Notes under the pieces: generated by a model | Databases searched by the model: none | What the model saw: only the letters and a program-made list of their open reading frames with translations | What the model was told of the DNA's origin: nothing | Shown: positions 1 to 61,309 of the stretch, one piece after another | Layout of the letters: each line of letters opens with the position of its first letter | Numbering within the stretch: the stretch's first letter is position 1 | Position numbers and translations under genes: made by a program | Source: a virus | Virus record (IMG/VR): IMGVR_UViG_3300034018_000646 | Coordinates: 1-61,309 of that record | Reading direction: 5' to 3' (one strand) | Length of the DNA stretch: 61,309 nucleotides

Positions 1-375
1 AGCGGTGCCGACCTGAGCGGTGCCTACCTGAGCGGTGCCGACCTGCGCGGTGCCGACCTGAGCGGTGCCGACCTGCGCGGTGCCTACCTGAGCCGTGCCA
101 ACCTGCGCGGTGCCAACCTGCGCGATGCCAACCTGCGCGATGCCAAATACGAAGAGGACACTCTTGCCACTCTTATCGCCGCCGCCGAGCGCATGGACGG
201 ATACACCTTCCACCTGTTCCGACTGACGGACGGCTCGCACAAGATCATGGCCGGTTGTCGTTGGTTGACGATCCCCGAATATCGCGCCCACGTCGCCGCC
301 GAATACCCCGGCACAGTTAATGCCCGCGAGACGCTGGACATTCTGGAGTTCTTCGAGCGGAGGGCGGGCGCATGA
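1..375 (+). CDS. Pentapeptide-repeat protein, C-terminal part (continues from the right end)
   Basis: The frame is open from base 1 and reads as A(D/N/Y)L(S/R)G units encoded by a 15-bp tandem repeat up to about base 147, followed by a unique tail ([10 protein letters not shown]... to RRAGA). The tail is about 75 residues long and not repetitive. Joined to the gene at 60832-61309 across the overlap, the whole protein would be about 233 residues. Pentapeptide repeats fold as a right-handed square beta-helix; some members (Qnr, MfpA) mimic DNA and bind gyrase, but the target here is unknown. The stop overlaps the next start (ATGATG at 372). Confidence 0.85.
26..151. repeat. Direct repeat of the window's right end (assembly overlap or terminal redundancy)
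   Basis: Bases 26-151 are identical to 61184-61309. Extending the alignment leftwards to base 1 adds a single mismatch (T at 25, A at 61183). The match includes the non-repetitive bases after the pentapeptide repeats, so it is not just repeat similarity. This supports a circular or terminally redundant molecule. Confidence 0.85.
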
Positions 376-572
376 TGCTCCACCCACCCCCGCGCATCCC
401 TGCCCGGGCCGACCTGATCCACGCTATCGAGGAGGCCGAGACGTTCGGCGACATCGGGCGCGGACTGTCTGCCAGCCTCTACACCCTGGCCGATGCCCTA
501 CCTGACACCGTGCTTGCCTCGTTCGCCCGCCGGACGCTGGAAGCCCACCGCAACATGCGAGGGACGCAATGA
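372..572 (+). CDS. Small hypothetical early protein
   Basis: A 66-residue protein of unknown function, rich in Ala, Leu and Arg, with a helical-looking central part ([18 protein letters not shown]). It starts with two consecutive ATG codons that overlap the stop of the pentapeptide gene, so it is probably translationally coupled to it. Its own stop overlaps the next ATG (ATGA at 569). No domain recognised. Confidence 0.7.
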
Positions 573-790
573 CACTTGAAGACGCTTTGGGCTACCCGCC
601 TGTCACGCTGGACGACTTCGTCATGGCGCGGCTTATGCGGTCCCACCTCCCGTTGGTAGTGGTGGCGACCCAGCACCCCGCCCGTCTCGCCATGGGATAC
701 TCGCTGGACACCCTCAACGAGATGACCAACGCAGACTTGCTGGACGCCATCTCGCGCGCCCTTGAGGACATGAAGGGGGCGGGCCGATGA
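569..790 (+). CDS. Small hypothetical early protein
   Basis: A 73-residue protein starting at an ATGA overlap with the upstream gene. The sequence is mixed hydrophobic and acidic (VTLDDFVMARLMRSHLPLVV) with a helical C-terminus (ADLLDAISRALEDM). There is no clear membrane segment. Position and overlaps on both sides argue for a real member of the early operon; the function is unknown. Confidence 0.7.
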   Translation: MTLEDALGYPPVTLDDFVMARLMRSHLPLVVVATQHPARLAMGYSLDTLNEMTNADLLDAISRALEDMKGAGR

Positions 791-867
791 TCGCCGCCCT
801 TCGCTCTACCTTCTGGATCCTCGCCACCATCCTCATGCTCATCATCTCACTAGGGAACCGCAGATGA
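787..867 (+). CDS. Tiny membrane peptide
   Basis: A 26-residue open frame, overlapping both neighbours by ATGA. Almost the whole peptide is one predicted transmembrane helix (STFWILATILMLIISLG) ending in Arg-Arg. It resembles the 35-residue membrane peptide at 60728-60835 in type, though not in sequence. The exact overlaps on both sides are the main reason to believe it is translated. Confidence 0.55.
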   Translation: MIAALRSTFWILATILMLIISLGNRR

Positions 868-1055
868 CTTACTGCACTGTCACCATCGACCTGAACCGCC
901 GCGCCTCTGCTGTCGAGGCACAGGCGTCCGTGATCCGCCGCACGCTGACCAACAGCTTCACCACCGAGGCCGGCGTTGACGCCGCGCGCTATGCCGCCCG
1001 CAAGCTGGCCACCGAGGCCGCGGCCCTGGCCGACGCGCTGGAGGCGGGGCGGTGA
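864..1055 (+). CDS. Small hypothetical early protein
   Basis: A 63-residue protein, coupled by overlap to genes on both sides. It starts MTYCTVTIDLNRRAS and continues as an Ala-rich helical stretch (AARYAARKLATEAAALADAL). No known domain recognised. Confidence 0.65.
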   Translation: MTYCTVTIDLNRRASAVEAQASVIRRTLTNSFTTEAGVDAARYAARKLATEAAALADALEAGR

Positions 1056-1357
1056 AGCTGACACCCGACAACATCCACGCGCCGCTGACGGACCTGTACG
1101 GCGCCCCCTGGCAGGACGCCCTGCGCCCGGGCGAGGACCCCGAGTCCTTCGCCACCCAACTCCGACTGCTGGACGCTGTGCAATGCCCGCGCTGTGACGA
1201 CTGGCATGAGGACGGCGACCTCGTAACCACCGACGCCCACGCCGACGCCTGGTGCGGCCCCTGCTGGGGCGCCGAGGCCGACGACGCCGAGACCATGGCC
1301 TATCACGAGCACTGTAACGACGGCGCGCGCGCCGCCAACGAGAGGACTGCACGATGA
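1052..1357 (+). CDS. Small protein with a CxxC...CxxC zinc-ribbon-like motif
   Basis: A 101-residue protein beginning at GTG inside a GTGA overlap. It has a CPRC pair around residue 45 and a CGPC pair around residue 69, the spacing of a small zinc ribbon, followed by an acidic tail. Zinc binding is an inference from the cysteines. The function is unknown; it could be a protein- or nucleic-acid-binding early factor. Confidence 0.65.
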   Translation: MKLTPDNIHAPLTDLYGAPWQDALRPGEDPESFATQLRLLDAVQCPRCDDWHEDGDLVTTDAHADAWCGPCWGAEADDAETMAYHEHCNDGARAANERTAR

Positions 1358-1668
1358 TCGCCCTCGCCCTCGCCGCCGCTATCAGCGCGGCACCCGACAC
1401 CGCCGGTTGGCTCTTGCCGATCTGCGAGTCGCCCATGCCCGCCGAGCGGTCCTTCTGCCTCGGCTATGTGCGCGCCGCTGTCCGCGGCAACACTTGGCGC
1501 CGTGCGCTCAACGGCGTGCGGACCCATTACTGCCCCGCCACCAACCCGACCGCCGATGATCTCCGGCGCACGTTCATCGCCTACGCGCGGGCTCACCCCA
1601 AGCGGGGCGGCGATGATGCGTTCCTCGCCGTGGACCTAGCCGTCACCGGGAAGTGGCCGTGCAAATGA
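1354..1668 (+). CDS. Putative secreted Rap1a/Tai-like protein
   Basis: A 104-residue protein with a hydrophobic Ala-rich N-terminus (MIALALAAAISAAPDTAG) that looks like a signal peptide. Four cysteines follow in a pattern resembling the Rap1a/Tai immunity fold: one near residue 24, FCLGYVRAAV, HYCP and a terminal KWPCK. Family members include periplasmic immunity proteins of type VI effectors, with structural homologues in phages and alphaproteobacteria. The family call rests on motif resemblance only. It overlaps both neighbours (ATGA), so it belongs to the early operon. Confidence 0.6.
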   Translation: MIALALAAAISAAPDTAGWLLPICESPMPAERSFCLGYVRAAVRGNTWRRALNGVRTHYCPATNPTADDLRRTFIAYARAHPKRGGDDAFLAVDLAVTGKWPCK

Positions 1669-2069
1669 CCGTCAGCGTCACATTCACCGGCGTGACCGAA
1701 ACGGACGTCCGGCGCCGAGCCGCGGCGTTCGGAAACGAAACCGCGCATCGCGCGCTGCAACAGGTCGACGAATTGACCCTAGAGGTCGGGGTGCTTAAAG
1801 CCGAAGCGACCGTGGACAGGAAGGAGCGCGACCGACTGCGCAGCGAAGTTTCCCGCCTCAAAGCCGACCCGGCGCCTACCCCGTACGGGTGGCGCTCTCC
1901 CGATAGCGGGTCCATTGACGTCTCCGACTATCGCTGGGTCGTTATCCTCGACAGGGACAACCAAATCTTGCCGCCCATGCGCGCCAAGGTGCTACTCGAT
2001 CCGGGCTTTCGGAAGTCAATCCGCGCCTTCGCCGAGGTGCCACGGCCCAAAGGGTGGTGGCGCCCTTGA
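1665..2069 (+). CDS. Hypothetical coiled-coil protein
   Basis: A 134-residue protein starting at the ATGA overlap with the upstream gene; an in-frame GTG at 1653 is an alternative. Residues about 25-70 are charged and helical (VDELTLEVGVLKAEATVDRK), suggesting a coiled coil, and the C-terminus is basic with a WW pair. No known family recognised. Confidence 0.6.
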   Translation: MTVSVTFTGVTETDVRRRAAAFGNETAHRALQQVDELTLEVGVLKAEATVDRKERDRLRSEVSRLKADPAPTPYGWRSPDSGSIDVSDYRWVVILDRDNQILPPMRAKVLLDPGFRKSIRAFAEVPRPKGWWRP

Positions 2070-2115
2070 CGCCCCGCAACGCAAGCGTTTACCTTCGCCG
2101 CTCAAGGAGCCCTAC

Positions 2116-2328
2116 ATGAACATCGACACCGCTATCGAGGCTGTGGGCGGCAAGGCCGCTCTGGCCCGCCTCCTCGACGTGACCCACCAAGCCGTCTGCC
2201 TGTGGTCCTCGCAGGGTTATGCCCCGCCGAAGCGCGCCATGCAGATCGCGGAGATCTCCGGCGTGCCGGGCCTGGCCCTCGTGTCCCCCGCCGTCCGCAA
2301 GATGGTTGCTGCCCTGACGGGTGAGTGA
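2116..2328 (+). CDS. Cro/YdaS-like helix-turn-helix regulator
   Basis: A 70-residue protein with a helix-turn-helix of the YdaS/Cro type: AVGGKAALARLLDVTHQAVC followed by the W-S recognition helix. A good Shine-Dalgarno (AAGGAG, 7 nt before the ATG at 2116) fixes the start. It sits immediately before the primase-helicase, whose ATG overlaps its stop, and after a 46-bp gap. A role in switching or autoregulating the replication operon is plausible but inferred. No partner repressor gene lies next to it. Confidence 0.75.
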   Translation: MNIDTAIEAVGGKAALARLLDVTHQAVCLWSSQGYAPPKRAMQIAEISGVPGLALVSPAVRKMVAALTGE

Positions 2329-4334
2329 TGGCTGGCCCGACTCCGGGCCTCGCCGTCCCCTCGCTCTTGCGCGACCTGCCCGGCTGGCTGTGCTGGCGGT
2401 ATGAGCGCATCGAGGGCTCTGGCAAGGCCATCAAGGTGCCTTACTACGCCAATGCCGGCAGGCGCTATGGCCGGCAGGGCGACGCCCGAGACCGCGCTTC
2501 CCTCGTGCCACTGGAGCGCGCCCTGGAGCGCGCCAAGGCCCGCGGCATGGACGGTGTGGGTCTGGCCATGCTCGCCGACTGGGGCATCACGGCGCTGGAC
2601 TTCGACGCCTGCGTAGACGCGCAAGGCCACCTGCCTGCCGAACTGGAGGCGCTGGTCTGCGACACCTATGCGGAATACAGCCCGAGCGGCAAGGGCGTCC
2701 GGGCCTTCGTGGCCGGGGCGCTGGGCGACCGCAAGAGCCGCGCCATCGCCGACCGCTATGGCGTGGAGACATTCACCGCTTCCGGCTTCGTCACCGTCAC
2801 AGGCAACCCGCTCTATACCGTGGACCTGTTCGACACCGGCGACGTGGTGGCGCCCGTCACCCCTAAGCTGCGGGCCTTCTGCGAGGCGCGGTTCGGCCCG
2901 CAGACCTCAAGCCCGAGCGACCCCGACGACTTCATGGTCGGGCACGAGCCCACCCTTGGCCTGGCCGAGACCGAGATCAAGGCGCTGCTGGCCGACCTCG
3001 ACGCCAGCATGGGTCGCGACGACTGGATCCGCGTCGGCATGGCCCTGCACCACGAGACCGAGGGCGACGGGTTCGACCTGTGGGACGAGTGGTCCAGCGA
3101 CGGCGAGCAATACCCCGGCAGCGACCAGCTACAGGCGCAATGGGACTCGTTCACCCGCCGGCAGGCCACGGGCCGCCAGGTCACCATGGCGTCGGTCATC
3201 AAGATGGCCCGCGAGGCGCGCGAGGCGCAGAACCCGTCCGAGCGGCTGGAGCGGCTGGCGGAGAAGGTGCAGGTCGCCGAGCCGTCGGCCTCTTACGCCA
3301 CGCCGCCGGGCTACCCGGGCCGCTTCCCCTTCGTCGCCGCCAGCGACTACATGATGCGCGAGCCACCGGAGTGGATCATCAAGGGCGTCCTGCCCCGGGC
3401 CGACCTCGGCGTGCTCTACGGCGCGAGCGGCAGCGGCAAGTCCTTCGCCGTGCTGGACATGGCCCTGGCCGTGGCGCGCGGGACGGACTGGCGCGGACGG
3501 CCCGTCAAGCAGGGCGCGGTGCTCTATGTCGCGGCTGAAGGCGGCGGGGGCGTGGCGTCTCGTGTCAAGGCATATGCCCTTGACCAAGGCCTGAGCCTCG
3601 ACGGCGTGCCGCTTGGCATCATGAACGCGGTCCCCAACTTCCTGATTGAGGAGGACATCACCGCCGTGGTCGAGGCCATGGCCGCTGCGGGTCCGACCGA
3701 CCTGGTGGTGGTCGACACCTTCGCACAGGTGACGCCCGGCGCGAACGAGAACAGCGGCGAGGACATGGGCCTGGCCCTGCGTCACGCCCGCGCTATCCGC
3801 GATGCGACCGGCGCCATGGTGCTGCTGGTCCATCACAGCGGCAAGGACGCGGCGCGGGGTGCGCGGGGCTGGAGCGGGATCCGCGCCGCCGCGGACGTCG
3901 AGTTCGAGGTCATGCGGCCCGACGAGGGGCCTGTGCGCGTGATGCGGGTCAGCAAGCAGAAGGACGGCAGGGACGACCTGTCGTGGGGGTTCACCCTGGA
4001 GCCTGTGGTGGTCGGCCTCGACCGTGACGGCGAGGAGATGAGCAGCCTTGTGGTGCGGGACGCTACGGTGCCGGTGGCGCAGAAGCCGACGGCCAAGCGG
4101 CGGCTGGGGGCGTGGGAGCAGGTGGTGATGGACGCCATCGGCCTCTTGGAGCCCAGCGTCACCAGCATGGGCATGGACCGGCTGCTGGACTACGTGGTGG
4201 GCACGGTGCCGGCACCCGAGGAGGGCGCCCGCGACATCCGGCGGCAGAGCGTGATGCGCGCAGTTCGCAGCTTGCAGAAGGGCGACGACGCCCCGCTGAT
4301 GCTGGAGCATGGCGTCGTGCAATTTTGTGCGTGA
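2325..4334 (+). CDS. Primase-helicase: Prim-Pol-like N-terminus, PriCT_2, RepA-like AAA ATPase
   Basis: A 669-residue replication protein. Residues about 15-190 resemble phage Prim-Pol-type primases (WLCWRYE, KVPYY, then ALDFDACVD and YSPSGKGVRAFV). Residues about 210-270 look like a primase C-terminal (PriCT_2) helical domain. Residues about 345-560 are a RecA-fold ATPase of the RepA/AAA_25 type, with Walker A GASGSGKS, Walker B LVVVDTFA and a HHSGKD motif typical of hexameric helicases. Together they would prime and unwind DNA at the fork. It is coupled to the upstream regulator by ATGA overlap. No other primase or helicase loader is seen, so it is likely the sole replicative primase-helicase. 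Confidence 0.85.
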   Translation: MMAGPTPGLAVPSLLRDLPGWLCWRYERIEGSGKAIKVPYYANAGRRYGRQGDARDRASLVPLERALERAKARGMDGVGLAMLADWGITALDFDACVDAQGHLPAELEALVCDTYAEYSPSGKGVRAFVAGALGDRKSRAIADRYGVETFTASGFVTVTGNPLYTVDLFDTGDVVAPVTPKLRAFCEARFGPQTSSPSDPDDFMVGHEPTLGLAETEIKALLADLDASMGRDDWIRVGMALHHETEGDGFDLWDEWSSDGEQYPGSDQLQAQWDSFTRRQATGRQVTMASVIKMAREAREAQNPSERLERLAEKVQVAEPSASYATPPGYPGRFPFVAASDYMMREPPEWIIKGVLPRADLGVLYGASGSGKSFAVLDMALAVARGTDWRGRPVKQGAVLYVAAEGGGGVASRVKAYALDQGLSLDGVPLGIMNAVPNFLIEEDITAVVEAMAAAGPTDLVVVDTFAQVTPGANENSGEDMGLALRHARAIRDATGAMVLLVHHSGKDAARGARGWSGIRAAADVEFEVMRPDEGPVRVMRVSKQKDGRDDLSWGFTLEPVVVGLDRDGEEMSSLVVRDATVPVAQKPTAKRRLGAWEQVVMDAIGLLEPSVTSMGMDRLLDYVVGTVPAPEEGARDIRRQSVMRAVRSLQKGDDAPLMLEHGVVQFCA

Positions 4335-4359
4335 CAACCCGCTTGTTAGGTATTAGATA
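4331..4359 (+). promoter_or_regulatory. Candidate sigma-70 promoter
   Basis: GTGACA (4331-4336), a 17-nt spacer and TAGATA (4354-4359) lie just after the primase-helicase stop, in an AT-richer patch. Between this and the next gene TTGTCG pairs with CGACAA and encloses a GGCC/GGCC stem, so the new transcript would start with a hairpin. The -10 match is imperfect. Confidence 0.4.
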
Positions 4360-4404
4360 ATTGTTGTCGGGCCGCTGTGGCCTGGCGCGACAAGGAGACA
4401 ACCT

Positions 4405-4623
4405 GTGACCGAGCCTGTGGACTACGACCCCGAGACCTTGACCGTCGCCGAGGCCCTGAGCCTTTTCGCCCTGAACGAGGGTAGGCTCATGCGCCTCCTC
4501 CGCGACATCCAGCGGGTGGACTCCTCGAAGGTCAACACGCGGTGGGCTTCCATCGCAAAGACGCACTTCCAGCAGGGCTTCATGGCTATGAACCGCGCCC
4601 TGTACAGGCCGTGGGAGGACTGA
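4405..4623 (+). CDS. Acb2/Tad1-type helical hairpin protein (putative anti-CBASS/Thoeris sponge)
   Basis: A 72-residue protein starting with GTG after an AAGGAG site. The C-terminal half, NTRWASIAKTHFQQGFMAMN followed by RALYRP, resembles the helical hairpin of phage Acb2/Tad1-domain proteins. Acb2 sequesters cyclic nucleotides made by CBASS and Thoeris defences. The N-terminal EALSLFALNEGRLMRLLRDI is also helical. The family call is from sequence memory; ligand binding is untested. It begins a new block after the candidate promoter at 4331, consistent with an accessory counter-defence gene. Confidence 0.5.
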   Translation: MTEPVDYDPETLTVAEALSLFALNEGRLMRLLRDIQRVDSSKVNTRWASIAKTHFQQGFMAMNRALYRPWED

Positions 4624-4624
4624 C

Positions 4625-4756
4625 ATGACGAGGACACAGGCCGCAGGGCTTGAGGACGAGGCGCTCATCGAGCGCGTGCGCGAGGCGTTTGACCACCCGC
4701 TCGTGCAGGAGTTGGTCGACCGCTTTGAGACCCTGATTTACCAAGAGGAGAACTGA
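4625..4756 (+). CDS. Small acidic hypothetical protein
   Basis: A 43-residue open frame (MTRTQAAGLEDEALIERV... to YQEEN), strongly helical and acidic. It begins 1 nt after the stop of the upstream gene and its last codons (AAGAGGAG) form the ribosome-binding site of the next gene, whose ATG is 3 nt past its stop. This tight packing supports translation. Confidence 0.55.
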   Translation: MTRTQAAGLEDEALIERVREAFDHPLVQELVDRFETLIYQEEN

Positions 4757-4759
4757 ACC

Positions 4760-5227
4760 ATGTCTATCATCATCACGCTTGAAGGCGCTGACTGGGCCGA
4801 GATCGTGTCCCAAGCCCGCCAGATCATCGGCGAACCCGCCGAGGCCCCCAAGCCCCGCGCGACCCGCACCAAGGCCACGGCGCCGGTGCAGGTGAGCGTC
4901 GAGGAGGCGGCCCCCGAGCCGGTCTACGAGACGACGCCCATCGTGGAGGAGCACGTCCCTTCCGTCGATGCGCCTGTGGCAACACAGGCGTCTACCTCGG
5001 AACCTGGATCGGACGAGCCCGCATCTGGTTCTGCGACGACTGCCTCTGAGCCTCTCACCTACGAGGACATGTCCCGTGCGGTGCTGGCCCTGGCCAAGAG
5101 CAAGGGACCGGACGCCACCAAGGCTGCGCTGGCCACCCTCGGCCTGACCACCGCCCGCGGCACGACCGAGGACATGTGGCCGAAGATCGTCGCCGCCGTG
5201 CAGGCCGCTGCGGAGATCGCACTGTGA
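4760..5227 (+). CDS. Hypothetical protein with a Pro/Ala/Glu linker
   Basis: A 155-residue protein: a short N-terminal segment (MSIIITLEGADWAEIVSQAR), a long disordered linker rich in Pro, Ala, Thr and Glu (residues about 30-105), and a helical C-terminal domain (YEDMSRAVLALAKSKGPDAT). The layout resembles small phage proteins near recombination genes, but no family was recognised. AAGAGGAG precedes the ATG. Confidence 0.7.
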   Translation: MSIIITLEGADWAEIVSQARQIIGEPAEAPKPRATRTKATAPVQVSVEEAAPEPVYETTPIVEEHVPSVDAPVATQASTSEPGSDEPASGSATTASEPLTYEDMSRAVLALAKSKGPDATKAALATLGLTTARGTTEDMWPKIVAAVQAAAEIAL

Positions 5228-5418
5228 TGGCACCCGACATCGAGCAGCGTCTGCGCGTCTTGGCCAGGGAGCGCGCCCTGTCGCGGCTGTCCAAGTCGCA
5301 CGCCAACCTGATGGCCCGTCCGATCCGCTCAGGCAGCATGGACGACACCGACATGGTGGGCCGCATCTTCAGCGACCTGGTCTACGGCTACGAGATGGCG
5401 CAGGAGGAGTGCGGCTGA
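5227..5418 (+). CDS. Small basic hypothetical protein
   Basis: A 63-residue protein starting in a TGATG overlap with the upstream gene and ending in a TGATG overlap with the DUF2800 gene. The N-terminal half is basic and helical (IEQRLRVLARERALSRLSKS), the C-terminal half acidic. Being locked between two coupled genes suggests a role tied to the nuclease/SSB module. Confidence 0.65.
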   Translation: MAPDIEQRLRVLARERALSRLSKSHANLMARPIRSGSMDDTDMVGRIFSDLVYGYEMAQEECG

Positions 5419-6611
5419 TGCAACACGCTCGCTTCTCCCCCTCTGCTGCCCACCGCTGGCTGCGCTGCCCCGGGTCGCTCGCCCTGTGCGACACGGTCCC
5501 GCCGCGCACCTCAGTCTACGCCGACGAGGGCACCGCCGCGCATGACGTGGCGAACCGCATCGTGCTGGAGGACTGGGGCGGCAACGAGGCGTTCGCCAAC
5601 CTGCGCGGCACCACCGTGCGGGTTGACGACACCGACTGGCCCGTCACCGACGCCATGATCGAAGGGGGCCTTGCCTTCCGCGACCTGGTTCTTGAGGCCA
5701 TGGGCGAGGATGGCCGGGCCTTCGCCGACCAGCGCGTGGATTTCTCGCCTTACATCGGGGCGCCCGACGCCTTCGGCACGGCGGACGCCATCGTCGTGGC
5801 CGAAGGCAGACTGACCATGATCGACTACAAGTACGGGTCGGGTGTGCTGGTCAACGCCGAGGCCAACGAGCAACTCATGCTCTACGCCCTTGGCGCCATG
5901 CACAGTTTCGACTTCCTCGGACCCTTCGAGCAGTTCGACCTGATCATCCACCAGCCGAGGGCGCAGAACGGCAACCCGGTCAGCCGGTGGAGCCTGTCGC
6001 ATGACGACCTGATGGCCTTCGCCAGTAGCACCAAGGAGGTCGTGCAGGGCATCCTGGCAGGCGACCAGACCTACGACCCCGGCGAGAAGCAGTGCCGGTT
6101 CTGCGATGCCCGCTTCGTCTGCCCGGCGCTCAAGGACGAGGTGCTGGACACCATCACCGGCGCGACGGCGGAGGACTTCGACGACGTGGATGAGGCGTTC
6201 GTTGGCACGCTGGCCAACGTGGATCCCGAGTGGCTCGCCGGCGCGATGATGAAGGTCGGGCTGATCGAGGACTGGTGCAAGGCCGTGCGCGGCGAGATTG
6301 AGCGGCGCCTGTTCGCGGGCGCTGACGTGCCCGGCTACAAGCTGGTCGAGGGCCGGATGGGCAACCGCAAGTGGTCCAACCCGGACGACGTCGCCAAGCT
6401 GCTGAAGTCCTGGCGCTTCAAGAACAGCGAGATGTACGAATACGACTTGATTTCTCCGACGGTTGCGGAGAAGTTGCTCAAGCACAGCCCAGCCCGCCTC
6501 CAGCGCATCAACGCTCTGGTCACGCGGTCCCCGGGCAAGCCATCGGTGGCCCCGGCCACGGATAAGAAGCCGGCGTTGTCCCTCGGGGCCACGGCGGCGG
6601 ACTTCGACTAG
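5418..6611 (+). CDS. DUF2800 family protein, Cas4/RecB-like nuclease fold
   Basis: A 397-residue protein matching the phage DUF2800 family: the N-terminal FSPSAAHRWLRCPGSLALC, the GTAAHDVA helix, the central acidic/lysine motif TMIDYKYGSGV (the D...xxK pattern of PD-(D/E)xK nucleases) and C-terminal cysteines (CRFCDARFVC) that in Cas4-like enzymes bind an iron-sulphur cluster or zinc. It lies directly upstream of the DUF2815 gene, the usual pairing in phage replication/recombination modules. A DNA-end-processing exonuclease role is an inference. The ATG at 5418 is chosen for the TGATG overlap; an in-frame GTG lies at 5409. Confidence 0.8.
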   Translation: MQHARFSPSAAHRWLRCPGSLALCDTVPPRTSVYADEGTAAHDVANRIVLEDWGGNEAFANLRGTTVRVDDTDWPVTDAMIEGGLAFRDLVLEAMGEDGRAFADQRVDFSPYIGAPDAFGTADAIVVAEGRLTMIDYKYGSGVLVNAEANEQLMLYALGAMHSFDFLGPFEQFDLIIHQPRAQNGNPVSRWSLSHDDLMAFASSTKEVVQGILAGDQTYDPGEKQCRFCDARFVCPALKDEVLDTITGATAEDFDDVDEAFVGTLANVDPEWLAGAMMKVGLIEDWCKAVRGEIERRLFAGADVPGYKLVEGRMGNRKWSNPDDVAKLLKSWRFKNSEMYEYDLISPTVAEKLLKHSPARLQRINALVTRSPGKPSVAPATDKKPALSLGATAADFD

Positions 6612-6636
6612 AAACCTGAAACGAGAGACATGCGAC

Positions 6637-7191
6637 ATGACCATTCTGCAACTGCGTAACGTCCGCCTGGCCTTCCCGGCGGTCTTCAAGGCCCAAGCCT
6701 TCGGCGACAACAACCCCGCCTACGGCGCCAAGCTGATCATCGACCCCGCCTCCCCCAACGTGGCGGCGATCCGCGAGGCCATCTCAGCGTCGGCCAAGGA
6801 GAAGTGGGGTCCGAAGGCGGACGACATCGTCAAGAAACTCAAGGCTGACCAGCGGTCGGCATGGGTCGAAGGGCCGTACACGACCAAGGACGGCGACACG
6901 TGGGACGGCTTCGAGGGCAACTTCTTCCTGTCCACCCGCTCCGAGAAGCTGCGCCCGACCGCTCTGGACCGTCAGGGCCAGCCGGTCACGGAAGCCGACG
7001 GGGTCATCTACGCTGGCTGCTACGTCCACGCCAGCGTCGAGATCTACGCCTACGACAGCCCGAAGTGGGGCCGGCGCATCAACGCCGTGCTTCGCGGCGT
7101 GAAGTTCTACGCTGACGGCGAGGGCTTCGGCGGGTCGACGGCAGCTTCGGCTGACGAGTTCGACGCGGACGACGAGGAGGACTTCGTCTGA
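6637..7191 (+). CDS. DUF2815 family ssDNA-binding-like protein
   Basis: A 184-residue protein of the DUF2815 family ([20 protein letters not shown], then [10 protein letters not shown]) with the acidic C-terminal tail (DADDEEDFV) typical of single-stranded DNA-binding proteins such as T7 gp2.5. Phage members are thought to be OB-fold ssDNA-binding proteins. It would coat unwound DNA at the fork made by the primase-helicase and interact through its tail with the polymerase. The TGA overlaps the GapR start (TGATG). Confidence 0.8.
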
Positions 7192-7451
7192 TGTCGGACC
7201 TGGGTCACAACTCCGTCGCGGCGAGCCAACTCCAATCCATCATCGAGCGCGTTGAGCGTCTTGAAGAGGAAAAGAGCGAGGTCGCCGCGGGCATCAAGGA
7301 GGTCTACGCCGAGGCCAAAGGCAACGGCTTCGACACCAAGACCCTCCGCAAGATCGTGGCCCTTCGCAAGAAGGACCGCGACAAGGCGATGGAGGAGCGG
7401 GCCATGCTCGAACTCTACGCCAACGCGCTTGGCTGCGCTGATCTGATCTAG
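7191..7451 (+). CDS. gapR: GapR family (DUF2312) nucleoid-associated protein
   Basis: An 86-residue protein with the conserved GapR/DUF2312 sequence: [19 protein letters not shown] (coiled coil), then [20 protein letters not shown] and IVALRKKD. GapR of Caulobacter is a small tetramer that clamps overtwisted DNA and stimulates gyrase and topoisomerase IV; the family is widespread in alphaproteobacteria and their phages. Full length. It is translationally coupled to the ssDNA-binding gene and followed by the polymerase, so it most likely acts at the phage replication fork or displaces host GapR; that is inference. Confidence 0.88.
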
Positions 7452-7459
7452 CGAAGCCA

Positions 7460-7498
7460 GAGGGGCAGGGCGGTCCTTCTCCTGCCGTCCTGCCCCTC
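7460..7498 (+). promoter_or_regulatory. Strong hairpin in the leader of the polymerase gene
   Basis: Between the GapR stop and the polymerase ATG, AGGGGCAGGGCGG pairs with CCGTCCTGCCCCT almost perfectly. There is no T-tract, so a simple intrinsic terminator is unlikely. The ATG at 7509 lacks a clear Shine-Dalgarno, so this structure may limit polymerase translation or act as an RNA-processing site. Confidence 0.5.
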
Positions 7499-7508
7499 AC
7501 CCCTTGCC

Positions 7509-8741
7509 ATGCGCACACTCATGCTCGACCTCGAAACCTACAGCGAGACGCCGATCACGCATGGCACATGGGCCTATGCGGAGAGCGCGGAGATCCTGCT
7601 GCTGGCCTACGCATGGGACGACGACGAGGTCCAGGTCGTCGAGTTCCCGGCCCCCGGCATGATGCAGTCGCTCATCGACGCTGCCGACCGGATCATCATT
7701 CACAACAGCCACTTCGACCGCACGGTCCTGTCGTTCAGTCAGGTGCGTGTGCCCGTTGAGCGCATCTACGACACCCTCGCCGTGGGCCTGCTGCACAGCC
7801 TGCCGGGCGCCCTTGATAAACAGTGCGAGGTCCTCGGCGTCCCGCTGGACAAGGCCAAGGACAAGGCGGGCAAGAAGCTGATCCAACTGTTCTGCAAGCC
7901 GCAGGCCAAGACGCGCAAGATCCGCCGGGCCACGAAAGAGACGCATCCGGCGGAGTGGGAGGCGTTCAAGGAATATGCCCGCATGGACATCGTCGCCATG
8001 CGCGAGGTCTACGCTCGCCAGCCCAAGGTCAACTGGACCGACGCCGAGAAGGCCGTGTGGCGGCTGGACCAAGCCATCAACGACCGCGGCATCCAGATCG
8101 ACATGGACCTGGCCCACGCCGCCCTGCGCGCCGCCAAGGAGGCGGGCCAGCGACTAGCAGTGGAGTCGGCGCGCATGACGGACGGCGCCGTGCCCAGCGC
8201 CACGCAGCGGGACGCCCTGATCGGCTACCTGCGCGAGGCGATGGGCCTTGAGATTGAAGACCTGCGCAAGGGCACGCTGGGCGCCCTGCTCAAGACCGAC
8301 GTGCCGGACGATGTGCGCGAGTTGCTGGAGGTGCGCCTGCAAGCAGCCGCGACCAGCCCGGCCAAGTACCGGGTGCTGGTGCGCGGCACCTCGTCCGACG
8401 GGCGGCTGCGGGGCACCATGCAGTACGCCGGGGCGTCTCGCACGGGGCGTTTCTGCTTGGCGGAAGGCACACTTGTCCGGGTCAAGGACGACACTGGACG
8501 CATCTTGGAGCGGCCCATAGAGGACGTCACGACCGACGACTTGGTGTGGGACGGCGAGTCGTGGGTTCGACACGAAGGCGTGGTGTTTTCCGGCGACAAG
8601 CCTGTGATTACGCACGACGGGGTTTGTGCGACGGTTGAACATAAAGTGTATGTTTCAACTTCAGAACATGTTACCCTCGGAGAGGCAAAGCAGAGAGGGC
8701 TACCCCTATGGAGAGGGAACGCTACACGATTTACCGGCTGA
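7509..8741 (+). CDS. DNA polymerase I, N-terminal fragment fused to an N-intein
   Basis: A 410-residue protein. Residues 1-315 are the N-terminal part of a phage family A polymerase: a DEDD 3'-5' exonuclease (LDLETYS near residue 5, HNSHFD near 65, YARMD near 158), then thumb sequence ending in the conserved SRTGRF. Here the frame switches into an intein (C316-L-A-E-G-T) and stops about 95 residues later. All polymerase active-site motifs (A, B and C) are missing and are encoded separately at 9612-10670. The fragment therefore needs trans-splicing to yield a polymerase; alone it could at most be an exonuclease. The stop lies 34 nt inside the GIY-YIG gene. Confidence 0.88.
   Translation: MRTLMLDLETYSETPITHGTWAYAESAEILLLAYAWDDDEVQVVEFPAPGMMQSLIDAADRIIIHNSHFDRTVLSFSQVRVPVERIYDTLAVGLLHSLPGALDKQCEVLGVPLDKAKDKAGKKLIQLFCKPQAKTRKIRRATKETHPAEWEAFKEYARMDIVAMREVYARQPKVNWTDAEKAVWRLDQAINDRGIQIDMDLAHAALRAAKEAGQRLAVESARMTDGAVPSATQRDALIGYLREAMGLEIEDLRKGTLGALLKTDVPDDVRELLEVRLQAAATSPAKYRVLVRGTSSDGRLRGTMQYAGASRTGRFCLAEGTLVRVKDDTGRILERPIEDVTTDDLVWDGESWVRHEGVVFSGDKPVITHDGVCATVEHKVYVSTSEHVTLGEAKQRGLPLWRGNATRFTG
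8454..8738 (+). other. Split intein, N-half (IntN)
   Basis: The intein begins with Cys1 directly after TGRF: block A CLAEGTLVRV, then a DLVW segment and block B ATVEHKVYV with the TxxH motif (Thr, His). It is 95 codons long and ends at a normal stop codon, with no in-frame endonuclease. The flanking extein sequences rejoin as TGRF-SGRIFQPQNLPR, a strongly conserved family A polymerase motif, which fixes the insertion point. Confidence 0.88.
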
Positions 8742-9625
8742 CCAGTCCTAGCGGGCGCAGCTACGCCGGTCTCACGTCTCAACCGCTACAGGTTCGCTGG
8801 GGGCAGCATGTGCGGCGCGCGGCCAAGGGCGCGCACCACCCATTCTGTGCGGCTATCCGCAAGTACGGCGCGCAGGCGTTCACCATCGAGGTCTTGCGGA
8901 CATGCGACACGCTTGAGGAGGCTTTTGTCGCCGAGATCGAAGAGATCGCGGCGCTGGTCAGCCCGTACAACCTGTCACCTGGAGGGGCGTTTGACGGCCC
9001 CGCAGGGGTTTCGGCCACCGCAGAACTTCGCCGCGACCCGGCGTGGGAAGCCGCCTACCGCGCGGCGCTTTCCCGGGGCTGCCGCGAGAGTGAAGCGCAT
9101 CAGGCACACGCCGCCGAACTCTCGGCGCTAGCCCGAGACTGGCGGTTGGCCAACCCGCGCGAGGCGTACCGCATAGCGCGTCGGAACCTGCGGCTGGCTT
9201 TGAAAGCCGAACGCAAAAACGTAAACCCCAAGGCGTGGACCGACGAGGACCGCAAGGCGCAGAGTGAACGGCTTTTGAAACACTTTGCGGAGCGCACGCC
9301 GTCTGAAAAGTTGAAAGCCAGGCGTGCGGCCCGCGCGCGGGCAAAGAAGGTGTGGGACGCACGCACCCCTGAACAGGTCGCGGGCGTGAGCGTCAAAATC
9401 TCGGAGAGCCTGGTGGCTTTCAACGCTCAACTGCCCGACGAGCAGCGTGCCGAACGACAGTCACAACTTGCCGCGGCGCGGGAGCGCATTGACCACGATA
9501 AGCGGAAGCGGCGCCAGAAGGAGGCGCTCATCGCCTACTGGACGCCGGAGCGTCGCGCCGAAGTTGGGGCGCAGCGCCGTGCGGCTGCGGCGGCCAAGCG
9601 GAGGCTCGCCAGTGCGGACGTATGA
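8708..9625 (+). CDS. GIY-YIG homing endonuclease (free-standing, inside the split polymerase)
   Basis: A 305-residue protein in a different frame from both polymerase halves. The N-terminus is a GIY-YIG domain: YTIYRLTSPSGRSYAGL supplies the IY...YxG pair, QVRWGQH the catalytic Arg, and the segment up to YNLSPGG the rest of the fold. The C-terminal 170 residues are basic and repetitive, with WTDEDRKAQSERL-type units resembling NUMOD3 DNA-binding repeats. A GAGAGGG ribosome site precedes the ATG. It overlaps the N-fragment by 34 nt and the C-fragment by 14 nt. It probably cuts intein-less alleles of the polymerase gene to spread the whole cassette; the target site is inferred. Confidence 0.87.
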   Translation: MERERYTIYRLTSPSGRSYAGLTSQPLQVRWGQHVRRAAKGAHHPFCAAIRKYGAQAFTIEVLRTCDTLEEAFVAEIEEIAALVSPYNLSPGGAFDGPAGVSATAELRRDPAWEAAYRAALSRGCRESEAHQAHAAELSALARDWRLANPREAYRIARRNLRLALKAERKNVNPKAWTDEDRKAQSERLLKHFAERTPSEKLKARRAARARAKKVWDARTPEQVAGVSVKISESLVAFNAQLPDEQRAERQSQLAAARERIDHDKRKRRQKEALIAYWTPERRAEVGAQRRAAAAAKRRLASADV

Positions 9626-9683
9626 CATCGTGAACGCCGGCCCGCGCAACCGTTTCATGGCGAACGGGCGCATCGTCTCCAAC
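9612..9683 (+). other. Split intein, C-half (IntC), unusually short
   Basis: Residues RTYDIVNAGPRNRFMANG form block F and RIVSN block G, followed by Ser+1 of the C-extein. The terminal Asn is present, but the usual penultimate His is Ser. At 24 residues it is shorter than typical natural IntC pieces (about 35-40), so the break lies very close to block F. Confidence 0.82.
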
Positions 9684-10670
9684 TCAGGGCGCATTTTCCA
9701 GCCCCAAAATCTGCCGCGACCGACCCTGAAGCAGCCGCAGATCGACCTCGGCATCGAGGCCATGAAGGCGGGCGTCGAGACGGTGTTCTACGACGACGTC
9801 ATGGAGTTGTGCGCCAGTGCGGTGCGCGGGTCTATCGTCGCGGCGCCAGGGTGCAAGCTGGTCGTGGCCGACCTGTCCAACATCGAGGGGCGGGTCCTAG
9901 CGTGGCTTGCCGGCGAGCAGTGGAAGCTGGAGGCGTTCAAAGACTTCGACGCAGGTATAGGCCACGACATCTACAAGATTACAGCAGGTGGCATCCTCGG
10001 TAAGGACCCGAGTGAAGTAACCAAGGACGAGCGGCAAGTAAACGGGAAAGTTTCTGAGCTTGCTTGCGGTTTTCAGGGCAGTATAGGCGCGTTCGCTGCT
10101 ATGGGCGCGATCTACGGCGTCAACCTGCCCGAACCCAAAGTGCTTGAGATCGTCAAGGCTTGGCGCGCGAAGCACAAGGCGACGGTCAAGTTCTGGTATG
10201 ACTGCGAGCGCGCCGCCCGCAACGCCATCAGCAACCCGGGCGAGGTCTACCGGGCCAGCAGCATTGCCTTCCGGCGCTCCGGCGGCTGGCTGCGCGCCCG
10301 CCTGCCATCAGGCCGCTACCTCTGCTACCCGTCACCGCAAGTCGACGAGGACGGGCGCCTGTCCTACATGGGCACCAACCAATACACCCGACGCTGGGAG
10401 CGGCTGGACACATACGGTGGAAAACTTGTGGAGAACCTGACACAGGCCGTCGCTCGCGACGTCCTCGCCGCCGGCCTGCTCGCGGCGGAGGCGGCGGGCT
10501 ACAGCCCGGTCCTGCACGTCCACGACGAGATCCTCTGCGAGACGGCGGACGACGTGTCGTTCAGCGCGCAGGGCCTGGCCGCGCTCATGTCGCAGGGCAC
10601 CCAGTGGTCGGTCGGCCTGCCCCTTGCCGCAGCGGGGTTCGAGACATATCGCTATAAGAAGGAGGACTGA
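9612..10670 (+). CDS. DNA polymerase I, C-terminal fragment preceded by a C-intein
   Basis: The start is taken as the GTG at 9612 because GGAGG lies 7 nt upstream, inside the endonuclease gene. The first 24 residues are a C-intein ending in Asn; the remaining 328 are the polymerase domain: motif A VVADLSNIEGR, motif B region KVSELACGFQGSIGAF, motif C VLHVHDEILCE with the catalytic HDE. Spliced to the N-fragment, the product would be about 643 residues, a normal length for a phage family A enzyme with exonuclease. An upstream ATG at 9447 is in frame, but the extra sequence looks like shadow translation of the endonuclease. Confidence 0.87.
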   Translation: MRTYDIVNAGPRNRFMANGRIVSNSGRIFQPQNLPRPTLKQPQIDLGIEAMKAGVETVFYDDVMELCASAVRGSIVAAPGCKLVVADLSNIEGRVLAWLAGEQWKLEAFKDFDAGIGHDIYKITAGGILGKDPSEVTKDERQVNGKVSELACGFQGSIGAFAAMGAIYGVNLPEPKVLEIVKAWRAKHKATVKFWYDCERAARNAISNPGEVYRASSIAFRRSGGWLRARLPSGRYLCYPSPQVDEDGRLSYMGTNQYTRRWERLDTYGGKLVENLTQAVARDVLAAGLLAAEAAGYSPVLHVHDEILCETADDVSFSAQGLAALMSQGTQWSVGLPLAAAGFETYRYKKED

Positions 10671-10997
10671 GTGACCCCCGAAGGCAAGGTGGAGGCCTAC
10701 CTGATCGCTCGCGTCAAGGCGACGGGTGGGCGGCAACGCAAACTGCAATGGATCGGCAGGCGCGGCGCCCCTGACCGCATGGTCTGGTGGCCGGGGCCGA
10801 ACCTGCACTTCGTGGAGGTCAAGCGGGCGGGTGGCCGACTGCACCCGCTCCAGGTCGTCGAGGGCGACCGGCTACGCGCCGACGGCTTCCGGGTATGGGT
10901 GGTCGCCTCCCGCGAGGAGGTGGACGCCTTCATCGAATTGGCGCTTGACGGACAGCTAACAAGCAGGGATACAGTCGGGCATGATTTGGACCGATAA
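10671..10997 (+). CDS. VRR-NUC domain nuclease
   Basis: A 108-residue single-domain protein of the VRR-NUC family: E6 in the first helix, RRGAPDRMVWWPG (catalytic Asp), HFVEVKRAGG (ExK) and LHPLQ, the standard PD-(D/E)xK layout. Stand-alone phage VRR-NUC proteins are presumed structure-specific nucleases, perhaps for junctions or flaps made during replication. It starts with GTG immediately after the polymerase stop, with GGAGG just upstream, so it is translated with the polymerase. It overlaps the GcrA gene by 17 nt. Confidence 0.85.
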   Translation: MTPEGKVEAYLIARVKATGGRQRKLQWIGRRGAPDRMVWWPGPNLHFVEVKRAGGRLHPLQVVEGDRLRADGFRVWVVASREEVDAFIELALDGQLTSRDTVGHDLDR

Positions 10998-11421
10998 AAA
11001 CACCGACACCCTCGAAAGCCTGTGGGCCGAGGGCAAGAGCGCCGCGGAGATCAGCAAGGTCCTCGGCACCACGCGCAACTCCGTCCTCGGCAAGCTGCGC
11101 CGCATGGGCCTCCGACGTCAGGCGCCGGGGGCACCTGGTGCCAAGCCGGCGAGACCCGCTACCCCGCGCCCGCCCAAGGTGCAGCCGCCCGTCAGCGTCG
11201 CGCCGGTGCGGGGCTCGCCGATGAGCCTGTGGACCGAGCGCAAGTTCGGTGAGTGCGCCTTCCCCATCGTCAAGGACGACGGGATCTATTCCTGCTGCGC
11301 CGACACCGAGGGGCACCGCTCCTACTGCCCGGCGCACCAGAAGGTGGTCTACTCGAAGCAGACCCCCTTCGTCATGTCCAAACCCCCTCGCCTCAAGACC
11401 GACGGAAGGCACATCGCATGA
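10981..11421 (+). CDS. gcrA: GcrA family cell-cycle regulator
   Basis: A 146-residue protein with the GcrA N-terminal DNA-binding helices (IWTDKNTDTLESLWAEGKSA, then EISKVLGTTRNSVLGKLRR), a Pro/Ala-rich linker (residues about 45-75) and the C-terminal sigma-70-interacting region with conserved Cys (FGECAFPI, YSCCADTEGHRSYCPAHQ). In Caulobacter GcrA binds sigma-70 RNA polymerase and activates promoters carrying methylated GAnTC. Full length. Its presence in a phage without its own RNA polymerase suggests steering of host polymerase; that is inferred. It overlaps the next gene (ATGA). Confidence 0.9.
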   Translation: MIWTDKNTDTLESLWAEGKSAAEISKVLGTTRNSVLGKLRRMGLRRQAPGAPGAKPARPATPRPPKVQPPVSVAPVRGSPMSLWTERKFGECAFPIVKDDGIYSCCADTEGHRSYCPAHQKVVYSKQTPFVMSKPPRLKTDGRHIA

Positions 11422-11702
11422 CCATCTCGCAACTGGCCGACATGTTCAACCTCGGCCCACAGGAGGCGCTGGTGCTGGCTTACCTGCTTGAGCACGAGGG
11501 TTACGCCAGCAACGTGCATCTGGCCACGGCCATCGGCCTTGACACCTCGTCGTCGATGGACGCTTGGCGCAAGTCGCACACCCACCTGTCGGTCGTGATC
11601 CACCGCATCCGGCAGAAAGTGCCGGAGGGCTCCGTCATCAACCGCCGGGGCTTCGGCTTCCGTGTCGACGCCGACAAGCTGTTCGGCGGCGACCTCGTGT
11701 GA
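11418..11702 (+). CDS. OmpR/PhoB-type winged-helix protein without receiver domain
   Basis: A 94-residue protein: an N-terminal helical region (LADMFNLGPQEALVLAYLLE), then the Trans_reg_C-like recognition helix and wing (LSVVIHRIRQKV, INRRGFGFRVD). The same fold ends response regulators such as OmpR and CtrA, but no phospho-receiver is present, so it would act constitutively or as a competitor. It is coupled to GcrA (ATGA) and to the helicase (GTGTGA), so it is co-expressed with them. Confidence 0.75.
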   Translation: MTISQLADMFNLGPQEALVLAYLLEHEGYASNVHLATAIGLDTSSSMDAWRKSHTHLSVVIHRIRQKVPEGSVINRRGFGFRVDADKLFGGDLV

Positions 11703-13060
11703 CCCGCACCTTCACGCCGCACGACTACCAGCGCGAGGCCCTCGACCACCTCTACAACCTGCGCCGCAGCGTCCTGTGGATGCCGATGGGCGGGGGCAAG
11801 ACGGTCACGGTGCTGACGGCCCTGAGCGCGCTGGACACGGTCGAGGAGGTGTTCCCCGCGCTGGTGCTGGCACCGAAGCGCGTCGTGAGCAGCACATGGC
11901 CACAGGAAGCCGCCAAATGGGCTCACACACAGGCGCTACGGGTCGTGCCAGTGTTGGGCACCGCCAAGCAGCGAGAGGCCGCCCTGCGCCTTCCTGCTGA
12001 CGTCTACGCCACCAACTACGACAACGTGCCCTGGCTCGTCGCCCACTACGGCGAGGGCTGGCCGTTCAAGACGGTGATCGCCGACGAGTTGACCCGCCTG
12101 AAGTCCTACCGCACCCGGCAGGGCGGCTCCCGGGCGCGGGCGCTGGCGAAGGTGGCGCACACCAAGTCGCGCCGGTTTATCGGCCTGACGGGCACGCCGG
12201 CACCGAATGGGCTCAAGGACCTGTGGGGCCAGGTCTGGTTCGTTGACCGCGGCGAGCGGCTGGGCCGCACGTTCTCGGCGTTCGAGGCGCGCTGGTTCAC
12301 CAAGGGCTGGGACGGCTACAGCCTCCAGCCACGCGAGTTCGCGCAGGCTGAGATCGAGGACCGGCTCAAGGACGTGTGCCTGACGGTCAAGGGCTTGGAC
12401 GTCGACGAGCCGATCCGCAACGTGATCGAGGTCGAGTTGCCGAAGGACGCGCGCAAGACCTACGAGGAGATGGAGCGCGACATGTGGGCGCTCATCGAGG
12501 GCGAGGGCGTGGAGGCCGTGAACGCTGCGGTGCGCACCAGCAAGTGCCTCCAGTTGTCGAATGGCGCGGTCTACAAGGAGGACGGCTCGTGGGCCGTCGT
12601 GCATGACGAGAAGATCGACGCGCTCAAGAGCGTGGTGGAGGAGGCCAACGGGATGCCCGTGCTGGTCGCCTACAACTTCAAGAGCGATCTGGCGCGGATC
12701 CTCGCTGCGGTTCCAGGGGCCAAGCCGCTGGACGACAACCCCAAGACGATTGTGGACTGGAACGCTGGGCGCATCCCGGTGCTGGTCGCGCATCCGGCGT
12801 CGGCGGGCCACGGCCTGAACCTACAGGACGGCGGCAACATCCTCGCGTTCTTCGGCCTGAACTGGAACCTTGAGGAACACGACCAGATCATCGAGCGGAT
12901 CGGCCCGCAGCGCCAGAAGCAGTCCGGCTACGACCGGCCTGTCTTTATCCACTACATCCTCGCCAAGGGGACGGTGGACGCGATGGTGCTGGACCGACTC
13001 GTCAACAAGCGCAGCGTGCAGGACGTGCTGCTTGAGGCTATGCGGCGCCGGGCCGGGTGA
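11699..13060 (+). CDS. SNF2-type DEAD-box helicase
   Basis: A 453-residue SF2 helicase: Q-like motif TPHDYQREALDHL, Walker A MPMGGGKT, motif II ADELTRLK (DELT in place of DEAH/D), motif III LTGTPAPNGLKDLW, and C-terminal motifs VLVAHPASAGHGLNLQ and QIIERIGPQRQKQ (arginine finger region). Phage SNF2-like proteins of this size are common in replication modules and may act in fork remodelling or recombination. It starts with GTG overlapping the stop of the winged-helix gene and is the last plus-strand gene; its end overlaps the end of the convergent ejection-protein gene by 23 bp. Confidence 0.87.
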   Translation: MTRTFTPHDYQREALDHLYNLRRSVLWMPMGGGKTVTVLTALSALDTVEEVFPALVLAPKRVVSSTWPQEAAKWAHTQALRVVPVLGTAKQREAALRLPADVYATNYDNVPWLVAHYGEGWPFKTVIADELTRLKSYRTRQGGSRARALAKVAHTKSRRFIGLTGTPAPNGLKDLWGQVWFVDRGERLGRTFSAFEARWFTKGWDGYSLQPREFAQAEIEDRLKDVCLTVKGLDVDEPIRNVIEVELPKDARKTYEEMERDMWALIEGEGVEAVNAAVRTSKCLQLSNGAVYKEDGSWAVVHDEKIDALKSVVEEANGMPVLVAYNFKSDLARILAAVPGAKPLDDNPKTIVDWNAGRIPVLVAHPASAGHGLNLQDGGNILAFFGLNWNLEEHDQIIERIGPQRQKQSGYDRPVFIHYILAKGTVDAMVLDRLVNKRSVQDVLLEAMRRRAG

Positions 13061-16000
13061 TCGGAACACCCTTGGCTGCGTGCGATGCGAGCCACTTCAC
13101 GGCCTGCCCGGCGGTCATACCGCTGAATTGCGGGTTGGCCCGGACCACGTCGGCGCCTAGCACCTGCTCGGCGGGCTGATCTGGCCGGGCGCGAAGCAGT
13201 TCTACCCCAAGCGCCGCGCCCATGTGATGCAGCGCGTATAGGTTTTGCAGGGTCAACTTCATGCCGTTCTGCACCAAGGCGCCGACGTTGTCCTGCGTGT
13301 AAGCCAAGAGCATGGGGCGCTCGACGCCGGTGCCGCGCTTGGCGAGGATGTCCTGCTCGGAAAGGCCCCGCGCTTCTTGAGGGAAAGCCTTGCGGTAGTA
13401 GGCGATAAAGGTCGGGTCGATGAACTGCCCGTACCCGACTGCGCTGGATCGCGGATTGTCGCCTGTGCCCTCAACCTGTTCGTTGGCGATGATCGGGGCG
13501 GCGATTTCCGCAGCGCGCTCCGCAGGCAACTCCATTGTTGATGCGACAGTGATCGCGGCTTCCGGGGTCGGCGCCGTGAGCGAGATGAACTCGGCCTTTT
13601 CCTCTTCCGCCGGCGGCGCGGCAGGTGCTTCGGCTTTGGGTGGGGGCTCGCGTTGCGTCACGGCGGCACGGGTGGCGGCGATACCAAGGCGCTCCGCCAT
13701 CGGCCCGTAGAACGCTTGCGCCCGGCGGCGGGCGGCGTCCGCTGGCCCCTCGCCGATTTGCTTGGCAAGCTGGTCGCGCACCAGATCCGCCTTCTCCGGG
13801 TCCAGCAGGTCGCGAGACACCTGAAGCGCCTCCGCGCTGGACAGGCCCTTGGCGGTCAGCAGGCGCGAGACAGACTGGAAGAAGTTGTCAAACAACTCCA
13901 CCTTGTTGCCCATCGGCCCGGACTTAACGATGACGTCGGGCGCGATGTCTGAAAGGTCCCGCTCCGTGGGTGCGGCGCCGAGACCCGACCGGGCGCCCTG
14001 CTCCAGAGCGCCAATGCGCTTCGCGACCTCCTTGGCGGCAACGGCCTTGCGGATAATGTCGTCGGCCTCGGCGTTCCCAAGCAGGGAGCGCAGGTTGGCC
14101 TGCGCATCAGTGTTGTCGGCCAGGTCGGCCAGCAGTCGGATCGAGGCGTCGGGCTTGGATGCCGCGTCGCGCATGGCTTGGCGCACACCGACCTTCGCCG
14201 CTTGGCGTTGCGAGGGTGTCCAGCCGTCAACAGCGTTGCGGAAGTCCAGCGCCCCCGTCGACATGAAGTTCAGGCCCTGCGAAGCGGGCTCAACCTTCGC
14301 CTTGAACGCATCCTCTGTCCGCTTCATCAAGGTGGTGGCGCGCTCGGTGGCACGGACGCCGCGGGCTTTCGCCGCGACGGACGCTTCGGTCGCTGCCTTG
14401 ATTTCTCCTTGTGCGCGGACCAGGGCGTTGCGGCCCCCCTCTGGCACCAGCAGCGCGGCCAGTTCCGGGTTGATGCGCTCCCACTTGGCGAACGCCGTGC
14501 CGAAGGTGCCCTTGCCCATGTCCCGGCTCAGGGCGCGGTCCAGCATCTCCTGCTGCACAGCGGCCCACTCCGCGCTGTCCTGCCCGAGGCGGTCGCGCAG
14601 GTCGGCGAGGTCGCGAACCCGGTTAGGCGTCTGGCCGGGCAGGGTGTCCGGGCCTCCGAAGATCGCGGCGCTGGCACCCGGGGCGTCACTGGCGACGATC
14701 CGGTCGGCGAAGGTGTCGTCCCACCGAGACATGAAACCGCTGAACGCAGAGTTGGCCGACGACCACGCGGTGGCGGCCTCAGAGTCGCCGAAGCGCCCCG
14801 CCGCCGTCAGGTCCTTGAGCGTGCTGTCAATAGCCGCGATGGCGTCCCGGGCGGCGGCGGCCTCAGTGGCGTCGGCGTTACCCTGGCGAATCGTGCTGAA
14901 CGCCTGTCGGGCGTCGATCAGCGTGCGGAAGGTGAGGTTGTCGGGGTTCAGTTGCGATAGGACCCCCTCGGTCTTCGGGATGTTGGTGCGGGGGAGTGTG
15001 CTGCGCCGGCCCATGGCGGCGTCAGCGATCTGCGAGATCACACCCGTAGCGTCCGGCCCGAGATCCTGCGGCGTGCCGGACTTGCCTGACACAGGGTCGA
15101 ACACCTCCGCACCCTCCCCGCGCTCAAACTTCGGTGAAATGGGCACGTCGCCCTTCGCCTCTGCCTCGGCATAGAGAGCCTTGTAATTGTCGAAGTCCGC
15201 CTGCTTTTGCGCCGACAGGGTGTCGCGCACGACCTCGCCCGCCTTGCCGCGGGTGATGGCGGGCATGGCGCCTTCGGTAATCTCGGGAGTTGCCGCCTTG
15301 GCCGCGGCCTGCTCGGCCTCCGCGCCTTGGACGATGCTCGTCTTGCCGGACGCAATGCGATCTTGGCGTGCTTGGCGGGCGGCGCTGGCGGCGTCCTTGA
15401 TGCCAGCGACAGTCGCGCCCGGAGGCACGCCCGGCAGGCTCTCAGCCGTTGTGGACAGTGCGCCGGGCATCTGACCGCGGCGGGTCTCGGCACCCGCCAC
15501 GAGGCTGCGACCAGCCTGCGGGTTGACCCGGGCGACGTCGGACGCGAGGTTGGTGACGACGTCAGGCGGCAGGATGTCAACGGGGGTCGCTTCGCCGCCG
15601 AGACGCAGGGTGCCCGCTTGCAGGGTGTCGGACGCTGCGGTCGGCTGTTGGGTGCCGATCAGGCTGCGCTCTAGCGCCGTGACGTTGCGGGGGCTGTAGC
15701 CGGTGAGCCCACTGACAACGGCGGACTGGCCGATCTTGACAGGGTCGAAGTTCTTGTCGCCGTCGAAGAGTTGACCCCCCGCCTCCATGGAGCCGCCGAC
15801 TCCAGCGGACAGCGCGGCGACAGGCACGGCCTCCTTGATGCCTTGGCCGAACACCCGGGCGGCCAGCGCCGGGTTGACTTCCTTGAGCGCCGACTGGAGC
15901 AGCTTCATGTTCCCGGCGGAGATCGGACGCCCAGCCAACAGGCTGGGGGCCAGCGCGCCAGCGTTGAACGAGTAGGGATATGCCTCCTTTGACGCGGCGA

Positions 16001-16604
16001 TCTGCTCCTCGGACAGCCCGAAACGGGCTTTGAAATCTTCGGGCAGCGCGTCCAGCCCTTGCCGCTGCGCTTCCGCTGCGGCCAGCGCGCTCCCCGCTCC
16101 TCCGGTGAGAGCCAGTGCAGGGACGGCGACAGGGGCGGCGGGGCCGGTGAGTGCCCCGAGGCCGGCGCCCCCGCGCATACCGAAATACCCAGCGAGAGTG
16201 GGCAGCGTGCTCAACGCGACGCCTTGAGCCGCCGCTCCGAACTGACTGGGCGGGGGTTCCGGGGTTGACGGCGGCGGCTCCTTGCCGAGGATGTTGCGGA
16301 AGATGTTGCCGCGCAGGTCCTCAACCGACGGCAGACCCTCGGGGCTCAGGCGGTTGGTCTCTTCGAGGTCGGTGACGAGTTGTGGCTGGCGCGGCTTGTC
16401 GGAGTAGCGAGCGCCGCTCTCGCCGGTGAACTCGCCGGGGGCCGTCTCGGTCAGCGCTTCGGGGGGCTTGTCGCCCGTGGCGCGCTGCTCAGGGGCTTGC
16501 TGGCTATAATACTGCTTGGTAGCGGCCAGCATGTCCTCTGGGCTCATGCCCGGGGGGAACTCTAGCCGGGTGCCGTCGGGCAGTTCTACGATCTGCGGTT
16601 CCAA
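13038..16604 (-). CDS. Large internal/ejection protein with C-terminal lytic transglycosylase-like domain
   Basis: A 1188-residue protein, the largest in the genome and last in the late operon. The N-terminal 100 residues are polar; residues about 140-270 are Gly/Ala-rich and hydrophobic, suited to membrane insertion; the middle is long, helical and Ala-rich. Near the C-terminus, NEQVEGTGDNPRSSAVGYGQF matches the catalytic-Glu plus G.GQF signature of phage muralytic (SLT/lysozyme-like) domains. Podovirus ejection proteins of this build form the channel through the envelope and locally cut peptidoglycan. The enzymatic call rests on motif resemblance. Confidence 0.75.
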   Translation of the reverse strand: MEPQIVELPDGTRLEFPPGMSPEDMLAATKQYYSQQAPEQRATGDKPPEALTETAPGEFTGESGARYSDKPRQPQLVTDLEETNRLSPEGLPSVEDLRGNIFRNILGKEPPPSTPEPPPSQFGAAAQGVALSTLPTLAGYFGMRGGAGLGALTGPAAPVAVPALALTGGAGSALAAAEAQRQGLDALPEDFKARFGLSEEQIAASKEAYPYSFNAGALAPSLLAGRPISAGNMKLLQSALKEVNPALAARVFGQGIKEAVPVAALSAGVGGSMEAGGQLFDGDKNFDPVKIGQSAVVSGLTGYSPRNVTALERSLIGTQQPTAASDTLQAGTLRLGGEATPVDILPPDVVTNLASDVARVNPQAGRSLVAGAETRRGQMPGALSTTAESLPGVPPGATVAGIKDAASAARQARQDRIASGKTSIVQGAEAEQAAAKAATPEITEGAMPAITRGKAGEVVRDTLSAQKQADFDNYKALYAEAEAKGDVPISPKFERGEGAEVFDPVSGKSGTPQDLGPDATGVISQIADAAMGRRSTLPRTNIPKTEGVLSQLNPDNLTFRTLIDARQAFSTIRQGNADATEAAAARDAIAAIDSTLKDLTAAGRFGDSEAATAWSSANSAFSGFMSRWDDTFADRIVASDAPGASAAIFGGPDTLPGQTPNRVRDLADLRDRLGQDSAEWAAVQQEMLDRALSRDMGKGTFGTAFAKWERINPELAALLVPEGGRNALVRAQGEIKAATEASVAAKARGVRATERATTLMKRTEDAFKAKVEPASQGLNFMSTGALDFRNAVDGWTPSQRQAAKVGVRQAMRDAASKPDASIRLLADLADNTDAQANLRSLLGNAEADDIIRKAVAAKEVAKRIGALEQGARSGLGAAPTERDLSDIAPDVIVKSGPMGNKVELFDNFFQSVSRLLTAKGLSSAEALQVSRDLLDPEKADLVRDQLAKQIGEGPADAARRRAQAFYGPMAERLGIAATRAAVTQREPPPKAEAPAAPPAEEEKAEFISLTAPTPEAAITVASTMELPAERAAEIAAPIIANEQVEGTGDNPRSSAVGYGQFIDPTFIAYYRKAFPQEARGLSEQDILAKRGTGVERPMLLAYTQDNVGALVQNGMKLTLQNLYALHHMGAALGVELLRARPDQPAEQVLGADVVRANPQFSGMTAGQAVKWLASHAAKGVPITRPGAA

Positions 16605-16607
16605 GGA

Positions 16608-17954
16608 TCAGCCCCCTGCGGGTTTGAACGTGCCAGACTTCGGGTCGAACCGTAGCACTTTTCCACCCGCAGGCGCACCACCTTGCGCCGGGGCCGCGCC
16701 TTGCGGCGGAGCGCCGCCGGACAGACGACGCTGCTTGTCTGCCAGCATCCGCTGATAGGCCGCCATCGCGCGCTGATACCCGGCGATCACGCGGTCAAGG
16801 TTGCGCTGAAGGTCTTGCGGGTTCATTGACGAGTTCAGGGCACCGAGAGAGGCACGCAAGGCGTCCAACTCCTGCACGGCAACCTGGCCGAGAGCGCCGC
16901 CCGTCTTGGACTCTTCGCGCATCTGCTGGAGGCGGTCGAAGGCGATGTTGCCGCCGAGCGTCTTGACCATCTCTTCCTTGAGCGTGAAGGCTGCGGTACC
17001 GGGAATGAACCCGGCAACGGCTCCGACGGGGCCTGCGGTGGTCGGGCCGACACGGGACTTGATGTCCTCCGCGAGGGCGATCATCTCGCCCATGTGTTGG
17101 ATCTTGCCTTCGCCGCTCGCAATCTCCGACTGGAGTTGCGACAGCGGCACGGAACCCGCGCCCGGCTTGAACACGCCGCCCTCAAAGGCCCCCTCCGTCG
17201 CACCGAACTGCCGCGCCTCTTCCGGGCTCGCCGGACGGTTCACCGCGCCGAACACCTCGCGCGGCACGCCAAAGGCGTCCTTCCGGTAGGTCTTGCCGTC
17301 CGGCCCGGTGAAGAGGCCCTCGGTGGACACGCCGCCGCCGCCAGCAGGCGGAGCGTTACCCGCAGGGGCGCCACCACCACCAGCAGGCGGAGTGCCCGGC
17401 GCGTCAAACGCCGTCTCGCCGCCTCGGGTTTTCACGACGACCCGTCCGGTAGTAGGATCTTTGAAGATGCCGTAAGGCTCTCCCGCCGCCGACACCCCGG
17501 CAGATCCGCTCCACCCCGACTTCCGGGGATCGAGCGCGTACTTCGCCGCCAGGGTCTCCAGCGACGAGCCCTGCTCAAACGCCGCCTTGGCGAGTTCGGC
17601 TTCCTCGGCAGCGGTGATCTGCCTCTGCTTCAGTTCCGCGGCCTTCTGCGCCTCGCCGCTCTGGTTCCAGTTCTCAACGCCCTGTTGCAGGGCCATCCAG
17701 TTGGAGCGCGCCTCGTTCGGCTTGCCGGCGGCCAGAAACGCGCTGGCGAGCCGCGACATGTCCGACGTGGGGGTCGGCTGCTGGGCGGCGCGAGCGGCGC
17801 GGATGCGGGCGGCATAGTCGTCGTATCGCTTTTTCTGCTCGGCGCGGATCGAGTTCAGGACGGCGAGCGCCTGCGGGTTGCCGGTCATACCCGGCATCGC
17901 TTCGGACTCTGCGTCCGTCACCGACGACAGGGCACCCAGTTCTTCGTCTTCCAT
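16608..17954 (-). CDS. Putative internal virion (ejection) protein
   Basis: A 448-residue protein rich in Ala, Glu and Gln with long helices (LKQRQITAAEEAELAKAAFE), a Gly/Pro-rich low-complexity stretch near residues 195-215 (PPAGGGGAPAGNAPPAGGGG) and a Pro/Gly-rich C-terminus. Its position between two structural genes and just upstream of the 1188-residue ejection protein supports an internal capsid role. The ATG at 17954 overlaps the stop of the upstream gene (ATGA). No defined domain was recognised. Confidence 0.65.
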   Translation of the reverse strand: MEDEELGALSSVTDAESEAMPGMTGNPQALAVLNSIRAEQKKRYDDYAARIRAARAAQQPTPTSDMSRLASAFLAAGKPNEARSNWMALQQGVENWNQSGEAQKAAELKQRQITAAEEAELAKAAFEQGSSLETLAAKYALDPRKSGWSGSAGVSAAGEPYGIFKDPTTGRVVVKTRGGETAFDAPGTPPAGGGGAPAGNAPPAGGGGVSTEGLFTGPDGKTYRKDAFGVPREVFGAVNRPASPEEARQFGATEGAFEGGVFKPGAGSVPLSQLQSEIASGEGKIQHMGEMIALAEDIKSRVGPTTAGPVGAVAGFIPGTAAFTLKEEMVKTLGGNIAFDRLQQMREESKTGGALGQVAVQELDALRASLGALNSSMNPQDLQRNLDRVIAGYQRAMAAYQRMLADKQRRLSGGAPPQGAAPAQGGAPAGGKVLRFDPKSGTFKPAGG

Positions 17955-18991
17955 CACGGGCCTCCGAAAATCTTGTTCCACGCCTCGGCCACCGTGAGCC
18001 CGGTGCCGACCAGCGTGTTGAACTTCATCAGGTCGGTCGGCTCGGCGGGATTTTTCGTCGCGCCTTCCGGCCCGTAGCCGTATTTCAGTGTGCCTTGGGG
18101 CACTGCACCTTGCACATTCTTCATCGTGGCAGCCGCCTTGTCGATCTGCTCCTGCGGGTAGCCTTGGCTTCGCAGGAAGTCTTGGTAGCCGACATCGAGG
18201 TTCGCTTGGTCCATCTCGCGCTGCTTGTCGCCGATGCTGGACAGGGCTCCGGCGCCGGTGAGCCCGAGGCTCTGCTCGCGGGCAGCCATGTCCGCCATCT
18301 GCGCGGCGGTAGCGCGCCGGGAGGAGATGTCGCCCGCACCGAGGGTGCCAGCAGTTCCAGCGAGGTTGCCGACGCGCGACAGGTCGGTCTGCGCCGCGCC
18401 AAGGGCTCCGGTGTAGCCGGTCGACAGGGCCTCGGCCTGCTTGGCCGTTATGCCCTCCATCGTGTCGCGGATCCCCCGACCGATCATCTCGGCCTGGCGC
18501 GACCCGCCGAACTGCCCCGACTTGATGAAGCGGTCGCTGATCTCCGGCAGGATTTGCTCACGCAGGGTGCGCGCACCGAGTTCCCCGATGCGGTTGACCA
18601 CCGCATCTTGGTAGGGGTTCATGTACTGCTGCACCTGCGACGCCGACGTCTGGCCGGCGCGGTTGAGGAAGGGCTGGGCGGTCTCAAGGCCGCCGGGCGC
18701 GTTCATCAGGCCCGCTGTGGCGCCCTGAGCCGCGTTCAGTCCGGGCTGGTAGGAGAACGCCGCGTCCTTGGTGGCTGCGAACCCGGCCTGCTGGTCGGGC
18801 GTAAAGCCTGCGACGCGAGGACCCTGGTAGGTCTGATACGGGGTGTTCATCAGCGCGTTCTGGTTGGCCAGAAGCTGCATCCCGTAGTTCGTGTACCAAT
18901 CCGGCAGCACGGTCTCGGTCGTGCTCGCGGACGGCACGACGCTCACGTTGCCGCTGTTCAGGAAACTGGTCAGTCCGTTGTCGTCGGGCAT
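17954..18991 (-). CDS. Putative internal virion/structural protein
   Basis: A 345-residue protein, coupled to the next gene by ATGA. It contains YQTYQGPRVAGFTPDQQAGF, then MNPYQDAVVNRI and FGGSRQAEMIGR, motifs seen in phage internal or tail-associated proteins of podoviruses. It is Ala/Gly/Gln-rich and helical. Likely an ejection protein together with its two neighbours; the assignment is by context. Confidence 0.65.
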   Translation of the reverse strand: MPDDNGLTSFLNSGNVSVVPSASTTETVLPDWYTNYGMQLLANQNALMNTPYQTYQGPRVAGFTPDQQAGFAATKDAAFSYQPGLNAAQGATAGLMNAPGGLETAQPFLNRAGQTSASQVQQYMNPYQDAVVNRIGELGARTLREQILPEISDRFIKSGQFGGSRQAEMIGRGIRDTMEGITAKQAEALSTGYTGALGAAQTDLSRVGNLAGTAGTLGAGDISSRRATAAQMADMAAREQSLGLTGAGALSSIGDKQREMDQANLDVGYQDFLRSQGYPQEQIDKAAATMKNVQGAVPQGTLKYGYGPEGATKNPAEPTDLMKFNTLVGTGLTVAEAWNKIFGGP

Positions 18992-18992
18992 C

Positions 18993-21287
18993 TTAGGCGC
19001 GTCCCCCTTTGAGGTAGGCTTCGGGCTTCTTGGCGTTCACACTGAACTCGCCCCGGACGAGTTTCTTGCCCTTGTGCTTGCGGATGTTGGCGCGGAAGGC
19101 GTCGAGGCGCTTGGCCCCGGAGTCCGACGAGCCGTCGCCGAGCAGGGCCACGGTCTCTGCGTCGATGACATACTCGCCGTCGCTCAGTCGCGCGGGGATC
19201 TTGTCCTCGCGGCCAGAACCGATGCCGCGCACGGCGAAGCCGCCGCGGGCGAATCGCTCAGGCTCGGCGGACGGCGTGGGCATCGGCGGTGCGCGGCGGT
19301 CGTTCTCCAACCGCTTCATGGCGACAGCGAACTGCGCAGCGGTCATGCCGCCCCTGTTCATGTCGCTGCCTGACGTGCTGTTGACGGACGAGGGTGCAGT
19401 CGGACTGAAGCCGGGGACGGTTGCGGGGTTGGGTGCCGCGCTCGGGGTGTTAGCCACCGCGAACCCCGGCTCCGGTTCGACAGGACCCGGGTTGACAGGT
19501 GCGCGCTTGCTGTTGTCGATACCCGACGGGCGCTGCGGCACGTTGTTGAAGAACGACTGCTCTGACCGCTGGCCGTAGGTCTTCCACTCCTCGGGCGTCA
19601 TGCTGACGTTGCGAGCGGACAGGTCGGCGAACGGCCCGGAGGGCGCCGGCAGCTTGGCGCGGAAGATGTCGGACAGCGAACCCGGTGTGCCCGCAGCCGC
19701 GAAGCCAGGGGGCAGGGGCGCTCCGCCGCCGTCCGTGTCGTCAAGCGCAGCCGCACCGCCGCCGATACCGCCCGCCAGGGTCAGGCCAAGTCGCGCGGCC
19801 TTGACGGGGTTGGCCTTGATCCAGTCCAGCATCTTGTCGGTCAGGGACTTGTCTACGTCGTCGCCGGTACTCGTGTCTTCAAGGGTGTTCGACCCTTCAC
19901 TCCCTGTGAGCACGTCGCCTACCGCAGTCCCGATCACGCCGCCCGTAGCGGTGTCGGCCCCTGTGCCCGTGACCTCAACCTCTGAGACGGTGTTGCCGGT
20001 GTCGGCGGCTCCGGTGCCCACGACCGAGCCAAGCCCGCCACCTGTCGCGGTGTCGGCCCCTGTGCCCGTGACCTCAACCTCTGAGACGGTGTTGCCGGTG
20101 TTGCCGGTGTCGGCGGCTCCGGTGCCAACGACCGAGCCGAGCGCACCACCTGTCGCGGTGTCGGCCCCTGTGCCCGTGACCTCGACCTCTGAGACGGTGT
20201 TGCCGGTGTCGGCGGCTCCGGTGCCAACGACCGAGCCGAGAGCGCCGCCCGTAGCGGCGTCGGCTCCCGTCCCAACGACGTCCACGCCCTCAATGGTGTT
20301 GCCGACCGTGTCAGCGCCTGAGCCACCTTGCGCGACGTTCTGGCCGCTGGAGCCCGTCAGGGCGTTCGTCGCGCCCCCCGCGAGCGAGCCGAGGGCGCCG
20401 CCCGTGGCCGACGTCAGGGCGTTGCTGCCCCCGCGCACAATCAAGTTACCAGCGGCGTCAAACACCGCATCACCTATCGCACTCGCCCCACCCCGCACCG
20501 CGTTGACCCCGGCGTTGAGCGGGTTCATGACATTAGAGTAGGTTTGAGAAAGTGCCTGCCCCGCCGGGCTGGTGCTGTTGGCGAGCGCGTTGCCGAGCAT
20601 CGGCATGACCTTCGCACCGACGCCCGCCGTCAACCCGGCGATGGCGGCGCGCTTGACGGTCTCGCTGACGTCGCGGCCTTGCGCGATAGACGACAGGGCC
20701 GAGCCTGCCGCCGAGCCGAGACCTGCCGCCAGAACGGGGCCGAGAGGACCAACGACAGGCATGAGGATAGCGCCAAGGATCGGCAGGGCGAAGTCGGCCA
20801 GCTTGCCGAGGGTGCTCTGCTCCTTGGGGTCGTACCGCTCCTCGGCCATGGACACCCAGCCGCCCTCGTCGGACGGCTTCTGGATGGCCCAAGCGGCCTT
20901 GCGCCCGAGGTCCTGCGAGATGCCGTTGGCTACCGAAGTGGCCAGCCGTGCGCCCTCCGGGCCTACGCCCTCGAACACGACGTCGCCGGTCATCTTGTCC
21001 ACGAGGCGGACCTTCTGGCCGTCGGCGACCATCACGGCGCCCGCCATGTCACCGTCATTGGTGTAGGCCGCGTAGTAGGACGTGCCGTAGCCCTTCTTCG
21101 GGTCGGCGGGCATCAACTGCGCGGTCGGCCCTTGCGAGTACTTGTTGAACAGGTCGTCCGGCAGCCCGGAGATGTTCGCGGTCATGCCGCTCGCCGGTTG
21201 GCTCCCGCCTGGCGCAGGCGCGTTGACGGCGAACCCGGAAAGGTCCTCTCGCGGCTCGCCCGGGAAGTTAACGGCAAAGTCAGGCAT
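18993..21287 (-). CDS. Large structural protein with about 33-residue tandem repeats
   Basis: A 764-residue protein. The N-terminal third has alternating polar and Gly/Ala-rich hydrophobic segments (LPILGAILMPVVGPLGPVLA, LGSAAGSALSSIA). Residues about 335-465 are tandem copies of a Gly/Thr/Val/Asp-rich unit (GTGADTATGGALGSVVGTGA plus ADTGNTVSEVEVT). The C-terminus (DGEYVIDAETVALLGDGSSD and a basic Lys-rich end) resembles a segment common near the end of podovirus internal or tail proteins. The start overlaps the previous stop (TGATG). An ejection or tape-measure-like role is inferred. Confidence 0.65.
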   Translation of the reverse strand: MPDFAVNFPGEPREDLSGFAVNAPAPGGSQPASGMTANISGLPDDLFNKYSQGPTAQLMPADPKKGYGTSYYAAYTNDGDMAGAVMVADGQKVRLVDKMTGDVVFEGVGPEGARLATSVANGISQDLGRKAAWAIQKPSDEGGWVSMAEERYDPKEQSTLGKLADFALPILGAILMPVVGPLGPVLAAGLGSAAGSALSSIAQGRDVSETVKRAAIAGLTAGVGAKVMPMLGNALANSTSPAGQALSQTYSNVMNPLNAGVNAVRGGASAIGDAVFDAAGNLIVRGGSNALTSATGGALGSLAGGATNALTGSSGQNVAQGGSGADTVGNTIEGVDVVGTGADAATGGALGSVVGTGAADTGNTVSEVEVTGTGADTATGGALGSVVGTGAADTGNTGNTVSEVEVTGTGADTATGGGLGSVVGTGAADTGNTVSEVEVTGTGADTATGGVIGTAVGDVLTGSEGSNTLEDTSTGDDVDKSLTDKMLDWIKANPVKAARLGLTLAGGIGGGAAALDDTDGGGAPLPPGFAAAGTPGSLSDIFRAKLPAPSGPFADLSARNVSMTPEEWKTYGQRSEQSFFNNVPQRPSGIDNSKRAPVNPGPVEPEPGFAVANTPSAAPNPATVPGFSPTAPSSVNSTSGSDMNRGGMTAAQFAVAMKRLENDRRAPPMPTPSAEPERFARGGFAVRGIGSGREDKIPARLSDGEYVIDAETVALLGDGSSDSGAKRLDAFRANIRKHKGKKLVRGEFSVNAKKPEAYLKGGRA
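19925..20290 (-). repeat. In-gene tandem repeat array (period about 99 bp)
   Basis: Four near-identical units encode GTGAD(T/A)ATGGALGSVVGTG... within the structural gene. The second full unit carries a 9-bp insertion (an extra GNT), and the distal units are more divergent, so the array has expanded by duplication. Such arrays are prone to copy-number change. Confidence 0.7.
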
Positions 21288-21517
21288 CAAGTCACCTCAA
21301 GCATGGGATAGACGCGCTCGGCCCAGTCGCGCCAGTCCGCAAACAGGTAGGGGTCGGGAATCGCCTGCTGTGTGAACGGTGAGGCTCTCACGAAGCCGAT
21401 GGCCCAGTCTTGCCAACGCGCTTCGTCCTCCAGCTTGCCGAAGGACCACGCATCACTCACGACAAGGATAACACTATCCGCCCAGTCTGTCAGCGTCATG
21501 TTTCGCGGGTTGATCAT
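21287..21517 (-). CDS. Small hypothetical structural-operon protein
   Basis: A 76-residue, Trp-rich protein (LTDWADSVILVVSDAWSFGK, then WQDWAIGFVRA and FADWRDWAERVYPML). Start and stop overlap both neighbours (ATGA; TGATG), so it is a real late gene. Six tryptophans in 76 residues is striking. Function unknown; possibly a small tail or assembly factor. Confidence 0.7.
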   Translation of the reverse strand: MINPRNMTLTDWADSVILVVSDAWSFGKLEDEARWQDWAIGFVRASPFTQQAIPDPYLFADWRDWAERVYPMLEVT

Positions 21518-23046
21518 CCGATCATCGTCCCGTCGCCCGGCTGGACGTGCGCGAGGATCAGACCCATCTGGTAGTCGCCGCCGACCACGTTCGACGCGAA
21601 GCGGAACCGCATCTGGCGCCGCTGCGTCTTGAGGTAGACGACTTGGTCCGTCTGGTCTGTAGCCGTCGCCGGGAACGGCATGAACGGCCCCTCGACTTCT
21701 AGCGAGCGCGCGTTGAAGCGGCCATGCACCGACACGACCATCTCGCCGGTCTGCACGAAGTCGGGCTCGATGTGGGCGACCTGAAGCTGCTTGTTGATCT
21801 TGCCCTCGGTGGAGATGGGCAGGGACAACTCCGCCGTCTCGAAGAACGAGTAGACCGGCTGAGTAGACGTGCCGTCCACCTCGTCGACGCCGGTCTCGTG
21901 GACCCACAGCTTGTAGCCGCTGGCCGAGGATTGCACGCCGGTCATCAGCGGCTTGCGGAACACGGCGGGCGACGCGCCGGCGGACCTGCCGCCGTTCGGC
22001 AACTCGCAGTCGTACCAGGAGTTCTCGCGCACGTTGTAGATGATGGCGTGGCTGCACTCCGTGGCCCCGTCACGAGGGTAGCACCACCAGATTTCACCGT
22101 AGCGCGGCACCTTGATGGCAAATACCTTCTGCGCCTGCGTCTCGTTCAGGCCGTCAAAGAACCAGTTGAGGTTCATGGCGTTGGGCACTTCGCGCACCAC
22201 GCCGTTGAACATCAGGAACCTGTCAACCCCGAGCCAGAAGAATACCCCGTCGTACTCGATGACGCTGTTGGGCGACAGAATCGAGGACTCGGTGGTGATG
22301 GTGTCAAACTGGAAGACCTCGGCGCCGCCTATGAAGGTGGCCCGCACGACGGCGTCCAGCGACCACAGCAGGCCAGAGGGGGAGTTACCCGGGCCGCCGC
22401 GGAGCGGCATGGCCTTGACGATCTTCTGCGCCGTGACGTTTGCGGATCCACTGCCTGCGCCGACAAAGTCGGTCGGGTCGCCCGCCACGGACCAGGCCAC
22501 GTAGCCGTTGGTCCCGTAGATGAAAGTGTAGGGGTGCAGCGCCACGACGCCGCCCGTGCAGTTGCCGCCGGCGGGCAGGGCGATTGACGTCAAGACGCCG
22601 GTCCCCAGGATTGGGCCGGAGAACAGTTCGCCGCCGGTGCTGTTGGCGATGTTCACGCCGTTCGGCGCCACTTGGGCGACGATCAGGTTCTGCGTGGTGT
22701 CGCTGTCAACGTCGAACTGCCAGGTGTTCGCGGTGTTGGCTGTGAAGCCGGACGTCGGGGTGCGGTCGGTGATGACCGAGGTGTTGTTCGACGTGTCAAT
22801 GAAGAACCGCTCGATCTTGTTGGCCGAGCCCGAGTGGACGTAGGTCAAGTCGTTCTGCGTGTAGGCGTTCAGCGCCCGGCTGACCTCGGACAGATACTTG
22901 TTGATCGAACGGTAGCCGCCGACCTTCCGGGGCAGGCCGCGCTGGAACCGCACCCACTGCCCGTCGACGTAGGCGTCGCCCTCCAGCATGGTGCCGTCGC
23001 GCTTGATGCCGGGCTGAGACTGGATGCGGATGATGTTCTCGGGCAT
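21514..23046 (-). CDS. Tail nozzle-like beta-propeller structural protein
   Basis: A 510-residue protein. GIKRDGTMLEGDAYVDGQWV and RFQRGLPRKVGGYR at the N-terminus, then repeated beta-strand blocks (ALHPYTFIYGTNGYVAWSVA, GVFFWLGVDRFLMFNG, AKVPRYGEIWWCYPRDGAT-like segments) resemble the nozzle proteins of short-tailed phages that close the tail tube, analogous to T7 gp12. It lies between the fibre genes and ejection proteins, as expected for the distal tail. Confidence 0.72.
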   Translation of the reverse strand: MPENIIRIQSQPGIKRDGTMLEGDAYVDGQWVRFQRGLPRKVGGYRSINKYLSEVSRALNAYTQNDLTYVHSGSANKIERFFIDTSNNTSVITDRTPTSGFTANTANTWQFDVDSDTTQNLIVAQVAPNGVNIANSTGGELFSGPILGTGVLTSIALPAGGNCTGGVVALHPYTFIYGTNGYVAWSVAGDPTDFVGAGSGSANVTAQKIVKAMPLRGGPGNSPSGLLWSLDAVVRATFIGGAEVFQFDTITTESSILSPNSVIEYDGVFFWLGVDRFLMFNGVVREVPNAMNLNWFFDGLNETQAQKVFAIKVPRYGEIWWCYPRDGATECSHAIIYNVRENSWYDCELPNGGRSAGASPAVFRKPLMTGVQSSASGYKLWVHETGVDEVDGTSTQPVYSFFETAELSLPISTEGKINKQLQVAHIEPDFVQTGEMVVSVHGRFNARSLEVEGPFMPFPATATDQTDQVVYLKTQRRQMRFRFASNVVGGDYQMGLILAHVQPGDGTMIG

Positions 23047-23050
23047 CCGA

Positions 23051-23305
23051 TCAGGCCCCCGTGTTTTGAGGTGGGACGAAAATGTCCGCCGCAGAAGTGT
23101 AGGTGTACCCTATGCCTGCGTAGCAACCCCGGAACTTGCCGTTATAGCTAGTCTGGACCCACCGCGTGTCAGCGCCGAGCAGAGACTGGCAGAAGGCAAT
23201 GCCCTTGGCCTCGCTCTCCTGGCCATTGACCATGATGTCGCTGTTGTTCACGACGATGACGCGGAGGACGATGTTGTTTTGGTCGAGTTCAGCAAAATGG
23301 GCCAT
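23051..23305 (-). CDS. Conserved small phage structural protein
   Basis: An 84-residue protein beginning MAHFAELDQNNIVLRVIVVN and including the WVQTSYNGKFRGCYAGIGY motif and FVPPQ, a type common in marine and freshwater podovirus and myovirus structural regions. Probably a virion or tail-associated protein. The stop of the upstream glycine-rich gene overlaps its start. Confidence 0.75.
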   Translation of the reverse strand: MAHFAELDQNNIVLRVIVVNNSDIMVNGQESEAKGIAFCQSLLGADTRWVQTSYNGKFRGCYAGIGYTYTSAADIFVPPQNTGA

Positions 23306-24138
23306 CAGGCAATCCTCTCGAAAGTACCGGAGCCTGTGAAGGTGTGGATGGTATATATGCCGCTGGTCGTAACCGTTCCGCCTGTGCAGGTAAACGCGCC
23401 CGTCGGATAGCGAACGACGGCAACGCCTGAGCCGCCCGCATGGCCGCCTGAGCCCAGACCGCCGCCGCTTCCCGCGCCACCGCCGCCTCCCCCTCTATTA
23501 GCTGTGCCATCCGCACCACCACTGCCCCCGCCATCGGCCCCTGCTCCCGGCGTCCCCATCGACGAGAAACCGCCGCCACCGCCGCCGCCGTAGCCGAGAG
23601 ACGTACCGCTTATGGCCGAGGTTGCCCCTGCGCCGCCAGCACCGCCGGTGGACGTAGCGTTGCTTGCGTTCCCCGCAGCGCCTGTGTAGCCGCGTCCGCC
23701 GCCGCCGCCGCCCGTACCCGAACCCGGGCCGGAACTCACCGCGCCAGAACCCCCTGAGAAACCGGAGCCGTTCACTCCCCCGTTCCCGCCCGTGGAGCCC
23801 GGAGCGCCGCCGCCTCCCGAAGACGGACCAACGGCGGAGTACATGCCGACCGATGTAGTCCCCCCAGCGGAGCCGTTGTTCCCAGTACCGCCACTTCCTC
23901 CCGCGCCGCCGCCGCTAATTGTTACGGTGTACGAGCCCACAGCGAAAAGGAGCCCACTAGCGGTGCCTACATCCGCGCCGCCCGCGCCACCACCTGCGGC
24001 GAAAGTGGAGTAGTTTCCCGCGCCCCCGCCTGCGCCGCCCCCTACGACAAGCAGGTCAAAAACACTTTCCGGCCCACTCCTACCAAACAGCCCGTAAGCG
24101 CGCGCCGAGGCGTTAGCGAAGGTAGTGGCCAAAGGCAT
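23305..24138 (-). CDS. Glycine-rich tail fibre/adhesin
   Basis: A 277-residue protein. After a short N-terminal segment (MPLATTFANASARAYGLFGR) and VFDLLVVGGGAGGGAG, the middle 200 residues are mostly Gly, Ser and Ala, with runs of six or seven Gly (GYGGGGGGGFSS, TGGGGGGRGY). The C-terminus is a compact beta segment (TVTTSGIYTIHTFTGSGTF). Polyglycine-II lattices of this sort form the receptor-binding domain of some phage adhesins (for example the gp38 class). ATGA overlap with the upstream fibre gene. Likely host-range determinant (inference). Confidence 0.75.
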   Translation of the reverse strand: MPLATTFANASARAYGLFGRSGPESVFDLLVVGGGAGGGAGNYSTFAAGGGAGGADVGTASGLLFAVGSYTVTISGGGAGGSGGTGNNGSAGGTTSVGMYSAVGPSSGGGGAPGSTGGNGGVNGSGFSGGSGAVSSGPGSGTGGGGGGRGYTGAAGNASNATSTGGAGGAGATSAISGTSLGYGGGGGGGFSSMGTPGAGADGGGSGGADGTANRGGGGGGAGSGGGLGSGGHAGGSGVAVVRYPTGAFTCTGGTVTTSGIYTIHTFTGSGTFERIA

Positions 24139-25823
24139 CAGGCGAACCGCGAGACGCTGGCCCGGACCGCGAAGGTCGCTACGCCGGTCTTGATGACGGA
24201 GAAGGCGTAGGCGTCCACCGAATTGGCGTTGCCCGCCGCCGGAGCCGCGCCGCCCTGCCATGTCGGAGTGACCGCGTTGCCGTCGACCTGGAAGGCGGTC
24301 TGGTAGTAGGCTGTGGCGCCGTTCGTCACTTGGAACACGACAGTGATGCTCTCGCCCACAGCCAGCAGCGTGTTTAGCGAGGTGGACCCGTCACCGCGAA
24401 TGTTGAGGGTCCAGTTGCCGGAGGCGTTGGTCGTGTACCAGAGGTTCGACTGGGTCAGCGCGTTGTAGTTGATGGTGCCGGTTGCCGCCGTGGCGCTGAG
24501 AGTCACCGCCTCAATGGCGTTTGTCAACTTGATCCCGACGTCTGTCGCCGAGCCGCTCATCGTCTGGCGAGCCGTGAACGTGTTGGCGTTGGCCAACCCA
24601 ATCGCGCCGAGAGCCGCCAGCGCCGCACCGGAGGTCGTGGCACCTGTGCCGCCGTAGGCGATAGCCAGAGGCGTCGTCAGGCCGTTCAGCGAGGTAATGT
24701 CGCCATTGGCCCCAGACGCCGCCACACCGAGCGCCGTGCGCGCGCCGGAAGCCGTCGTGGCGCCCGTGCCGCCGTCCGCGATGCCGATGGGCAGGGCGAC
24801 GTTGCTCGTGTCGGCGTCAACGACGTTGGACCCGTCGCTGTAGACGATGGCCCGTGAGCCGCGCACCACGTTAATCGCGGGTGATTGCGACACCGTGCGC
24901 AGACCAAGGGTGAACGATCCGCCGGTGGTCGAGTTGTCCACCCAGTACTGCTGCGTCGTGGACGGGACCACGACCTCCATGTTCGCCGTCAGGACGCCGG
25001 TGAACTTGTAGGCCACCCGGTTCAGTTCGCTGCCGCTCAGGGTGTAGGGCGAGGTCTGGCCGGTCATGCTGATGGTCGTGTAGTCGAACGCAAAGACCGC
25101 GCTGCGCCCAAGGCCGAAGGTGTACCAAGCCACTCCGTCGGTCACGACGCGACAGCTATCGCCCGGCGTCAGCACGAGCGTCGTGGCGCCGTTGATCAGT
25201 TCCGAAGAGGAAGGGTCTACGGTCAGGTTGCCCGACCCGCCGTTGCGAATGTCAACGAACCAGTTGTTGCCCAGAGTGCTGGCTGAGATCAGGCTTACGG
25301 TTCCGAGACCACCCGACCAAAGATAAGCCGCTCCGCGAGCGCCCGCAGGGAGCGTGATGTCGGTGTTGAAGCCAGTGACAGGCTCTGCGACAGACAGGGT
25401 TGAGCCGGTGGCGAGGAGGCCGAATCCGGCGAGAGCGGAGGCTTGGGCCTGAGCGGTGCTGGCTCCGGACTGGAACGTGCGCCAAGTTCCGGCGGCGGTG
25501 GTGTTGCTGGCAAGGTACACGCTCCACTGGGTTCCAGCCAGCATGGACAGGATCGTTCCGCCGCTGGCGTTCTTGACCAACACGGTCGAGGGGCCGAGGT
25601 TGTTGAACAGAGTCGTCTGGCCCGGGGCGGTGAGCGTGGCGTCGGGCATGGTGATGGCGAACGCGCCGGTTGGCGTCACGTCGATGATCGACGCGGCTAC
25701 CGGGGTGGCCGTGTTGGCCTCAAGCGGCCACTCCAGTGTGGTGTCTGCCGTCAACGAGAGAGCGAGGTACGAGACGCTCGACGGGTAGAGGGTCGTGCCT
25801 CCAAACACTTCGGTGTAGGACAC
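24138..25823 (-). CDS. Tail fibre protein
   Basis: A 561-residue, Thr/Ser/Gly/Ala-rich beta protein. It contains the tail-fibre repeat motif GGTGATTASGARTALG and a second copy (YGGTGATTSGAALAALG), and a beta-rich C-terminus. It probably forms a trimeric fibre; the adjacent glycine-rich protein may cap it. A 43-bp stretch is identical to DNA in the second fibre gene at 32921-34078. The N-terminus (MSYTEVFGGTTLYPSSVSYL) is of a type that often anchors fibres to the tail. Confidence 0.8.
   Translation of the reverse strand: MSYTEVFGGTTLYPSSVSYLALSLTADTTLEWPLEANTATPVAASIIDVTPTGAFAITMPDATLTAPGQTTLFNNLGPSTVLVKNASGGTILSMLAGTQWSVYLASNTTAAGTWRTFQSGASTAQAQASALAGFGLLATGSTLSVAEPVTGFNTDITLPAGARGAAYLWSGGLGTVSLISASTLGNNWFVDIRNGGSGNLTVDPSSSELINGATTLVLTPGDSCRVVTDGVAWYTFGLGRSAVFAFDYTTISMTGQTSPYTLSGSELNRVAYKFTGVLTANMEVVVPSTTQQYWVDNSTTGGSFTLGLRTVSQSPAINVVRGSRAIVYSDGSNVVDADTSNVALPIGIADGGTGATTASGARTALGVAASGANGDITSLNGLTTPLAIAYGGTGATTSGAALAALGAIGLANANTFTARQTMSGSATDVGIKLTNAIEAVTLSATAATGTINYNALTQSNLWYTTNASGNWTLNIRGDGSTSLNTLLAVGESITVVFQVTNGATAYYQTAFQVDGNAVTPTWQGGAAPAAGNANSVDAYAFSVIKTGVATFAVRASVSRFA
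24733..24775. repeat. 43-bp exact repeat shared with 33798-33840
   Basis: The DNA encoding the GGTGATTASGARTAL motif is identical over 43 bp in the two fibre genes, about 9 kb apart and in the same orientation. It could serve as a recombination site between fibre genes. Confidence 0.8.
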
Positions 25824-26477
25824 CTATGCCTCCTTGCGGGCAGAGTTGCGGTCGAGCACCTTGGCGAGGTCTTCGCCGTTGAGCATGGCGGCAGCACGGT
25901 CGTACATGCTTTGCCAAACCGGGATGCGCTCGTCGTTCTTGAGGAAGGGGGTCGCCTCCAGCAGCGTGCCGTAGAGCAGCAGTTGGGGCGCGTACTCGGT
26001 GAGCCAGTTGCTCTGCACCACGTCGTCGAGCAGGGGCGGCAACTCGTAGTAGAGGATCTCAAACGGGTAGGCGGCGTCGGGCGACGGCGCGAACAACCAG
26101 TTGCTGGAGTTGTAGTCTGCGTAGAACACGGGCTCGCCCGTTGTGCCCTCGTTGGGCCAGTACTGCCGGACATACTCGTAGGCCCTGGAGAACACCTGCT
26201 TGCGGGTGCTGTTGCCGGGTCCGGTGCCGATGTTGATCGACACGGTGTCGCGCCAGCGGTCGGGCTTGGCGTAGACGGACTGGCTGGGCGTCAGGGTGCC
26301 GGTGACGACGTTGATGAAGCCCTGCACCTTGAGTTCGCGGGCGATGCGCCGCTCGGCCAGGTTGATGAGGCGGGGAAGCTGCTCGATGATTACCGGGTCG
26401 TTACCGAGCGTGGATCCGCGCTCCAGGTATCGCTGCACATCGGCCTTGAGGGTCGTGAAGGTGGTCGTCGTCGCCAT
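25824..26477 (-). CDS. SU10-type head-tail adaptor protein
   Basis: A 217-residue protein resembling the phage adaptor family typified by Vibrio phage SU10: TLKADVQRYLERG, LPRLINLAERRIARELKVQG, then SVYAKPDRWRDTVSI and an acidic/helical C-terminus. It would form a ring below the portal connecting head to tail. It is the first gene after the 488-bp gap and has a leader hairpin preceded by an A-tract. Confidence 0.75.
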   Translation of the reverse strand: MATTTTFTTLKADVQRYLERGSTLGNDPVIIEQLPRLINLAERRIARELKVQGFINVVTGTLTPSQSVYAKPDRWRDTVSINIGTGPGNSTRKQVFSRAYEYVRQYWPNEGTTGEPVFYADYNSSNWLFAPSPDAAYPFEILYYELPPLLDDVVQSNWLTEYAPQLLLYGTLLEATPFLKNDERIPVWQSMYDRAAAMLNGEDLAKVLDRNSARKEA

Positions 26478-26667
26478 GAAGCACCGTGTCGGGGGCTGAT
26501 GGACGCCGCAGCCCTTTTTTGGGCCTCGACCGTCAGTCCGAAGAGTGTATCACGGCAGCCCGGAGAAGGAAAGCGCAGGGGAAGGGCATACGGTTATGGG
26601 CCACCTAGGTGACGCAGGGAGTGTGTGAGGAGGTTGTGGATCAGCTAGGTGGGCCACAAATGGCTGA

Positions 26668-26688
26668 GGCCGAGGTTTCCCCCGGCCC
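26668..26688 (-). repeat. Second copy of the hairpin element
   Basis: The 21-bp core (GGCC...GGGCC with AGGTTTCC between) is identical to that in the terminator at 26845-26878, and both share GCCACAAA just beyond. This copy lacks a T-tract on the minus strand, so it may be a decayed or backup terminator. Confidence 0.65.
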
Positions 26689-26844
26689 CTGAGTTGTAGA
26701 ACCCCGACCTTCTGCGTGTCGGTGGCGTATCTCCCGGCACTTGGCCTGCGCTAGCCGTGGGCGGGAGGGTGGATTGTGGCGATCCGGTAGAAAAGAGAGT
26801 TGGTGTAAACCGTCCAACAAGGGGACTATGCCCCGCACCGCCAC

Positions 26845-26878
26845 AAAAAGCAAGGGCCGAGGTTTCCCCCGGCCCTGC
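26845..26878 (-). terminator. Rho-independent terminator after the endolysin gene
   Basis: On the minus strand GCAGGGCCG pairs with CGGCCCTTGC (one bulge) around a 10-nt loop, followed directly by TTTTTG. It lies about 90 bp past the endolysin stop and would end the packaging-to-lysis transcript. Confidence 0.75.
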
Positions 26879-26965
26879 GCCCCACGCCCGAAGCCGTGAG
26901 GGTTGTCGAGGACGCCACCCACGCCGAAGCGTGAGAACAGGAGCATAGCCTATCAGCGCGAGGGG

Positions 26966-27463
26966 TCAAGCCTCGTCGGTTGAGACCTGCTTCGGCTCGG
27001 TGAACCCCACGACGCGCGTAGGCACGATGGGGGCGCTGTTGTCCGGCCAGCGCATGGCGATGCAGCGGTCCTTCGCCAGCCAGGCGTAGTTGACGCTGTT
27101 CGACTGGTTGCCTCCGAGCACGCGGTAGGCGGTGGTCGTCTCGCCGGCGTAGAAGCCGACGTGCCCGCCGCCCGGGCGCTCGAACACGAGGACGCAGCCG
27201 AGCGTCGGGGTGATGAGCGGCTCACCCCACGTCGCCCACGCCTTGGCGCGCACGGCTATGGGCGGGGGCTTGAAGCCCGCGGCCTGCACGCAGTAGCCGA
27301 CGAACACGCCGCACCAGGGTGTGTCATCATTCGTGTAGGCGATGCCGAGTTTCGCGCCGAGGGCCTTGGCCCACGACATGATCGTCGGATTGGACTTGGC
27401 GCCGGGGATCTCCTTCACGCCGATCTGCTTCCCAGCTACGCGGTACCAAAGCGGTCCAGTCAC
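26966..27463 (-). CDS. Endolysin, CHAP/NlpC-type amidohydrolase
   Basis: A 165-residue protein of the phage TIGR02594/CHAP-like family: GVKEIPGAKSNPTIMSW, the catalytic Cys in DDTPWCGVFVGYCVQAAG, and the catalytic His in GGGHVGFYAG. It should hydrolyse peptidoglycan peptides at lysis. There is no signal peptide, so export would depend on a holin. The GTG at 27463 overlaps the o-spanin stop (GTGA) and has GGAGG at a good distance; a GTG at 27475 is an alternative. Last gene of the lysis cassette. Confidence 0.85.
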   Translation of the reverse strand: MTGPLWYRVAGKQIGVKEIPGAKSNPTIMSWAKALGAKLGIAYTNDDTPWCGVFVGYCVQAAGFKPPPIAVRAKAWATWGEPLITPTLGCVLVFERPGGGHVGFYAGETTTAYRVLGGNQSNSVNYAWLAKDRCIAMRWPDNSAPIVPTRVVGFTEPKQVSTDEA

Positions 27464-27759
27464 CAGAACCTCCACCAGGGCTTCTTCGCGGGCTTGTCGA
27501 TCAGCGACAGGAGGCCGACCCGCTTGGCCTCGCAGTCCTGTAGCGCGACCTCTTGCTGCACGGAGAAGGCGGCGAGGTCGGCGATGGTCTTGACGTTATC
27601 CTCCGGCCCCTTGCACGGCTCCTTGAACGCCTGCGGGATCGGCTGGCTCGGCGCTGTCGTCGCGCAGCCGGCCAATGCCGTCGCGCCAAGCAGACAGCAC
27701 GCCGTCAGGCACAGGACTGTCCGCGTTCGGCGCTTTGTATATCCGCTGGGTGGCTGCAT
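27460..27759 (-). CDS. Outer-membrane spanin lipoprotein (Rz1-like)
   Basis: A 99-residue protein with a basic N-terminus, a hydrophobic segment (TVLCLTACCLLGATALAGC) and a lipobox LAGC, so it should be cleaved and lipidated at Cys32. The rest is a short periplasmic domain ending WWRFW. It begins inside the Rz-like gene in another frame and extends beyond it, the classic overlapping spanin arrangement. The ATG at 27759 is chosen for its GGGAG site; an upstream in-frame ATG at 27813 exists. Confidence 0.8.
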   Translation of the reverse strand: MQPPSGYTKRRTRTVLCLTACCLLGATALAGCATTAPSQPIPQAFKEPCKGPEDNVKTIADLAAFSVQQEVALQDCEAKRVGLLSLIDKPAKKPWWRFW

Positions 27760-27964
27760 TGCCCTTCTCCCGAATGATGACGGTTTTCTCGGTGTAGACG
27801 TTGGCGGCTTCAAGAGCCTGGCGCGTGGCTTTGATCTCGGCGGCTGCGGCCTCGGCGCGCTTACGCTGGATGTCGAACATCACCTTGTAGTAGCCCGCGA
27901 GGATGAGGCCGAAGGCGACGAGGATGGCGCAGAAGGCGAGCAGGTAGCGGTTGATCTGCATCAT
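27596..27964 (-). CDS. Inner-membrane spanin (Rz-like)
   Basis: A 122-residue protein: one N-terminal membrane anchor (INRYLLAFCAILVAFGLILAG), then a periplasmic coiled coil (IQRKRAEAAAAEIKATRQAL) and a Pro-rich tail. It would pair with the o-spanin encoded within and downstream of it to fuse inner and outer membranes at lysis. The start overlaps the holin-candidate stop (ATGA). Confidence 0.82.
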   Translation of the reverse strand: MMQINRYLLAFCAILVAFGLILAGYYKVMFDIQRKRAEAAAAEIKATRQALEAANVYTEKTVIIREKGNAATQRIYKAPNADSPVPDGVLSAWRDGIGRLRDDSAEPADPAGVQGAVQGAGG

Positions 27965-28218
27965 GTGATGATCTCCTTGACCTCTTCCGCCGTCTTGATG
28001 GCCTCGGTCTTGATCCGCGTGAGATCGACCAACGTCGCCCCGGCCATGTAGACGAAGGCGAGCAGGATGTTGGCGGCGATCAGGCCCAGCCCGATCCACT
28101 TCAGGGCATCGGGCTCGTCGACCTTGAGGACGATCCATCCGACGGTGGCGGTGTTGATGCCGGCGAACAGGAAAGTGAACAGACGACGCCAGAACCACTG
28201 GACCTCTTTGATTACCAT
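27961..28218 (-). CDS. Putative holin, two transmembrane segments
   Basis: An 85-residue protein with a basic N-terminus (VIKEVQWFWRRLF), two hydrophobic helices (about residues 14-32 and 40-60) and a charged C-terminal tail (KTEAIKTAEEVKEIIT). Size, topology and position directly before the spanins fit a class II holin. Similar small membrane proteins are grouped as DUF7940 in phages. Confirmation would need function; the gene at 28212-28745 is the competing candidate. Confidence 0.65.
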   Translation of the reverse strand: MVIKEVQWFWRRLFTFLFAGINTATVGWIVLKVDEPDALKWIGLGLIAANILLAFVYMAGATLVDLTRIKTEAIKTAEEVKEIIT

Positions 28219-28745
28219 AGCGCACCCCAAAGGCACAGGACCGCAAAGGCTACGCCGTAGGCTGTGCCTCGGCTGCGCTCGGCCTCATTGTTCCACTCGT
28301 CGTTCCAAGCGCCGCCGTCGCGGTTGCAGGCGATCAGCCGGTCGCCGAGGTCGAACGCCAGCAGAGAGGCCACCACAGCGTAGACGGCCATGACCACGAG
28401 GGCGGTAATCCAAGAGCCGCCGAGGAAGAAGATCGGCACGGCGATCAGCAGGGCGAGCGCGTGGCGGAGGACTGCGTTTACACGTTCCCTGCCGTCGATG
28501 GGTGTCAAGGCGCCGCGCTTAAAGTCCAACGAGCGGTAGAGTGCCCAGAAGGGGCCGAGGAGGGCACCCCACAGGCCCACGGCGACATAGCCGATGGCTG
28601 CCCCGAGGAGCGCGCCGCCGAGGAAGCCGACGCTCCGTCCACCCAGAGGGCCGAGGACGTTAGCGCCGCCAGACCCAACGCGCCGGTCAGCCCAACGGTA
28701 GAGAGGGATCGCCGCAAGTGCGATGAAAGCGAGGGGGTTGATCAT
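28212..28745 (-). CDS. Multi-pass membrane protein of the lysis region
   Basis: A 177-residue protein with an N-terminal hydrophobic segment (INPLAFIALAAIPLYRWADR), a Gly/Ala-rich pair of helices (residues about 38-65), a further hairpin (LALLIAVPIFFLGGSWITAL plus VVMAVYAVVASLL) and a last helix at the C-terminus (VAFAVLCLWGAL). It overlaps both neighbours. It could be a pinholin or antiholin partner or an envelope-modifying protein; no family recognised. Confidence 0.65.
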   Translation of the reverse strand: MINPLAFIALAAIPLYRWADRRVGSGGANVLGPLGGRSVGFLGGALLGAAIGYVAVGLWGALLGPFWALYRSLDFKRGALTPIDGRERVNAVLRHALALLIAVPIFFLGGSWITALVVMAVYAVVASLLAFDLGDRLIACNRDGGAWNDEWNNEAERSRGTAYGVAFAVLCLWGALW

Positions 28746-29893
28746 GCTGCGCTCTTTCCTAGTTCCCACTTGCCTCGACGCCAAGTCAGATACTCCGCCA
28801 TCTCCTCCAGGTTGAAGAACGGCTTGATGAACCGGGTCGGGTCGTCGGCGTGATCGGGGTTGATGACGGCACCCATGCTGCGAGCCCAGTTCGTATCCTG
28901 AAAGCCCTTCTCGGCAGCGTAGTGGTCGAAGTCCTTGTAGGTCCCGAGGCGGAAGCCGTGGCAGAGCCGGCGCGGGTCGTTGTGGAAGACCGGGATATAG
29001 CCCGACGAGTGCCGGTGCCCGCACATCAGAATGTGGTCTCGGAAGCCGAACAGGGTCTCGCGGACGAGGGCATGGGCCGGGTTGAATTGCGAGCCGCCGG
29101 GGAAGTCATGGCGAACGTGCATCAGCACCTCAGCCCCGGATGGCAGGGCAAGGCGCAAGCGGGATGAGCCCATCTCGCGGATGCCGGGCAGCTTCATGAG
29201 CCGGTGAATGACCTCGGCAGGGTCGCCCTTCTCCGTGTTCCAGAGGTCGTGATTGCCCTCCTTGTCCAGCAGCCAGGGCAGCGCCGTCATGAGCCATTCG
29301 ATCAGCTTCAGGGCCTGCTTCGACGTGACCTCTTGGTCGGCATACAACCGCATGAGGCGCCCGACCCAGTTGTTTGTGCTGTCCCCGATGTTCACCGCCA
29401 TAATGCCCGGCGTGTCGCGGCAGATGCGAACGTCCCGTTCGAGGTCGCCCCAAGCGCAGCCGGGGTCGTCGATGTGCGGATCTCCGAAGCCTGCAATGGC
29501 GATCGGGCCATCCATGTGGACCCGGACTTGGCGCAGCTTGGCGGCCTGGTGGTGTTCGCTGCGCTTGCGGTGTTGCTCGGCCAGCTTGGCGATGAGGTCC
29601 GCGGCTTCGGGCTCGCCGTCGTCTGGCAGGCTGTCTACAGTGAAGATGGGCTTCGCCTTGGCCGGGCGGTAGGCGCTCTGGTTGGGTTCGATGCCGTAGA
29701 GTTCCTTGATGCGCTTCAGTCGGGAGCGGATGGTCATGGCGGGAACCACCTCCCGCTGGGCATAGATGTGAACCGCGCCGGGGTTGACGTGATCTCCTGC
29801 GACGCCGGGGTACGGATACCCCTCGCCCATGATGTCCTCGATAGCCGAGATCAAATCCTCGGCGGCTTCGCGTGTGATCGAAGGGATGGCCAC
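28742..29893 (-). CDS. Calcineurin-like metallophosphoesterase
   Basis: A 383-residue protein with the full set of metal-binding motifs in order: GDPHIDDPG (D-x-H), NIGDSTNNW (GD), GNHDLWN (GNHD), VRHDFPG and CGHRHSSG (GHxH). The N-terminal 120 residues are a helical DNA-binding-like extension (RSRLKRIKELYGI). Phage members occur in both replication and late modules; the substrate (nucleic acid, nucleotide or phosphoprotein) cannot be told. Its place between tail genes and lysis genes is unusual. An AAGGAG site lies upstream of the ATG. Confidence 0.85.
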   Translation of the reverse strand: MAIPSITREAAEDLISAIEDIMGEGYPYPGVAGDHVNPGAVHIYAQREVVPAMTIRSRLKRIKELYGIEPNQSAYRPAKAKPIFTVDSLPDDGEPEAADLIAKLAEQHRKRSEHHQAAKLRQVRVHMDGPIAIAGFGDPHIDDPGCAWGDLERDVRICRDTPGIMAVNIGDSTNNWVGRLMRLYADQEVTSKQALKLIEWLMTALPWLLDKEGNHDLWNTEKGDPAEVIHRLMKLPGIREMGSSRLRLALPSGAEVLMHVRHDFPGGSQFNPAHALVRETLFGFRDHILMCGHRHSSGYIPVFHNDPRRLCHGFRLGTYKDFDHYAAEKGFQDTNWARSMGAVINPDHADDPTRFIKPFFNLEEMAEYLTWRRGKWELGKSAA

Positions 29894-29911
29894 AGGTGCT
29901 CCTTGCGGCTG

Positions 29912-30145
29912 TTACAGGGGGGCCTTCGTGTCCAGCTTGTCGTAAATCTTGTCGAGAAGCACGTGGATGCGACCGATGTCCTGCTGGTAGTCGTTCTTGG
30001 ACACATACTCTTTGGGAAGGTCGGCGCGCAAGGCGGCGAGGTCTGTGCGCAACTCTTTCACGGCACCCCACAACTCGCGCATGAACCACCCACCGAGGGC
30101 CATGACGAATCCGGCGAAGATTTGTAGGATGGCGTCCCACTGCAT
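29912..30145 (-). CDS. Small membrane-anchored coiled-coil protein
   Basis: A 77-residue protein with one N-terminal transmembrane helix (ILQIFAGFVMALGGWFM) and a charged helical domain (AVKELRTDLAALRADLPKEY, then DIGRIHVLLDKIYDKL). The layout resembles phage accessory lysis or DUF2730-type proteins. GGAG precedes the ATG at 30145; an in-frame TTG at 30160 is possible. Confidence 0.65.
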   Translation of the reverse strand: MQWDAILQIFAGFVMALGGWFMRELWGAVKELRTDLAALRADLPKEYVSKNDYQQDIGRIHVLLDKIYDKLDTKAPL

Positions 30146-30150
30146 AACGG

Positions 30151-30459
30151 TTAACTCCAATCGCTCCGAGGCGGGTAATCTTTACGAGGGGGGTCGTACT
30201 GGCCGGGGCGCTTGCCCTCGTCCTTCTCAAGGGCCTTCTCGCAATGGTGCGGGTCGAGCCAGTCCAGCACCCGGCAGAGGATGCAGGCGAACTTGCGCCC
30301 ACGCCTGCGGTCCTTGGCGATGCGGGAGGAGATGGTCTCGTCCTCGTGTCCGCCGAGGATGACGTTCAGCAGTTGATCCGCCGACACGAACAGCCGCCGG
30401 AAATAGGACAGGATCGGACGGCCGGGGATGGTCGCTTCTTCCTGCGGATGCTCGATCAT
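30151..30459 (-). CDS. Conserved phage protein of unknown function
   Basis: A 102-residue protein with the conserved segment LNVILGGHEDETISSRIAKD and a following cysteine/histidine pair (ACILCRVLDWLDPHHCEKAL) that could bind a metal. Homologues of this segment are common late in phage genomes. Basic, Pro-rich tail. ATGA overlap with the upstream gene. Confidence 0.65.
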   Translation of the reverse strand: MIEHPQEEATIPGRPILSYFRRLFVSADQLLNVILGGHEDETISSRIAKDRRRGRKFACILCRVLDWLDPHHCEKALEKDEGKRPGQYDPPRKDYPPRSDWS

Positions 30460-30887
30460 GGACGCACTCCGGAAAGGATCTGCGCCGCCCGGCCCACGCC
30501 GAGCAGCCCGCCAAACTCCAGCATCGGCACCCCCGCCTGCATGTCAGGATCGGACAGCCGAACCAGCGACGCCGCGTCGAGCATGGCTTGGTAATCGGCA
30601 ATGGTGGGATAGGCCGTCGCCGCCTGCCGGATGGCGATGCGCTCGGCCTGGGTGAACAGCCGCAGGAAGTCCACCTTGTTCAGTTCATCCACCGGGGCAG
30701 GCGGGGGCGGTTCAGGCGTGAAGGGAAAGAACCCCTGCCCGTCGAAGCCGAGTTCGCTCGCCGCCACGCCGAGAGCGGCGGTCAGGTCGGCAAGGCTGGC
30801 GTCCGCAAGGCCCACCAGAGCGGCGGGAAGCGGGGCCGGGTCGCCCATGAGCGTGTCGGGAAGGGTCTTGCGTTGGTAGAGGGTCAT
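30456..30887 (-). CDS. Putative tail fibre accessory/assembly protein
   Basis: A 143-residue protein: a Pro-rich middle (FTPEPPPPAPVDELNKVDFL) followed by a helical domain (LFTQAERIAIRQAATAYPTI, then MLDAASLVRLSDPDMQAGVP) of a type often encoded directly after phage fibre genes. It follows the beta-propeller fibre gene, which fits a chaperone or cap role for that fibre. The function is inferred from position. Confidence 0.6.
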   Translation of the reverse strand: MTLYQRKTLPDTLMGDPAPLPAALVGLADASLADLTAALGVAASELGFDGQGFFPFTPEPPPPAPVDELNKVDFLRLFTQAERIAIRQAATAYPTIADYQAMLDAASLVRLSDPDMQAGVPMLEFGGLLGVGRAAQILSGVRP

Positions 30888-30894
30888 GCGGTCC

Positions 30895-32241
30895 TCAGAG
30901 CGGATATATGGCTGTGGTCAAAACTGTTGACGTTAGGCTCAGGCTTGACGCGGCATCAGAGCCGAGCGGCTGCGTCGCAGGCGATGCACTTGCAAAAGTG
31001 GTGGTCAGGTTTTGGGCCGTTAAGTTTGCCGCCGCGAGTGTGTAAGGCCCCACCTGCCCGCCGGGCAGACCACTCTTGGGAACGCGACCGATGAACACGT
31101 CGCCACTGCCTGCGCCTAGCGCCGTAGAGCCAAAAATCGCTAGCGAGTTGATGTCAGCATCTGCGATTGCATAACCGTAATCGTTGCCCGCGCTACCGAT
31201 GGTCCTTTGCGACTTGAGCGCGCCGCTGGTGTCGTATTCTGCCAAAAGAATGTCGGCACCGCCCGCGCCGGCTTGTGTGGTCGCGCCAAGGCAGAAGACG
31301 CTTGAGCCTGACAACACAACACCAAACCAAACGCTGCTATCCGTCCCCAAGCCGCGCGACCACCGCGCCGCGCCGCTTGCATCAATAGCCCAGAGCGCAC
31401 AGGCACCGCTGCCGCTCGCGTGGCTGCCGACAACATATGTCTCGCCACTAGAAGCTACGGCTATTTTTTGGACTTGATTGGGTGCCGTCCCGCCTGAACG
31501 TTGCACGCTCCATTGCAGGGTTCCGGCGCTGTTTAACTTCAGAAGCCCGCCCGGTATGTATGTGAGGACGTAAACGTTTTCCGACGCATCAAGCGTCAAG
31601 CCTTCGGCCGGTATTAGGTCCACGTTTCGGGACCATTGAAATACCCCTGCCGGGCTATACTTGACGACTAGGACACTGTTCCCGCCGAAGCCGCCACCTT
31701 GCGAACGGGCAAGCACATAGACACTTCCGCTCACTCCAACTGCAATATCTTTTGCCCAGGCAGCTGTTCCCGCTGTGTAAGATCGGCCCCATACAATTTT
31801 GCCAGAAGCGTCTATTTTGAATGTTTCGAGCGTTGTTGCTGCGTTGCCTGTTGTGACTAGATAGACATTTCCCGCCCCGTCCGTCGTGACGCCGCCTTCG
31901 CCCGGCGAGTTGAAGCCTAAAGTGCCGCCAGTGTCGGCGCCCGCAATTTGCCCTGACCAGTTCCGCTCGCCGTTTGCGCTATACTTGGCAATCAAAACCC
32001 CGCCGCCGCGATCGCCGGTCAGGATCAGATTGCCTTGCGTATCAACCGCGCCACGAAAGGCCCACTCTGCTGAAGTCGTTCCCGAAAAGCCCAGCCAGTT
32101 ACCCGGTCCTGACGACTTCTTCCGCCCGTCCATCCCCTGAGCCCGCACACCCATCCCCCCCATGGCCAGGCTCTGAGAGCCGGCCGGGAGGGTCATGGAC
32201 TGGGCAGTCATGCCAACAGGACCGAGGGGTTGGACGGGCAT
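30895..32241 (-). CDS. Beta-propeller tail fibre/adhesin
   Basis: A 448-residue protein. After a 50-residue N-terminal linker it consists of repeated units of about 45-50 residues with the SBBP/PQQ-like pattern: (A)VDTQGNLILTG, TDGAGNVYLVTTG, VGVSGSVYVLARS, LDASENVYVLTYI, VASSGETYVVGSH, each followed by (V/L)xxY(S/D)xxG. At least six blades are visible. Such propellers bind carbohydrates or proteins and would be a receptor-binding tip. Its DNA is less GC-rich, with many T/A-ending codons unlike its neighbours, suggesting recent transfer. Confidence 0.75.
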   Translation of the reverse strand: MPVQPLGPVGMTAQSMTLPAGSQSLAMGGMGVRAQGMDGRKKSSGPGNWLGFSGTTSAEWAFRGAVDTQGNLILTGDRGGGVLIAKYSANGERNWSGQIAGADTGGTLGFNSPGEGGVTTDGAGNVYLVTTGNAATTLETFKIDASGKIVWGRSYTAGTAAWAKDIAVGVSGSVYVLARSQGGGFGGNSVLVVKYSPAGVFQWSRNVDLIPAEGLTLDASENVYVLTYIPGGLLKLNSAGTLQWSVQRSGGTAPNQVQKIAVASSGETYVVGSHASGSGACALWAIDASGAARWSRGLGTDSSVWFGVVLSGSSVFCLGATTQAGAGGADILLAEYDTSGALKSQRTIGSAGNDYGYAIADADINSLAIFGSTALGAGSGDVFIGRVPKSGLPGGQVGPYTLAAANLTAQNLTTTFASASPATQPLGSDAASSLSLTSTVLTTAIYPL

Positions 32242-32242
32242 G

Positions 32243-32908
32243 TTAGTAGCCGAAGCCCTCAGCGCGGAACACGATGCCGGTGTTCGTCACGCCAATGCCG
32301 ACGTAGAGCGTCTCGGAGGCGCTCAGGATCAGCGGCGAGGAGTCTGAGTAGCCGAAGTCCGTCGCCGTCTGGCCGGTGGTCTGCGCCACGGTGTAGGCCG
32401 CCATCAGCACCGAGCGGATGAACCGCTTGGTCGTGCCGCCGTCGTTCGAGACGTAAAGTTGAAGTTCCGTCGCCGTGTTGGTGGCGCGGGCGAGGGCCGT
32501 GAGCCTCGTGATCCGCGCCCCGTTGGCCGAGGTGCGGGCCAGTTGCGCCAGACACGCCGTGCCGCCGCCTGTGGCGCCCGAGGTGGCGTTGGAGCCGTGC
32601 GTGACGGTGTAGGCGTCCGCGCCCGTCACGGTGACGGTGTAGGCACCCGAGGGCGTGATGCCGCCGACCGCCGCCGCGCCTGACACCGTGATCTGCATCC
32701 CGGTGAACAGGCCATGGTCGGGAGCCTGCACCGTGACCGTCGGCGAGCCGTTGACCACCGTGAAGGGGTTGGGCGGCAGGAGGTCCTGACGGGCGAGCAG
32801 GACCGTGTTGGTCGGCGTGTCCGTGTAGGTCGAGTTCGCCGTAGTGGCGACCGCCGTGGCGGTGAAGGGCCGCTGCGGCGTGACGATTGAGGTGGGAGTG
32901 ACAGCCAT
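32243..32908 (-). CDS. Tail/fibre-associated beta structural protein
   Basis: A 221-residue, Thr/Ala/Gly-rich protein. VVNGSPTVTVQAPDHGLFTG and SGAYTVTVTGADAYTVTHGS resemble beta-sandwich modules seen in phage fibres; the C-terminal half (LYVSNDGGTTKRFIRSVLMA, YVGIGVTN) is a second beta domain. It lies between two fibre genes, 1-12 bp from each. Probably a fibre connector or base protein; no firm family. Confidence 0.6.
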   Translation of the reverse strand: MAVTPTSIVTPQRPFTATAVATTANSTYTDTPTNTVLLARQDLLPPNPFTVVNGSPTVTVQAPDHGLFTGMQITVSGAAAVGGITPSGAYTVTVTGADAYTVTHGSNATSGATGGGTACLAQLARTSANGARITRLTALARATNTATELQLYVSNDGGTTKRFIRSVLMAAYTVAQTTGQTATDFGYSDSSPLILSASETLYVGIGVTNTGIVFRAEGFGY

Positions 32909-32920
32909 GAGGTTCAGTCC

Positions 32921-34078
32921 TTAGAGAGCGGAGGCCATGGCGACGACCTGCGCCAGTGAGGGTCCAGATGCGGTCGCGGCGATAGTGATGGTGCCGGGAC
33001 CGTTGGTGATGCTGATGCCGGTCCCCGCCGTGAGCGTGGCCTTCGTCAGCGTGTTGCCGGTGTTGTTGCCGATCAGCAGTTGCCCGTTGGTGTAGGACGT
33101 CTGGCCCGTGCCGCCGTTGGCGACGGGCAGCGTGCCGTTTACACCTAGCGACAAGGAGACAGTGTTGTTCTCCCATAGGCTGTTGGTGCTGTTGAACACG
33201 AGGGTCTGGCCGTTAGACGGCGTCTGCGCCGCCACGTCGTGCAACTCGTCCAGTTCGTAGCCGTTCTGCACCTTGACGAACAGTTCGCCCTGCGTCGGGT
33301 GAGCGTGCTCGACCACGGCGACATAGACGAGGTGCGTCGGGGCGTAGGGCTTGGTGGCCGTCAGTGCCCCAGCGGTCGCGCCGCTCAGGTAGAGTTGCTG
33401 GCCGTCCGTGTAGGCCGAGGTGTTCAAGCCCGTCAGGTGGCCGATGACGACCACGTTGCCGTTGGTGTTGTTCGGCAGGTCAGCGGCCATCAGCCCGAGG
33501 GTCTGGGCCGAAGTCGCGTCGGTGTCGGCCCGCGCCAGCGCCACTGTCGGGAGTTGGCCGATGGCGCCGGTGATGTAGACCGCCGAGCCCTTGGTGATGG
33601 TTGAGCCGGTGTTGTTGCGGACCCGCGCGATGACCGTGGCGACCGACGCCACGGCGAGGTCGATGGCCGTGGTGCCTGTGACCGTGACGGTGCCGTCCGC
33701 CGAGGCGACAGTCTGGACAGCGGTGTCGGCCTTCGTGCCCTGCGCCGCCGTGGCGTAGTCCGTGGCGTTGGTCGTCGCTGCGGTGCCAAGGCCGAGGGCC
33801 GTGCGCGCGCCGGAAGCCGTCGTGGCGCCCGTGCCGCCGTTCGCGAGAGCGAGAGTGCCGCCGAGCACGACGGCGCCGTTGGTCGGCGAGGACGGCGTCA
33901 GGCCGGTCGTCCCGCCGCTGAACGACGAGACCGCAGCCCCTGCGATGTTCAGCGTGGAGAACTTCACCTTATAGGTGACGCCGCCGATGATGTACGGCAG
34001 GTAGCCGTTCGCATCGACGCCCATGTACTCCGTGAGTTGGGAGATGCGCGTCGGGATGAGGTTGCTGGGAACGCTCAT
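32921..34078 (-). CDS. Tail fibre protein
   Basis: A 385-residue protein. The N-terminus (SNLIPTRISQLTEYMGVDAN, GYLPYIIGGVTYKVKFSTLN) is a probable tail-attachment region, followed by fibre motifs ANGGTGATTASGARTALG and VANGGTGQTSY and a middle domain (SAVYITGAIGQLPTVALARA, DGQQLYLSGATAG) common in phage fibres. It shares a 43-bp identical DNA stretch with the fibre at 24138-25823. ATGA overlap with the upstream gene. Confidence 0.78.
   Translation of the reverse strand: MSVPSNLIPTRISQLTEYMGVDANGYLPYIIGGVTYKVKFSTLNIAGAAVSSFSGGTTGLTPSSPTNGAVVLGGTLALANGGTGATTASGARTALGLGTAATTNATDYATAAQGTKADTAVQTVASADGTVTVTGTTAIDLAVASVATVIARVRNNTGSTITKGSAVYITGAIGQLPTVALARADTDATSAQTLGLMAADLPNNTNGNVVVIGHLTGLNTSAYTDGQQLYLSGATAGALTATKPYAPTHLVYVAVVEHAHPTQGELFVKVQNGYELDELHDVAAQTPSNGQTLVFNSTNSLWENNTVSLSLGVNGTLPVANGGTGQTSYTNGQLLIGNNTGNTLTKATLTAGTGISITNGPGTITIAATASGPSLAQVVAMASAL
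33798..33840. repeat. 43-bp exact repeat shared with 24733-24775
   Basis: Same sequence and orientation as the copy in the other fibre gene; both encode the NGGTGATTASGARTALG motif region. Confidence 0.8.
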
Positions 34079-34377
34079 GGGAGCAGGAACTCCTCAAAGT
34101 CCTCGGTGACGAGGAAGTAGTCGCCGTCCTCTGCGATCACACCAGCCGGGTTCGTGGCGATGCTCTCGTCGGGTCGCACGAAGCGAAGGGTGATGTCCTC
34201 GGTCTGGCGGGCCGGGAGGCGGTAGGGGTCGAACTCGTCAAGGTCAGCCTTGCAGACCATCAGTCCCGGGAAGTTCGGATCCGATTGCAGGTCGTCGAGC
34301 GAGAACTTGCGGCTGCACCGCGCGCACAGCGCGATGCCGAGGGTCGAGCGTCCGCGGGTGTCGAGGTAGAGCGGCAT
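34075..34377 (-). CDS. Small protein with CxxC motif
   Basis: A 100-residue protein beginning MPLYLDTRGRSTLGIALCAR. CARCSRK (residues 18-24) and VCKADLDEFDPYRLP suggest a small zinc-binding knuckle, a type found among head-tail region phage proteins that recur next to adaptor genes. The C-terminal 30 residues are acidic. The function is unknown. The stop overlaps the fibre gene start (ATGA). Confidence 0.65.
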   Translation of the reverse strand: MPLYLDTRGRSTLGIALCARCSRKFSLDDLQSDPNFPGLMVCKADLDEFDPYRLPARQTEDITLRFVRPDESIATNPAGVIAEDGDYFLVTEDFEEFLLP

Positions 34378-34382
34378 CGAAC

Positions 34383-35369
34383 CTACCTCGTGTACGCGCT
34401 GATGTTGGGTGCCCAGCGGATGGGCGAGTTGTCCCGCTCCTCGCTCCAGGCTTCCGCTTCGGCCTGCGCGGCCTTGGCGTCCAGCAGCGGGATCATGTCG
34501 GCGGGCACTTCGGGGATCTCCGACGCCAGCTTGGCGGCGAGCAGGGCGATCACGGCGTCGAGCCACCGCTGCGGGACCTCGACGTCCTGCGTCATGGTGC
34601 CGACGTCCATGATATGCCGGTGGCGCCAGGCGACGATCTGGTAGACGGTGGAGCCACTATCCGGCACCGGCCACAGGTGCATGACGGGCGCGGGGACCTG
34701 CCGGTCGAACCAGTATTGCAGGGGGCGGAGCGACTTGAACGCCTTGTTGGGCAGGTTCGTGTAGTCGTCCTTGTTCAGCCTGCCGAACGGGATTTCCGTC
34801 GGGTTGTTGCCGAAGTAGACCTGGGTGTAGGACAGCACGCCGGTCGTGGCGCGCACCCGGAAGTAGGGCGCGGAGATGATCTGCGAGACGTCAAACCACG
34901 TCCACTCGCCCGCGCCGGCGGACGGCGTCTCGGTCTGGACGGTGGTCCACGTTGCGCCGTCAACCGACCGCTCCAGGGCGATGGGCGCGGCGGCTGCCGA
35001 CCACAGCACGCCGACGGTGGTGACGGGCGTGTCGGTGCCGAAGCTGGTGCTGTAGGTGGTCGAGGTGACGGTGTTGACGCCGGTCACTTCCTGCAAGACG
35101 CGCAGGTTGACGTTGAGGATGTCGACAGTGCCGGCGGGCAGGGTGACGTCACCGATGCCCTCGTAGAGCGGGACGATGACCTTCTCGACGCACCAGAGCG
35201 GCACACCGCGATTGGCCAGGTTCGAGAGCAGCAGGTAGAGTTGGTCCCGAGCGATGTCGATCTGCTCGCCGGAGACCGTCTCAGGCAGCATCTTCGCTCG
35301 CCGGAAGGCGTTGTCGACAACCTTGCGGGTATCGAACACAGTCTGCGAGATTGTGCCGGAGTAGGCCAT
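34383..35369 (-). CDS. Putative head-tail connector/tail structural protein
   Basis: A 328-residue protein. The N-terminal helical part (TRKVVDNAFRRAKMLPETVS, LYLLLSNLANRGVPLWCVEK) and C-terminal part (LDAVIALLAAKLASEIPEVP) resemble phage adaptor or stopper proteins, with a beta insert (residues about 95-190) between. A candidate promoter and a hairpin lie just upstream. The assignment is by organisation rather than a clear family. Confidence 0.6.
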   Translation of the reverse strand: MAYSGTISQTVFDTRKVVDNAFRRAKMLPETVSGEQIDIARDQLYLLLSNLANRGVPLWCVEKVIVPLYEGIGDVTLPAGTVDILNVNLRVLQEVTGVNTVTSTTYSTSFGTDTPVTTVGVLWSAAAAPIALERSVDGATWTTVQTETPSAGAGEWTWFDVSQIISAPYFRVRATTGVLSYTQVYFGNNPTEIPFGRLNKDDYTNLPNKAFKSLRPLQYWFDRQVPAPVMHLWPVPDSGSTVYQIVAWRHRHIMDVGTMTQDVEVPQRWLDAVIALLAAKLASEIPEVPADMIPLLDAKAAQAEAEAWSEERDNSPIRWAPNISAYTR

Positions 35370-35385
35370 GGCAGGTCCGCTGTTG

Positions 35386-35412
35386 GGGTCAGCAGTCTGC
35401 TATGTGCAGCAG
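35386..35412 (-). promoter_or_regulatory. Hairpin in the leader of the connector gene
   Basis: GTCTGC and GCAGCAGAC (around 35396-35414) can pair across TATGT. It lies between the candidate promoter at 35427-35455 and the ATG at 35369; it could stabilise or regulate the message. Confidence 0.35.
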
Positions 35413-35426
35413 ACCTGTCTGGTGAG

Positions 35427-35455
35427 ATTGTATAGGACTAAGGTCGGCCTAGCAA
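35427..35455 (-). promoter_or_regulatory. Candidate late sigma-70 promoter
   Basis: On the minus strand TTGCTA (35455-35450), a 17-nt spacer and TACAAT (35432-35427) precede the connector gene at 35369. The -35 matches four of six consensus positions and the -10 five of six. It sits in one of the few AT-richer gaps in the late region. Confidence 0.4.
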
Positions 35456-36066
35456 CCGACCTTGCCGCCCATCTGCATCTTGGTCAGAGGCTTGCCCGGG
35501 TGCATCTTGCGCTCGTGCTTGTGGACTGCCTTGCCGGCAGTGGCCTTGTCCTGGGCCATGTCCTTCTTGGCGTAGCCACCCTTGGCGAAGGGGCGCGAGG
35601 TGGGCTCGTCCTTCACCGGGTCGTAGGCGCGCTTCGGAGCCTTCATGCGGTTACGGAGGTTGCGCATCTGGTCCGCAGTCAGCGGGCGCGAGGTGGGCTC
35701 GTCCTTCACCGCGTCGTAGGCTTTGGGCGGGGAAGCCTTGACCGCGCCGCCCTTGGCGTAGCCGACGGTGTCCTTGCGGGCTTTCAGTTGGCCTTTAACG
35801 TAGGCAGGGGACGCTTTGGTGCCGCCGTCGTCGGTGAGAGCCCCTGTGCGCGACAACGCCTTGACCACGGCGTCCGTCGGCTTGACGACCGTCGCCCGCA
35901 TAACGCCCCGCGAGATTTTCCCCGCCGCGCCGCCTTTTTCGCTGGGCGTCATCGAGGACGCCATACGGCTTTTGGAGTAAACATCTTTGCCGCTACGGTA
36001 GCCGGAATCGTAATCGGACGCCTCGGTCTCGTAGACCGTCTTGGTGCTGTTCTTGTAGCCTTTCAT
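35449..36066 (-). CDS. Basic, lysine-rich protein with internal duplication
   Basis: A 205-residue, strongly basic protein. It starts MKGYKNSTKTVYETEASDYD, similar to the next gene upstream (MKGYTDTTRTVYMSE), so the two may be paralogues. It contains two copies of a DEPTSRP block (DAVKDEPTSRPLTADQMRNL and DPVKDEPTSRPFAKGGYAKK) and several GG(Y/A)A-K stretches. A DNA-associated internal protein or capsid-packaged basic protein is possible; not recognised. Confidence 0.6.
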   Translation of the reverse strand: MKGYKNSTKTVYETEASDYDSGYRSGKDVYSKSRMASSMTPSEKGGAAGKISRGVMRATVVKPTDAVVKALSRTGALTDDGGTKASPAYVKGQLKARKDTVGYAKGGAVKASPPKAYDAVKDEPTSRPLTADQMRNLRNRMKAPKRAYDPVKDEPTSRPFAKGGYAKKDMAQDKATAGKAVHKHERKMHPGKPLTKMQMGGKVGC

Positions 36067-36082
36067 GGGATCAGATCCTTGG

Positions 36083-36391
36083 TTAGCAGTCCCACGCCCG
36101 CCTGGCTTTGCGCAGGCGGCTGTTTGGGTCTTTGGCGGCTTCGGGAAACATCTTCGCCTGTCCGGCGGAGCGGGCGCAGTAGGACTTGCGGCGAGCCGCA
36201 TCCTTCTCGGTCTTGGGGTTCGGGGCGGGCGGCTTAAGGCCCGGCTTGCCGGGGTTGGCGCGGTTGTAGGAGGCGCGACCCTTGGCGTTCAGGCCGCCGT
36301 CTGGATCCTTGCCGGCCTTGCGGGTCCACGCCGGGGTCTTGCCGCCCTCTGACATGTAGACCGTGCGCGTGGTGTCCGTGTAGCCCTTCAT
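36083..36391 (-). CDS. Small basic conserved phage protein (DUF6321-like)
   Basis: A 102-residue protein: MKGYTDTTRTVYMSEGGKTP, then DGGLNAKGRASYNRANPGKP and KTEKDAARRKSYCARSAGQA, KMFPEAAKDPNSRLRKARRA. This combination recurs in many marine and freshwater phages (the DUF6321-type domain). Highly basic; probably DNA-binding or capsid-internal. Pairs with the paralogue-like gene downstream. Confidence 0.7.
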   Translation of the reverse strand: MKGYTDTTRTVYMSEGGKTPAWTRKAGKDPDGGLNAKGRASYNRANPGKPGLKPPAPNPKTEKDAARRKSYCARSAGQAKMFPEAAKDPNSRLRKARRAWDC

Positions 36392-36393
36392 CG

Positions 36394-36717
36394 TCAGAAC
36401 TCCGGCATGAGCGGGCCGCCCGAGCGGACCATCGGCTGTTGCATGGCCGACTCCAGCGAGCCCAGCGCGCCCTGCTGCTGGCGCAGGGCGGGGTTCGACG
36501 CAGCGCCGGCGAACGGGGTGCCTTGGGCCTGACCCGGTGGCCCCGCAGCCCCCGGTCCCGAAGGAGCAGCGGGAGACGGGGGCGCACCTGCGGAGGGGAC
36601 AGGCGGGCGGGGAGGCTGTCCGGGCGGCGCAGCTTGCGCTCCGTTGAACAGGCCCAAGGCTTCGTCGATGGCGATCTTGGCCCGCTCCGTCTGCTCTCTG
36701 AGTGACAGGTCGTACAT
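36394..36717 (-). CDS. Pro/Gly/Ala-rich hypothetical structural protein
   Basis: A 107-residue protein: a short helical N-terminus (YDLSLREQTERAKIAIDEAL), a long disordered Pro/Ala/Gly linker (residues 30-75), and a Gln/Met-containing tail (LGSLESAMQQPMVRSGGPLM). It lies between two small late genes with 2-bp gaps. No known domain. Confidence 0.6.
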   Translation of the reverse strand: MYDLSLREQTERAKIAIDEALGLFNGAQAAPPGQPPRPPVPSAGAPPSPAAPSGPGAAGPPGQAQGTPFAGAASNPALRQQQGALGSLESAMQQPMVRSGGPLMPEF

Positions 36718-36719
36718 GG

Positions 36720-37130
36720 TCAGGCCGTGCGCCTCTTGATGTCGTAGGGATACGACAAGGTGGTCGTGGTGAAGATGTCTGTAACATGAGGACCGCTCAC
36801 CGTAAATTGCTCGGTTGGTCCGCCGCCGACAGTTATGCTGATCGTCGCCACGTCCTGCGCCTCGGTGGCGGCCAGGGCTGCGGTGATCGCGGCCCCCAGC
36901 GTGACGCTGAGTGCTGCAACGTCCTGCGCCTCGGTGGCGGCCAGCGTGACAACGGTGCGCACCACCACGTCGACCGCGGCGAGATCCTGCGCCTCAGTGG
37001 CGGCAAGCGATGCAGTGATCGGGGCAGTGAGCGTGACGTTCAGCGCCGCAACGTCTTGCGCCTCGGTGGCGGCAAGCGTGACGGTGATCGTCCCGGCAGC
37101 GCCCTGCGGGGAGAGGAGGGTCAGAAGCAT
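36720..37130 (-). CDS. Repeat protein with four LAATEAQDVA units
   Basis: A 136-residue protein built of four imperfect repeats of 21-23 residues, each starting (V/S/A)LAATEAQD(V/L)A and followed by a beta-like segment (ALNVTLTAPITA). Repeats cover residues about 18-105; the C-terminal 30 residues are different. It is likely an elongated beta structure on the virion. No known family recognised. The stop is 2 bp before the next ATG. Confidence 0.7.
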   Translation of the reverse strand: MLLTLLSPQGAAGTITVTLAATEAQDVAALNVTLTAPITASLAATEAQDLAAVDVVVRTVVTLAATEAQDVAALSVTLGAAITAALAATEAQDVATISITVGGGPTEQFTVSGPHVTDIFTTTTLSYPYDIKRRTA

Positions 37131-37153
37131 GTCACGCCCTCCTGTCTAGGCGC

Positions 37154-37318
37154 TCAGGGCAGAGAGCGGAGTTGGTCCAGGGTCACTTGGGTCTGGAGGA
37201 TTTGGGCATCAAGAGCCACGACGCGGGCAACGTCACCCTGAACCGTGGCGGTCGCCAACATGCCGTTCAGCGTGGCGAGTTGGTTTTGCATCAGGCGGAT
37301 CAAGTCGGGTATTGTCAC
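37154..37318 (-). CDS. Small helical protein coupled to the 536-residue structural gene
   Basis: A 54-residue protein (VTIPDLIRLMQNQLATLNGM... to LDQLRSLP), helical and Gln/Leu-rich, likely coiled coil. It starts with GTG in a GTGA overlap with the upstream structural gene and ends 23 bp before the next gene. It probably assists assembly of the preceding protein; not recognised. Confidence 0.6.
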   Translation of the reverse strand: MTIPDLIRLMQNQLATLNGMLATATVQGDVARVVALDAQILQTQVTLDQLRSLP

Positions 37319-38925
37319 ACCAGCACCACGAGTTCTTGACAGATTTGGGAGGTGTGAGCCTTAAGAAGCAGGACGTCGTAAGTGTCCGTCCCGTCGATGG
37401 CACAGTAAGCCGCCATGCGCCCGCCAACGGCGGCACTGCCCGATTGAACAAAGTCGGTGTTGGTGTAGGGCGTCAGAACCCTGTTCTGCACATCGAAGCG
37501 GAAGAACTGGTTGAGCGCCGACGCCACATAGGCGTTCAGGTAGAACATCCGGCCTTCGTTCTCAAACGGGGCATAGACGCCAGTGGTTCCAGTGCCAATG
37601 GCCGTGCTGTTGCCGTCGTAGGTAATTCCCCCGGTCCACGTTCCGGTGATCGACCCCGCGATGTCCAGAACGTCGAGAGTGACAACCGCGCCGCCTCGGA
37701 AGAAATAGTTGAAGCTGTGGCGAGCGTTTCGGGCCGCATCGGGTTGGATGCCGAAAGACGGAGCCCAGAGCCCTCCGGCGGCTTGGGCCGCAGGGGCGTT
37801 GCCGAAGTAGGTTATGGACCACGCACCCGCCGCAATGCTGTTGGTGCCGTTGTTCACGGTCGCATCGCCGTAGTTGTAGGTATAGACAACGTTGGTGGCG
37901 CTCGACCGCAGCAGCATCAGGTTCGGCAGTTCGATGACGTATTTTGCCGAGGACGAAGGCGTCGTCGTCCAAGCCGTGCCCAGGGTGTAAACCGGAGAGG
38001 CCCCGACAGTGTGCGAAGCGATGATCCGCCGCTGGCCAACCGCCGCCGGGGTCACGGTGTCCTGCACGATCCGGATTTGGAAGTTGCGGTATTCGTTGAC
38101 CGCCACAACCGCGTCGCCGCCCGTCGCCTGCCCGGTGAGGGTCGAAGCGCCCGTTGCCGTCGCCGCAAGTGCGCTCAGGCCGGTGTCATAGGTGAAGGAG
38201 CCCTTCACCATCCCTTCGCCGGGGGCCATGTTGTAGGGCGTGTATTGCTCGTCGAGAACCAGCATCGCACTGTCTGTGGCAATGGTGGCGGGAAGGTTGG
38301 TCGTCGTCAAACTGGCCGAAAGCGTATTCGCGGCGAGCTCAAAGGACCGGAACTGGTTTGCCGCCAAAGCGCCCGCGTTGAGCATATACAGGCGACCGGC
38401 CAGGATTTCATAGCGAGCGCCCGTAGCCGGGGTGAAGGTGAAGGCTGTCTCGACCGTGATGGTCGGGGTCGTGCCGACCGTATTGCCGACGATCCAGCGC
38501 TCCTCCACCTTGCCCGCTGTGGTGTCGGTGATGCGGAGTTTGAAGCCCTTGTCGCCGGAGCCGCCGCGATTGGCCAGCATGTTGAGGCCAACCGCAGTCG
38601 GGAAGGCCGTCGAGATCACGACGCTCGTGGTCGTCGCGCCTGCCGCAATGGTGCCGACCAAGCCGAGAGACGGGGCAAAAGCCGAGGTGGCTCCAGCCGC
38701 AACACTGCCTCCCAGAGCAGGGGAGGTCATCGGCTGCCACGCCTTTGAAATGATGTTGAAGCGGTTCAGGGTCGTCGCGCCGACGATGTCGTAGACGAAG
38801 GGGTTGCGGAGCAGGGTGGACCGCAGGTCCGACGCCATCGAGGACCCGGCAGCGTGAGCATTGGGGCTGGGCTGAACCTGACGCCAGATTTGCGCGTCGA
38901 TGACCTTCTTGAAGGTGTTTGCCAT
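37315..38925 (-). CDS. Large virion structural protein
   Basis: A 536-residue, Thr/Ala/Gly-rich protein with a long series of beta segments. MANTFKKVIDAQIWRQVQPS, MASDLRSTLLRNPFVYDIVG at the N-terminus and YTPYNMAPGEGMVKGSFTYD in the middle are distinctive; the C-terminus ends LKAHTSQICQELVVLV. It lies between small head/decoration-type proteins and tail genes and could be a capsid decoration or outer tail protein. No family was recognised. Confidence 0.6.
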   Translation of the reverse strand: MANTFKKVIDAQIWRQVQPSPNAHAAGSSMASDLRSTLLRNPFVYDIVGATTLNRFNIISKAWQPMTSPALGGSVAAGATSAFAPSLGLVGTIAAGATTTSVVISTAFPTAVGLNMLANRGGSGDKGFKLRITDTTAGKVEERWIVGNTVGTTPTITVETAFTFTPATGARYEILAGRLYMLNAGALAANQFRSFELAANTLSASLTTTNLPATIATDSAMLVLDEQYTPYNMAPGEGMVKGSFTYDTGLSALAATATGASTLTGQATGGDAVVAVNEYRNFQIRIVQDTVTPAAVGQRRIIASHTVGASPVYTLGTAWTTTPSSSAKYVIELPNLMLLRSSATNVVYTYNYGDATVNNGTNSIAAGAWSITYFGNAPAAQAAGGLWAPSFGIQPDAARNARHSFNYFFRGGAVVTLDVLDIAGSITGTWTGGITYDGNSTAIGTGTTGVYAPFENEGRMFYLNAYVASALNQFFRFDVQNRVLTPYTNTDFVQSGSAAVGGRMAAYCAIDGTDTYDVLLLKAHTSQICQELVVLV

Positions 38926-38932
38926 GTGATCC

Positions 38933-39352
38933 TCAGGTGATGCGCGAGCGGACGTTCAGCGCCCAGGCTGCACGGTTTCCGTCGATGATTTGCATTTGGG
39001 CCGGGTAGCCGCCGACCGACGTAATGTTACTGAGGGTGGTTACCGTGTTGACGGTGCTGACGGTCGTCACCGTGCCGACGGTCGTTATGGTGCCGGACTC
39101 CACGAGGACCGTTCCGCGCTGGCGCTGGAGCGACTTGTCGTAGCCCAGAGGGGCCATGAGCATTTGCAGGATGCGAAGCAGGGTGTTGCCCGCGTTTGCG
39201 TCCCTAGACGGCATGGGGTTGGCTTCTGAAACGTCAACCGCCGTCCCGTCCTCGCCTACGCCGATCTTGATGCGTTGATGCAGCACCCCGCCAATGTCGT
39301 CAGCGGCGACCGTTGCGCCTGACCCGGGTGTGTAGCCTACGTTGTCAGCCAT
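38933..39352 (-). CDS. Structural-region hypothetical protein with VSTVNTV repeats
   Basis: A 139-residue protein: MADNVGYTPGSGATVAADDI, a helical middle (LLRILQMLMAPLGYDKSLQR) and a Thr/Val repeat (TITTVGTVTTVSTVNTVTTL) typical of phage fibre or decoration proteins. Similar proteins commonly accompany the gene type found next to it at 37315-38925. Function by context only. Confidence 0.6.
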   Translation of the reverse strand: MADNVGYTPGSGATVAADDIGGVLHQRIKIGVGEDGTAVDVSEANPMPSRDANAGNTLLRILQMLMAPLGYDKSLQRQRGTVLVESGTITTVGTVTTVSTVNTVTTLSNITSVGGYPAQMQIIDGNRAAWALNVRSRIT

Positions 39353-39358
39353 GGCCCC

Positions 39359-39733
39359 TTACCCGTGCGTGATCGTGGCTGCGGTCAGGTCGACGCTCTG
39401 GCCGGAGGTGAACGTCGTGGTGCTGACGATGACATTCGTGCCGCTGGTGCCGACCGTCAGGCCGTCGCAGACCACGGTGCCGGTGGAGTCCTTGAACCGC
39501 GCCAGCGCCGCCGTGCCGTTGTTCGACGCCGTGGTGCTGATCGGCAGGGCGCTGAACGTCAAGACGCCGCTCGACACGGTGCCGCACGGGTCGTCCAGCG
39601 TGACAGTGGCCAGCACGGTCGTGTAGCTGGTGGTGCAGATCTCCAACGTGCCGGGGCCAGCGCCGCCGTCGATGGCGTCGCGCACCGCCGTCATGCGGGT
39701 GTTCTTGACCGCAGTGCTGTAGTTAACCGCCAT
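39359..39733 (-). CDS. Small beta-rich virion protein
   Basis: A 124-residue protein (AVNYSTAVKNTRMTAVRDAI, DGGAGPGTLEICTTSYTTVL, then beta strands). This N-terminal pattern (TRMTAVRDAIDGGAGPGTLE) recurs in phage proteins next to capsid genes, probably decoration or fibre-anchor proteins. The first 10 nt overlap the end of the upstream coiled-coil gene. Confidence 0.65.
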   Translation of the reverse strand: MAVNYSTAVKNTRMTAVRDAIDGGAGPGTLEICTTSYTTVLATVTLDDPCGTVSSGVLTFSALPISTTASNNGTAALARFKDSTGTVVCDGLTVGTSGTNVIVSTTTFTSGQSVDLTAATITHG

Positions 39734-40310
39734 TGGTCACACCCCGCAGAACGGCCAGGAAGTCGCGGCTGGCGGCTTCGAGCGTCGCGGCGGTGGACTC
39801 GGCCTCGGCCTTCTTGGCAAGGGCATCCGCAAGGGCAGCCTGCGCGGCGCCAGACGCCTTCTCGATGTCGCCGACCTCGGCCTTGGCGGCTCGCACCAAT
39901 TCTTGGGCTTCCGCCTTGGCGGCCTTGAGCGCCTTGTCTGCCTCGGCCTTGAGCGCCTTGGCGGCAGCTTCCGCAGCGACCTTGACCTGGCCGGCCTCGG
40001 TGAGCAGCGTGTTGGCCTTGCCGGTCATCTCGTCGGCGGCGACCTTGGCCTTCGTCGTGATGCCCTCGGCTTCCGACTTGGCCTTGGCGACCTTATCCGC
40101 GGCGGCGGAGAGTTTGGCGGAAGCCTGCTCAAACGCCTCGGCTGCGTCACCAGCGATGCCCAGCGCCTGCTTGGCCTTGGTCGCGGCCTCCTCGGCCTGT
40201 CGCAACATGTTGATGCGGTCGGCGAACGCCACCCCGCCCTCGGCAGCCAAAGCCACCTTGGCGGCGAAGTCTGAGGCTCCACCCCCGGCAGACAACCCGT
40301 TGTCCGACAT
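39723..40310 (-). CDS. Ala/Lys/Glu-rich coiled-coil protein
   Basis: A 195-residue protein that is almost entirely helical: AEEAATKAKQALGIAGDAAE, then long heptad-like repeats (KAKSEAEGITTKAKVAADEM, AAKALKAEADKALKAAKAEA). Low-complexity Ala/Lys/Glu composition suggests an extended coiled coil, perhaps a fibre or a scaffold-like head protein. Unrecognised. Confidence 0.65.
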   Translation of the reverse strand: MSDNGLSAGGGASDFAAKVALAAEGGVAFADRINMLRQAEEAATKAKQALGIAGDAAEAFEQASAKLSAAADKVAKAKSEAEGITTKAKVAADEMTGKANTLLTEAGQVKVAAEAAAKALKAEADKALKAAKAEAQELVRAAKAEVGDIEKASGAAQAALADALAKKAEAESTAATLEAASRDFLAVLRGVTNGG

Positions 40311-40321
40311 GTCCTACCCTC

Positions 40322-40648
40322 TTAGTTCGACGCCACGCCCGACTGGACGAGGGTCAGTGATGCTGTGCCGGAACCGGCGGTGACGGTGACGCGGATCCCC
40401 CGGACAGCGAAAGCGTAGTTGCTGACCGCGTTCGCCGAAAGAGAAGCGAGGGTCGTGTGCGAGAACCAGGTGGCCGAGGCGGGGCTGAATGTGGGAGCGA
40501 ACACGTCGTCGAACGTGTGCTCAACCGTGTAGGTGACGGTGCCTGTCACCTTGACCGCGACCCCGATGTTGAAGGGGTTGAGCATGTAGTCAGGGATGAC
40601 AACCGTGCTGCTGCCGACGCCGGTCTGGCTGACTGTCACTGGACGCAT
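40322..40648 (-). CDS. Small beta-rich virion protein
   Basis: A 108-residue protein: MRPVTVSQTGVGSSTVVIPD, YMLNPFNIGVAVKVTGTVTY, and TVEHTFDDVFAPTF. This pattern is found in small capsid-adjacent phage proteins. Its C-terminus is beta-rich (VRGIRVTVTAGSGTASLTLV). Probably a minor head or decoration protein. Confidence 0.65.
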   Translation of the reverse strand: MRPVTVSQTGVGSSTVVIPDYMLNPFNIGVAVKVTGTVTYTVEHTFDDVFAPTFSPASATWFSHTTLASLSANAVSNYAFAVRGIRVTVTAGSGTASLTLVQSGVASN

Positions 40649-40671
40649 GGTGTCGTCTCCGAAAGAGGTGA

Positions 40672-40693
40672 GGGCCGATCCGAGGACCGGCCC
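40672..40693 (-). terminator. Hairpin after the 40700-41140 gene
   Basis: GGGCCG and CGGCCC pair across a 10-nt loop in the 51-bp gap. No T-tract follows, so it may stabilise mRNA ends or partly attenuate rather than terminate. Confidence 0.4.
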
Positions 40694-40699
40694 CCAGGC

Positions 40700-41140
40700 T
40701 TAGATGCCCGTGGTCTGGACGTAGTTGACGGTCACGCGGACCTGACCGGCAGTCGGCTGGCCGACGGAGGTCACGGTGGCGAACACGCCCTCGCTCGTCC
40801 CGGTGTCGTCCATCGCGGCCAGTTGCGCCGCCGTGAAGGTCGGGATGGTCCGGCCAGCGGTTTTGGCGTTGACGCCCGAGGCGTACTGGGTGCCCGCCGC
40901 AGCGGTGCCCACAGTCAGCGTCGCCGAAGTGGCGCTGTTGTAGGCGGTCAGCACGTCGCAGAGGATGTTGACAATCTGGCTGTTGACCGGGAGCAGGACA
41001 GACCGGGTCTGCACCAAGGTCGCGTCGAAGTCGATCAGGAAGGTCTGCGACAGAACCGCCAGCCCGATGTTGTTGCCGCCGGGCGTACCGGGCTGCTTGT
41101 CGCCGGAGGCCAGAGGGCCGCTTAGGTGGGTTTGAGCCAT
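40700..41140 (-). CDS. Head structural protein downstream of the capsid gene
   Basis: A 146-residue protein, beginning MAQTHLSGPLASGDKQPGTP, with beta-rich core (RSVLLPVNSQIVNILCDVLT, TLTVGTAAAGTQYASGVNAK). LSGPLxSGD at the start and the QVRVTVNYV C-terminus are typical of small proteins encoded directly after major capsid genes. Candidate decoration protein. Confidence 0.65.
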   Translation of the reverse strand: MAQTHLSGPLASGDKQPGTPGGNNIGLAVLSQTFLIDFDATLVQTRSVLLPVNSQIVNILCDVLTAYNSATSATLTVGTAAAGTQYASGVNAKTAGRTIPTFTAAQLAAMDDTGTSEGVFATVTSVGQPTAGQVRVTVNYVQTTGI

Positions 41141-41179
41141 GGTGTTGTCCTTTGGCTTGAAGTTAGGCTGACAAGGTTC

Positions 41180-41201
41180 GCCCGGCGCCGAAGCGCCGGG
41201 C
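41180..41201 (-). terminator. UUCG-capped hairpin after the major capsid gene
   Basis: On the minus strand a perfect 9-bp stem (GCCCGGCGC / GCGCCGGGC) is closed by a TTCG tetraloop, 9 nt after the capsid stop. No T-run follows. Such a loop is very stable and could act as a partial terminator or 3' stabiliser that keeps capsid message abundant. Confidence 0.6.
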
Positions 41202-41210
41202 TTGCCTCAA

Positions 41211-42125
41211 TCAGACGCCAGCGGTCCCGTAGACGCCGCGCCAGTCAGTCCAGTTGAACGCATAACGCTCAGTGGCCTTGTAGCGCATGGAGTCGGTCTC
41301 GAAGTCGCCTTCCATGGACTTCTCCAGCCCGCGACGCTTGGCCAGCTTCAGGCCCTCGGGCGCATCGGTCTGGATCCACCAAGCGGTGGTCGAGGTGATA
41401 CGCGAGAGGTTGGCCTGGCCGCCGGACAGCAGACCCATCGACTTGACGGGGTTGATGTCGTTGTTGGCGGTGCCGGCGCGGAGCGCGGAGTTGAGCAGCA
41501 CTTCGGCTTGGAAGGTGTTGGACGGACCAATGACCAGCTTCTTCGGCGTCAGGCGGATGCGCTTGCCGTTGTTGTCGACGGCGTTGCGGATCTGGATGAG
41601 CATCTGCTCCAGCGAGGTCTGAGACAGCGCCGCGGCGGTGCTCAGGACGTTGGAGGCCGTGCCGTTGACGATGGGGTGGTTGTTCACCACCAGAGCCACG
41701 CCGTCACCACCCGTGTACGAGCCGTTGAAGGCACGGTTCAGGATGTTGGCGCCGAGGGTCTCCTTGGTCTCGACCAGGGACTGGGCGAGGTGCTTGGAGT
41801 AGGTCTGGCCGACGCGGATGTGGTCGCCGTCCTCGACAAGGACCTTGGTCAGGGCGAAAGCCAGACCGTAGACCTTGTAGATGTACCGCTGGACGAACAG
41901 CACGCCACCCGACTGGTAGGTGACGGGCATACCGTCCGGCAGTTCAGGCGCGGTGCCCATGCCGTAGAGCATCACTTCCTCGTGGTAGTTCCGGGCAATG
42001 CCTTGGAACTCCGTGAAGACTTGCTTCCACTCGTCTGCGCGCTGGTCGTACACGCCGTTGAACGATTCGTTGAGGATGGGCTCAACGATGGACCGGAAGT
42101 CGGTTGACCTCATAGGATTAGCCAT
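41211..42125 (-). CDS. Major capsid protein
   Basis: A 304-residue protein: the N-terminal helix region (TDFRSIVEPILNESFNGVYD, QRADEWKQVFTEFQGIARNY), E-loop-like segment (GTAPELPDGMPVTYQSGGVL) and the P-domain/A-domain pattern (SQTSLEQMLIQIRNAVDNNG, TPKKLVIGPSNTFQAEVLLN, YAFNWTDWRGVYG). This is the HK97-fold major capsid type seen in phages with a separate scaffold. Position, size and the hairpin after its stop fit. A Shine-Dalgarno-like AGGAGG lies upstream of the ATG. Confidence 0.85.
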   Translation of the reverse strand: MANPMRSTDFRSIVEPILNESFNGVYDQRADEWKQVFTEFQGIARNYHEEVMLYGMGTAPELPDGMPVTYQSGGVLFVQRYIYKVYGLAFALTKVLVEDGDHIRVGQTYSKHLAQSLVETKETLGANILNRAFNGSYTGGDGVALVVNNHPIVNGTASNVLSTAAALSQTSLEQMLIQIRNAVDNNGKRIRLTPKKLVIGPSNTFQAEVLLNSALRAGTANNDINPVKSMGLLSGGQANLSRITSTTAWWIQTDAPEGLKLAKRRGLEKSMEGDFETDSMRYKATERYAFNWTDWRGVYGTAGV

Positions 42126-42139
42126 GGTGCGGGTCCTCC

Positions 42140-42700
42140 TTAGAAGGCGACGCGGTCAGCGATGAACTGGTGTTCAGCGATCTGGACCTGAAGGATGACG
42201 TAGGTGTCCCCGAACGCATTGTCGGGGCCGGGCGAGACGTTGAGGATCCGCAAGGAAGCGTTGGCGGAGGTGGTCAGGGTGGCGGCGTCGAGCATAAGCT
42301 GCGACAGGCCAGTGACCGTGGAGCCGGCGGTGATGGTCGTGTAGTCCGCCTGCGAGCCAATATCAGTGACCGCGATGGCCGCCGAAGACTGGATTTCGTA
42401 GACGATGGTCGGATCGACCGTGACGTAGGCGATGATGTCGGTGCCGGTCGTGCCGGACGTCCACTTGTTCGACACGCGACGGCGACCGTCGCTGTCAGTG
42501 AACTCGACACCCTGGAAGGACCCGACGAAGCGGTCGCCGATGGCGGCAGCCTCGATGGTCCCGTTGGTGCCGATCTTCACCGGCTGGTTCTGGAGGATGT
42601 TCGCGCCGTAGGCCGTGAGGATCGACATAGCGACGGGACGAACCACGCCGCTAGGAGAAGTCACAGGACGAAGGCCGAACGGTTGGGAAGTCGCGGACAT
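42140..42700 (-). CDS. Capsid-associated structural protein
   Basis: A 186-residue protein: MSATSQPFGLRPVTSPSGVV, SILTAYGANILQNQPVKIGT, AIGDRFVGSFQGVEFTDSDG. This pattern (FGLRPV.. then Y..I..NQPV) is shared by phage proteins between scaffold and capsid, generally annotated as capsid stabilising or decoration proteins. It is followed 14 bp later by the capsid gene. Confidence 0.7.
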   Translation of the reverse strand: MSATSQPFGLRPVTSPSGVVRPVAMSILTAYGANILQNQPVKIGTNGTIEAAAIGDRFVGSFQGVEFTDSDGRRRVSNKWTSGTTGTDIIAYVTVDPTIVYEIQSSAAIAVTDIGSQADYTTITAGSTVTGLSQLMLDAATLTTSANASLRILNVSPGPDNAFGDTYVILQVQIAEHQFIADRVAF

Positions 42701-42739
42701 TGCGTCTTACCTCATTCGAGGGGGGTTTATGGGGCCGCC

Positions 42740-43279
42740 CTATGAGGTGAAGACCCCGCGGGCGGAAGGACTGGAACGAAGCGCCGCCGTGCCATCCCCC
42801 ATCTGCACCTGTGACCCCGTCCGGTTGGCCTCTTCCACCAGGTTCTCGGTGGTGTCGGCCATGCGTTCTTCTTCGCGGGCGGGGGCGTCGTGGTGGTTCT
42901 CCTGCATGAACGCTTCGTAGAGGTTCAATGGCAGCTTGAACGCGAGCATCTCGTTGATGCCGATGAGCCCCGAGTACTCACCCGTTTTCAGGGTGGCGTG
43001 GTCCAGACCGGGCGCATCTTCTAGCGTGACCGGAGTGTACCCCAGCATCATCCTGCGATGAACGCTGTCGCGGGGGTTCGTCGTCGTCAACCAGCACACA
43101 TGGTAGCCGGGGATTGGAGGCAGATCAGGCAGCGCATCGTTGTGCATCTGCATACGGAACATTGCGAGCCGGTCGTCGTCGGTCCTCACACGGTCCTCGG
43201 TGACGTTGCGGTCTTCCGAGGCGCGGGACCGGCGTCCAGCACCGATTTCCTTCTTAAGCCTATCATCATCTTCGAGCAT
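42740..43279 (-). CDS. Conserved head-module protein of unknown function
   Basis: A 179-residue protein, acidic at its N-terminus (MLEDDDRLKKEIGAGRRSRA). The central segment PIPGYHVCWLTTTNPRDSVH, then RRMMLGYTPVTLEDAPGLDH, and NLYEAFMQENHHDAPAREEE recurs in podovirus head modules. AAGGA before the ATG at 43279 supports this start over an upstream extension. Possibly a minor head protein. Confidence 0.65.
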   Translation of the reverse strand: MLEDDDRLKKEIGAGRRSRASEDRNVTEDRVRTDDDRLAMFRMQMHNDALPDLPPIPGYHVCWLTTTNPRDSVHRRMMLGYTPVTLEDAPGLDHATLKTGEYSGLIGINEMLAFKLPLNLYEAFMQENHHDAPAREEERMADTTENLVEEANRTGSQVQMGDGTAALRSSPSARGVFTS

Positions 43280-43293
43280 TGTCGCGTCCTTTT

Positions 43294-44247
43294 TTAACGG
43301 GTGGGATTCTTGCGCTGCGCTTCGATCTGGCGGAGCACTCGGTTGCGGACCACAGGGTCGTCCCAATACCCTGCGTCTTCGAGGGACTGGCGGATCTCCG
43401 GCGTCACGTGGACCGTGGTGCGCCGGGTGCTGGCCGGGGCGTGTTCGCGGGTGGCGCCCATCGGCGGGGCCTTGTTGCGCCGGGGCGCAGGCTCCTCGGC
43501 GGAAACCGTTGGCCCCCCGAAGCGGGCCTCCACGCGCCGGGTCAACTCGCGGTAGTAGCCCTCTGTCGTCGGGTCATAGCCCTCCGCCAACAGCCCCTGG
43601 TCAATGCGCCGGGCGAGGACGGACGCCTCGTCCGTGCCGTTCTGGCTGTACCACGGGTTGGCCTGCACCCATTGCGTGGCGTAGGCGCGGGTGCGCGGGT
43701 CGACAGGCTGTGTCGGGGCCTGTCGCGTCTGGGTGAACCGCTGCTGCTCGGCGGCGACCTGATCGGCGCGGTATTTCGCGTCGTCACGAAGGCGCATGGC
43801 CGCAGCCACGTCCTCGCCGTTGCCAGCCTCGACCGCCCGGGCGATGATCACCTCGGTCTGCCGCACCTCTTCGCGCGCCGCAGCAAGCTGCTGCGAGAGA
43901 GTGGTTTCGGCCTGCGTGAGGTGGACGCCCTCGATGGTGTTGACCTTGCGGGCCAACTCCATGTTCTCGTGGGCTAGGCGCCGGACCTCGGCTTCAAGCC
44001 GCTCCCGGCCCTGCTTCTGTGCCTGCCGGCGCTTCTGCCGCTTGATGCGGTTGCGGTTGACGATGTCGTCCTCCGAGTCGTCCTGGCTTTCCGCCAGGCG
44101 CTCGTCGTCCTCATCGTCGTCCTCGTCAGGCTCCTCGGGCTCCGGCGCCGCGGCTTCTGGTGCCGCAGGCTCCTCGGCAGCGGATTCGGGGATCTCGTCG
44201 ACCTCCACGATCTCCAGGTCGTCGTCTTCGGTCATCACGTCGGACAT
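43294..44247 (-). CDS. Capsid scaffolding protein
   Basis: A 317-residue protein with the layout of a phage scaffold: an acidic disordered N-terminus (residues 1-65, with runs such as EPDEDDDEDDERLAESQDD), a coiled coil (residues about 75-150), and a Pro/Thr-rich basic C-terminus that would contact the capsid. Position between the portal-side genes and the capsid gene matches. A protease is not seen, so scaffold would be expelled whole. Confidence 0.78.
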   Translation of the reverse strand: MSDVMTEDDDLEIVEVDEIPESAAEEPAAPEAAAPEPEEPDEDDDEDDERLAESQDDSEDDIVNRNRIKRQKRRQAQKQGRERLEAEVRRLAHENMELARKVNTIEGVHLTQAETTLSQQLAAAREEVRQTEVIIARAVEAGNGEDVAAAMRLRDDAKYRADQVAAEQQRFTQTRQAPTQPVDPRTRAYATQWVQANPWYSQNGTDEASVLARRIDQGLLAEGYDPTTEGYYRELTRRVEARFGGPTVSAEEPAPRRNKAPPMGATREHAPASTRRTTVHVTPEIRQSLEDAGYWDDPVVRNRVLRQIEAQRKNPTR

Positions 44248-44257
44248 AGGCGGCTCC

Positions 44258-44686
44258 TTAGATGAAAGCCTTGATGGCCAGCGGGTCGCCGGTCACAAGG
44301 CCGAGGATGTCGAGGTCGTTGAACAGGGCGAGGATGGCTTCATCCTCTCCATCGTCCGTCGCCACCGTCCAGCGATCTCCGCCGTACTTCGGGACGCGAA
44401 CGAAATCGCCCGGCGCGCACCACGCACCTTCAGGCCATGTCGTCATGTTGTTGCGGTTCTTGAAAGCGAGTTCGCCGACGGCCACGACCTTAGCCACCTG
44501 AGTGTTGTAGTGCTCGGTCTCGCGGGTGTCGGCGGTCAGGATGATGCCGCCCTTCGTGACCTTCTTGGGGGTCCGAAACTGGACCAGAACTCGTGACCCG
44601 AACGGCTTGACCAGCGGGTCGCAGGGCGGAAATGCCTCGTCTACGGTGCCGTAGTTGAAGGCGATGTTGTTCGCAATGCTTTGCAT
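44258..44686 (-). CDS. GroES-like co-chaperonin (Cpn10 domain)
   Basis: A 142-residue protein whose residues about 25-120 match the GroES fold: PFGSRVLVQFRTPKKVTKGG, IILTADTRETEHYNTQVAKV (mobile-loop region), VAVGELAF and GDFVRVPKYGGDRW. Phage co-chaperonins work with host GroEL to fold the major capsid protein (T4 gp31 is the model). It lies between the portal and the scaffold and capsid genes, as expected. Confidence 0.82.
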   Translation of the reverse strand: MQSIANNIAFNYGTVDEAFPPCDPLVKPFGSRVLVQFRTPKKVTKGGIILTADTRETEHYNTQVAKVVAVGELAFKNRNNMTTWPEGAWCAPGDFVRVPKYGGDRWTVATDDGEDEAILALFNDLDILGLVTGDPLAIKAFI

Positions 44687-44695
44687 GTGTGCTCC

Positions 44696-44890
44696 TTAGA
44701 TGTCGAACTTACCGCGTTCCGATTCCTCAAAAAGGTTCGCGATCAAGTTCCAGGCTCTCTCGTATCCCTCGTAGAGGCCGACGGCTCGGCCATACTCGAA
44801 GGCGTCCCGCCCGGCAGGCGTAATCAGGAGGCCATGGGCGAGTTCAGCTTGCGCCTCCTTCAGCCTCCTGATCAGCATGTCGGCGGTCAT
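44696..44890 (-). CDS. Small hypothetical protein of the head module
   Basis: A 64-residue, helical protein (MLIRRLKEAQAELAHGLLIT, FEYGRAVGLYEGYERAWNLI). Start overlaps the stop of the 37-residue gene upstream (ATGA). The G-x-x-x-G-x-Y pattern resembles short proteins that follow portals in podoviruses. Confidence 0.65.
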   Translation of the reverse strand: MTADMLIRRLKEAQAELAHGLLITPAGRDAFEYGRAVGLYEGYERAWNLIANLFEESERGKFDI

Positions 44891-45000
44891 TTGGGCGGCA
44901 TCGGCCCTTTGCGCGCGTTGTCAGGGCGCGGCTTTCCGGTCGTCGCCAGCATGTGGTGCTGGGGAACCGGACCCTTGGTCTTCTCGGTCGGCTTGGCCAT
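44887..45000 (-). CDS. Short basic protein between portal and head genes
   Basis: A 37-residue frame, MAKPTEKTKGPVPQHHMLAT...MPPK, basic and Pro-rich. It begins 14 nt after the portal stop and overlaps the next gene by ATGA. AGAGGA lies about 10 nt upstream of the ATG. Too short to classify, but its placement supports expression. Confidence 0.5.
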   Translation of the reverse strand: MAKPTEKTKGPVPQHHMLATTGKPRPDNARKGPMPPK

Positions 45001-45014
45001 CAGGGGGGTGTCCT

Positions 45015-47519
45015 CTAGGGCTGGGGGTTGGGGTTCGGGTTCACCGCAGGCTCGCCGCCGCCCATTTGGGCAAGCAACATGGCCGTCTGGTTGTCGGCGT
45101 CGTTCATCGCGACGCGGGCTTGCATCTCCAGCGCAGATCGCTGGTCTTCGCTCTGCTGCTGCATCTGGTCTGCCTGCATCTCAGCGGCCATCTTGGCCTG
45201 CTGCATCTGCGCATCGACCTGGTTGTCCTGCTGCTCGATCTGGAGGCGCTGGGCGTCCAGTTCCGCCTTGGCCTTGTCAGCCTCCGCCCGGCGCTGCGTC
45301 TCGGCCTGAGCGGCCATTACCGCCGGATCCTGCGGGCCTTGCGGCGACATGGCCTGAAGCATCTGCACGGCCTGCTCAATCACGGGCGGCAGCGCACCGA
45401 ACGCATCCGCAGCACGAGCGGACACGGTGTTCGACGCTTCCGCCAGCATCCGGTCGAAAGACTGCTTGTCCTCGACGCTCTTGTTGTCGCGCACGGCCTC
45501 GCCGATGTCCATGCCCGTAGCCTCGTTGCTCAGTTCGTAGACCTTTTGGGCATACCACAGTGCCATGTGCTCCTTGATGTGGTTCAGCACGCCGGGCAGG
45601 AACTGCGGGGCGATCAGCCGGCTGGCACCAAGCACCGGGTTCAGCATGTAGCCGAGATGCGCCGACAGGTGAGCGATGTGGTCCTGCTGCGGGAAGGCGA
45701 TGACGGGCCGACCCATGGTCAGTGCCACGTTCTCGGCCACCGCGTTCTGCTCCTTGGGCTCGACGGGAGGCACCAAGAGGTCGGCGGCGTTCGGCACCTT
45801 CAGCGTGTCAAGGATGCGCTCCTCGACCTTGCGCGCGTTGTAGAGACCCGGCTGCACCGCCGCCCGCTGGGCGATGGTCTGGATTTGCGCGATGCGCTGG
45901 GTCTCGGAGAAGATGTTGGGGTCGCTGACCGGGATGACGTCCATCGGCCCGGCGAAGTCAGCCCGGGTCGCGATCTCCTCGCCGATCTCGTCCTTCTGCG
46001 CCTCGTCGTCGAGGTACATGCCGTTGAGGCGGTGCAGGATATCGAGCATCCGGCCCATGGCGTTGTGCAGCCGCATGTGGATGGCGCTGAACACCACCAT
46101 GCCCTGCTCGATCTTCGCCATGGTCGTGCCGACCGGCACGTTGGCGTTGCCGTCGGACACGTCGTCCATGGTCGTGCGCACGACGCCCTTGCCCGACTCC
46201 ACGAGGAAGCCGAGCAGTTGGAACAGAACGCCGGAGGGCTGGTTGAACGGCAGCGGCATGGCGACCTTGCGGACGTCGTCCACGTTGATGCCGCCCTCGA
46301 TCTCCGCCACCTGCGTGGGCTGGATGTCGATGCTCTGGCCACCGATGCCGGCACCCTTCAGCTTCAGCATGGTCTGGCTGTTGCTGATGTGCGCCGAGTC
46401 CATCAGGGCGCGCAGGGCGCCCGTCGCCGCGGCGGACAGCCCGCCGATCATGTGCGTGATGCCGATGGGGTATGCGCCCCGCCAGGGCACGAAGGGGAAC
46501 TCCACGAACCACTGGAGTTCTTCCTGCGCGTCGTCCTCCTCGTCCCAGTTGCGGTAGATGCTCAGGACCTTGGACGTCACCTTGTCCACAGTGAGGATGT
46601 AGGGCGCTGGCCCGTCCGTGCGGTCGTCCTCGATGTCGACGGTGGTGTGGATCTCAAAGATCGTCCGCAGGCCGTCCTCGTTGAAGGCGCTCTCTTCGCG
46701 GCCCTCGACCTTGTCGTTGGCGACGTCGGCCTTGGTGCGGTCAGGGTCCATGCCCGCCGGGACCAGGTCCACGTCGCGGTACATGCCGGACTTGACGCGC
46801 TGGTCGTAGTCCAGTTGCGTCAGGTACTGGACGTGGGTCTTGCGCTGCGCGGTGTAGAAACTGGTCGCCGCGAAGGGGATGAGCATCTCGTCGATGGCGA
46901 CGAACAGGAAGCTGGGACGGTTCTTCGTCTCTTTCCAGCCGACCTTGAGGTACTGCGCGCCGCCGAGCGGCACCTGCGTCAGAAGCTGCTCCAGTTCCGA
47001 GCGGAACTCCGGCGACTGCTTCGTCAACTGCCAGTTCATGTAGGCCGTCTTGCGACGCGCCTTCAGCACCTTCTCGCGAGTGACCTTGCCGGGGATGAAG
47101 TCCTTGGCCGGCCCGCCTGCCGGGAACAACTCCTTGATGGCGCGGGACGAGAAGTCCACGCACGCCTCGGTCAGCATCGGGTGGACAACACGGCTCGCGC
47201 CCTGGAACTGCGCGCCGCCCGGCGCGTCGTCCCCGAGGCCGGTGCGACGGATGCCCTCCTCGTATTGCTCGTCGCGCTTGGCCCGGGCCTCCCGGTCGCG
47301 CTCCACAAAGTCCAGAAACTGAGTGGCAAGAGCCTTCAGTTCGGTCTCAGGCAGTGTCTCGGCCAGGTTCTGTAGGAAATCGCTGGAGGGCTCGTCGCTG
47401 TCGCCCTCGTCCAGCGTGACGATAGCGCCGCCGTCCTCCGTGTCGACGACATCGCTCTCGCTGTCGTCCTCGACCTCGTAGAACTCGCCCTCTTCCGGCT
47501 GGTCGTCTTCGGGATCCAT
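45015..47519 (-). CDS. Portal protein
   Basis: An 834-residue protein with an acidic N-terminus (MDPEDDQPEEGEFYEVEDDS), then the portal stem and clip motifs of large podovirus portals (QFQGASRVVHPMLTEACVDF, KSGMYRDVDLVPAG), core segments (MIGGLSAAATGALRALMDSA, LFQLLGFLVESGKGVVRTTM) and a Gln-rich helical C-terminus (MAAEMQADQMQQQSEDQRSA) forming the barrel. Twelve copies would form the DNA entry ring. It lies directly downstream of TerL with a 7-bp gap. Confidence 0.85.
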   Translation of the reverse strand: MDPEDDQPEEGEFYEVEDDSESDVVDTEDGGAIVTLDEGDSDEPSSDFLQNLAETLPETELKALATQFLDFVERDREARAKRDEQYEEGIRRTGLGDDAPGGAQFQGASRVVHPMLTEACVDFSSRAIKELFPAGGPAKDFIPGKVTREKVLKARRKTAYMNWQLTKQSPEFRSELEQLLTQVPLGGAQYLKVGWKETKNRPSFLFVAIDEMLIPFAATSFYTAQRKTHVQYLTQLDYDQRVKSGMYRDVDLVPAGMDPDRTKADVANDKVEGREESAFNEDGLRTIFEIHTTVDIEDDRTDGPAPYILTVDKVTSKVLSIYRNWDEEDDAQEELQWFVEFPFVPWRGAYPIGITHMIGGLSAAATGALRALMDSAHISNSQTMLKLKGAGIGGQSIDIQPTQVAEIEGGINVDDVRKVAMPLPFNQPSGVLFQLLGFLVESGKGVVRTTMDDVSDGNANVPVGTTMAKIEQGMVVFSAIHMRLHNAMGRMLDILHRLNGMYLDDEAQKDEIGEEIATRADFAGPMDVIPVSDPNIFSETQRIAQIQTIAQRAAVQPGLYNARKVEERILDTLKVPNAADLLVPPVEPKEQNAVAENVALTMGRPVIAFPQQDHIAHLSAHLGYMLNPVLGASRLIAPQFLPGVLNHIKEHMALWYAQKVYELSNEATGMDIGEAVRDNKSVEDKQSFDRMLAEASNTVSARAADAFGALPPVIEQAVQMLQAMSPQGPQDPAVMAAQAETQRRAEADKAKAELDAQRLQIEQQDNQVDAQMQQAKMAAEMQADQMQQQSEDQRSALEMQARVAMNDADNQTAMLLAQMGGGEPAVNPNPNPQP

Positions 47520-47526
47520 GCGGGCC

Positions 47527-50043
47527 TCAGATGGCGTAGGGGTTCACGCGGGGTTTCGGCGGTGCCGGGGCCTCGCGGACGGACTTGCTTTCACGCTTTA
47601 CACCGGAAAGTAGGCCCTTGTCCATAATGACACGCGAAGCCTGACTGAAAACGTCCACGAAGTCGTCGTGCTTGATGGAACCCCCGCCCCGGAAGGAGCA
47701 AAGTTGGTCCAGCGCGGGCTCGGTCCAAGTACGCGGCTTGCCGGGCCGTTTCTCGCTTTCGGGCAACCAAAAATAACCGCGAGCGAACAGGTGGCTTACC
47801 ATATGCAGGCGGGCCAGCTTGTCGGCGCGACCGGGATTGTAGGGGTAGGCGTGTATGCCTTCCTTCGACAGCGACTGGCGCAGGCTGATGCCGCTGCCCT
47901 TGTCCTCGATGATGAGCAGATCGGGCTTGCGACCGCTGGTCATGGGCTTGGCGGGGCCGAACATCGGCTTGATGAGCGCCGTGTCCTCGTCGTCGCCGTA
48001 GGCGGTGTTCAATTCGCGCTTCACCCGGGTGATGAGGTCGGGCATCCCGAGGTGGTCGCTCCAGCAGTCAAGGACCAGCACGTTCATCACGTCCTCGTGC
48101 CAGAAAATGCCAAACACGGCGCAGGCCGACGGGTCCGGGTCGTGGGTGCGCTTGTCGAGGGTGCGCTCGGTGAAGGCCGTGTCAAGGGACATGATGATCC
48201 ACTCGAACTTGGGCAGGGGCTTGCTCGCCGGCCACAACTTGAACCAGGAGCGGGCGATGATGCCGCCCTCCTCGGCGTCGATCAGTTCGCCTTCCAGTTC
48301 CTGCCGCCCGAGTTTGGTGCCCTCGTACTTCTTCAACTCGTCGTAGAACGACTCTGCGAGGTTCTCGCGGTTGTCGTAGGTCGAACCCCGGATGATGATG
48401 CGCCCGGGCTTGGGCTCGGTCAGGTTGCGGATCAGGGTCTTGGGCTTGGGCGTCGAGGTCCAGACGACCTGCGGGTTGACGCCGAGACGCCGACCAAACG
48501 CGGCCTGGTCCCACGCCTCTTGATCGCGGATCCACGCCGCGACCTCGTCGCCCCAGTCGCCGGCGCTATTTGGCCCCCGCAGTCGCTCGGGCTCCTCTGT
48601 GCCGAAGCCGCGGATCGTGGCGCCGTTGATCAGGGTGATCAGCAGGTTGGTCTTGTTGTAGTCGGCGACGAGTTCGGGCGGGATGACGTTGAGCAGGCCG
48701 GATTGGCCCTCGAAGCAGGTGAACCGCACGTCGTTGAGCGTCGGGGCGATGACCCGGAACGGAAACTTGTTGGTGTCCCGGTAGGCTTTCTGCCCGAGCC
48801 ACTCGGCACCGACCCGGGTGTTGTGCGTCGGGATCATCGCCTCGCCGCACAGGAACATGCTGTTCGGGCTGTCGACCGTCAGGCAGCGCATGGGCACCGG
48901 CGCCACCTCCTCGGCGGCGACGATCATGCGGTGCCGGTTGCGCAGGGCCTGAGCGCCGGGCGTGCGCCACGCCGCAGCCTTGCGGGGCAGCGAGAACGGC
49001 TGGTAGGTGCTGCGCCACTTGACCCGGTAGCGCGGGCCGCAGTCCTTGCCGTTGAGCCGCGCCCGGTCTTCCAGCAGGACGGGCTTCTGGCCGAGGGAAC
49101 GCGCCAACTCAACCACCGCATCGGCAAGGCAGCGCAGGGTCGAGCAGAACTCGATGTGACCCGCCGACAGCGAGCAGTGCCCGTCACTGTCCAGCAGGCC
49201 CGCCAGGAGGGCTTCGCGCTGCTTCACAGAGCCTTGCAGGTAGTCTCGGGGCACATGCTTGTCGCCGACCACGCCAACGGCCCTGAGCGGCTCCAAAAGG
49301 CCCTTGACGTAGCCGTCCCTGCCGTTGGCGTAGCGCGTCACGCTGTAGCCAAGGGCCTCGTAGCGCGCCACGACGAGGTCCGTGTCGTCGGGGTGGGTGC
49401 TGATGCCGGGGCCTACGGTCGCACCGTTGCCAAGCCAGTAGCCGAGCGCCCAAGGGTCGATTGGCAGGGCCTTTTTGGGGTATTGCAGGGGGTGGCAGGT
49501 CGGGATGCAGTGGTTCGTGTCGCCGCGCGTGCCGAAAACCAGCGTGTCAACGATCTCGGCGGTGGTGCGCACCTCGGGTCCGACGGCGCCGACGACGCTG
49601 CCGCGGGAATCCCACAGGGGCTGGACGTGCGCCGGCCAGTTTTCAGGGAAATCGTCGGCTTCGGGGTGGTGGCGGATGAACTGCTTGCGCTCGCGGTGGG
49701 TCCAAGTGACCCACAGGTGGTCCTCGCAGGCCGTGATCGTCGCCCCGTCGCTGAAAGTCAGGCGGTAAGCGCGAGTGACGGGCTGCTCGTAGGTGGCGAC
49801 GATGCGGCACGGGGCGCCGGTCTCGTCAAAGACCTCGTCGCCGACCTCCAGGTCGCCGAGTCGCCGCCAGCCGGAGGGCGCCGGGATCGGCGTCTCTTTG
49901 CAAAGCTGCTTGCCGTATCCTCTCCCGGCCTGCACGCCGATCTGCGACCACCCGGTGTCGGGGAGCAACTGGTCCGGCCTGGCCGTTGCGCGCCAGCGGC
50001 CCTGCCAGTCGATGAACAGCAGGTCCTCCTTGGACAGGGCCAT
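47527..50043 (-). CDS. Terminase large subunit containing an intein
   Basis: The precursor is about 838 residues; excision of the intein (48820-49908) leaves about 475. The mature ATPase has Walker A GRGYGKT, rebuilt across the splice junction, Walker B SAGDWGDEVAAW and coupling motif WTSTPKPKT; the nuclease has MSLDTAFTER and IIEDKGSG with acidic residues. It packages DNA through the portal. The start is uncertain: ATG at 50043, TTG at 50067 (overlapping the upstream stop) or ATG at 50100. Splicing must occur for any packaging, because the intein lies inside the ATP-binding loop. Confidence 0.85.
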   Translation of the reverse strand: MALSKEDLLFIDWQGRWRATARPDQLLPDTGWSQIGVQAGRGYGKQLCKETPIPAPSGWRRLGDLEVGDEVFDETGAPCRIVATYEQPVTRAYRLTFSDGATITACEDHLWVTWTHRERKQFIRHHPEADDFPENWPAHVQPLWDSRGSVVGAVGPEVRTTAEIVDTLVFGTRGDTNHCIPTCHPLQYPKKALPIDPWALGYWLGNGATVGPGISTHPDDTDLVVARYEALGYSVTRYANGRDGYVKGLLEPLRAVGVVGDKHVPRDYLQGSVKQREALLAGLLDSDGHCSLSAGHIEFCSTLRCLADAVVELARSLGQKPVLLEDRARLNGKDCGPRYRVKWRSTYQPFSLPRKAAAWRTPGAQALRNRHRMIVAAEEVAPVPMRCLTVDSPNSMFLCGEAMIPTHNTRVGAEWLGQKAYRDTNKFPFRVIAPTLNDVRFTCFEGQSGLLNVIPPELVADYNKTNLLITLINGATIRGFGTEEPERLRGPNSAGDWGDEVAAWIRDQEAWDQAAFGRRLGVNPQVVWTSTPKPKTLIRNLTEPKPGRIIIRGSTYDNRENLAESFYDELKKYEGTKLGRQELEGELIDAEEGGIIARSWFKLWPASKPLPKFEWIIMSLDTAFTERTLDKRTHDPDPSACAVFGIFWHEDVMNVLVLDCWSDHLGMPDLITRVKRELNTAYGDDEDTALIKPMFGPAKPMTSGRKPDLLIIEDKGSGISLRQSLSKEGIHAYPYNPGRADKLARLHMVSHLFARGYFWLPESEKRPGKPRTWTEPALDQLCSFRGGGSIKHDDFVDVFSQASRVIMDKGLLSGVKRESKSVREAPAPPKPRVNPYAI
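48820..49908 (-). other. Class 3-type intein with LAGLIDADG endonuclease in TerL
   Basis: It spans 363 codons, from Gln1 (QLCKETPIPAPSGWRRLGDL) to Asn (IPTHN), inserted between GRGYGK and TRVGAEW. Position 1 is Gln, not Cys or Ser. The class 3 signature is present: Trp after block B His (CEDHLW), Cys at block F position 4 (MRCLTVD where others have Asp), and Thr at block G (THN). The endonuclease has two LAGLIDADG helices, LGYWLGNGA and LLAGLLDSDG, each with a catalytic acidic or near-acidic position. Splicing should start from the block F Cys. Confidence 0.82.
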
Positions 50044-50063
50044 CAGTTGCTCGCGGGTGACTG

Positions 50064-50312
50064 TCAATGCAGGGTTCCCAGCAGGTCGAACATGTCGCAC
50101 GGCAGCAGGACGTAGCCGCTCGGGGCGCCGCAGTCCGGGCCGTTCAGCAGGAAGGTGACGGCCTCGGTCGCGTGGACCGTCGGGTCTCCGTCCTTGTCGT
50201 ACATGCGCACGAGCGGGATGCGCTGCCCATCGGCCATGACGAGGACGCCATGGGTGAGGCTCAGGTAAGCCGCCTCTCCGGTGAGCCGCGCCACCACCTC
50301 GTCAGCCGTCAT
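50064..50312 (-). CDS. Small hypothetical protein upstream of TerL
   Basis: An 82-residue protein: MTADEVVARLTGEAAYLSLT, HGVLVMADGQRIPLVRMYDK, VLLPCDMFDLLGTLH. It is a compact alpha/beta-looking protein with no known domain. It overlaps the HTH gene and the TerL start region. ATGs at 50345 and 50348 are alternative starts. Confidence 0.6.
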   Translation of the reverse strand: MTADEVVARLTGEAAYLSLTHGVLVMADGQRIPLVRMYDKDGDPTVHATEAVTFLLNGPDCGAPSGYVLLPCDMFDLLGTLH

Positions 50313-50514
50313 CCGACTGCCAGCCGTCCTCGGGCGACCAGCCATCAAGCAGGGCCTCCATGACGACCGACACGGGGCCGGACACCTCGATCTCGTCTCG
50401 CTCCATGCGCCGGATCCGCCTTTCGCCGTTCGCGCCGAAGCGCAGGATGTCAGCCAACTCCTGTCGGGTGAGTTTAAGGTCTTCGCGGGCGTCCCGCAAC
50501 TCTTCGCCGGTCAT
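50302..50514 (-). CDS. HTH (XRE-type) regulator
   Basis: A 70-residue protein with a lambda-repressor-like helix-turn-helix: DAREDLKLTRQELADILRFG followed by ERRIRRMERDEIEVSGPVSV. It overlaps the methyltransferase stop (ATGATG) and may be co-translated with it. As a single HTH domain in the late operon it could autoregulate the methyltransferase or late genes; it is not flanked by a lysogeny module. ATG at 50517 is the alternative start. Confidence 0.75.
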   Translation of the reverse strand: MTGEELRDAREDLKLTRQELADILRFGANGERRIRRMERDEIEVSGPVSVVMEALLDGWSPEDGWQSDDG

Positions 50515-51767
50515 CATGTCAAGCCACTCTCTGCAATTTCGATCTGTCGCCCGATCCAGGCCATGACCGGGACGGCCATGCTGTTTCCCAAACTTTTGTA
50601 TCGGGGTCCGTCTGCTGCGGGCTTGCCGCGGTAGGGGATCAGCGTGTGGCCGTCAGGGAAGCCCTGGAGGCGCTCGCACTCTGTGGGGGTGAGGCGGCGG
50701 ACTTGGAGGCCAGCCTGCACAACCGCACCACCACCACGCCCTGTGCCATCCTCGCTGGCGTCAAACCCGTCGGCTTGAAGCGTGTGGAAGACCTCGCCGG
50801 TCGCGCAGACCGCAACCGCCCCGACGCCAACACCGGATCGCCCGCCTGTCGGTGTCAGGATGGCGTTCGACACGCCGTCCTGCCGGGCCTCCAGCGTTGC
50901 GCCGCCTTCCCGCCCGCGAATGGCGAGGGTGTAGGGCTCGACGACCATCGTCTCGCTCTCATAGTCGATCCGCCCCATGCCGCCGGCGTTCAGGCAGTGG
51001 GACACGTCTCCGGTGCTGATGCTGCGAACCGCCACTACAGGGTCTTGCCCTCGGGTCTCTCCAGCTCGCTCGACGCCCCGGCCACTTGAGACAAGGCTCG
51101 GAGCAACATCGGCGGAAGTGCCTTTCCCCGCCGTTCGGCGCGGCGGAGGATCCCCGCGCAGGCTTTGGGGCTCAAGAAGAACCGGCGGTCGACTGGCCCA
51201 GTCTCCAAAGTCTGCGAGAGCGAACACGCGACGGCGCCGTTGCGCCACTCCGAACCATTGCGCGTCCAGCACGGCCCACTCGACCATTCCTTCGGAGCCA
51301 ACGGCGGCGCCCTCCGTGCCCCAGCCCTTGGGCGGGACGGGGACGTCGACACCCGCCAGTTCGCCAACCACTGCTGCAAAGTCGCGTCCCTTGTTGCTGC
51401 TGAAGGCTCCGCAGACGTTCTCCCACAAGGCCCATCGGCATCCGCAGTAATCCCTTGCCCATCGCACGATGTCGACGGCGACGTGAAACAGTCCGCTGCG
51501 CTCACCGGCCAGCCCCTCCCTCTTGCCCGCCACGGACAGGTCCTGGCAGGGCGATCCAAATACCACAAGGTCAATGCGACCCAGTGCGGCGAGATCCGCC
51601 GCGTCGATCTTCGTCACGTCGCCGAGGTTCGGGACGGACGGGTAGCGGTGTGCCAGGACCGCGCTGGCGAACGCATCCACCTCCGCGACGCCGGCGCACT
51701 CCCACCCCAGCGGCTCCCACGCCACGCTCGCAGCCTCGATGCCGCTGAACAGGGACAGGTACCTCAT
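50514..51767 (-). CDS. DNA cytosine-5 methyltransferase
   Basis: A 417-residue C5 methyltransferase with motifs in order: I (YLSLFSGIEAASVAW), IV with catalytic Cys (GSPCQDLSVAG), VI (LWENVCGAF) and IX/X (RRLTPTECERLQGFPDG, SLGNSMAVPV). The variable target region lies between about residues 175 and 330. The start at 51767 is fixed by GGAG and an ATGA overlap with the upstream gene. No restriction enzyme partner lies next to it, so self-protection against host restriction is the likeliest role; the recognition site is unknown. Confidence 0.87.
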   Translation of the reverse strand: MRYLSLFSGIEAASVAWEPLGWECAGVAEVDAFASAVLAHRYPSVPNLGDVTKIDAADLAALGRIDLVVFGSPCQDLSVAGKREGLAGERSGLFHVAVDIVRWARDYCGCRWALWENVCGAFSSNKGRDFAAVVGELAGVDVPVPPKGWGTEGAAVGSEGMVEWAVLDAQWFGVAQRRRRVFALADFGDWASRPPVLLEPQSLRGDPPPRRTAGKGTSADVAPSLVSSGRGVERAGETRGQDPVVAVRSISTGDVSHCLNAGGMGRIDYESETMVVEPYTLAIRGREGGATLEARQDGVSNAILTPTGGRSGVGVGAVAVCATGEVFHTLQADGFDASEDGTGRGGGAVVQAGLQVRRLTPTECERLQGFPDGHTLIPYRGKPAADGPRYKSLGNSMAVPVMAWIGRQIEIAESGLT

Positions 51768-51937
51768 CCGAACTCCGGCGTCTCGGGCAATAGCCAGCGA
51801 CGGACGGCGGCGTATCGGGCGACCTTGTAGAGGCCGTAAAGGCGCGGCCAATGGTGACGCAGAGAATCCCATCGCTCCGCGTCCATCATCGCGTCGTGGG
51901 CGTCGTAGTAGGCTTGCAGTTCGGGCGGATAGGTCAT
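51764..51937 (-). CDS. Small hypothetical protein coupled to the methyltransferase
   Basis: A 57-residue protein (MTYPPELQAYYDAHDAMMDA, LRHHWPRLYGLYKVARYAAV, ending ETPEFG), helical and Trp/Tyr-rich. AGGAGT lies 6-8 nt before the ATG at 51937; the stop overlaps the methyltransferase ATG. Unknown function. Confidence 0.65.
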   Translation of the reverse strand: MTYPPELQAYYDAHDAMMDAERWDSLRHHWPRLYGLYKVARYAAVRRWLLPETPEFG

Positions 51938-52113
51938 CCCAGCACTCCTTTGGTCCAGACGAAATACAGAGGCGGGCCAAGCCAGAACACAATCCACAAG
52001 ATGGACAGCCGCCGCTGCACTTTTGTCCAGTCAGGCCACCATTGAAAACCCAGAGTAGATATCATGCCGATAACGAGCATGAGCAGCAGGCAGGTCTCTT
52101 GAGAAATCATCAT
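51934..52113 (-). CDS. Small two-helix membrane protein
   Basis: A 59-residue protein: ETCLLLMLVIGMISTLGFQW is the first membrane helix, LSILWIVFWLGPPLYFVW the second, with a short basic loop between. Starts at one of two consecutive ATGs (52113 or 52110). The stop overlaps the next ATG. Possible roles include superinfection exclusion; not recognised. Confidence 0.6.
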   Translation of the reverse strand: MMISQETCLLLMLVIGMISTLGFQWWPDWTKVQRRLSILWIVFWLGPPLYFVWTKGVLG

Positions 52114-52153
52114 GACCAAGGGTCCTTTCGTGTCGTGCGCCCAACCATTAGCC

Positions 52154-52171
52154 TCACTGGTCAGCCTCCTT
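52154..52171 (-). repeat. Gene-junction cassette, copy 1
   Basis: AAGGAGGCTGACCAGTGA on the minus strand encodes KEADQ plus stop and simultaneously offers a Shine-Dalgarno (AAGGAGG) 7 nt before a GTG overlapping the stop. Here only a 15-codon frame (to 52109) follows that GTG, so the start may be unused. Confidence 0.75.
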
Positions 52172-52504
52172 GGCGGTGGTCTCGGGTCCGTGGTGGTCGT
52201 CACCTTCATACGACATCGCCGCTTCCTTCTGTTCTGCGGTCAAGGTGGAAACAAATCCGGTCAGGGGCCGCGCCCGAGAGTTGATGTTGTCGATTGCATT
52301 TGCCTTCATGACGGACATCATCTTTTCGGCCCTGCGTCGCCAATCTTTTAACTCTGCGTTTTCGCCCTCTAGTTGCTTGATGCGCTCAAGAAACGGGGCA
52401 AGCGCGGCGCGCATAGCGGCGGGTTGGTCGCGACTGTCCTGTGACTGGTTAAGAAGCGTGGCGTTGTAAGTGATAACCGCCATCCTTAAGTTCGCGCTGT
52501 TCAC
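52154..52504 (-). CDS. Hypothetical helical protein ending in KEADQ
   Basis: A 116-residue, mostly helical protein (AALAPFLERIKQLEGENAEL). It starts with GTG in a junction cassette and ends TAKEADQ, so its own 3' end is also such a cassette (52154-52171). The ATG 21 nt downstream is an alternative start. Function unknown. Confidence 0.6.
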   Translation of the reverse strand: MNSANLRMAVITYNATLLNQSQDSRDQPAAMRAALAPFLERIKQLEGENAELKDWRRRAEKMMSVMKANAIDNINSRARPLTGFVSTLTAEQKEAAMSYEGDDHHGPETTAKEADQ

Positions 52505-52516
52505 TGGTCAGCCTCA
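52501..52516 (-). repeat. Gene-junction cassette, copy 2 (variant)
   Basis: AATGAGGCTGACCAGTGA differs from the canonical form at its 5' end. The 52514-52660 gene stops at the TGA of AATGA, and the next gene starts at the GTG at 52504, with GAGG as its ribosome site. Confidence 0.65.
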
Positions 52517-52660
52517 TTGAGCAGAGCGCGGGGCCCGGAAGGCGTCGGTAGTCGGTATTCCGCCGATTTGATATCTCCGCGCCTGCGCCCACAGGCTCAC
52601 TTGCATAAGCGCGACAGCCAGTTCCTCCTCCAGTGCCTCAATGCGTTCATCGTCACTCAC
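52514..52660 (-). CDS. Small helical protein
   Basis: A 48-residue protein (VSDDERIEALEEELAVALMQ...FRAPRSAQ), acidic and helical. It starts with GTG directly after a cassette copy (52658-52673). Its sequence resembles the start of the gene at 52829 (SDD), so it may share an origin. Unknown function. Confidence 0.5.
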   Translation of the reverse strand: MSDDERIEALEEELAVALMQVSLWAQARRYQIGGIPTTDAFRAPRSAQ

Positions 52661-52832
52661 TGGCAGCCTCCTTGTAACCCTCAGTTACGTCGAAGATTGT
52701 TATTATTGGAAACTTCCGAACGATTCCGTCTTCTGTATAAACGCAGTAGAATAGCCCCTTGGTGTTGGTGTTGACTACATTGTTAATCGTTATCGGCAGT
52801 GCTGTTTGTGAGAGACGAATAGAAATCTTCAC
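52653..52832 (-). CDS. Small AT-rich hypothetical protein
   Basis: A 59-residue protein (VKISIRLSQTALPITINNVV...YKEAASE), beta-rich, with AT-rich codons unlike the surrounding genes. GTG start in the cassette at 52829; its last residues (YKEAASE) come from a frame-shifted reading of the next cassette. Composition suggests recent acquisition. Confidence 0.55.
   Translation of the reverse strand: MKISIRLSQTALPITINNVVNTNTKGLFYCVYTEDGIVRKFPIITIFDVTEGYKEAASE
52658..52673 (-). repeat. Gene-junction cassette, copy 3 (2-bp deletion)
   Basis: AAGGAGGCTGCCAGTG lacks two bases relative to the others. As a result the upstream gene reads through in another frame (KEAASE) and overlaps the next gene by 8 nt, but SD and GTG are preserved. 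Confidence 0.65.
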
Positions 52833-52846
52833 TGGTCAGCCTCCTT
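52829..52846 (-). repeat. Gene-junction cassette, copy 4
   Basis: Canonical AAGGAGGCTGACCAGTGA. The match with copy 5 extends 6 bp further into the upstream gene (LLKEADQ), to 52852. Confidence 0.8.
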
Positions 52847-53092
52847 GAGCAGATTGCGGGCGCGAATTATGGTGTTGTCGAGGACGTTCCAATCTCGATC
52901 ACCGGGTCCGCCTTGGACCCAATCGTAATCTTCGATCACTTCCCGCAACGCCTCCTCCAGCGCCCCGATCCTCTCAGTGGATGCGCTTGCCAGCCCCCGC
53001 AAAGCCTCCTCCAGCGCCTTGATCCTGCGGCGTTGCTCTTTAATAAGGGCATTCCGTCGATCCAGCGCCCGGTCAAAAATATCATCACTCAC
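52829..53092 (-). CDS. Hypothetical coiled-coil protein ending in LLKEADQ
   Basis: An 87-residue protein. RALDRRNALIKEQRRRIKAL and EEALRGLASASTERIGALEE form a charged coiled coil with an internal EEAL(R) repeat; the tail is IIRARNLLKEADQ. GTG start in the cassette at 53089. The IKALEEAL segment also appears in the gene upstream, so the two share homologous pieces. Confidence 0.6.
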   Translation of the reverse strand: MSDDIFDRALDRRNALIKEQRRRIKALEEALRGLASASTERIGALEEALREVIEDYDWVQGGPGDRDWNVLDNTIIRARNLLKEADQ

Positions 53093-53106
53093 TGGTCAGC
53101 CTCCTT
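53089..53106 (-). repeat. Gene-junction cassette, copy 5
   Basis: Canonical AAGGAGGCTGACCAGTGA with the same 6-bp upstream extension as copy 4 (to 53112). It ends the 53089-53556 gene and starts the 53092 gene by GTGA overlap. Confidence 0.8.
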
Positions 53107-53556
53107 GAGCAGGGCCTCGGCTTCGGCTTCCGTGGCGCACTCCGTCACGTCAAACAGAAAGCCGTCGTCGCGGGCCTCGCGCTCATCCACTGTGAGAATG
53201 CGAACAACGGCCCAAACGGTTGCGCAGGGGCGGGCCGTGTTGATCTGAAACACTTCTATGTGGCCCGGTTCCGCCTCTCCGAGAAGGCCCCATTCAAGGG
53301 CTTCCTCAATGACTTCATCCACAGAGTCGGCGGGAGACGCCTCATGGTCGCCATAGAACCATTCGGGCTTGTTCGCCTTCGCCAGAGCCTCCTCCAGCGC
53401 CTTGATCCTCTCGGCGGATGCGGCCTGCCCGGCGCGGTAGCCGTGGGCCATAATAAGGTGTAGGCCGGGTGTCTCGGTTTGCCCCAACACAAGGTGTAGG
53501 CTGGGTGCGTCGGTTTGCCCCCTCGCCCATAGCAGGGCCTCGTCGGGTTCAGTCAT
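53089..53556 (-). CDS. Hypothetical early/accessory protein ending in LLKEADQ
   Basis: A 155-residue protein starting MTEPDEALLWARGQTDAPSL. It has a short tandem (LHLVLGQTETPGLHLIMAHG), a helical IKALEEALAKANKPEWFYGD segment shared with neighbours, and an acidic end (ECATEAEAEALLKEADQ). AAGGAG precedes the ATG at 53556, which overlaps the upstream stop (ATGA). Unknown function. Confidence 0.65.
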   Translation of the reverse strand: MTEPDEALLWARGQTDAPSLHLVLGQTETPGLHLIMAHGYRAGQAASAERIKALEEALAKANKPEWFYGDHEASPADSVDEVIEEALEWGLLGEAEPGHIEVFQINTARPCATVWAVVRILTVDEREARDDGFLFDVTECATEAEAEALLKEADQ

Positions 53557-53891
53557 CGTGCAGTCTCCTTTGCGATGGTCTCGGGGTCTAGTTCCACAAT
53601 CGTTATCTCCGCCCGCATAATTGTAGCGGCCACTTCCAATGGCGTCTTGTCGTTCAGTTCCTTGCCAATGGCCATATGTGCAGCCTCTAGCCCATCCCGG
53701 ATGCCTTCTATGCGGGCGGCGTCGATCAGGTGCTGGTTGAGGATGCGGTAGAAAAACTTGTAATTCCACAGGCTCGGATCAACACCGGCCTTGAGAGCCT
53801 CGGCCTGACCCCCTGTGAAGGGAGCGCACTCTACCCACACATCATCCGCGACCGGCTGGGGTCCGCCGTCGTGCTTGATCCATTCAGTCAT
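53553..53891 (-). CDS. Hypothetical protein with a W-x-x-HDGG N-terminal motif
   Basis: A 112-residue protein. MTEWIKHDGGPQPVADDVWV is a recurrent phage motif also seen, as WIPHDGGSCPV, in the DUF3310 protein nearby. The C-terminal half is helical (RIEGIRDGLEAAHMAIGKEL). GGAGAG precedes the ATG. Function unknown. Confidence 0.65.
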   Translation of the reverse strand: MTEWIKHDGGPQPVADDVWVECAPFTGGQAEALKAGVDPSLWNYKFFYRILNQHLIDAARIEGIRDGLEAAHMAIGKELNDKTPLEVAATIMRAEITIVELDPETIAKETAR

Positions 53892-53967
53892 GTTGTCTCT
53901 CCAGGCCACTTGTCGGCCTCAAAGGTGCGTAACCGGCCACCATTGGCCAGTTGCGGTCGGTCATGGG

Positions 53968-54186
53968 TTAGGCCCCAAAGTGTCGAAGGGTGGCGCCCAG
54001 CACAGCAAGCGCGAGGGTCGCGAGCATCGCGACAGCCATCCAGCCGTCGGAGTTCAACCGCCCGCAAGTGAACAGCCGGGGCCAAACAAGCCTCCACGCG
54101 AAGGCCGCCTCGACCAAAAGCCACGCGATGAAGGCCGCCCCGGCGGGAAAGAAGGCGATCGTGAGCAGGATTTCAGACAGCTTCAT
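53968..54186 (-). CDS. Small two-helix membrane protein
   Basis: A 72-residue protein: ILLTIAFFPAGAAFIAWLLV and MAVAMLATLALAVLGATL are membrane helices around a basic loop (RLVWPRLFTCGRL). ATGA overlap with the DUF3310 gene upstream. A 76-bp gap with a GGCCACCATTGGCC inverted repeat follows it. Confidence 0.6.
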   Translation of the reverse strand: MKLSEILLTIAFFPAGAAFIAWLLVEAAFAWRLVWPRLFTCGRLNSDGWMAVAMLATLALAVLGATLRHFGA

Positions 54187-54656
54187 CGCTTGCCCTCCGC
54201 CTTGCCCGCCACCGCCCAGCGCAGGTAGTCCTGCGCCTTGACGAGGGTCTCGTTGCCGCCCTTGTGCTTCTCGCGCCAGACGTACTTCAGCACGTTGCCC
54301 TTGCAATAGCCGCGCCACTCCTCGTCGGTCAGGGCTGCGCGGATCGCGTCGATGCACTCGATGTCGCCCTGGCGGTAGTGGGCGTTGGGCGGGGTGGGCT
54401 TGGGGGAGGCGGGCTGCTCGCTGTCGAGGACGCGGTAGGCGGCGATGTCGCAGTCCTCGCAAAGCTCCACGCCCCACTGCCACCCAAAGCGGCCCGCGGG
54501 TCCTGCTAACTCCTTGCCGTCTTGGCGCCGTAGGACGACGTGCGTGCCCGAGGGCACCGGGCACGAACCGCCGTCGTGCGGGATCCACCCGGCGTCGTCC
54601 TCCTCGGTGAGCACGCCGGCGCGGCGGAGCCAGTAGTCGTCGGGGACGTCAGGCAT
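54183..54656 (-). CDS. DUF3310 (gp1.7-like) protein with an HDGG N-terminal extension
   Basis: A 157-residue protein. The C-terminal half, YRQGDIECIDAIRAALTDEE and CKGNVLKYVWREKHKGGNET, is the DUF3310 domain found in T7 gp1.7 (a nucleotide kinase) and related phage proteins. The N-terminal half carries the WIPHDGG motif and a CEDCD pair. A nucleotide-metabolism role is suggested by the family. The ATG at 54656 overlaps the upstream stop (TGATG). Confidence 0.75.
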   Translation of the reverse strand: MPDVPDDYWLRRAGVLTEEDDAGWIPHDGGSCPVPSGTHVVLRRQDGKELAGPAGRFGWQWGVELCEDCDIAAYRVLDSEQPASPKPTPPNAHYRQGDIECIDAIRAALTDEEWRGYCKGNVLKYVWREKHKGGNETLVKAQDYLRWAVAGKAEGKR

Positions 54657-54892
54657 CACGGCGTCTCCTTGCCGTCGAGCCATGCGCGGATGTGCTCGAC
54701 GAGGGCTGCCATGTCGGCGTCGCGCTTCGGCACGGTGGGCTCGCCGAACACGAGCGACACGGGGGTGGTGTCCGCGCGCCAGGCGTCAAACCCCTCGCCC
54801 TTCACGAGGGTGAGGCGGTCGCTGTCCGGAATGACGGCCAGCGCCGTGCGTATGCCTTCGGGCGTCATGCTGATGAACGTAGTATCTATCAT
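54656..54892 (-). CDS. Small hypothetical protein, first gene of the minus operon
   Basis: A 78-residue alpha/beta protein (FISMTPEGIRTALAVIPDSD, MAALVEHIRAWLDGKETP). AAGGAG before the ATG. It heads the minus-strand transcription unit next to the divergent region 54893-55246. Confidence 0.65.
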   Translation of the reverse strand: MIDTTFISMTPEGIRTALAVIPDSDRLTLVKGEGFDAWRADTTPVSLVFGEPTVPKRDADMAALVEHIRAWLDGKETP

Positions 54893-55246
54893 GTTGTCTC
54901 CTTGTTAGCCCTTTGAGGGTGGGCTGTTGCAAAAATTATCTCTGGCCATGCCAGCACCAGACCGCTGTTCCCAGGTGGGGTATAGGGGTCCGGGCCAAAG
55001 GCCCTACACGCCAGAGGATCCTAGGCCAGCCGGCCCATGGCGTCAAGCCTTAGTCGCCGCGGCATAGTGTCGCACGTGCGGCGCCGGGCGCCCGCCTTGC
55101 GTGCATTTATAAAGAGTAGCTTCCCCTTAGCTAGGTGCGACAATCCGCCGCATAGGTGCGGCGCAACTAATCGCTTGCGTCGGCGGCTAGGATATGAGCC
55201 TATGGCGTAGGGCCGACGTGGCCTAGATAGACGGGAGCATGACGCC
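54893..55246. other. Divergent intergenic region
   Basis: No gene seen. It separates the minus late/accessory operon from the plus operon at 55247 and should hold promoters for both. Visible elements: AGCCC/GGGCT hairpin beside the 54892 start, GATAAT on the minus strand near 54934-54939 without a good -35, an AT-rich patch (TTTATAAAGAG at about 55108), a GGCCAGCCGGCC dyad near 55025, and one copy of a 24-bp repeat at 55203-55226. Confidence 0.6.
55203..55226 (+). repeat. 24-bp direct repeat in leader, copy 1
   Basis: Identical to 55836-55859; the core is GCGTAGGGCCGACGTGGCC, with GGCC half-sites. It ends 20 bp before the ATG at 55247. Position just upstream of the ribosome site suggests an RNA leader or operator element. 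Confidence 0.75.
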
Positions 55247-55537
55247 ATGACCTACACCGAAACAGAACAAGCCCTGGCCAAAGCGTTTGATGTCCAATTG
55301 CGCCTCGACATTGGCGCTTTCAATTATGCCGAGGTCCGGCGCCGGAATTTGCGACCTGACTACGCTTGCGCTTGCGCCTCGCACGATTTCTGCGATGCGA
55401 ACATGACAATGCTTGACGCCTATCAGCGCGTCACGGGCAGGGAGTTTCCTGAGTGTGACGAGCAAGCGGAGTCGGATATGGACACTTGGAATCGCGCTTG
55501 GCAAGCGTGGCGGGAAATGACCGGAGGGCGCGCATAA
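55247..55537 (+). CDS. Hypothetical early protein
   Basis: A 96-residue protein: ETEQALAKAFDVQLRLDIGA, ACACASHDFCDANMTMLDAY (three cysteines), WNRAWQAWREMTGG. No known domain. First gene of the small plus operon. GGGAG precedes the ATG; the stop overlaps the next ATG (TAATG). Confidence 0.65.
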   Translation: MTYTETEQALAKAFDVQLRLDIGAFNYAEVRRRNLRPDYACACASHDFCDANMTMLDAYQRVTGREFPECDEQAESDMDTWNRAWQAWREMTGGRA

Positions 55538-55773
55538 TGTATCGCACGGGACAAGAGATAGAGTATGCCAATGGGCTTCAGGCAACTGTGGTTGCGGTCC
55601 CGTCTGAGGGGACGCAATGCGCGGATGGCGCGTTCGTTATTCGTCGCGCCGAAGGCTTCGCACTGTGTTGGCTAGATATGGAATGCGAGGAAGCGGAGGC
55701 TTGGTCATTCGTTGACGAGGCGGCACCATGGCGCCCGACGCTAGAAGAGGCTCTTGCCACGCCCTACGCCTAG
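55537..55773 (+). CDS. Hypothetical early protein
   Basis: A 78-residue protein: MYRTGQEIEYANGLQATVVA, FVIRRAEGFALCWLDMECEE. The first half looks like a small SH3/KOW-like beta barrel (G-Q-x-I-x-Y-x-N-G...), as in the gene at 58385. GGAGG precedes the ATG. Function unknown. Confidence 0.65.
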   Translation: MYRTGQEIEYANGLQATVVAVPSEGTQCADGAFVIRRAEGFALCWLDMECEEAEAWSFVDEAAPWRPTLEEALATPYA

Positions 55774-55835
55774 CAGCGCCGCACATAGCGGGCAGACCGC
55801 CTATCGGGACCGGCGCCACGCGCGTGCGGTCCCTT

Positions 55836-55859
55836 TGGCGTAGGGCCGACGTGGCCTAG
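55836..55859 (+). repeat. 24-bp direct repeat in leader, copy 2
   Basis: Identical to 55203-55226 and placed equivalently, 18 bp before the ATG at 55878, followed by a GGAGAC ribosome site. Confidence 0.75.
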
Positions 55860-55877
55860 CTACATTGGAGACAGAGC

Positions 55878-56327
55878 ATGTTCGACACAATCACCTTGCT
55901 AGACTACGGGCGCCCGCTTGCGGACCGCAAAACGGCGCGGCGCTATGTTGGACCCTACAGGTGGCGCCCGTCAGCGCCGGGCAAGGGCCGCGGCTTCTAT
56001 AGCGGCGCGCACGCCCTGACGATGGATCCTCGCGGCTCTTCCCTTGCCCTGCGACTCGAAGACGCGAACGACCACATACAGGACCGGCGCCGCTATGTGT
56101 CTGGCTACTATGCCGACGACTACCAAGACACGACGTTAGAGCCGATTATCGCGCGGCTTCCATCTGGCCGCGGCTTCCTCGCGGGATGGACCATGGGGGC
56201 GAACATGTGCGGGACATTGGAGCCGGAGGTCTATCCCGACGCGGAAAGCGCCGCCAGCGCCGCGCATTGTGCGGCGGAGTATGCCGCCGAGAGGGAGCGG
56301 GACTACCGGGCCGGCGACGAAGACTAG
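55878..56327 (+). CDS. Hypothetical early protein
   Basis: A 149-residue protein: ITLLDYGRPLADRKTARRYV, PYRWRPSAPGKGRGFYSGAH, then EPIIARLPSGRGFLAGWTMG and an Ala/Glu-rich helical tail. No known family recognised. It has its own repeat-containing leader and is followed by a strong terminator. Confidence 0.65.
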   Translation: MFDTITLLDYGRPLADRKTARRYVGPYRWRPSAPGKGRGFYSGAHALTMDPRGSSLALRLEDANDHIQDRRRYVSGYYADDYQDTTLEPIIARLPSGRGFLAGWTMGANMCGTLEPEVYPDAESAASAAHCAAEYAAERERDYRAGDED

Positions 56328-56359
56328 GGCCTAGCCTGGCCTAGCAGGTCGCGCCAAGG

Positions 56360-56390
56360 GGCGCCCGGCTTAACCGCCGGGCGCCTTTTT
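56360..56390 (+). terminator. Rho-independent terminator (overlaps the 3' end of the TerS gene)
   Basis: GGCGCCCGGC and GCCGGGCGCC pair perfectly (10 bp) around TTAACC and are followed by TTTTT on the plus strand. It ends the 55247-56327 operon. The last TerS codons and stop on the minus strand are embedded in it. Confidence 0.88.
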
Positions 56391-56867
56391 CATGGCGTCT
56401 AGGATCCCGTCGACAAGGGCCGATTTGGCGTTGACGTCGACCTGGACGGCGCCGGATCCGTCGGCGCCAGTATGCCTTAGCGCAATGCCCTCGCCATAGA
56501 CCTTCGGACGCACCTTGCCGGCATACCACTTGCGAGAATCGATTTGGAGGCGGGCAAGCTGCGGATCCGTGGCGCGATCGGCAATGTCGATAATCTCATC
56601 CGCCAACACGTCGGCCTGTTCCTGGCGAGCGCGCAGGTATTGTTCGCGGAATCGGCGGAGAGCGGTATGTGCATCGCTCAGCCCCTTCCCGCTTTCATCC
56701 GCCGGGACGTCCCCCTCAGCTACCCACCTTAGCACAACGCCAACGGTCGGCATTTCAGGATCCCGGCAAATCGCCCTTAGCGACTCGCCATTAACCAGCC
56801 GCTCACAAATCGCGTCGCCAACTTCCACCCGAAACGAGTGCGGGCGCCCAACGCCGTTGACTGCCAT
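56370..56867 (-). CDS. Terminase small subunit
   Basis: A 165-residue protein of the phage TerS type: an N-terminal helix-turn-helix (ICERLVNGESLRAICRDPEM, PTVGVVLRWV), then the oligomerisation helices (YLRARQEQADVLADEIIDIA, RATDPQLARLQIDSRKWYAG) and the KVYGE segment. It binds phage DNA to start packaging. It lies over 6 kb from TerL and is transcribed as a single gene from its own promoter, an unusual arrangement. Confidence 0.85.
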   Translation of the reverse strand: MAVNGVGRPHSFRVEVGDAICERLVNGESLRAICRDPEMPTVGVVLRWVAEGDVPADESGKGLSDAHTALRRFREQYLRARQEQADVLADEIIDIADRATDPQLARLQIDSRKWYAGKVRPKVYGEGIALRHTGADGSGAVQVDVNAKSALVDGILDAMKKAPGG

Positions 56868-56898
56868 GCGTCAAATCCCTTTCGGATTACAGCCGAGT

Positions 56899-56927
56899 GT
56901 TATACCCGCCGACCGGCCTGGCGTCAA
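56899..56927 (-). promoter_or_regulatory. Sigma-70 promoter for the TerS gene
   Basis: On the minus strand: TTGACG (56927-56922), 17-nt spacer, TATAAC (56904-56899). Five of six matches in each hexamer. The start codon is at 56867, giving a short leader that can fold AATCC/GGATT around GAAA. Confidence 0.75.
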
Positions 56928-57077
56928 TGCGCGGGCGCCTATATGTGCGAAGGGCGCCGCGACCTGCTATCCGATAGAAGGCTAACCGGACCTAACAGCC
57001 TCCGACTAACCGCCATCCTGGCCACCGTCTCAGCGCCTACTAACAGACAGTTAAAGGCTTTGCAGCGTGCAACGCAG

Positions 57078-57226
57078 CGTGCAACGCGACGCAGCGCCAA
57101 ATGCATCACGCATCACGGAGGGGCCTATACTACGTATAGGGCCCCCCTCGTGTTGCATGTGGTGCTGCATTTCAGGGGCGCTGCAACACATGCAACACGA
57201 TGCATCATGATGCGTCGCGTTGCACG
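57078..57226. repeat. Inverted repeats with TGCAAC/GTTGCA motifs
   Basis: CGTGCAACGCGACGCA (57078-57093) is exactly the reverse complement of 57211-57226. Inside and beside it are more copies of TGCAAC or GTTGCA, GCATCACGCATCAC and GATGCATCATGATGC, plus an 11-bp hairpin (57120-57130 with 57134-57145). This symmetry is unlike coding DNA. Confidence 0.8.
57117..57149 (+). repeat. Hairpin in the control region
   Basis: GGGGCCTATAC and GTATAGGGCCCC pair with a single bulge around TAC. No T-tract follows on either strand, so it is more likely an operator or origin structure than a terminator. Confidence 0.65.
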
Positions 57227-57276
57227 TTGCGAAGGATAACAATCCGCTTTAACTCGTAAAAGGTGCAATTGAACGC

Positions 57277-57305
57277 TTGACCACTTTTTAGCCTTCCCTT
57301 ATATA
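57277..57305 (+). promoter_or_regulatory. Strong early sigma-70 promoter
   Basis: TTGACC (57277-57282), 17-nt spacer, TATATA (57300-57305): near consensus in both hexamers and spacing. It should fire on entry with host RNA polymerase and drive the plus early operon from 57366. Confidence 0.82.
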
Positions 57306-57313
57306 TCGATTCA

Positions 57314-57350
57314 GACGGGGAGCGCGGGCCAATAGCGGCCCGCCCCCGTC
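57314..57350 (+). promoter_or_regulatory. 5'-terminal stem-loop of the early transcript
   Basis: GACGGGG (57314-57320) pairs with CCCCGTC (57344-57350), and GCGGGCC with GGCCCGC inside, around AATAGC. Starting within about 2 nt of the expected transcription start, it would shield the 5' end from decay. Confidence 0.7.
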
Positions 57351-57365
57351 CTGGAGACCGGCAAC

Positions 57366-57698
57366 ATGCCCCTCATTATCGAAATCTGCCCCCGCGAGCC
57401 GCGCGCCAGCTTCTGCGACGTGCCGGAGGATATCGCCCCCGACGTTCTCGATTGCACGCGCTCCGGCGACTGTGAGCCCGCTTGCGAGTATGTCCGGCGC
57501 CACCTGCGCCCCGAGTTTCGCATTGTCGCGCGCAACGCCGCCGGCGAGTATGAGAACCGCCTAGCAACGGATGACGAGATTACCGAGACGGCGCGCGCTA
57601 TCTATTTCGAGACAGAGTTTCGCGACGTCGAACACGCCGAAATGTACCTGATTTGGGATGCCGCAAACGGCTATGCCCAAGAGCGCGACGCCGACTGA
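57366..57698 (+). CDS. Hypothetical early protein
   Basis: A 110-residue acidic protein: PLIIEICPREPRASFCDVPE, ITETARAIYFETEFRDVEHA. First gene behind the strong early promoter. Its 13 Glu and 12 Asp residues and small size fit an inhibitor or DNA-mimic type, but no family is recognised. GGAG lies before the ATG (57353-57365). Confidence 0.65.
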   Translation: MPLIIEICPREPRASFCDVPEDIAPDVLDCTRSGDCEPACEYVRRHLRPEFRIVARNAAGEYENRLATDDEITETARAIYFETEFRDVEHAEMYLIWDAANGYAQERDAD

Positions 57699-57726
57699 CC
57701 CCCAACCCCTCACAGGAGAAACCCCT

Positions 57727-57951
57727 ATGCCCGCATATCAAGGCCACCGTAGCTGGAACGCTTGGAACGTGTCGCTCTGGCTCAACAATGACGAAGGCTT
57801 GTATCAGTGGGCGCGCGACCTCGCCCGCGAGCACGGCGCCCAACGCGGCGCCGCCCGCCTCGCAATCGCCCTTGCCGGCGAGCGGACCCCCGACGGCGCC
57901 CGCTACAACCTGACCTGCATTCGCGAGGCTATGCGCGGGATCCTCGACTAA
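57727..57951 (+). CDS. DUF7249-like small protein
   Basis: A 74-residue protein: MPAYQGHRSWNAWNVSLWLN, NDEGLYQWARDLAREHG. The WNVxLWxxNDEGLY core recurs in many phages and plasmids, generally of unknown function. The ATG follows the leader ACAGGAGAAACCCCT. Confidence 0.7.
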   Translation: MPAYQGHRSWNAWNVSLWLNNDEGLYQWARDLAREHGAQRGAARLAIALAGERTPDGARYNLTCIREAMRGILD

Positions 57952-58062
57952 CCCCGCCCCCATCGCGGACAACCCGCCCGAAAGCCTCCGGCGCCTAGCG
58001 TGCGGAGGCCGCCGGCGTGAAGGCTGGCCACCCTGGCCCGCCTAGCTACAGGAAATTGACCA

Positions 58063-58314
58063 ATGATTGCATCGCACCAGCACACGCCGGGGCCTTGGCG
58101 AATCCAGACTACGATCTACAGCAAGCAACCCCTGATCGTTAACGAGCATGGCGCGTTCGTTGCGGATACAGACGCGCACAACGCTTACCTGATCGCCGCC
58201 GCGCCGGACATGCTGGCGGCCCTGGAGCGAATCGAGCAACAGCTCGATTACGGGCAAACCGCCGCCGCGCTCGCTATCGCACGCGCCGCCATCGCCAAGG
58301 CGACCGGCGATTGA
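58063..58314 (+). CDS. Small TPGPW...AAPDML family protein
   Basis: An 83-residue protein: HQHTPGPWRIQTTIYSKQPL, then ADTDAHNAYLIAAAPDMLAA and a helical tail. This signature is common in phage accessory proteins of unknown function. The gene at 59278 is a longer relative with HTPGPWVATRND and ARLIAEAPSTLAAL. The leader has a GGCTGGCC...GGCCC hairpin; AGGAAAT is its weak ribosome site. Confidence 0.7.
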   Translation: MIASHQHTPGPWRIQTTIYSKQPLIVNEHGAFVADTDAHNAYLIAAAPDMLAALERIEQQLDYGQTAAALAIARAAIAKATGD

Positions 58315-58349
58315 CACCCGCCACCATACAAGTTACCGCTTTAACCCTA

Positions 58350-58364
58350 GGGCCAGCCTGGCCC
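58350..58364 (+). repeat. GGGCCAGCCTGGCCC hairpin in leader, copy 1
   Basis: A perfect 7-bp inverted repeat around a single C, 20 nt before the ATG at 58385, followed by CAGGAGAAACC. The identical element occurs at 59729-59743. Confidence 0.75.
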
Positions 58365-58384
58365 GCGCTACAGGAGAAACCCTC

Positions 58385-58579
58385 ATGTCTGACTTCAAGC
58401 CCGGCGACCGCGTGACCTACGAAGATTACGGCATTACGCGCCGCGCCACCGTCACCGGAATCGGCCCGAATAGCGGGCGCGTCGTCTATCTTCGCCAACT
58501 GGACGGCCCCCTTGCCGGCGGCAAGGCTTGGAAGCACGCCGAAAGCCTCACGAAAGAGGCGGCTCCCGTCAACGTCTGA
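58385..58579 (+). CDS. Small SH3/KOW-like protein
   Basis: A 64-residue protein: FKPGDRVTYEDYGITRRATV, TGIGPNSGRVVYLRQL. GDRVxYxDxGxxRxATVxG is typical of small SH3/KOW-like barrels found in phage. Function unknown. It is led by the hairpin at 58350-58364 and a strong AGGAG. Confidence 0.7.
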   Translation: MSDFKPGDRVTYEDYGITRRATVTGIGPNSGRVVYLRQLDGPLAGGKAWKHAESLTKEAAPVNV

Positions 58580-58587
58580 CAACCCCC

Positions 58588-58616
58588 GGCCCGGCGGCGC
58601 GAGGTCGCCGGGCCAC
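58588..58616 (+). promoter_or_regulatory. Leader hairpin before the 58638 gene
   Basis: GGCCCGGCG and CGCCGGGCC pair around GCGCGAGGT, followed by TCACAGGAGAAACCCTC and the ATG. No T-tract, so not a classical terminator. It has the same arrangement as the other leaders. Confidence 0.6.
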
Positions 58617-58637
58617 CCCCTCACAGGAGAAACCCTC

Positions 58638-59027
58638 ATGACCGCCACCCCTGACAACCACGGGCGCGACGCCGCAACCGCCTGGCTTGAGACCATCCGC
58701 GAACTTGTCGCCAACGATCGCGCCGCCGTCGAAGACGACGATATCGACGCCGCCGCACAGGCCATTTACGAAGCGCCCCTCTCGGTCGAAGTCCGCTCAA
58801 GCTGGCATGATCCCGTTCGGGTTGCCGTGTCGGTTGAATATCAGATCCTCCTGTCATTCGGCGGCCCCTCTGTCCGCATCACAGGCGACCTGGACGGCGA
58901 CGCCCAGCCCGACACCGCCCGGCTTGAGTATCAGGATTGGGGCACGCCCTGGACCCCGTATGCGCTCACCGATGAGGAGCGGGAAGACGTCCTTACCTTC
59001 GCGCAACAGTTTTACTACGGGGAGTGA
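58638..59027 (+). CDS. Hypothetical early protein
   Basis: A 129-residue, strongly acidic protein (pattern ETIRELVANDRAAVEDDDID, then SVEVRSSWHDPVRVAVSVEY and ITGDLDGDAQPDTARLEYQD). The beta-rich second half, ending DWGTPWTPYALTDEEREDVL, resembles a type common in phage accessory regions. Start fixed by the AGGAG leader. Unknown function. Confidence 0.65.
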   Translation: MTATPDNHGRDAATAWLETIRELVANDRAAVEDDDIDAAAQAIYEAPLSVEVRSSWHDPVRVAVSVEYQILLSFGGPSVRITGDLDGDAQPDTARLEYQDWGTPWTPYALTDEEREDVLTFAQQFYYGE

Positions 59028-59032
59028 CCGCT

Positions 59033-59272
59033 ATGACCTACGGCTACAACGTCACCGTATGCCGCGACCGGCCCGCTAGCCAATGGGGCGCCGGCACGTA
59101 TCGAGCGCGCCACGTTTCCGGCCCGTCGGCAATCTGCCCGGCGGAGGAGGGGCACGCCGGCGCCGTGCGCGCCTTGGCCCGTCGCATGGGCTACCAGAAC
59201 CCGCGGATTCAAGATTGGGGATTCTCCCCCTCCGGCAAGACCGCCCGCTTTGACCTGATCGAAAGGACCTGA
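59033..59272 (+). CDS. Small hypothetical early protein
   Basis: A 79-residue protein: YGYNVTVCRDRPASQWGAGT, PAEEGHAGAVRALARRMGYQ. No domain recognised. GGGGAG precedes the ATG at 59033; an in-frame GTG at 59024 overlaps the upstream stop and is an alternative. Confidence 0.62.
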   Translation: MTYGYNVTVCRDRPASQWGAGTYRARHVSGPSAICPAEEGHAGAVRALARRMGYQNPRIQDWGFSPSGKTARFDLIERT

Positions 59273-59277
59273 TCGCC

Positions 59278-59652
59278 ATGCCTTACGGTTACGGCCACTT
59301 CGCGGACGTGGATTTGTGCAACGCTGCCGAGGCAGACACCCCCGGCCCGCACAGGTTGACACTCGCCACACGACACACGCCCGGCCCTTGGGTTGCAACC
59401 CGCAACGATGCGCCGTGGCTCGGCTTCATGATCGGAGCGCCCGTCAGCGAGACGCTCCCGGCACATGCGCCCCGCCATATCGGCAACGTCTATGCGGAAG
59501 CTGACGCCCGCCTGATCGCAGAGGCCCCGAGCACGCTCGCTGCCCTGAAGCATCTTCTTGACACTATGGAGCCGCCGCGCTCGCGCAAGGCGTCCGAGGC
59601 ATGGGACGCCGCCCACGCCGCCGTCAGGCGAGCCCGCACAGCTACCGATTGA
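59278..59652 (+). CDS. TPGPW family protein, longer paralogue
   Basis: A 124-residue protein: residues 31-92 (TRHTPGPWVATRNDAPW to ARLIAEAPSTLAAL) match the layout of the 58063 gene, preceded by an extra N-terminal 30 residues and followed by a helical tail. The two are probably old duplicates. Function unknown. Confidence 0.68.
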   Translation: MPYGYGHFADVDLCNAAEADTPGPHRLTLATRHTPGPWVATRNDAPWLGFMIGAPVSETLPAHAPRHIGNVYAEADARLIAEAPSTLAALKHLLDTMEPPRSRKASEAWDAAHAAVRRARTATD

Positions 59653-59728
59653 CAGCCGCCACAAGTTCAGCCTTTACTTGCCACAGCAGGCCCGCGCGCT
59701 CCGGCGTAGCGGGCCGGAGGCAGTAGGA

Positions 59729-59743
59729 GGGCCAGCCTGGCCC
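59729..59743 (+). repeat. GGGCCAGCCTGGCCC hairpin in leader, copy 2
   Basis: Same 15 bp as at 58350-58364, followed by GCTCACAGGAGACACC and the ATG at 59765. Confidence 0.75.
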
Positions 59744-59764
59744 GCTCACAGGAGACACCGCATT

Positions 59765-60103
59765 ATGCTTTACGTAGTCGTTGACCGATCCGGCGAGCCC
59801 ATCGCCGAGGGCTTGACCGAGGCCGAGGCCGCCCACGAGATCCTGACGCACGACAGTGCGCAGTATGAGATTCGCAAACACCCTGTCAACGCGGGTTGGT
59901 CTCTTTGGGGCAAGTCGCTAAACGGCGCCTTCAGCCTTTGGCTGGTTGCGTCGTGGGAGGCCGAACAAGACGCCGCCGAGGTCGAAATCTTGGCCGAGGT
60001 TGTCCGTATCGCTGACACCTCGTTAGGCTGGACCGCCGAGGCCATCCCACAAGCTGATTGGGATGAGATGCAGGCCCGGCTTGCTGCGGAGGGTGTAGAG
60101 TGA
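59765..60103 (+). CDS. Hypothetical early protein (paralogue A)
   Basis: A 112-residue protein: MLYVVVDRSGEPIAEGLTEA, then EAAHEILTHDSAQYEIRKHP and a Trp/acidic second half. EAAxxILTHxxxxYEI is shared with the next gene, so the pair arose by tandem duplication. Preceded by the leader hairpin at 59729. GTGA overlap with the paralogue. Confidence 0.65.
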   Translation: MLYVVVDRSGEPIAEGLTEAEAAHEILTHDSAQYEIRKHPVNAGWSLWGKSLNGAFSLWLVASWEAEQDAAEVEILAEVVRIADTSLGWTAEAIPQADWDEMQARLAAEGVE

Positions 60104-60477
60104 CCCGCGCCGAGACCTTCACCGTCCTGCACGGCGACACCGTGCTTGCTTCCGGCCTGTCCGAGCGGGACGCCGCCCGCCTGATCCTGACGCATGGTGG
60201 CCGGCGGTATGAGATAAAAAGCTATCGGGATCCGCGCGTCCGTGAACGGCTTTACGTCCTGCGCGTCGGCCAGCCCGGCGGCAGCGGCGCACTATCGTCC
60301 CTGATCCCGCTCGCCTCGCCGCCCGGGGAGGTGACCGCCGCCCCGCACGCCTTCGCACACAACCGTGCCGACGGCGAGGCGGCTATCTTCAGCAAGGTCG
60401 TGAACAACAGCTTCCAGTGGCTCGGATACGCCGAGGCCGCCCCCGATGAAGTCATGGCGCAGGAGAACGACCGATGA
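60100..60477 (+). CDS. Hypothetical early protein (paralogue B)
   Basis: A 125-residue protein starting with GTG in a GTGA overlap. TFTVLHGDTVLASGLSERDA, ARLILTHGGRRYEIKSYRDP aligns with paralogue A; the second half (AFAHNRADGEAAIFSKVVNN) is different. Function unknown. Confidence 0.65.
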   Translation: MTRAETFTVLHGDTVLASGLSERDAARLILTHGGRRYEIKSYRDPRVRERLYVLRVGQPGGSGALSSLIPLASPPGEVTAAPHAFAHNRADGEAAIFSKVVNNSFQWLGYAEAAPDEVMAQENDR

Positions 60478-60731
60478 CCGAGTATCACGCGACCGTAGCC
60501 GACTGGCCCCCTCCTCCGGACCTAAGCGCCGTTATCGCCGAGGTTGATGGGCAGTGGATCCAAGTCCGCCGCGTGACCGACTGGCGCGGGCGACCGTCCG
60601 ATAAGTGGGAAGATTGGGATCCCGCCGTCCTCCCGTCTCACGGCTGCGGATGTTGCTCCGAAACCAACCCCGAACCTACTCGCTGGTTCCCCATCCCGAC
60701 CTTGGCCACCGACAAGGAGAACGCCCAATGA
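60474..60731 (+). CDS. Small hypothetical protein with a CGCC motif
   Basis: An 85-residue protein: ADWPPPPDLSAVIAEVDGQW, PSDKWEDWDPAVLPSHGCGC. HGCGCC could bind a metal. It overlaps both neighbours (ATGA). No family recognised. Confidence 0.62.
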   Translation: MTEYHATVADWPPPPDLSAVIAEVDGQWIQVRRVTDWRGRPSDKWEDWDPAVLPSHGCGCCSETNPEPTRWFPIPTLATDKENAQ

Positions 60732-60835
60732 CCCGCCTCATCCGCCTCGCCGCAGAGGCCATCCTAACCGCCGCCGCGTTCACCGCGCTGGCATGGCTGC
60801 TGATTGCCCTAGCCGCTATCGGAGGTGCGCTGTGA
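60728..60835 (+). CDS. Tiny membrane peptide
   Basis: A 35-residue peptide (MTRLIRLAAEAILTAAAFTA plus LAWLLIALAAIGGAL), nearly all one transmembrane helix with two N-terminal Arg. It overlaps the upstream gene by ATGA and the pentapeptide gene by GTGA, so it is well embedded in the operon. Confidence 0.6.
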   Translation: MTRLIRLAAEAILTAAAFTALAWLLIALAAIGGAL

Positions 60836-61309
60836 ACAAGCACATAACCTACCTCGCCGCCGTCGCATGGGCGAACGGCGGAACCCTGCGCGGTGCCTAC
60901 CTGAGCCGTGCCAACCTGCGCGGTGCCTACCTGAGCGGTGCCGACCTGAGCGGTGCCGACCTGCGCGGTGCCGACCTGAGCGGTGCCTACCTGCGCGGTG
61001 CCGACCTGCGCGGTGCCAACCTGCGCGGTGCCAACCTGAGCGGTGCCGACCTGAGCGGTGCCGACCTGCGCGGTGCCGACCTGAGCGGTGCCTACCTGCG
61101 CGGTGCCGACCTGCGCGGTGCCGACCTGCGCGGTGCCTACCTGCGCGGTGCCAACCTGAGCGGTGCCGACCTGAGCGGTGCCAACCTGAGCGGTGCCGAC
61201 CTGCGCGGTGCCGACCTGAGCGGTGCCGACCTGCGCGGTGCCTACCTGAGCCGTGCCAACCTGCGCGGTGCCAACCTGCGCGATGCCAACCTGCGCGATG
61301 CCAAATACG
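60832..61309 (+). CDS. Pentapeptide-repeat protein, N-terminal part (runs off the end)
   Basis: 159 codons to the window end. GTG start overlapping the upstream stop (GTGA). A short N-terminal segment (NKHITYLAAVAWANGGT) is followed by about 28 pentapeptides of the form (L)(R/S)GA(D/N/Y), encoded by a 15-bp repeat with remarkably uniform codons. The regular DNA suggests recent repeat expansion. Joined with bases 1-375 it forms a complete protein of about 233 residues. Family members can mimic DNA and inhibit or protect topoisomerases; the function here is not shown. Confidence 0.85.
   Translation, partial: MNKHITYLAAVAWANGGTLRGAYLSRANLRGAYLSGADLSGADLRGADLSGAYLRGADLRGANLRGANLSGADLSGADLRGADLSGAYLRGADLRGADLRGAYLRGANLSGADLSGANLSGADLRGADLSGADLRGAYLSRANLRGANLRDANLRDAKY
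60880..61302 (+). repeat. 15-bp tandem repeat array
   Basis: Units of CTG(A/C)GCGGTGCC(G/T/A)AC, about 28 copies, encoding the pentapeptides. Only the second and fifth amino-acid codons vary (Arg/Ser; Asp/Asn/Tyr). Such an array is prone to slippage and assembly collapse, so the copy number here is uncertain. Confidence 0.85.
61184..61309. repeat. Direct repeat of bases 26-151
   Basis: Exact copy of the left end (see 26-151), including the unique sequence after the pentapeptides. Confidence 0.85.

What the first reader, a model, noticed from the sequence alone, without database searches (positions are those of the whole stretch)
7509..10670. Split DNA polymerase rebuilt by a split intein, with a free-standing GIY-YIG endonuclease gene inside the break
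Seen: a family A polymerase stops 95 codons after an intein N-terminus (Cys1 directly after TGRF); a GIY-YIG endonuclease gene in another frame follows; then a GTG with its own GGAGG site opens a short C-intein (RIVSN|S) joined to the polymerase palm motifs. Exteins rejoin perfectly at TGRF-SGRIFQPQNLPR. Known: "fractured genes" with split inteins and interposed endonucleases have been reported from environmental phage sequences. Inference: trans-splicing is required for replication, and the endonuclease spreads the whole break by homing. The tight overlaps (34 nt and 14 nt) suggest translational coupling that keeps the halves in balance.
Basis: partly seen in the sequence, partly recalled or inferred. 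Interest (0 to 1): 0.93.

Follow-up and report, generated by a model that had tools for sequence, protein, structure and literature searches.

The report
Phage polymerase split by mobile intein
An environmental phage carries its DNA polymerase gene broken in two, with a gene for a DNA-cutting "homing" enzyme in the gap and the two halves of a self-splicing protein element at the broken ends that should weld the polymerase together again; related sequences indicate that the whole cassette moves between phages.

Summary
A family-A DNA polymerase is broken in its motif TGRF|SGR by a 95-residue N-intein (8454-8738), an overlapping out-of-frame GIY-YIG endonuclease gene (8708-9625) and a 24-residue C-intein with its own start (9612-9683). 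It is no simple sequencing error: a second assembly is identical over 10 kb, and two other contigs (L010, L029) keep the layout. L029 holds a cassette 90-99% identical to the window's in a polymerase only 52-66% identical, with 56 identical bases around the insertion, so the cassette was recently transferred. Close relatives have an empty site with Gly, not Ser, at +1. IntN and the endonuclease are under purifying selection. A contiguous relative is predicted to fold as an intein. Two relatives have the split intein without an endonuclease gene. I file it as a new member of the known 'fractured gene' kind, here in a family-A polymerase with a GIY-YIG enzyme. In passing: 29 of 29 contiguous intein clusters with an endonuclease encode it OUT of the intein frame, which suggests overprinting as a route by which inteins become split. 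Splicing and cleavage are untested; key papers were not held.

The parts
7509..8453 (+). Family-A DNA polymerase, N-extein (315 aa, exonuclease-side half, ends TGRF)
   Evidence: PHROG_17 positions 670-975, E 6.4e-43 for the whole N-protein; extent
8454..8741 (+). IntN, 95 aa (Cys1, T60xxH63) with its stop codon
8694..8699 (+). Shine-Dalgarno-like AGAGGG before the endonuclease start
   Evidence: read; identical in L029
8708..9625 (+). GIY-YIG endonuclease gene, 305 aa, frame +2 relative to IntN, overlaps IntN by 34 nt
   Evidence: PF01541 24.1 bits against cut-off 22.6; dN/dS 0.22 against L029
9600..9604 (+). GGAGG before the IntC start
   Evidence: read
9612..9683 (+). IntC, 24 aa, GTG start, ends RIVSN, overlaps the endonuclease gene by 14 nt
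9684..10670 (+). Family-A DNA polymerase, C-extein (328 aa, palm/fingers half, starts with Ser+1) with stop codon
   Evidence: PF00476 44.6 bits against cut-off 34.3; PHROG_17 positions 976-1232

Best explanation
A mobile split-intein cassette ('fractured gene') in a phage family-A DNA polymerase. One mRNA is translated from three overlapping reading frames into (1) the exonuclease-side half + IntN, (2) a GIY-YIG homing endonuclease, (3) IntC + the palm/fingers half. IntN and IntC associate into one intein fold; Cys1, Ser+1 and the terminal Asn carry out protein trans-splicing, giving one 643-residue polymerase. The endonuclease cuts intein-less polymerase genes at or near motif 2 in mixed infections, and repair copies the whole cassette together with short exon flanks; those flanks bring the Ser+1 codon that the empty alleles seen here lack. 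Shown: anatomy, conservation of the layout, selection on IntN and endonuclease, recent transfer with matching flanks, empty sites, split inteins at the same site without an endonuclease gene. Inferred: one mRNA, splicing, cleavage, coupling.
For: Same layout in window, L029, L010. Seamless exteins. C1, T60, H63 invariant in 11 IntN. The model of a contiguous relative (L114; pLDDT 89.8) matches inteins: gp41-1 E 2.0e-5, DnaB intein 1mi8 Z 15.7, rmsd 2.0 over 117 residues. Window against L029: dN/dS 0.03 IntN (10 synonymous, 1 non-synonymous), 0.22 endonuclease; IntC 3 and 0; dS 0.16-0.22 in the cassette against 0.74 in exteins. 15 bases left and 41 right of the insertion identical to L029. Empty sites with Gly+1 in L009, L011, L012 at 93-95% N-extein identity. 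L108 and L111: split intein at the same site, no endonuclease gene. Residues Y9, Y19, G21, R30, H34, E76, N88 of the endonuclease invariant in 7 relatives. Eight window-type inteins form one starred group (99) in the tree.
Against: No wet-lab test. Pfam, NCBIfam and a profile search of PDB sequences do not recognise the intein; the fold evidence comes from a relative whose IntN part is 45% identical, not from the window's own two halves. The usual penultimate His is Ser. Of 9 loci with a window-type N-half besides the window's own sequence, 5 show a C-half (L010, L029, L108, L111, L113); L036 and L109 end first; L107 and L110 go on but show none. L113 has a frame break inside IntN and L107 only a remnant of the endonuclease. 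The cleavage site was not determined. Few columns support the tree.
Confidence: 0.87

Rival explanations
1. The intein no longer splices and the two halves work as a non-covalent two-subunit polymerase, as reported for the split NrdA of phage Aeh1 and gp43A/gp43B of phage 25.
For: Such cases exist (PMC2988022, passages). The usual penultimate His is absent. No splicing data.
Against: IntN has 10 synonymous and 1 non-synonymous, IntC 3 and 0 changes against L029. Terminal Asn and Ser+1 are kept in 6 of 6 loci with a C-half (window, L010, L029, L108, L111, L113). Both intein halves are kept in L108 and L111, which have no endonuclease gene.
Confidence: 0.07
2. Ribosomal frameshifting joins the three frames into one contiguous intein with an embedded endonuclease domain.
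For: The frames overlap at both joints, and in the window N-half and C-half lie in the same frame.
Against: IntC lies in frame 0 relative to IntN in window and L029 but in frame +1 in L010, with the endonuclease in +2 in all three, so one fixed shift cannot serve. Endonuclease and IntC have their own starts. L108 and L111 have no endonuclease gene yet separate frames. I saw no slippery run in the 34-nt overlap, by eye only.
Confidence: 0.02
3. Sequencing or assembly indels broke a contiguous gene.
For: A single metagenomic record.
Against: Identical 10,056 bases in another assembly; the same breaks in L029 and L010; many intein-frame stops across the endonuclease (10 and 13).
Confidence: 0.01
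4. The endonuclease gene is a passenger; the cassette moved by ordinary recombination between phages.
For: Cleavage is untested and phages recombine freely.
Against: The low-divergence stretch is confined to the cassette plus tens of bases, with dS 0.74 in both exteins. The endonuclease is under selection (dN/dS 0.22) with its GIY-YIG residues kept.
Confidence: 0.08

Closest known systems
'Fractured genes' with split inteins and interposed endonuclease genes (Dassa et al. 2009, Nucleic Acids Res 37:2560; content recalled, paper not held; cited in passages)
   Same: Phage enzyme gene broken by a split intein with a free-standing endonuclease gene between the halves; long IntN, short IntC. Foldseek's first match for the relative's model is gp41-1, by my recollection one of those inteins.
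   Different: Family-A polymerase interrupted at motif 2; GIY-YIG rather than the Vsr-like family; overlapping genes at both joints; a near-identical cassette in a distant polymerase. Whether PolA or GIY-YIG is among the published loci I could not check.
PolB-type split inteins (Campylobacter phage CP21 and marine metagenomes; PMC12707363, passages)
   Same: Typically split inteins in DNA polymerases of phages or metagenomes.
   Different: Family-B polymerases; IntN 115-120 aa; endonuclease context not described in the passages seen.
Contiguous inteins in phage family-A polymerases (Hamiltonella phage APSE-1 P45, Caulobacter phage GB2A, Streptococcus phage Javan255)
   Same: Same polymerase family; IntN 43.6-50.8% identical for Javan255 and the APSE phages.
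   Different: Other insertion sites, one open frame, HNH gene inside but out of frame.
ShiLan domain (PMC11855218; abstract, passages, sections 3.6 and 4 and part of the references seen)
   Same: Endonuclease gene hidden out of frame in an insertion in a phage gene.
   Different: Reported to have no splicing domain and to leave the methylase frame open; here the insert is an intein and the host frame is broken.
Split nrdA of phage Aeh1 and gp43A/B of phage 25 (PMC2988022, passages)
   Same: A phage replication gene split into two reading frames beside a homing endonuclease gene.
   Different: Halves are described as assembling without ligation; for phage 25 the review leaves open whether the endonuclease made the split.

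Membership tests
Fractured gene / naturally split intein | Conserved enzyme gene broken into two ORFs whose extein parts join without gap or overlap | tested here: met
   PHROG_17 positions 670-975 and 976-1232; empty-site relatives
Fractured gene / naturally split intein | IntN with Cys1 and block B TxxH; IntC ending in Asn followed by Ser, Thr or Cys | tested here: met
   penultimate residue is Ser, not His (motif roles recalled)
Fractured gene / naturally split intein | Intein (HINT) fold of the assembled halves | tested here: inconclusive
   Contiguous relative L114 matches inteins; the window's own two halves could not be folded together here
Fractured gene / naturally split intein | Free-standing endonuclease gene between the halves | tested here: met
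   ORF 8708-9625; PF01541 above cut-off
Fractured gene / naturally split intein | Protein trans-splicing | not testable with these tools
   needs expression
GIY-YIG homing endonuclease | GIY-YIG catalytic domain with its conserved residues | tested here: met
   PF01541 24.1 bits, cut-off 22.6; residues invariant in 7 (catalytic roles recalled from I-TevI); N-terminal part of the model like I-TevI, TM by target 0.70-0.77, E 0.012-0.024
GIY-YIG homing endonuclease | Mobility: same element in unlike genes, empty sites in close relatives | tested here: met
GIY-YIG homing endonuclease | Site-specific cleavage of the empty allele | not testable with these tools
   needs the enzyme
Family-A DNA polymerase | DNA_pol_A domain | tested here: met
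   PF00476 44.6 bits, cut-off 34.3, on the C-half; only match in the record
Family-A DNA polymerase | 3'-5' exonuclease domain in the N-half | tested here: inconclusive
   PF01612 12.9 bits, below cut-off 23.6; PHROG_17 E 6.4e-43
Group I or II intron with endonuclease ORF | Intron RNA recognised around the endonuclease gene | tested here: not met
   Rfam scan of 7300-11000 up to E 1: one chance-level sRNA match, far below its gathering score
ShiLan-type out-of-frame insertion | Insertion open in the host frame and without splicing domain | tested here: not met
   host frame closes after IntN; intein motifs present

The most novel reading that the evidence does not exclude
Overprinting is how phage inteins become split. 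In this intein class, not recognised by Pfam in the members scanned, the homing endonuclease gene was never in the intein frame: 29 of 29 contiguous clusters with an endonuclease have it in frame +1 (22) or +2 (7), and the 28 that could be tested keep the intein frame free of stops across it (0 against 1.8-9.3 expected). Because the endonuclease has its own frame and start, a stop in the linker plus a start before IntC turns a contiguous intein into a fractured gene without loss of either activity. 35 of 35 split clusters have the endonuclease out of frame as well, with intein-frame stops near the permuted expectation. The window would be a GIY-YIG instance of this route, and split inteins without an intact endonuclease gene (L108, L111, L076) a later stage. 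Open: the tree is unrooted, HEG-less forms could be older rather than younger, no contiguous GIY-YIG form was found, and a contiguous HEG-less intein (L114) lies among split ones, so re-fusion may also occur.
Probability: 0.5. Interest if true: 0.82.

Novelty: new member of a known kind. Interest (0 to 1): 0.64.

Why it matters
It offers a split-intein polymerase cassette with a base-level record of transfer: near-identical copy in a distant polymerase, empty sites, and shared flanks that supply the catalytic Ser+1. With relatives that have the split intein but no endonuclease gene, the cycle of invasion, fixation and loss becomes testable. The surrounding family suggests a concrete route from contiguous to split inteins and adds many natural split inteins (35 split clusters with an endonuclease match, 33 of them HNH-type) that could serve protein ligation, in a class that Pfam did not recognise in the members scanned.

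Tried and rejected
Intron around the endonuclease: no Rfam support. Frameshift rejoining: frames disagree between copies. Assembly error: identical and diverged copies agree. Tandem repeats in 7000-11500: none. Named phages: the endonuclease protein matched 42 records, 0 of them over 80% of its length and all under 60% identity; IntN matched 198 records at E up to 10, 8 over 80% of its length, 40 rows seen; the C-half matched 1616 records, 40 rows seen, so I cannot speak for the rest of that list. An HNH-type split IntN (L058) matched 17 records, 0 over 80% of its length; the 3 of these 17 that I had opened (L005, L006, L007) are contiguous. First scan of bacterial genomes (A2) found no relative; the second (A3) gave 10 loci. 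A GIY-YIG Pfam search of the own record did not find the gene at E 0.001 although hmmscan of the protein is above cut-off: a first-look miss or weak score, noted against a strong family match. PDB profile search with IntN found no intein. The rest of the endonuclease is helical in a model of pTM 0.34; no fold assigned, DNA-binding part unidentified.

Literature: Dassa 2009, Carvajal-Vallejos 2012 and the bioRxiv paper on actinophage inteins of non-canonical architecture cited by PMC11855218 are not held, so PolA/GIY-YIG fractured genes or out-of-frame endonucleases inside inteins may already be in print. All ten text searches were looked at as listings; among them only brought an out-of-frame endonuclease case (ShiLan). 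Searches returned no paper.

Counting notes: one search left out nine loci that repeat contigs already counted (L001, L008, L028, L033, L034, L035, L104, L105, L106). It gave 88 inteins, 71 clusters at 85% nucleotide identity: 29 contiguous and 35 split clusters with both an endonuclease match and an IntC; 7 others lacked an endonuclease match (L005, L007, split intein of L047) or an IntC (L036, L063, L080, L102). One contiguous cluster (L078) did not enter the stop test because its endonuclease frame holds a stop. The HMM was seeded with out-of-frame genes (10 split, 1 contiguous) but run on all six frames and the three forward frames. The summed log10 P of -78.7 counts related clusters as if independent. 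Four further contiguous inteins (L108, L114, L115, L116) also have the HNH match out of frame (frames computed by hand from the printed coordinates). Site labels come from a rough text rule and some are wrong; I use only the hand-picked site A. L113 is not in the tree (frame break); the window's intein is represented there by L029. Four of the eight in the starred group (L036, L107, L109, L110) are called split only because IntN ends in a stop; no C-half was seen. L065 and L069, contiguous with HNH at what looks like the same site, fall outside that group.
Full report
Observation. The window is an IMG/VR virus record of 61,309 bases. It reads as described: polymerase N-half plus IntN 7509-8741, GIY-YIG gene 8708-9625, IntC plus polymerase C-half 9612-10670. 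Exteins of 315 and 328 residues abut at positions 975/976 of PHROG_17. Overlaps are 34 and 14 nt. Both internal starts have a purine-rich Shine-Dalgarno-like site; the polymerase start at 7509 has no clear one.

Independent copies. A scan of viral contigs with the C-half gave 20 loci of 45 pattern matches. L008 is identical to the window over 10,056 bases. L010 has the same layout with IntN 73%, endonuclease 52%, IntC 88% and exteins 76% and 80%. L029 has IntN 99%, endonuclease 90%, IntC 96% in a polymerase of 52% (N-extein) and 66% (first 128 residues of the C-extein). L009, L011 and L012, with N-exteins 93-95% identical to the window's, have no insertion and Gly at +1.

Transfer. Between window and L029 dS is 0.157 in IntN, 0.217 in the non-overlapping part of the endonuclease, 0.741 in the N-extein and 0.744 in the compared part of the C-extein. 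The 15 bases left and 41 right of the insertion are identical to L029 but differ at 5 and 12 places from L009, a much nearer polymerase relative (counted by eye in the rows). I read this as co-conversion in homing. It would also explain how the cassette can settle in alleles with Gly at +1: it brings its own Ser.

Selection. dN/dS is 0.03 for IntN (10 synonymous, 1 non-synonymous changes) and 0.22 for the endonuclease (41 and 30 outside or across overlaps, 31 with the full gene); IntC has 3 and 0. Read in the two other frames the endonuclease region gives ratios near 1 (0.97, 1.03). Against L010 IntN has 0.22; dS is saturated for endonuclease and IntC. C1, T60 and H63 are invariant in 11 IntN. 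The endonuclease passes the Pfam cut-off by 1.5 bits, keeps its GIY-YIG residues in 7 relatives, and the N-terminal part of its model resembles I-TevI (E 0.012).

Is it an intein? Sequence libraries do not say so. The model of the contiguous relative L114, made with window-type IntN and IntC rows in the alignment, matches inteins: 6qaz gp41-1 E 2.0e-5, 4o1r NpuDnaB E 2.7e-5; Z 15.7, rmsd 2.0 over 117 residues with 1mi8.

The window-type group. A scan of bacterial genomes with an 11-row IntN alignment gave 10 loci of 54 pattern matches. L109 and L110 (Ruminococcus MAGs) carry the same site with a GIY-YIG gene in frame +2 of IntN; L113 (Clostridia MAG) has site, GIY-YIG gene and C-half but a frame break in IntN; L107 has a remnant of the gene. 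L108 (Synergistales MAG) and L111 (Pseudomonadota MAG) have the split intein and no endonuclease match; the IntC start overlaps the IntN stop by 14 and 8 nt. Misses: L107 and L110 continue beyond the N-half without a C-half; L109 and L036 end before it. In the tree eight inteins of this type form one starred group (99) with every IntN closed by a stop; the alignment is short and many forks are unresolved. Loss of the endonuclease is the reading that fits the remnant in L107, but an unrooted tree cannot exclude that some forms never had it.

The wider family. A scan with the IntN alignment gave 71 loci of 92 pattern matches. Of 33 HNH-type split clusters, 31 are split two residues downstream (TGRWxG|C...HN|S and variants), L087 at TGRA|S and L096 at a third site. 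Contiguous inteins lie at further sites of the same polymerase, and in some genes without a match to the window's C-extein, whose product I did not identify. An HMM of HNH genes from this set was run against translated frames. In 29 of 29 contiguous clusters with an endonuclease it is out of the intein frame, in 35 of 35 split clusters too. In the 28 contiguous clusters tested the intein frame has no stop across the endonuclease; synonymous-codon permutation expects 1.8 to 9.3, with P(no stop) from 0.084 to under 1/2000. Split clusters have stops near the permuted expectation. In 9 of 9 contiguous pairs compared (sharing members), differences are most frequent at third positions of the ENDONUCLEASE frame in the HNH region and at third positions of the INTEIN frame in IntN. 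So the endonuclease protein is what is conserved there, while the intein frame is kept open.

Mechanism. Best reading: trans-splicing of the polymerase and homing of the cassette. Shown: anatomy, conserved layout, selection on IntN and endonuclease, transfer, empty sites, split inteins without endonuclease gene. Inferred: single mRNA, splicing, cleavage, coupling, need of splicing for replication (one family-A polymerase match in the record).

Known and new. Fractured genes are known (Dassa 2009, recalled; cited in passages); PolB split inteins are known (PMC12707363, passages); an out-of-frame HNH gene in an insertion without splicing domain is known (ShiLan, PMC11855218). In the held library I found no paper that joins out-of-frame endonucleases with intein splicing domains or with the origin of split inteins (listings), but the most relevant papers are not held. 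The window element is therefore a new member of a known kind, with the overprinting route as the bolder case.

Noticed in passing
L002, L003, L004, L006, L029:5855-6718, L065, L069 and the other contiguous inteins listed: Contiguous phage inteins carry their HNH endonuclease gene in another reading frame (29 of 29 clusters with an endonuclease). In APSE-1 it is annotated in part as P46 inside P45; in Caulobacter phage GB2A no such gene is annotated.
   Followed up: yes
e.g. L058:3199-4220; clusters listed as SPLIT: 33 non-redundant HNH-type split-intein clusters, 31 of them at a site two residues downstream of the window's in phage family-A polymerases.
   Followed up: partly
L030:1501-4843, L031:1-3154, L032:628-3778: Vibrio phages VP-1, K469 and 1.244.A: the terminase large subunit ends in a GIY-YIG domain behind what may be a short N-intein; in L032 the next ORF begins with an intein-like stretch ending HN|C before the rest of the terminase, which looks like an atypical split. 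VP-1's terminase also has an in-frame intein-like insert (Pfam Intein_splicing 17.9 bits, below cut-off 35.8).
   Followed up: partly
L108:5001-5394, L111:1306-1663, L076:5001-5410, L047:4923-5526: Split inteins in polymerases without an intact endonuclease gene; L076 keeps a 53-codon remnant of an HNH-type gene.
   Followed up: partly
L114:2186-2590: Contiguous intein without endonuclease among split ones in the tree: possible re-fusion of a split intein.
   Followed up: no
L112 (Aggregatibacter kilianii genome contig) and L047 (viral contig): Same coordinates and sequences of a two-intein polymerase in a bacterial and a viral record: one split intein without endonuclease match, one contiguous with out-of-frame HNH.
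   Followed up: no
window 50720-51789 against L010:7412-8528: A region beside the polymerase in L010 matches the opposite strand of the window 40 kb away, so genes have been rearranged between these phages.
   Followed up: no
window 2325-13057: Ordinary phage replication module around the break: primase/AAA protein, DUF2800/PDDEXK protein, Enc34-type ssDNA-binding protein, VRR-NUC-like protein (just below cut-off), SNF2-type helicase. Best named relatives of the C-half and of a late region are Caulobacter phages GB2A, RW, RLK and KcrB.
   Followed up: partly
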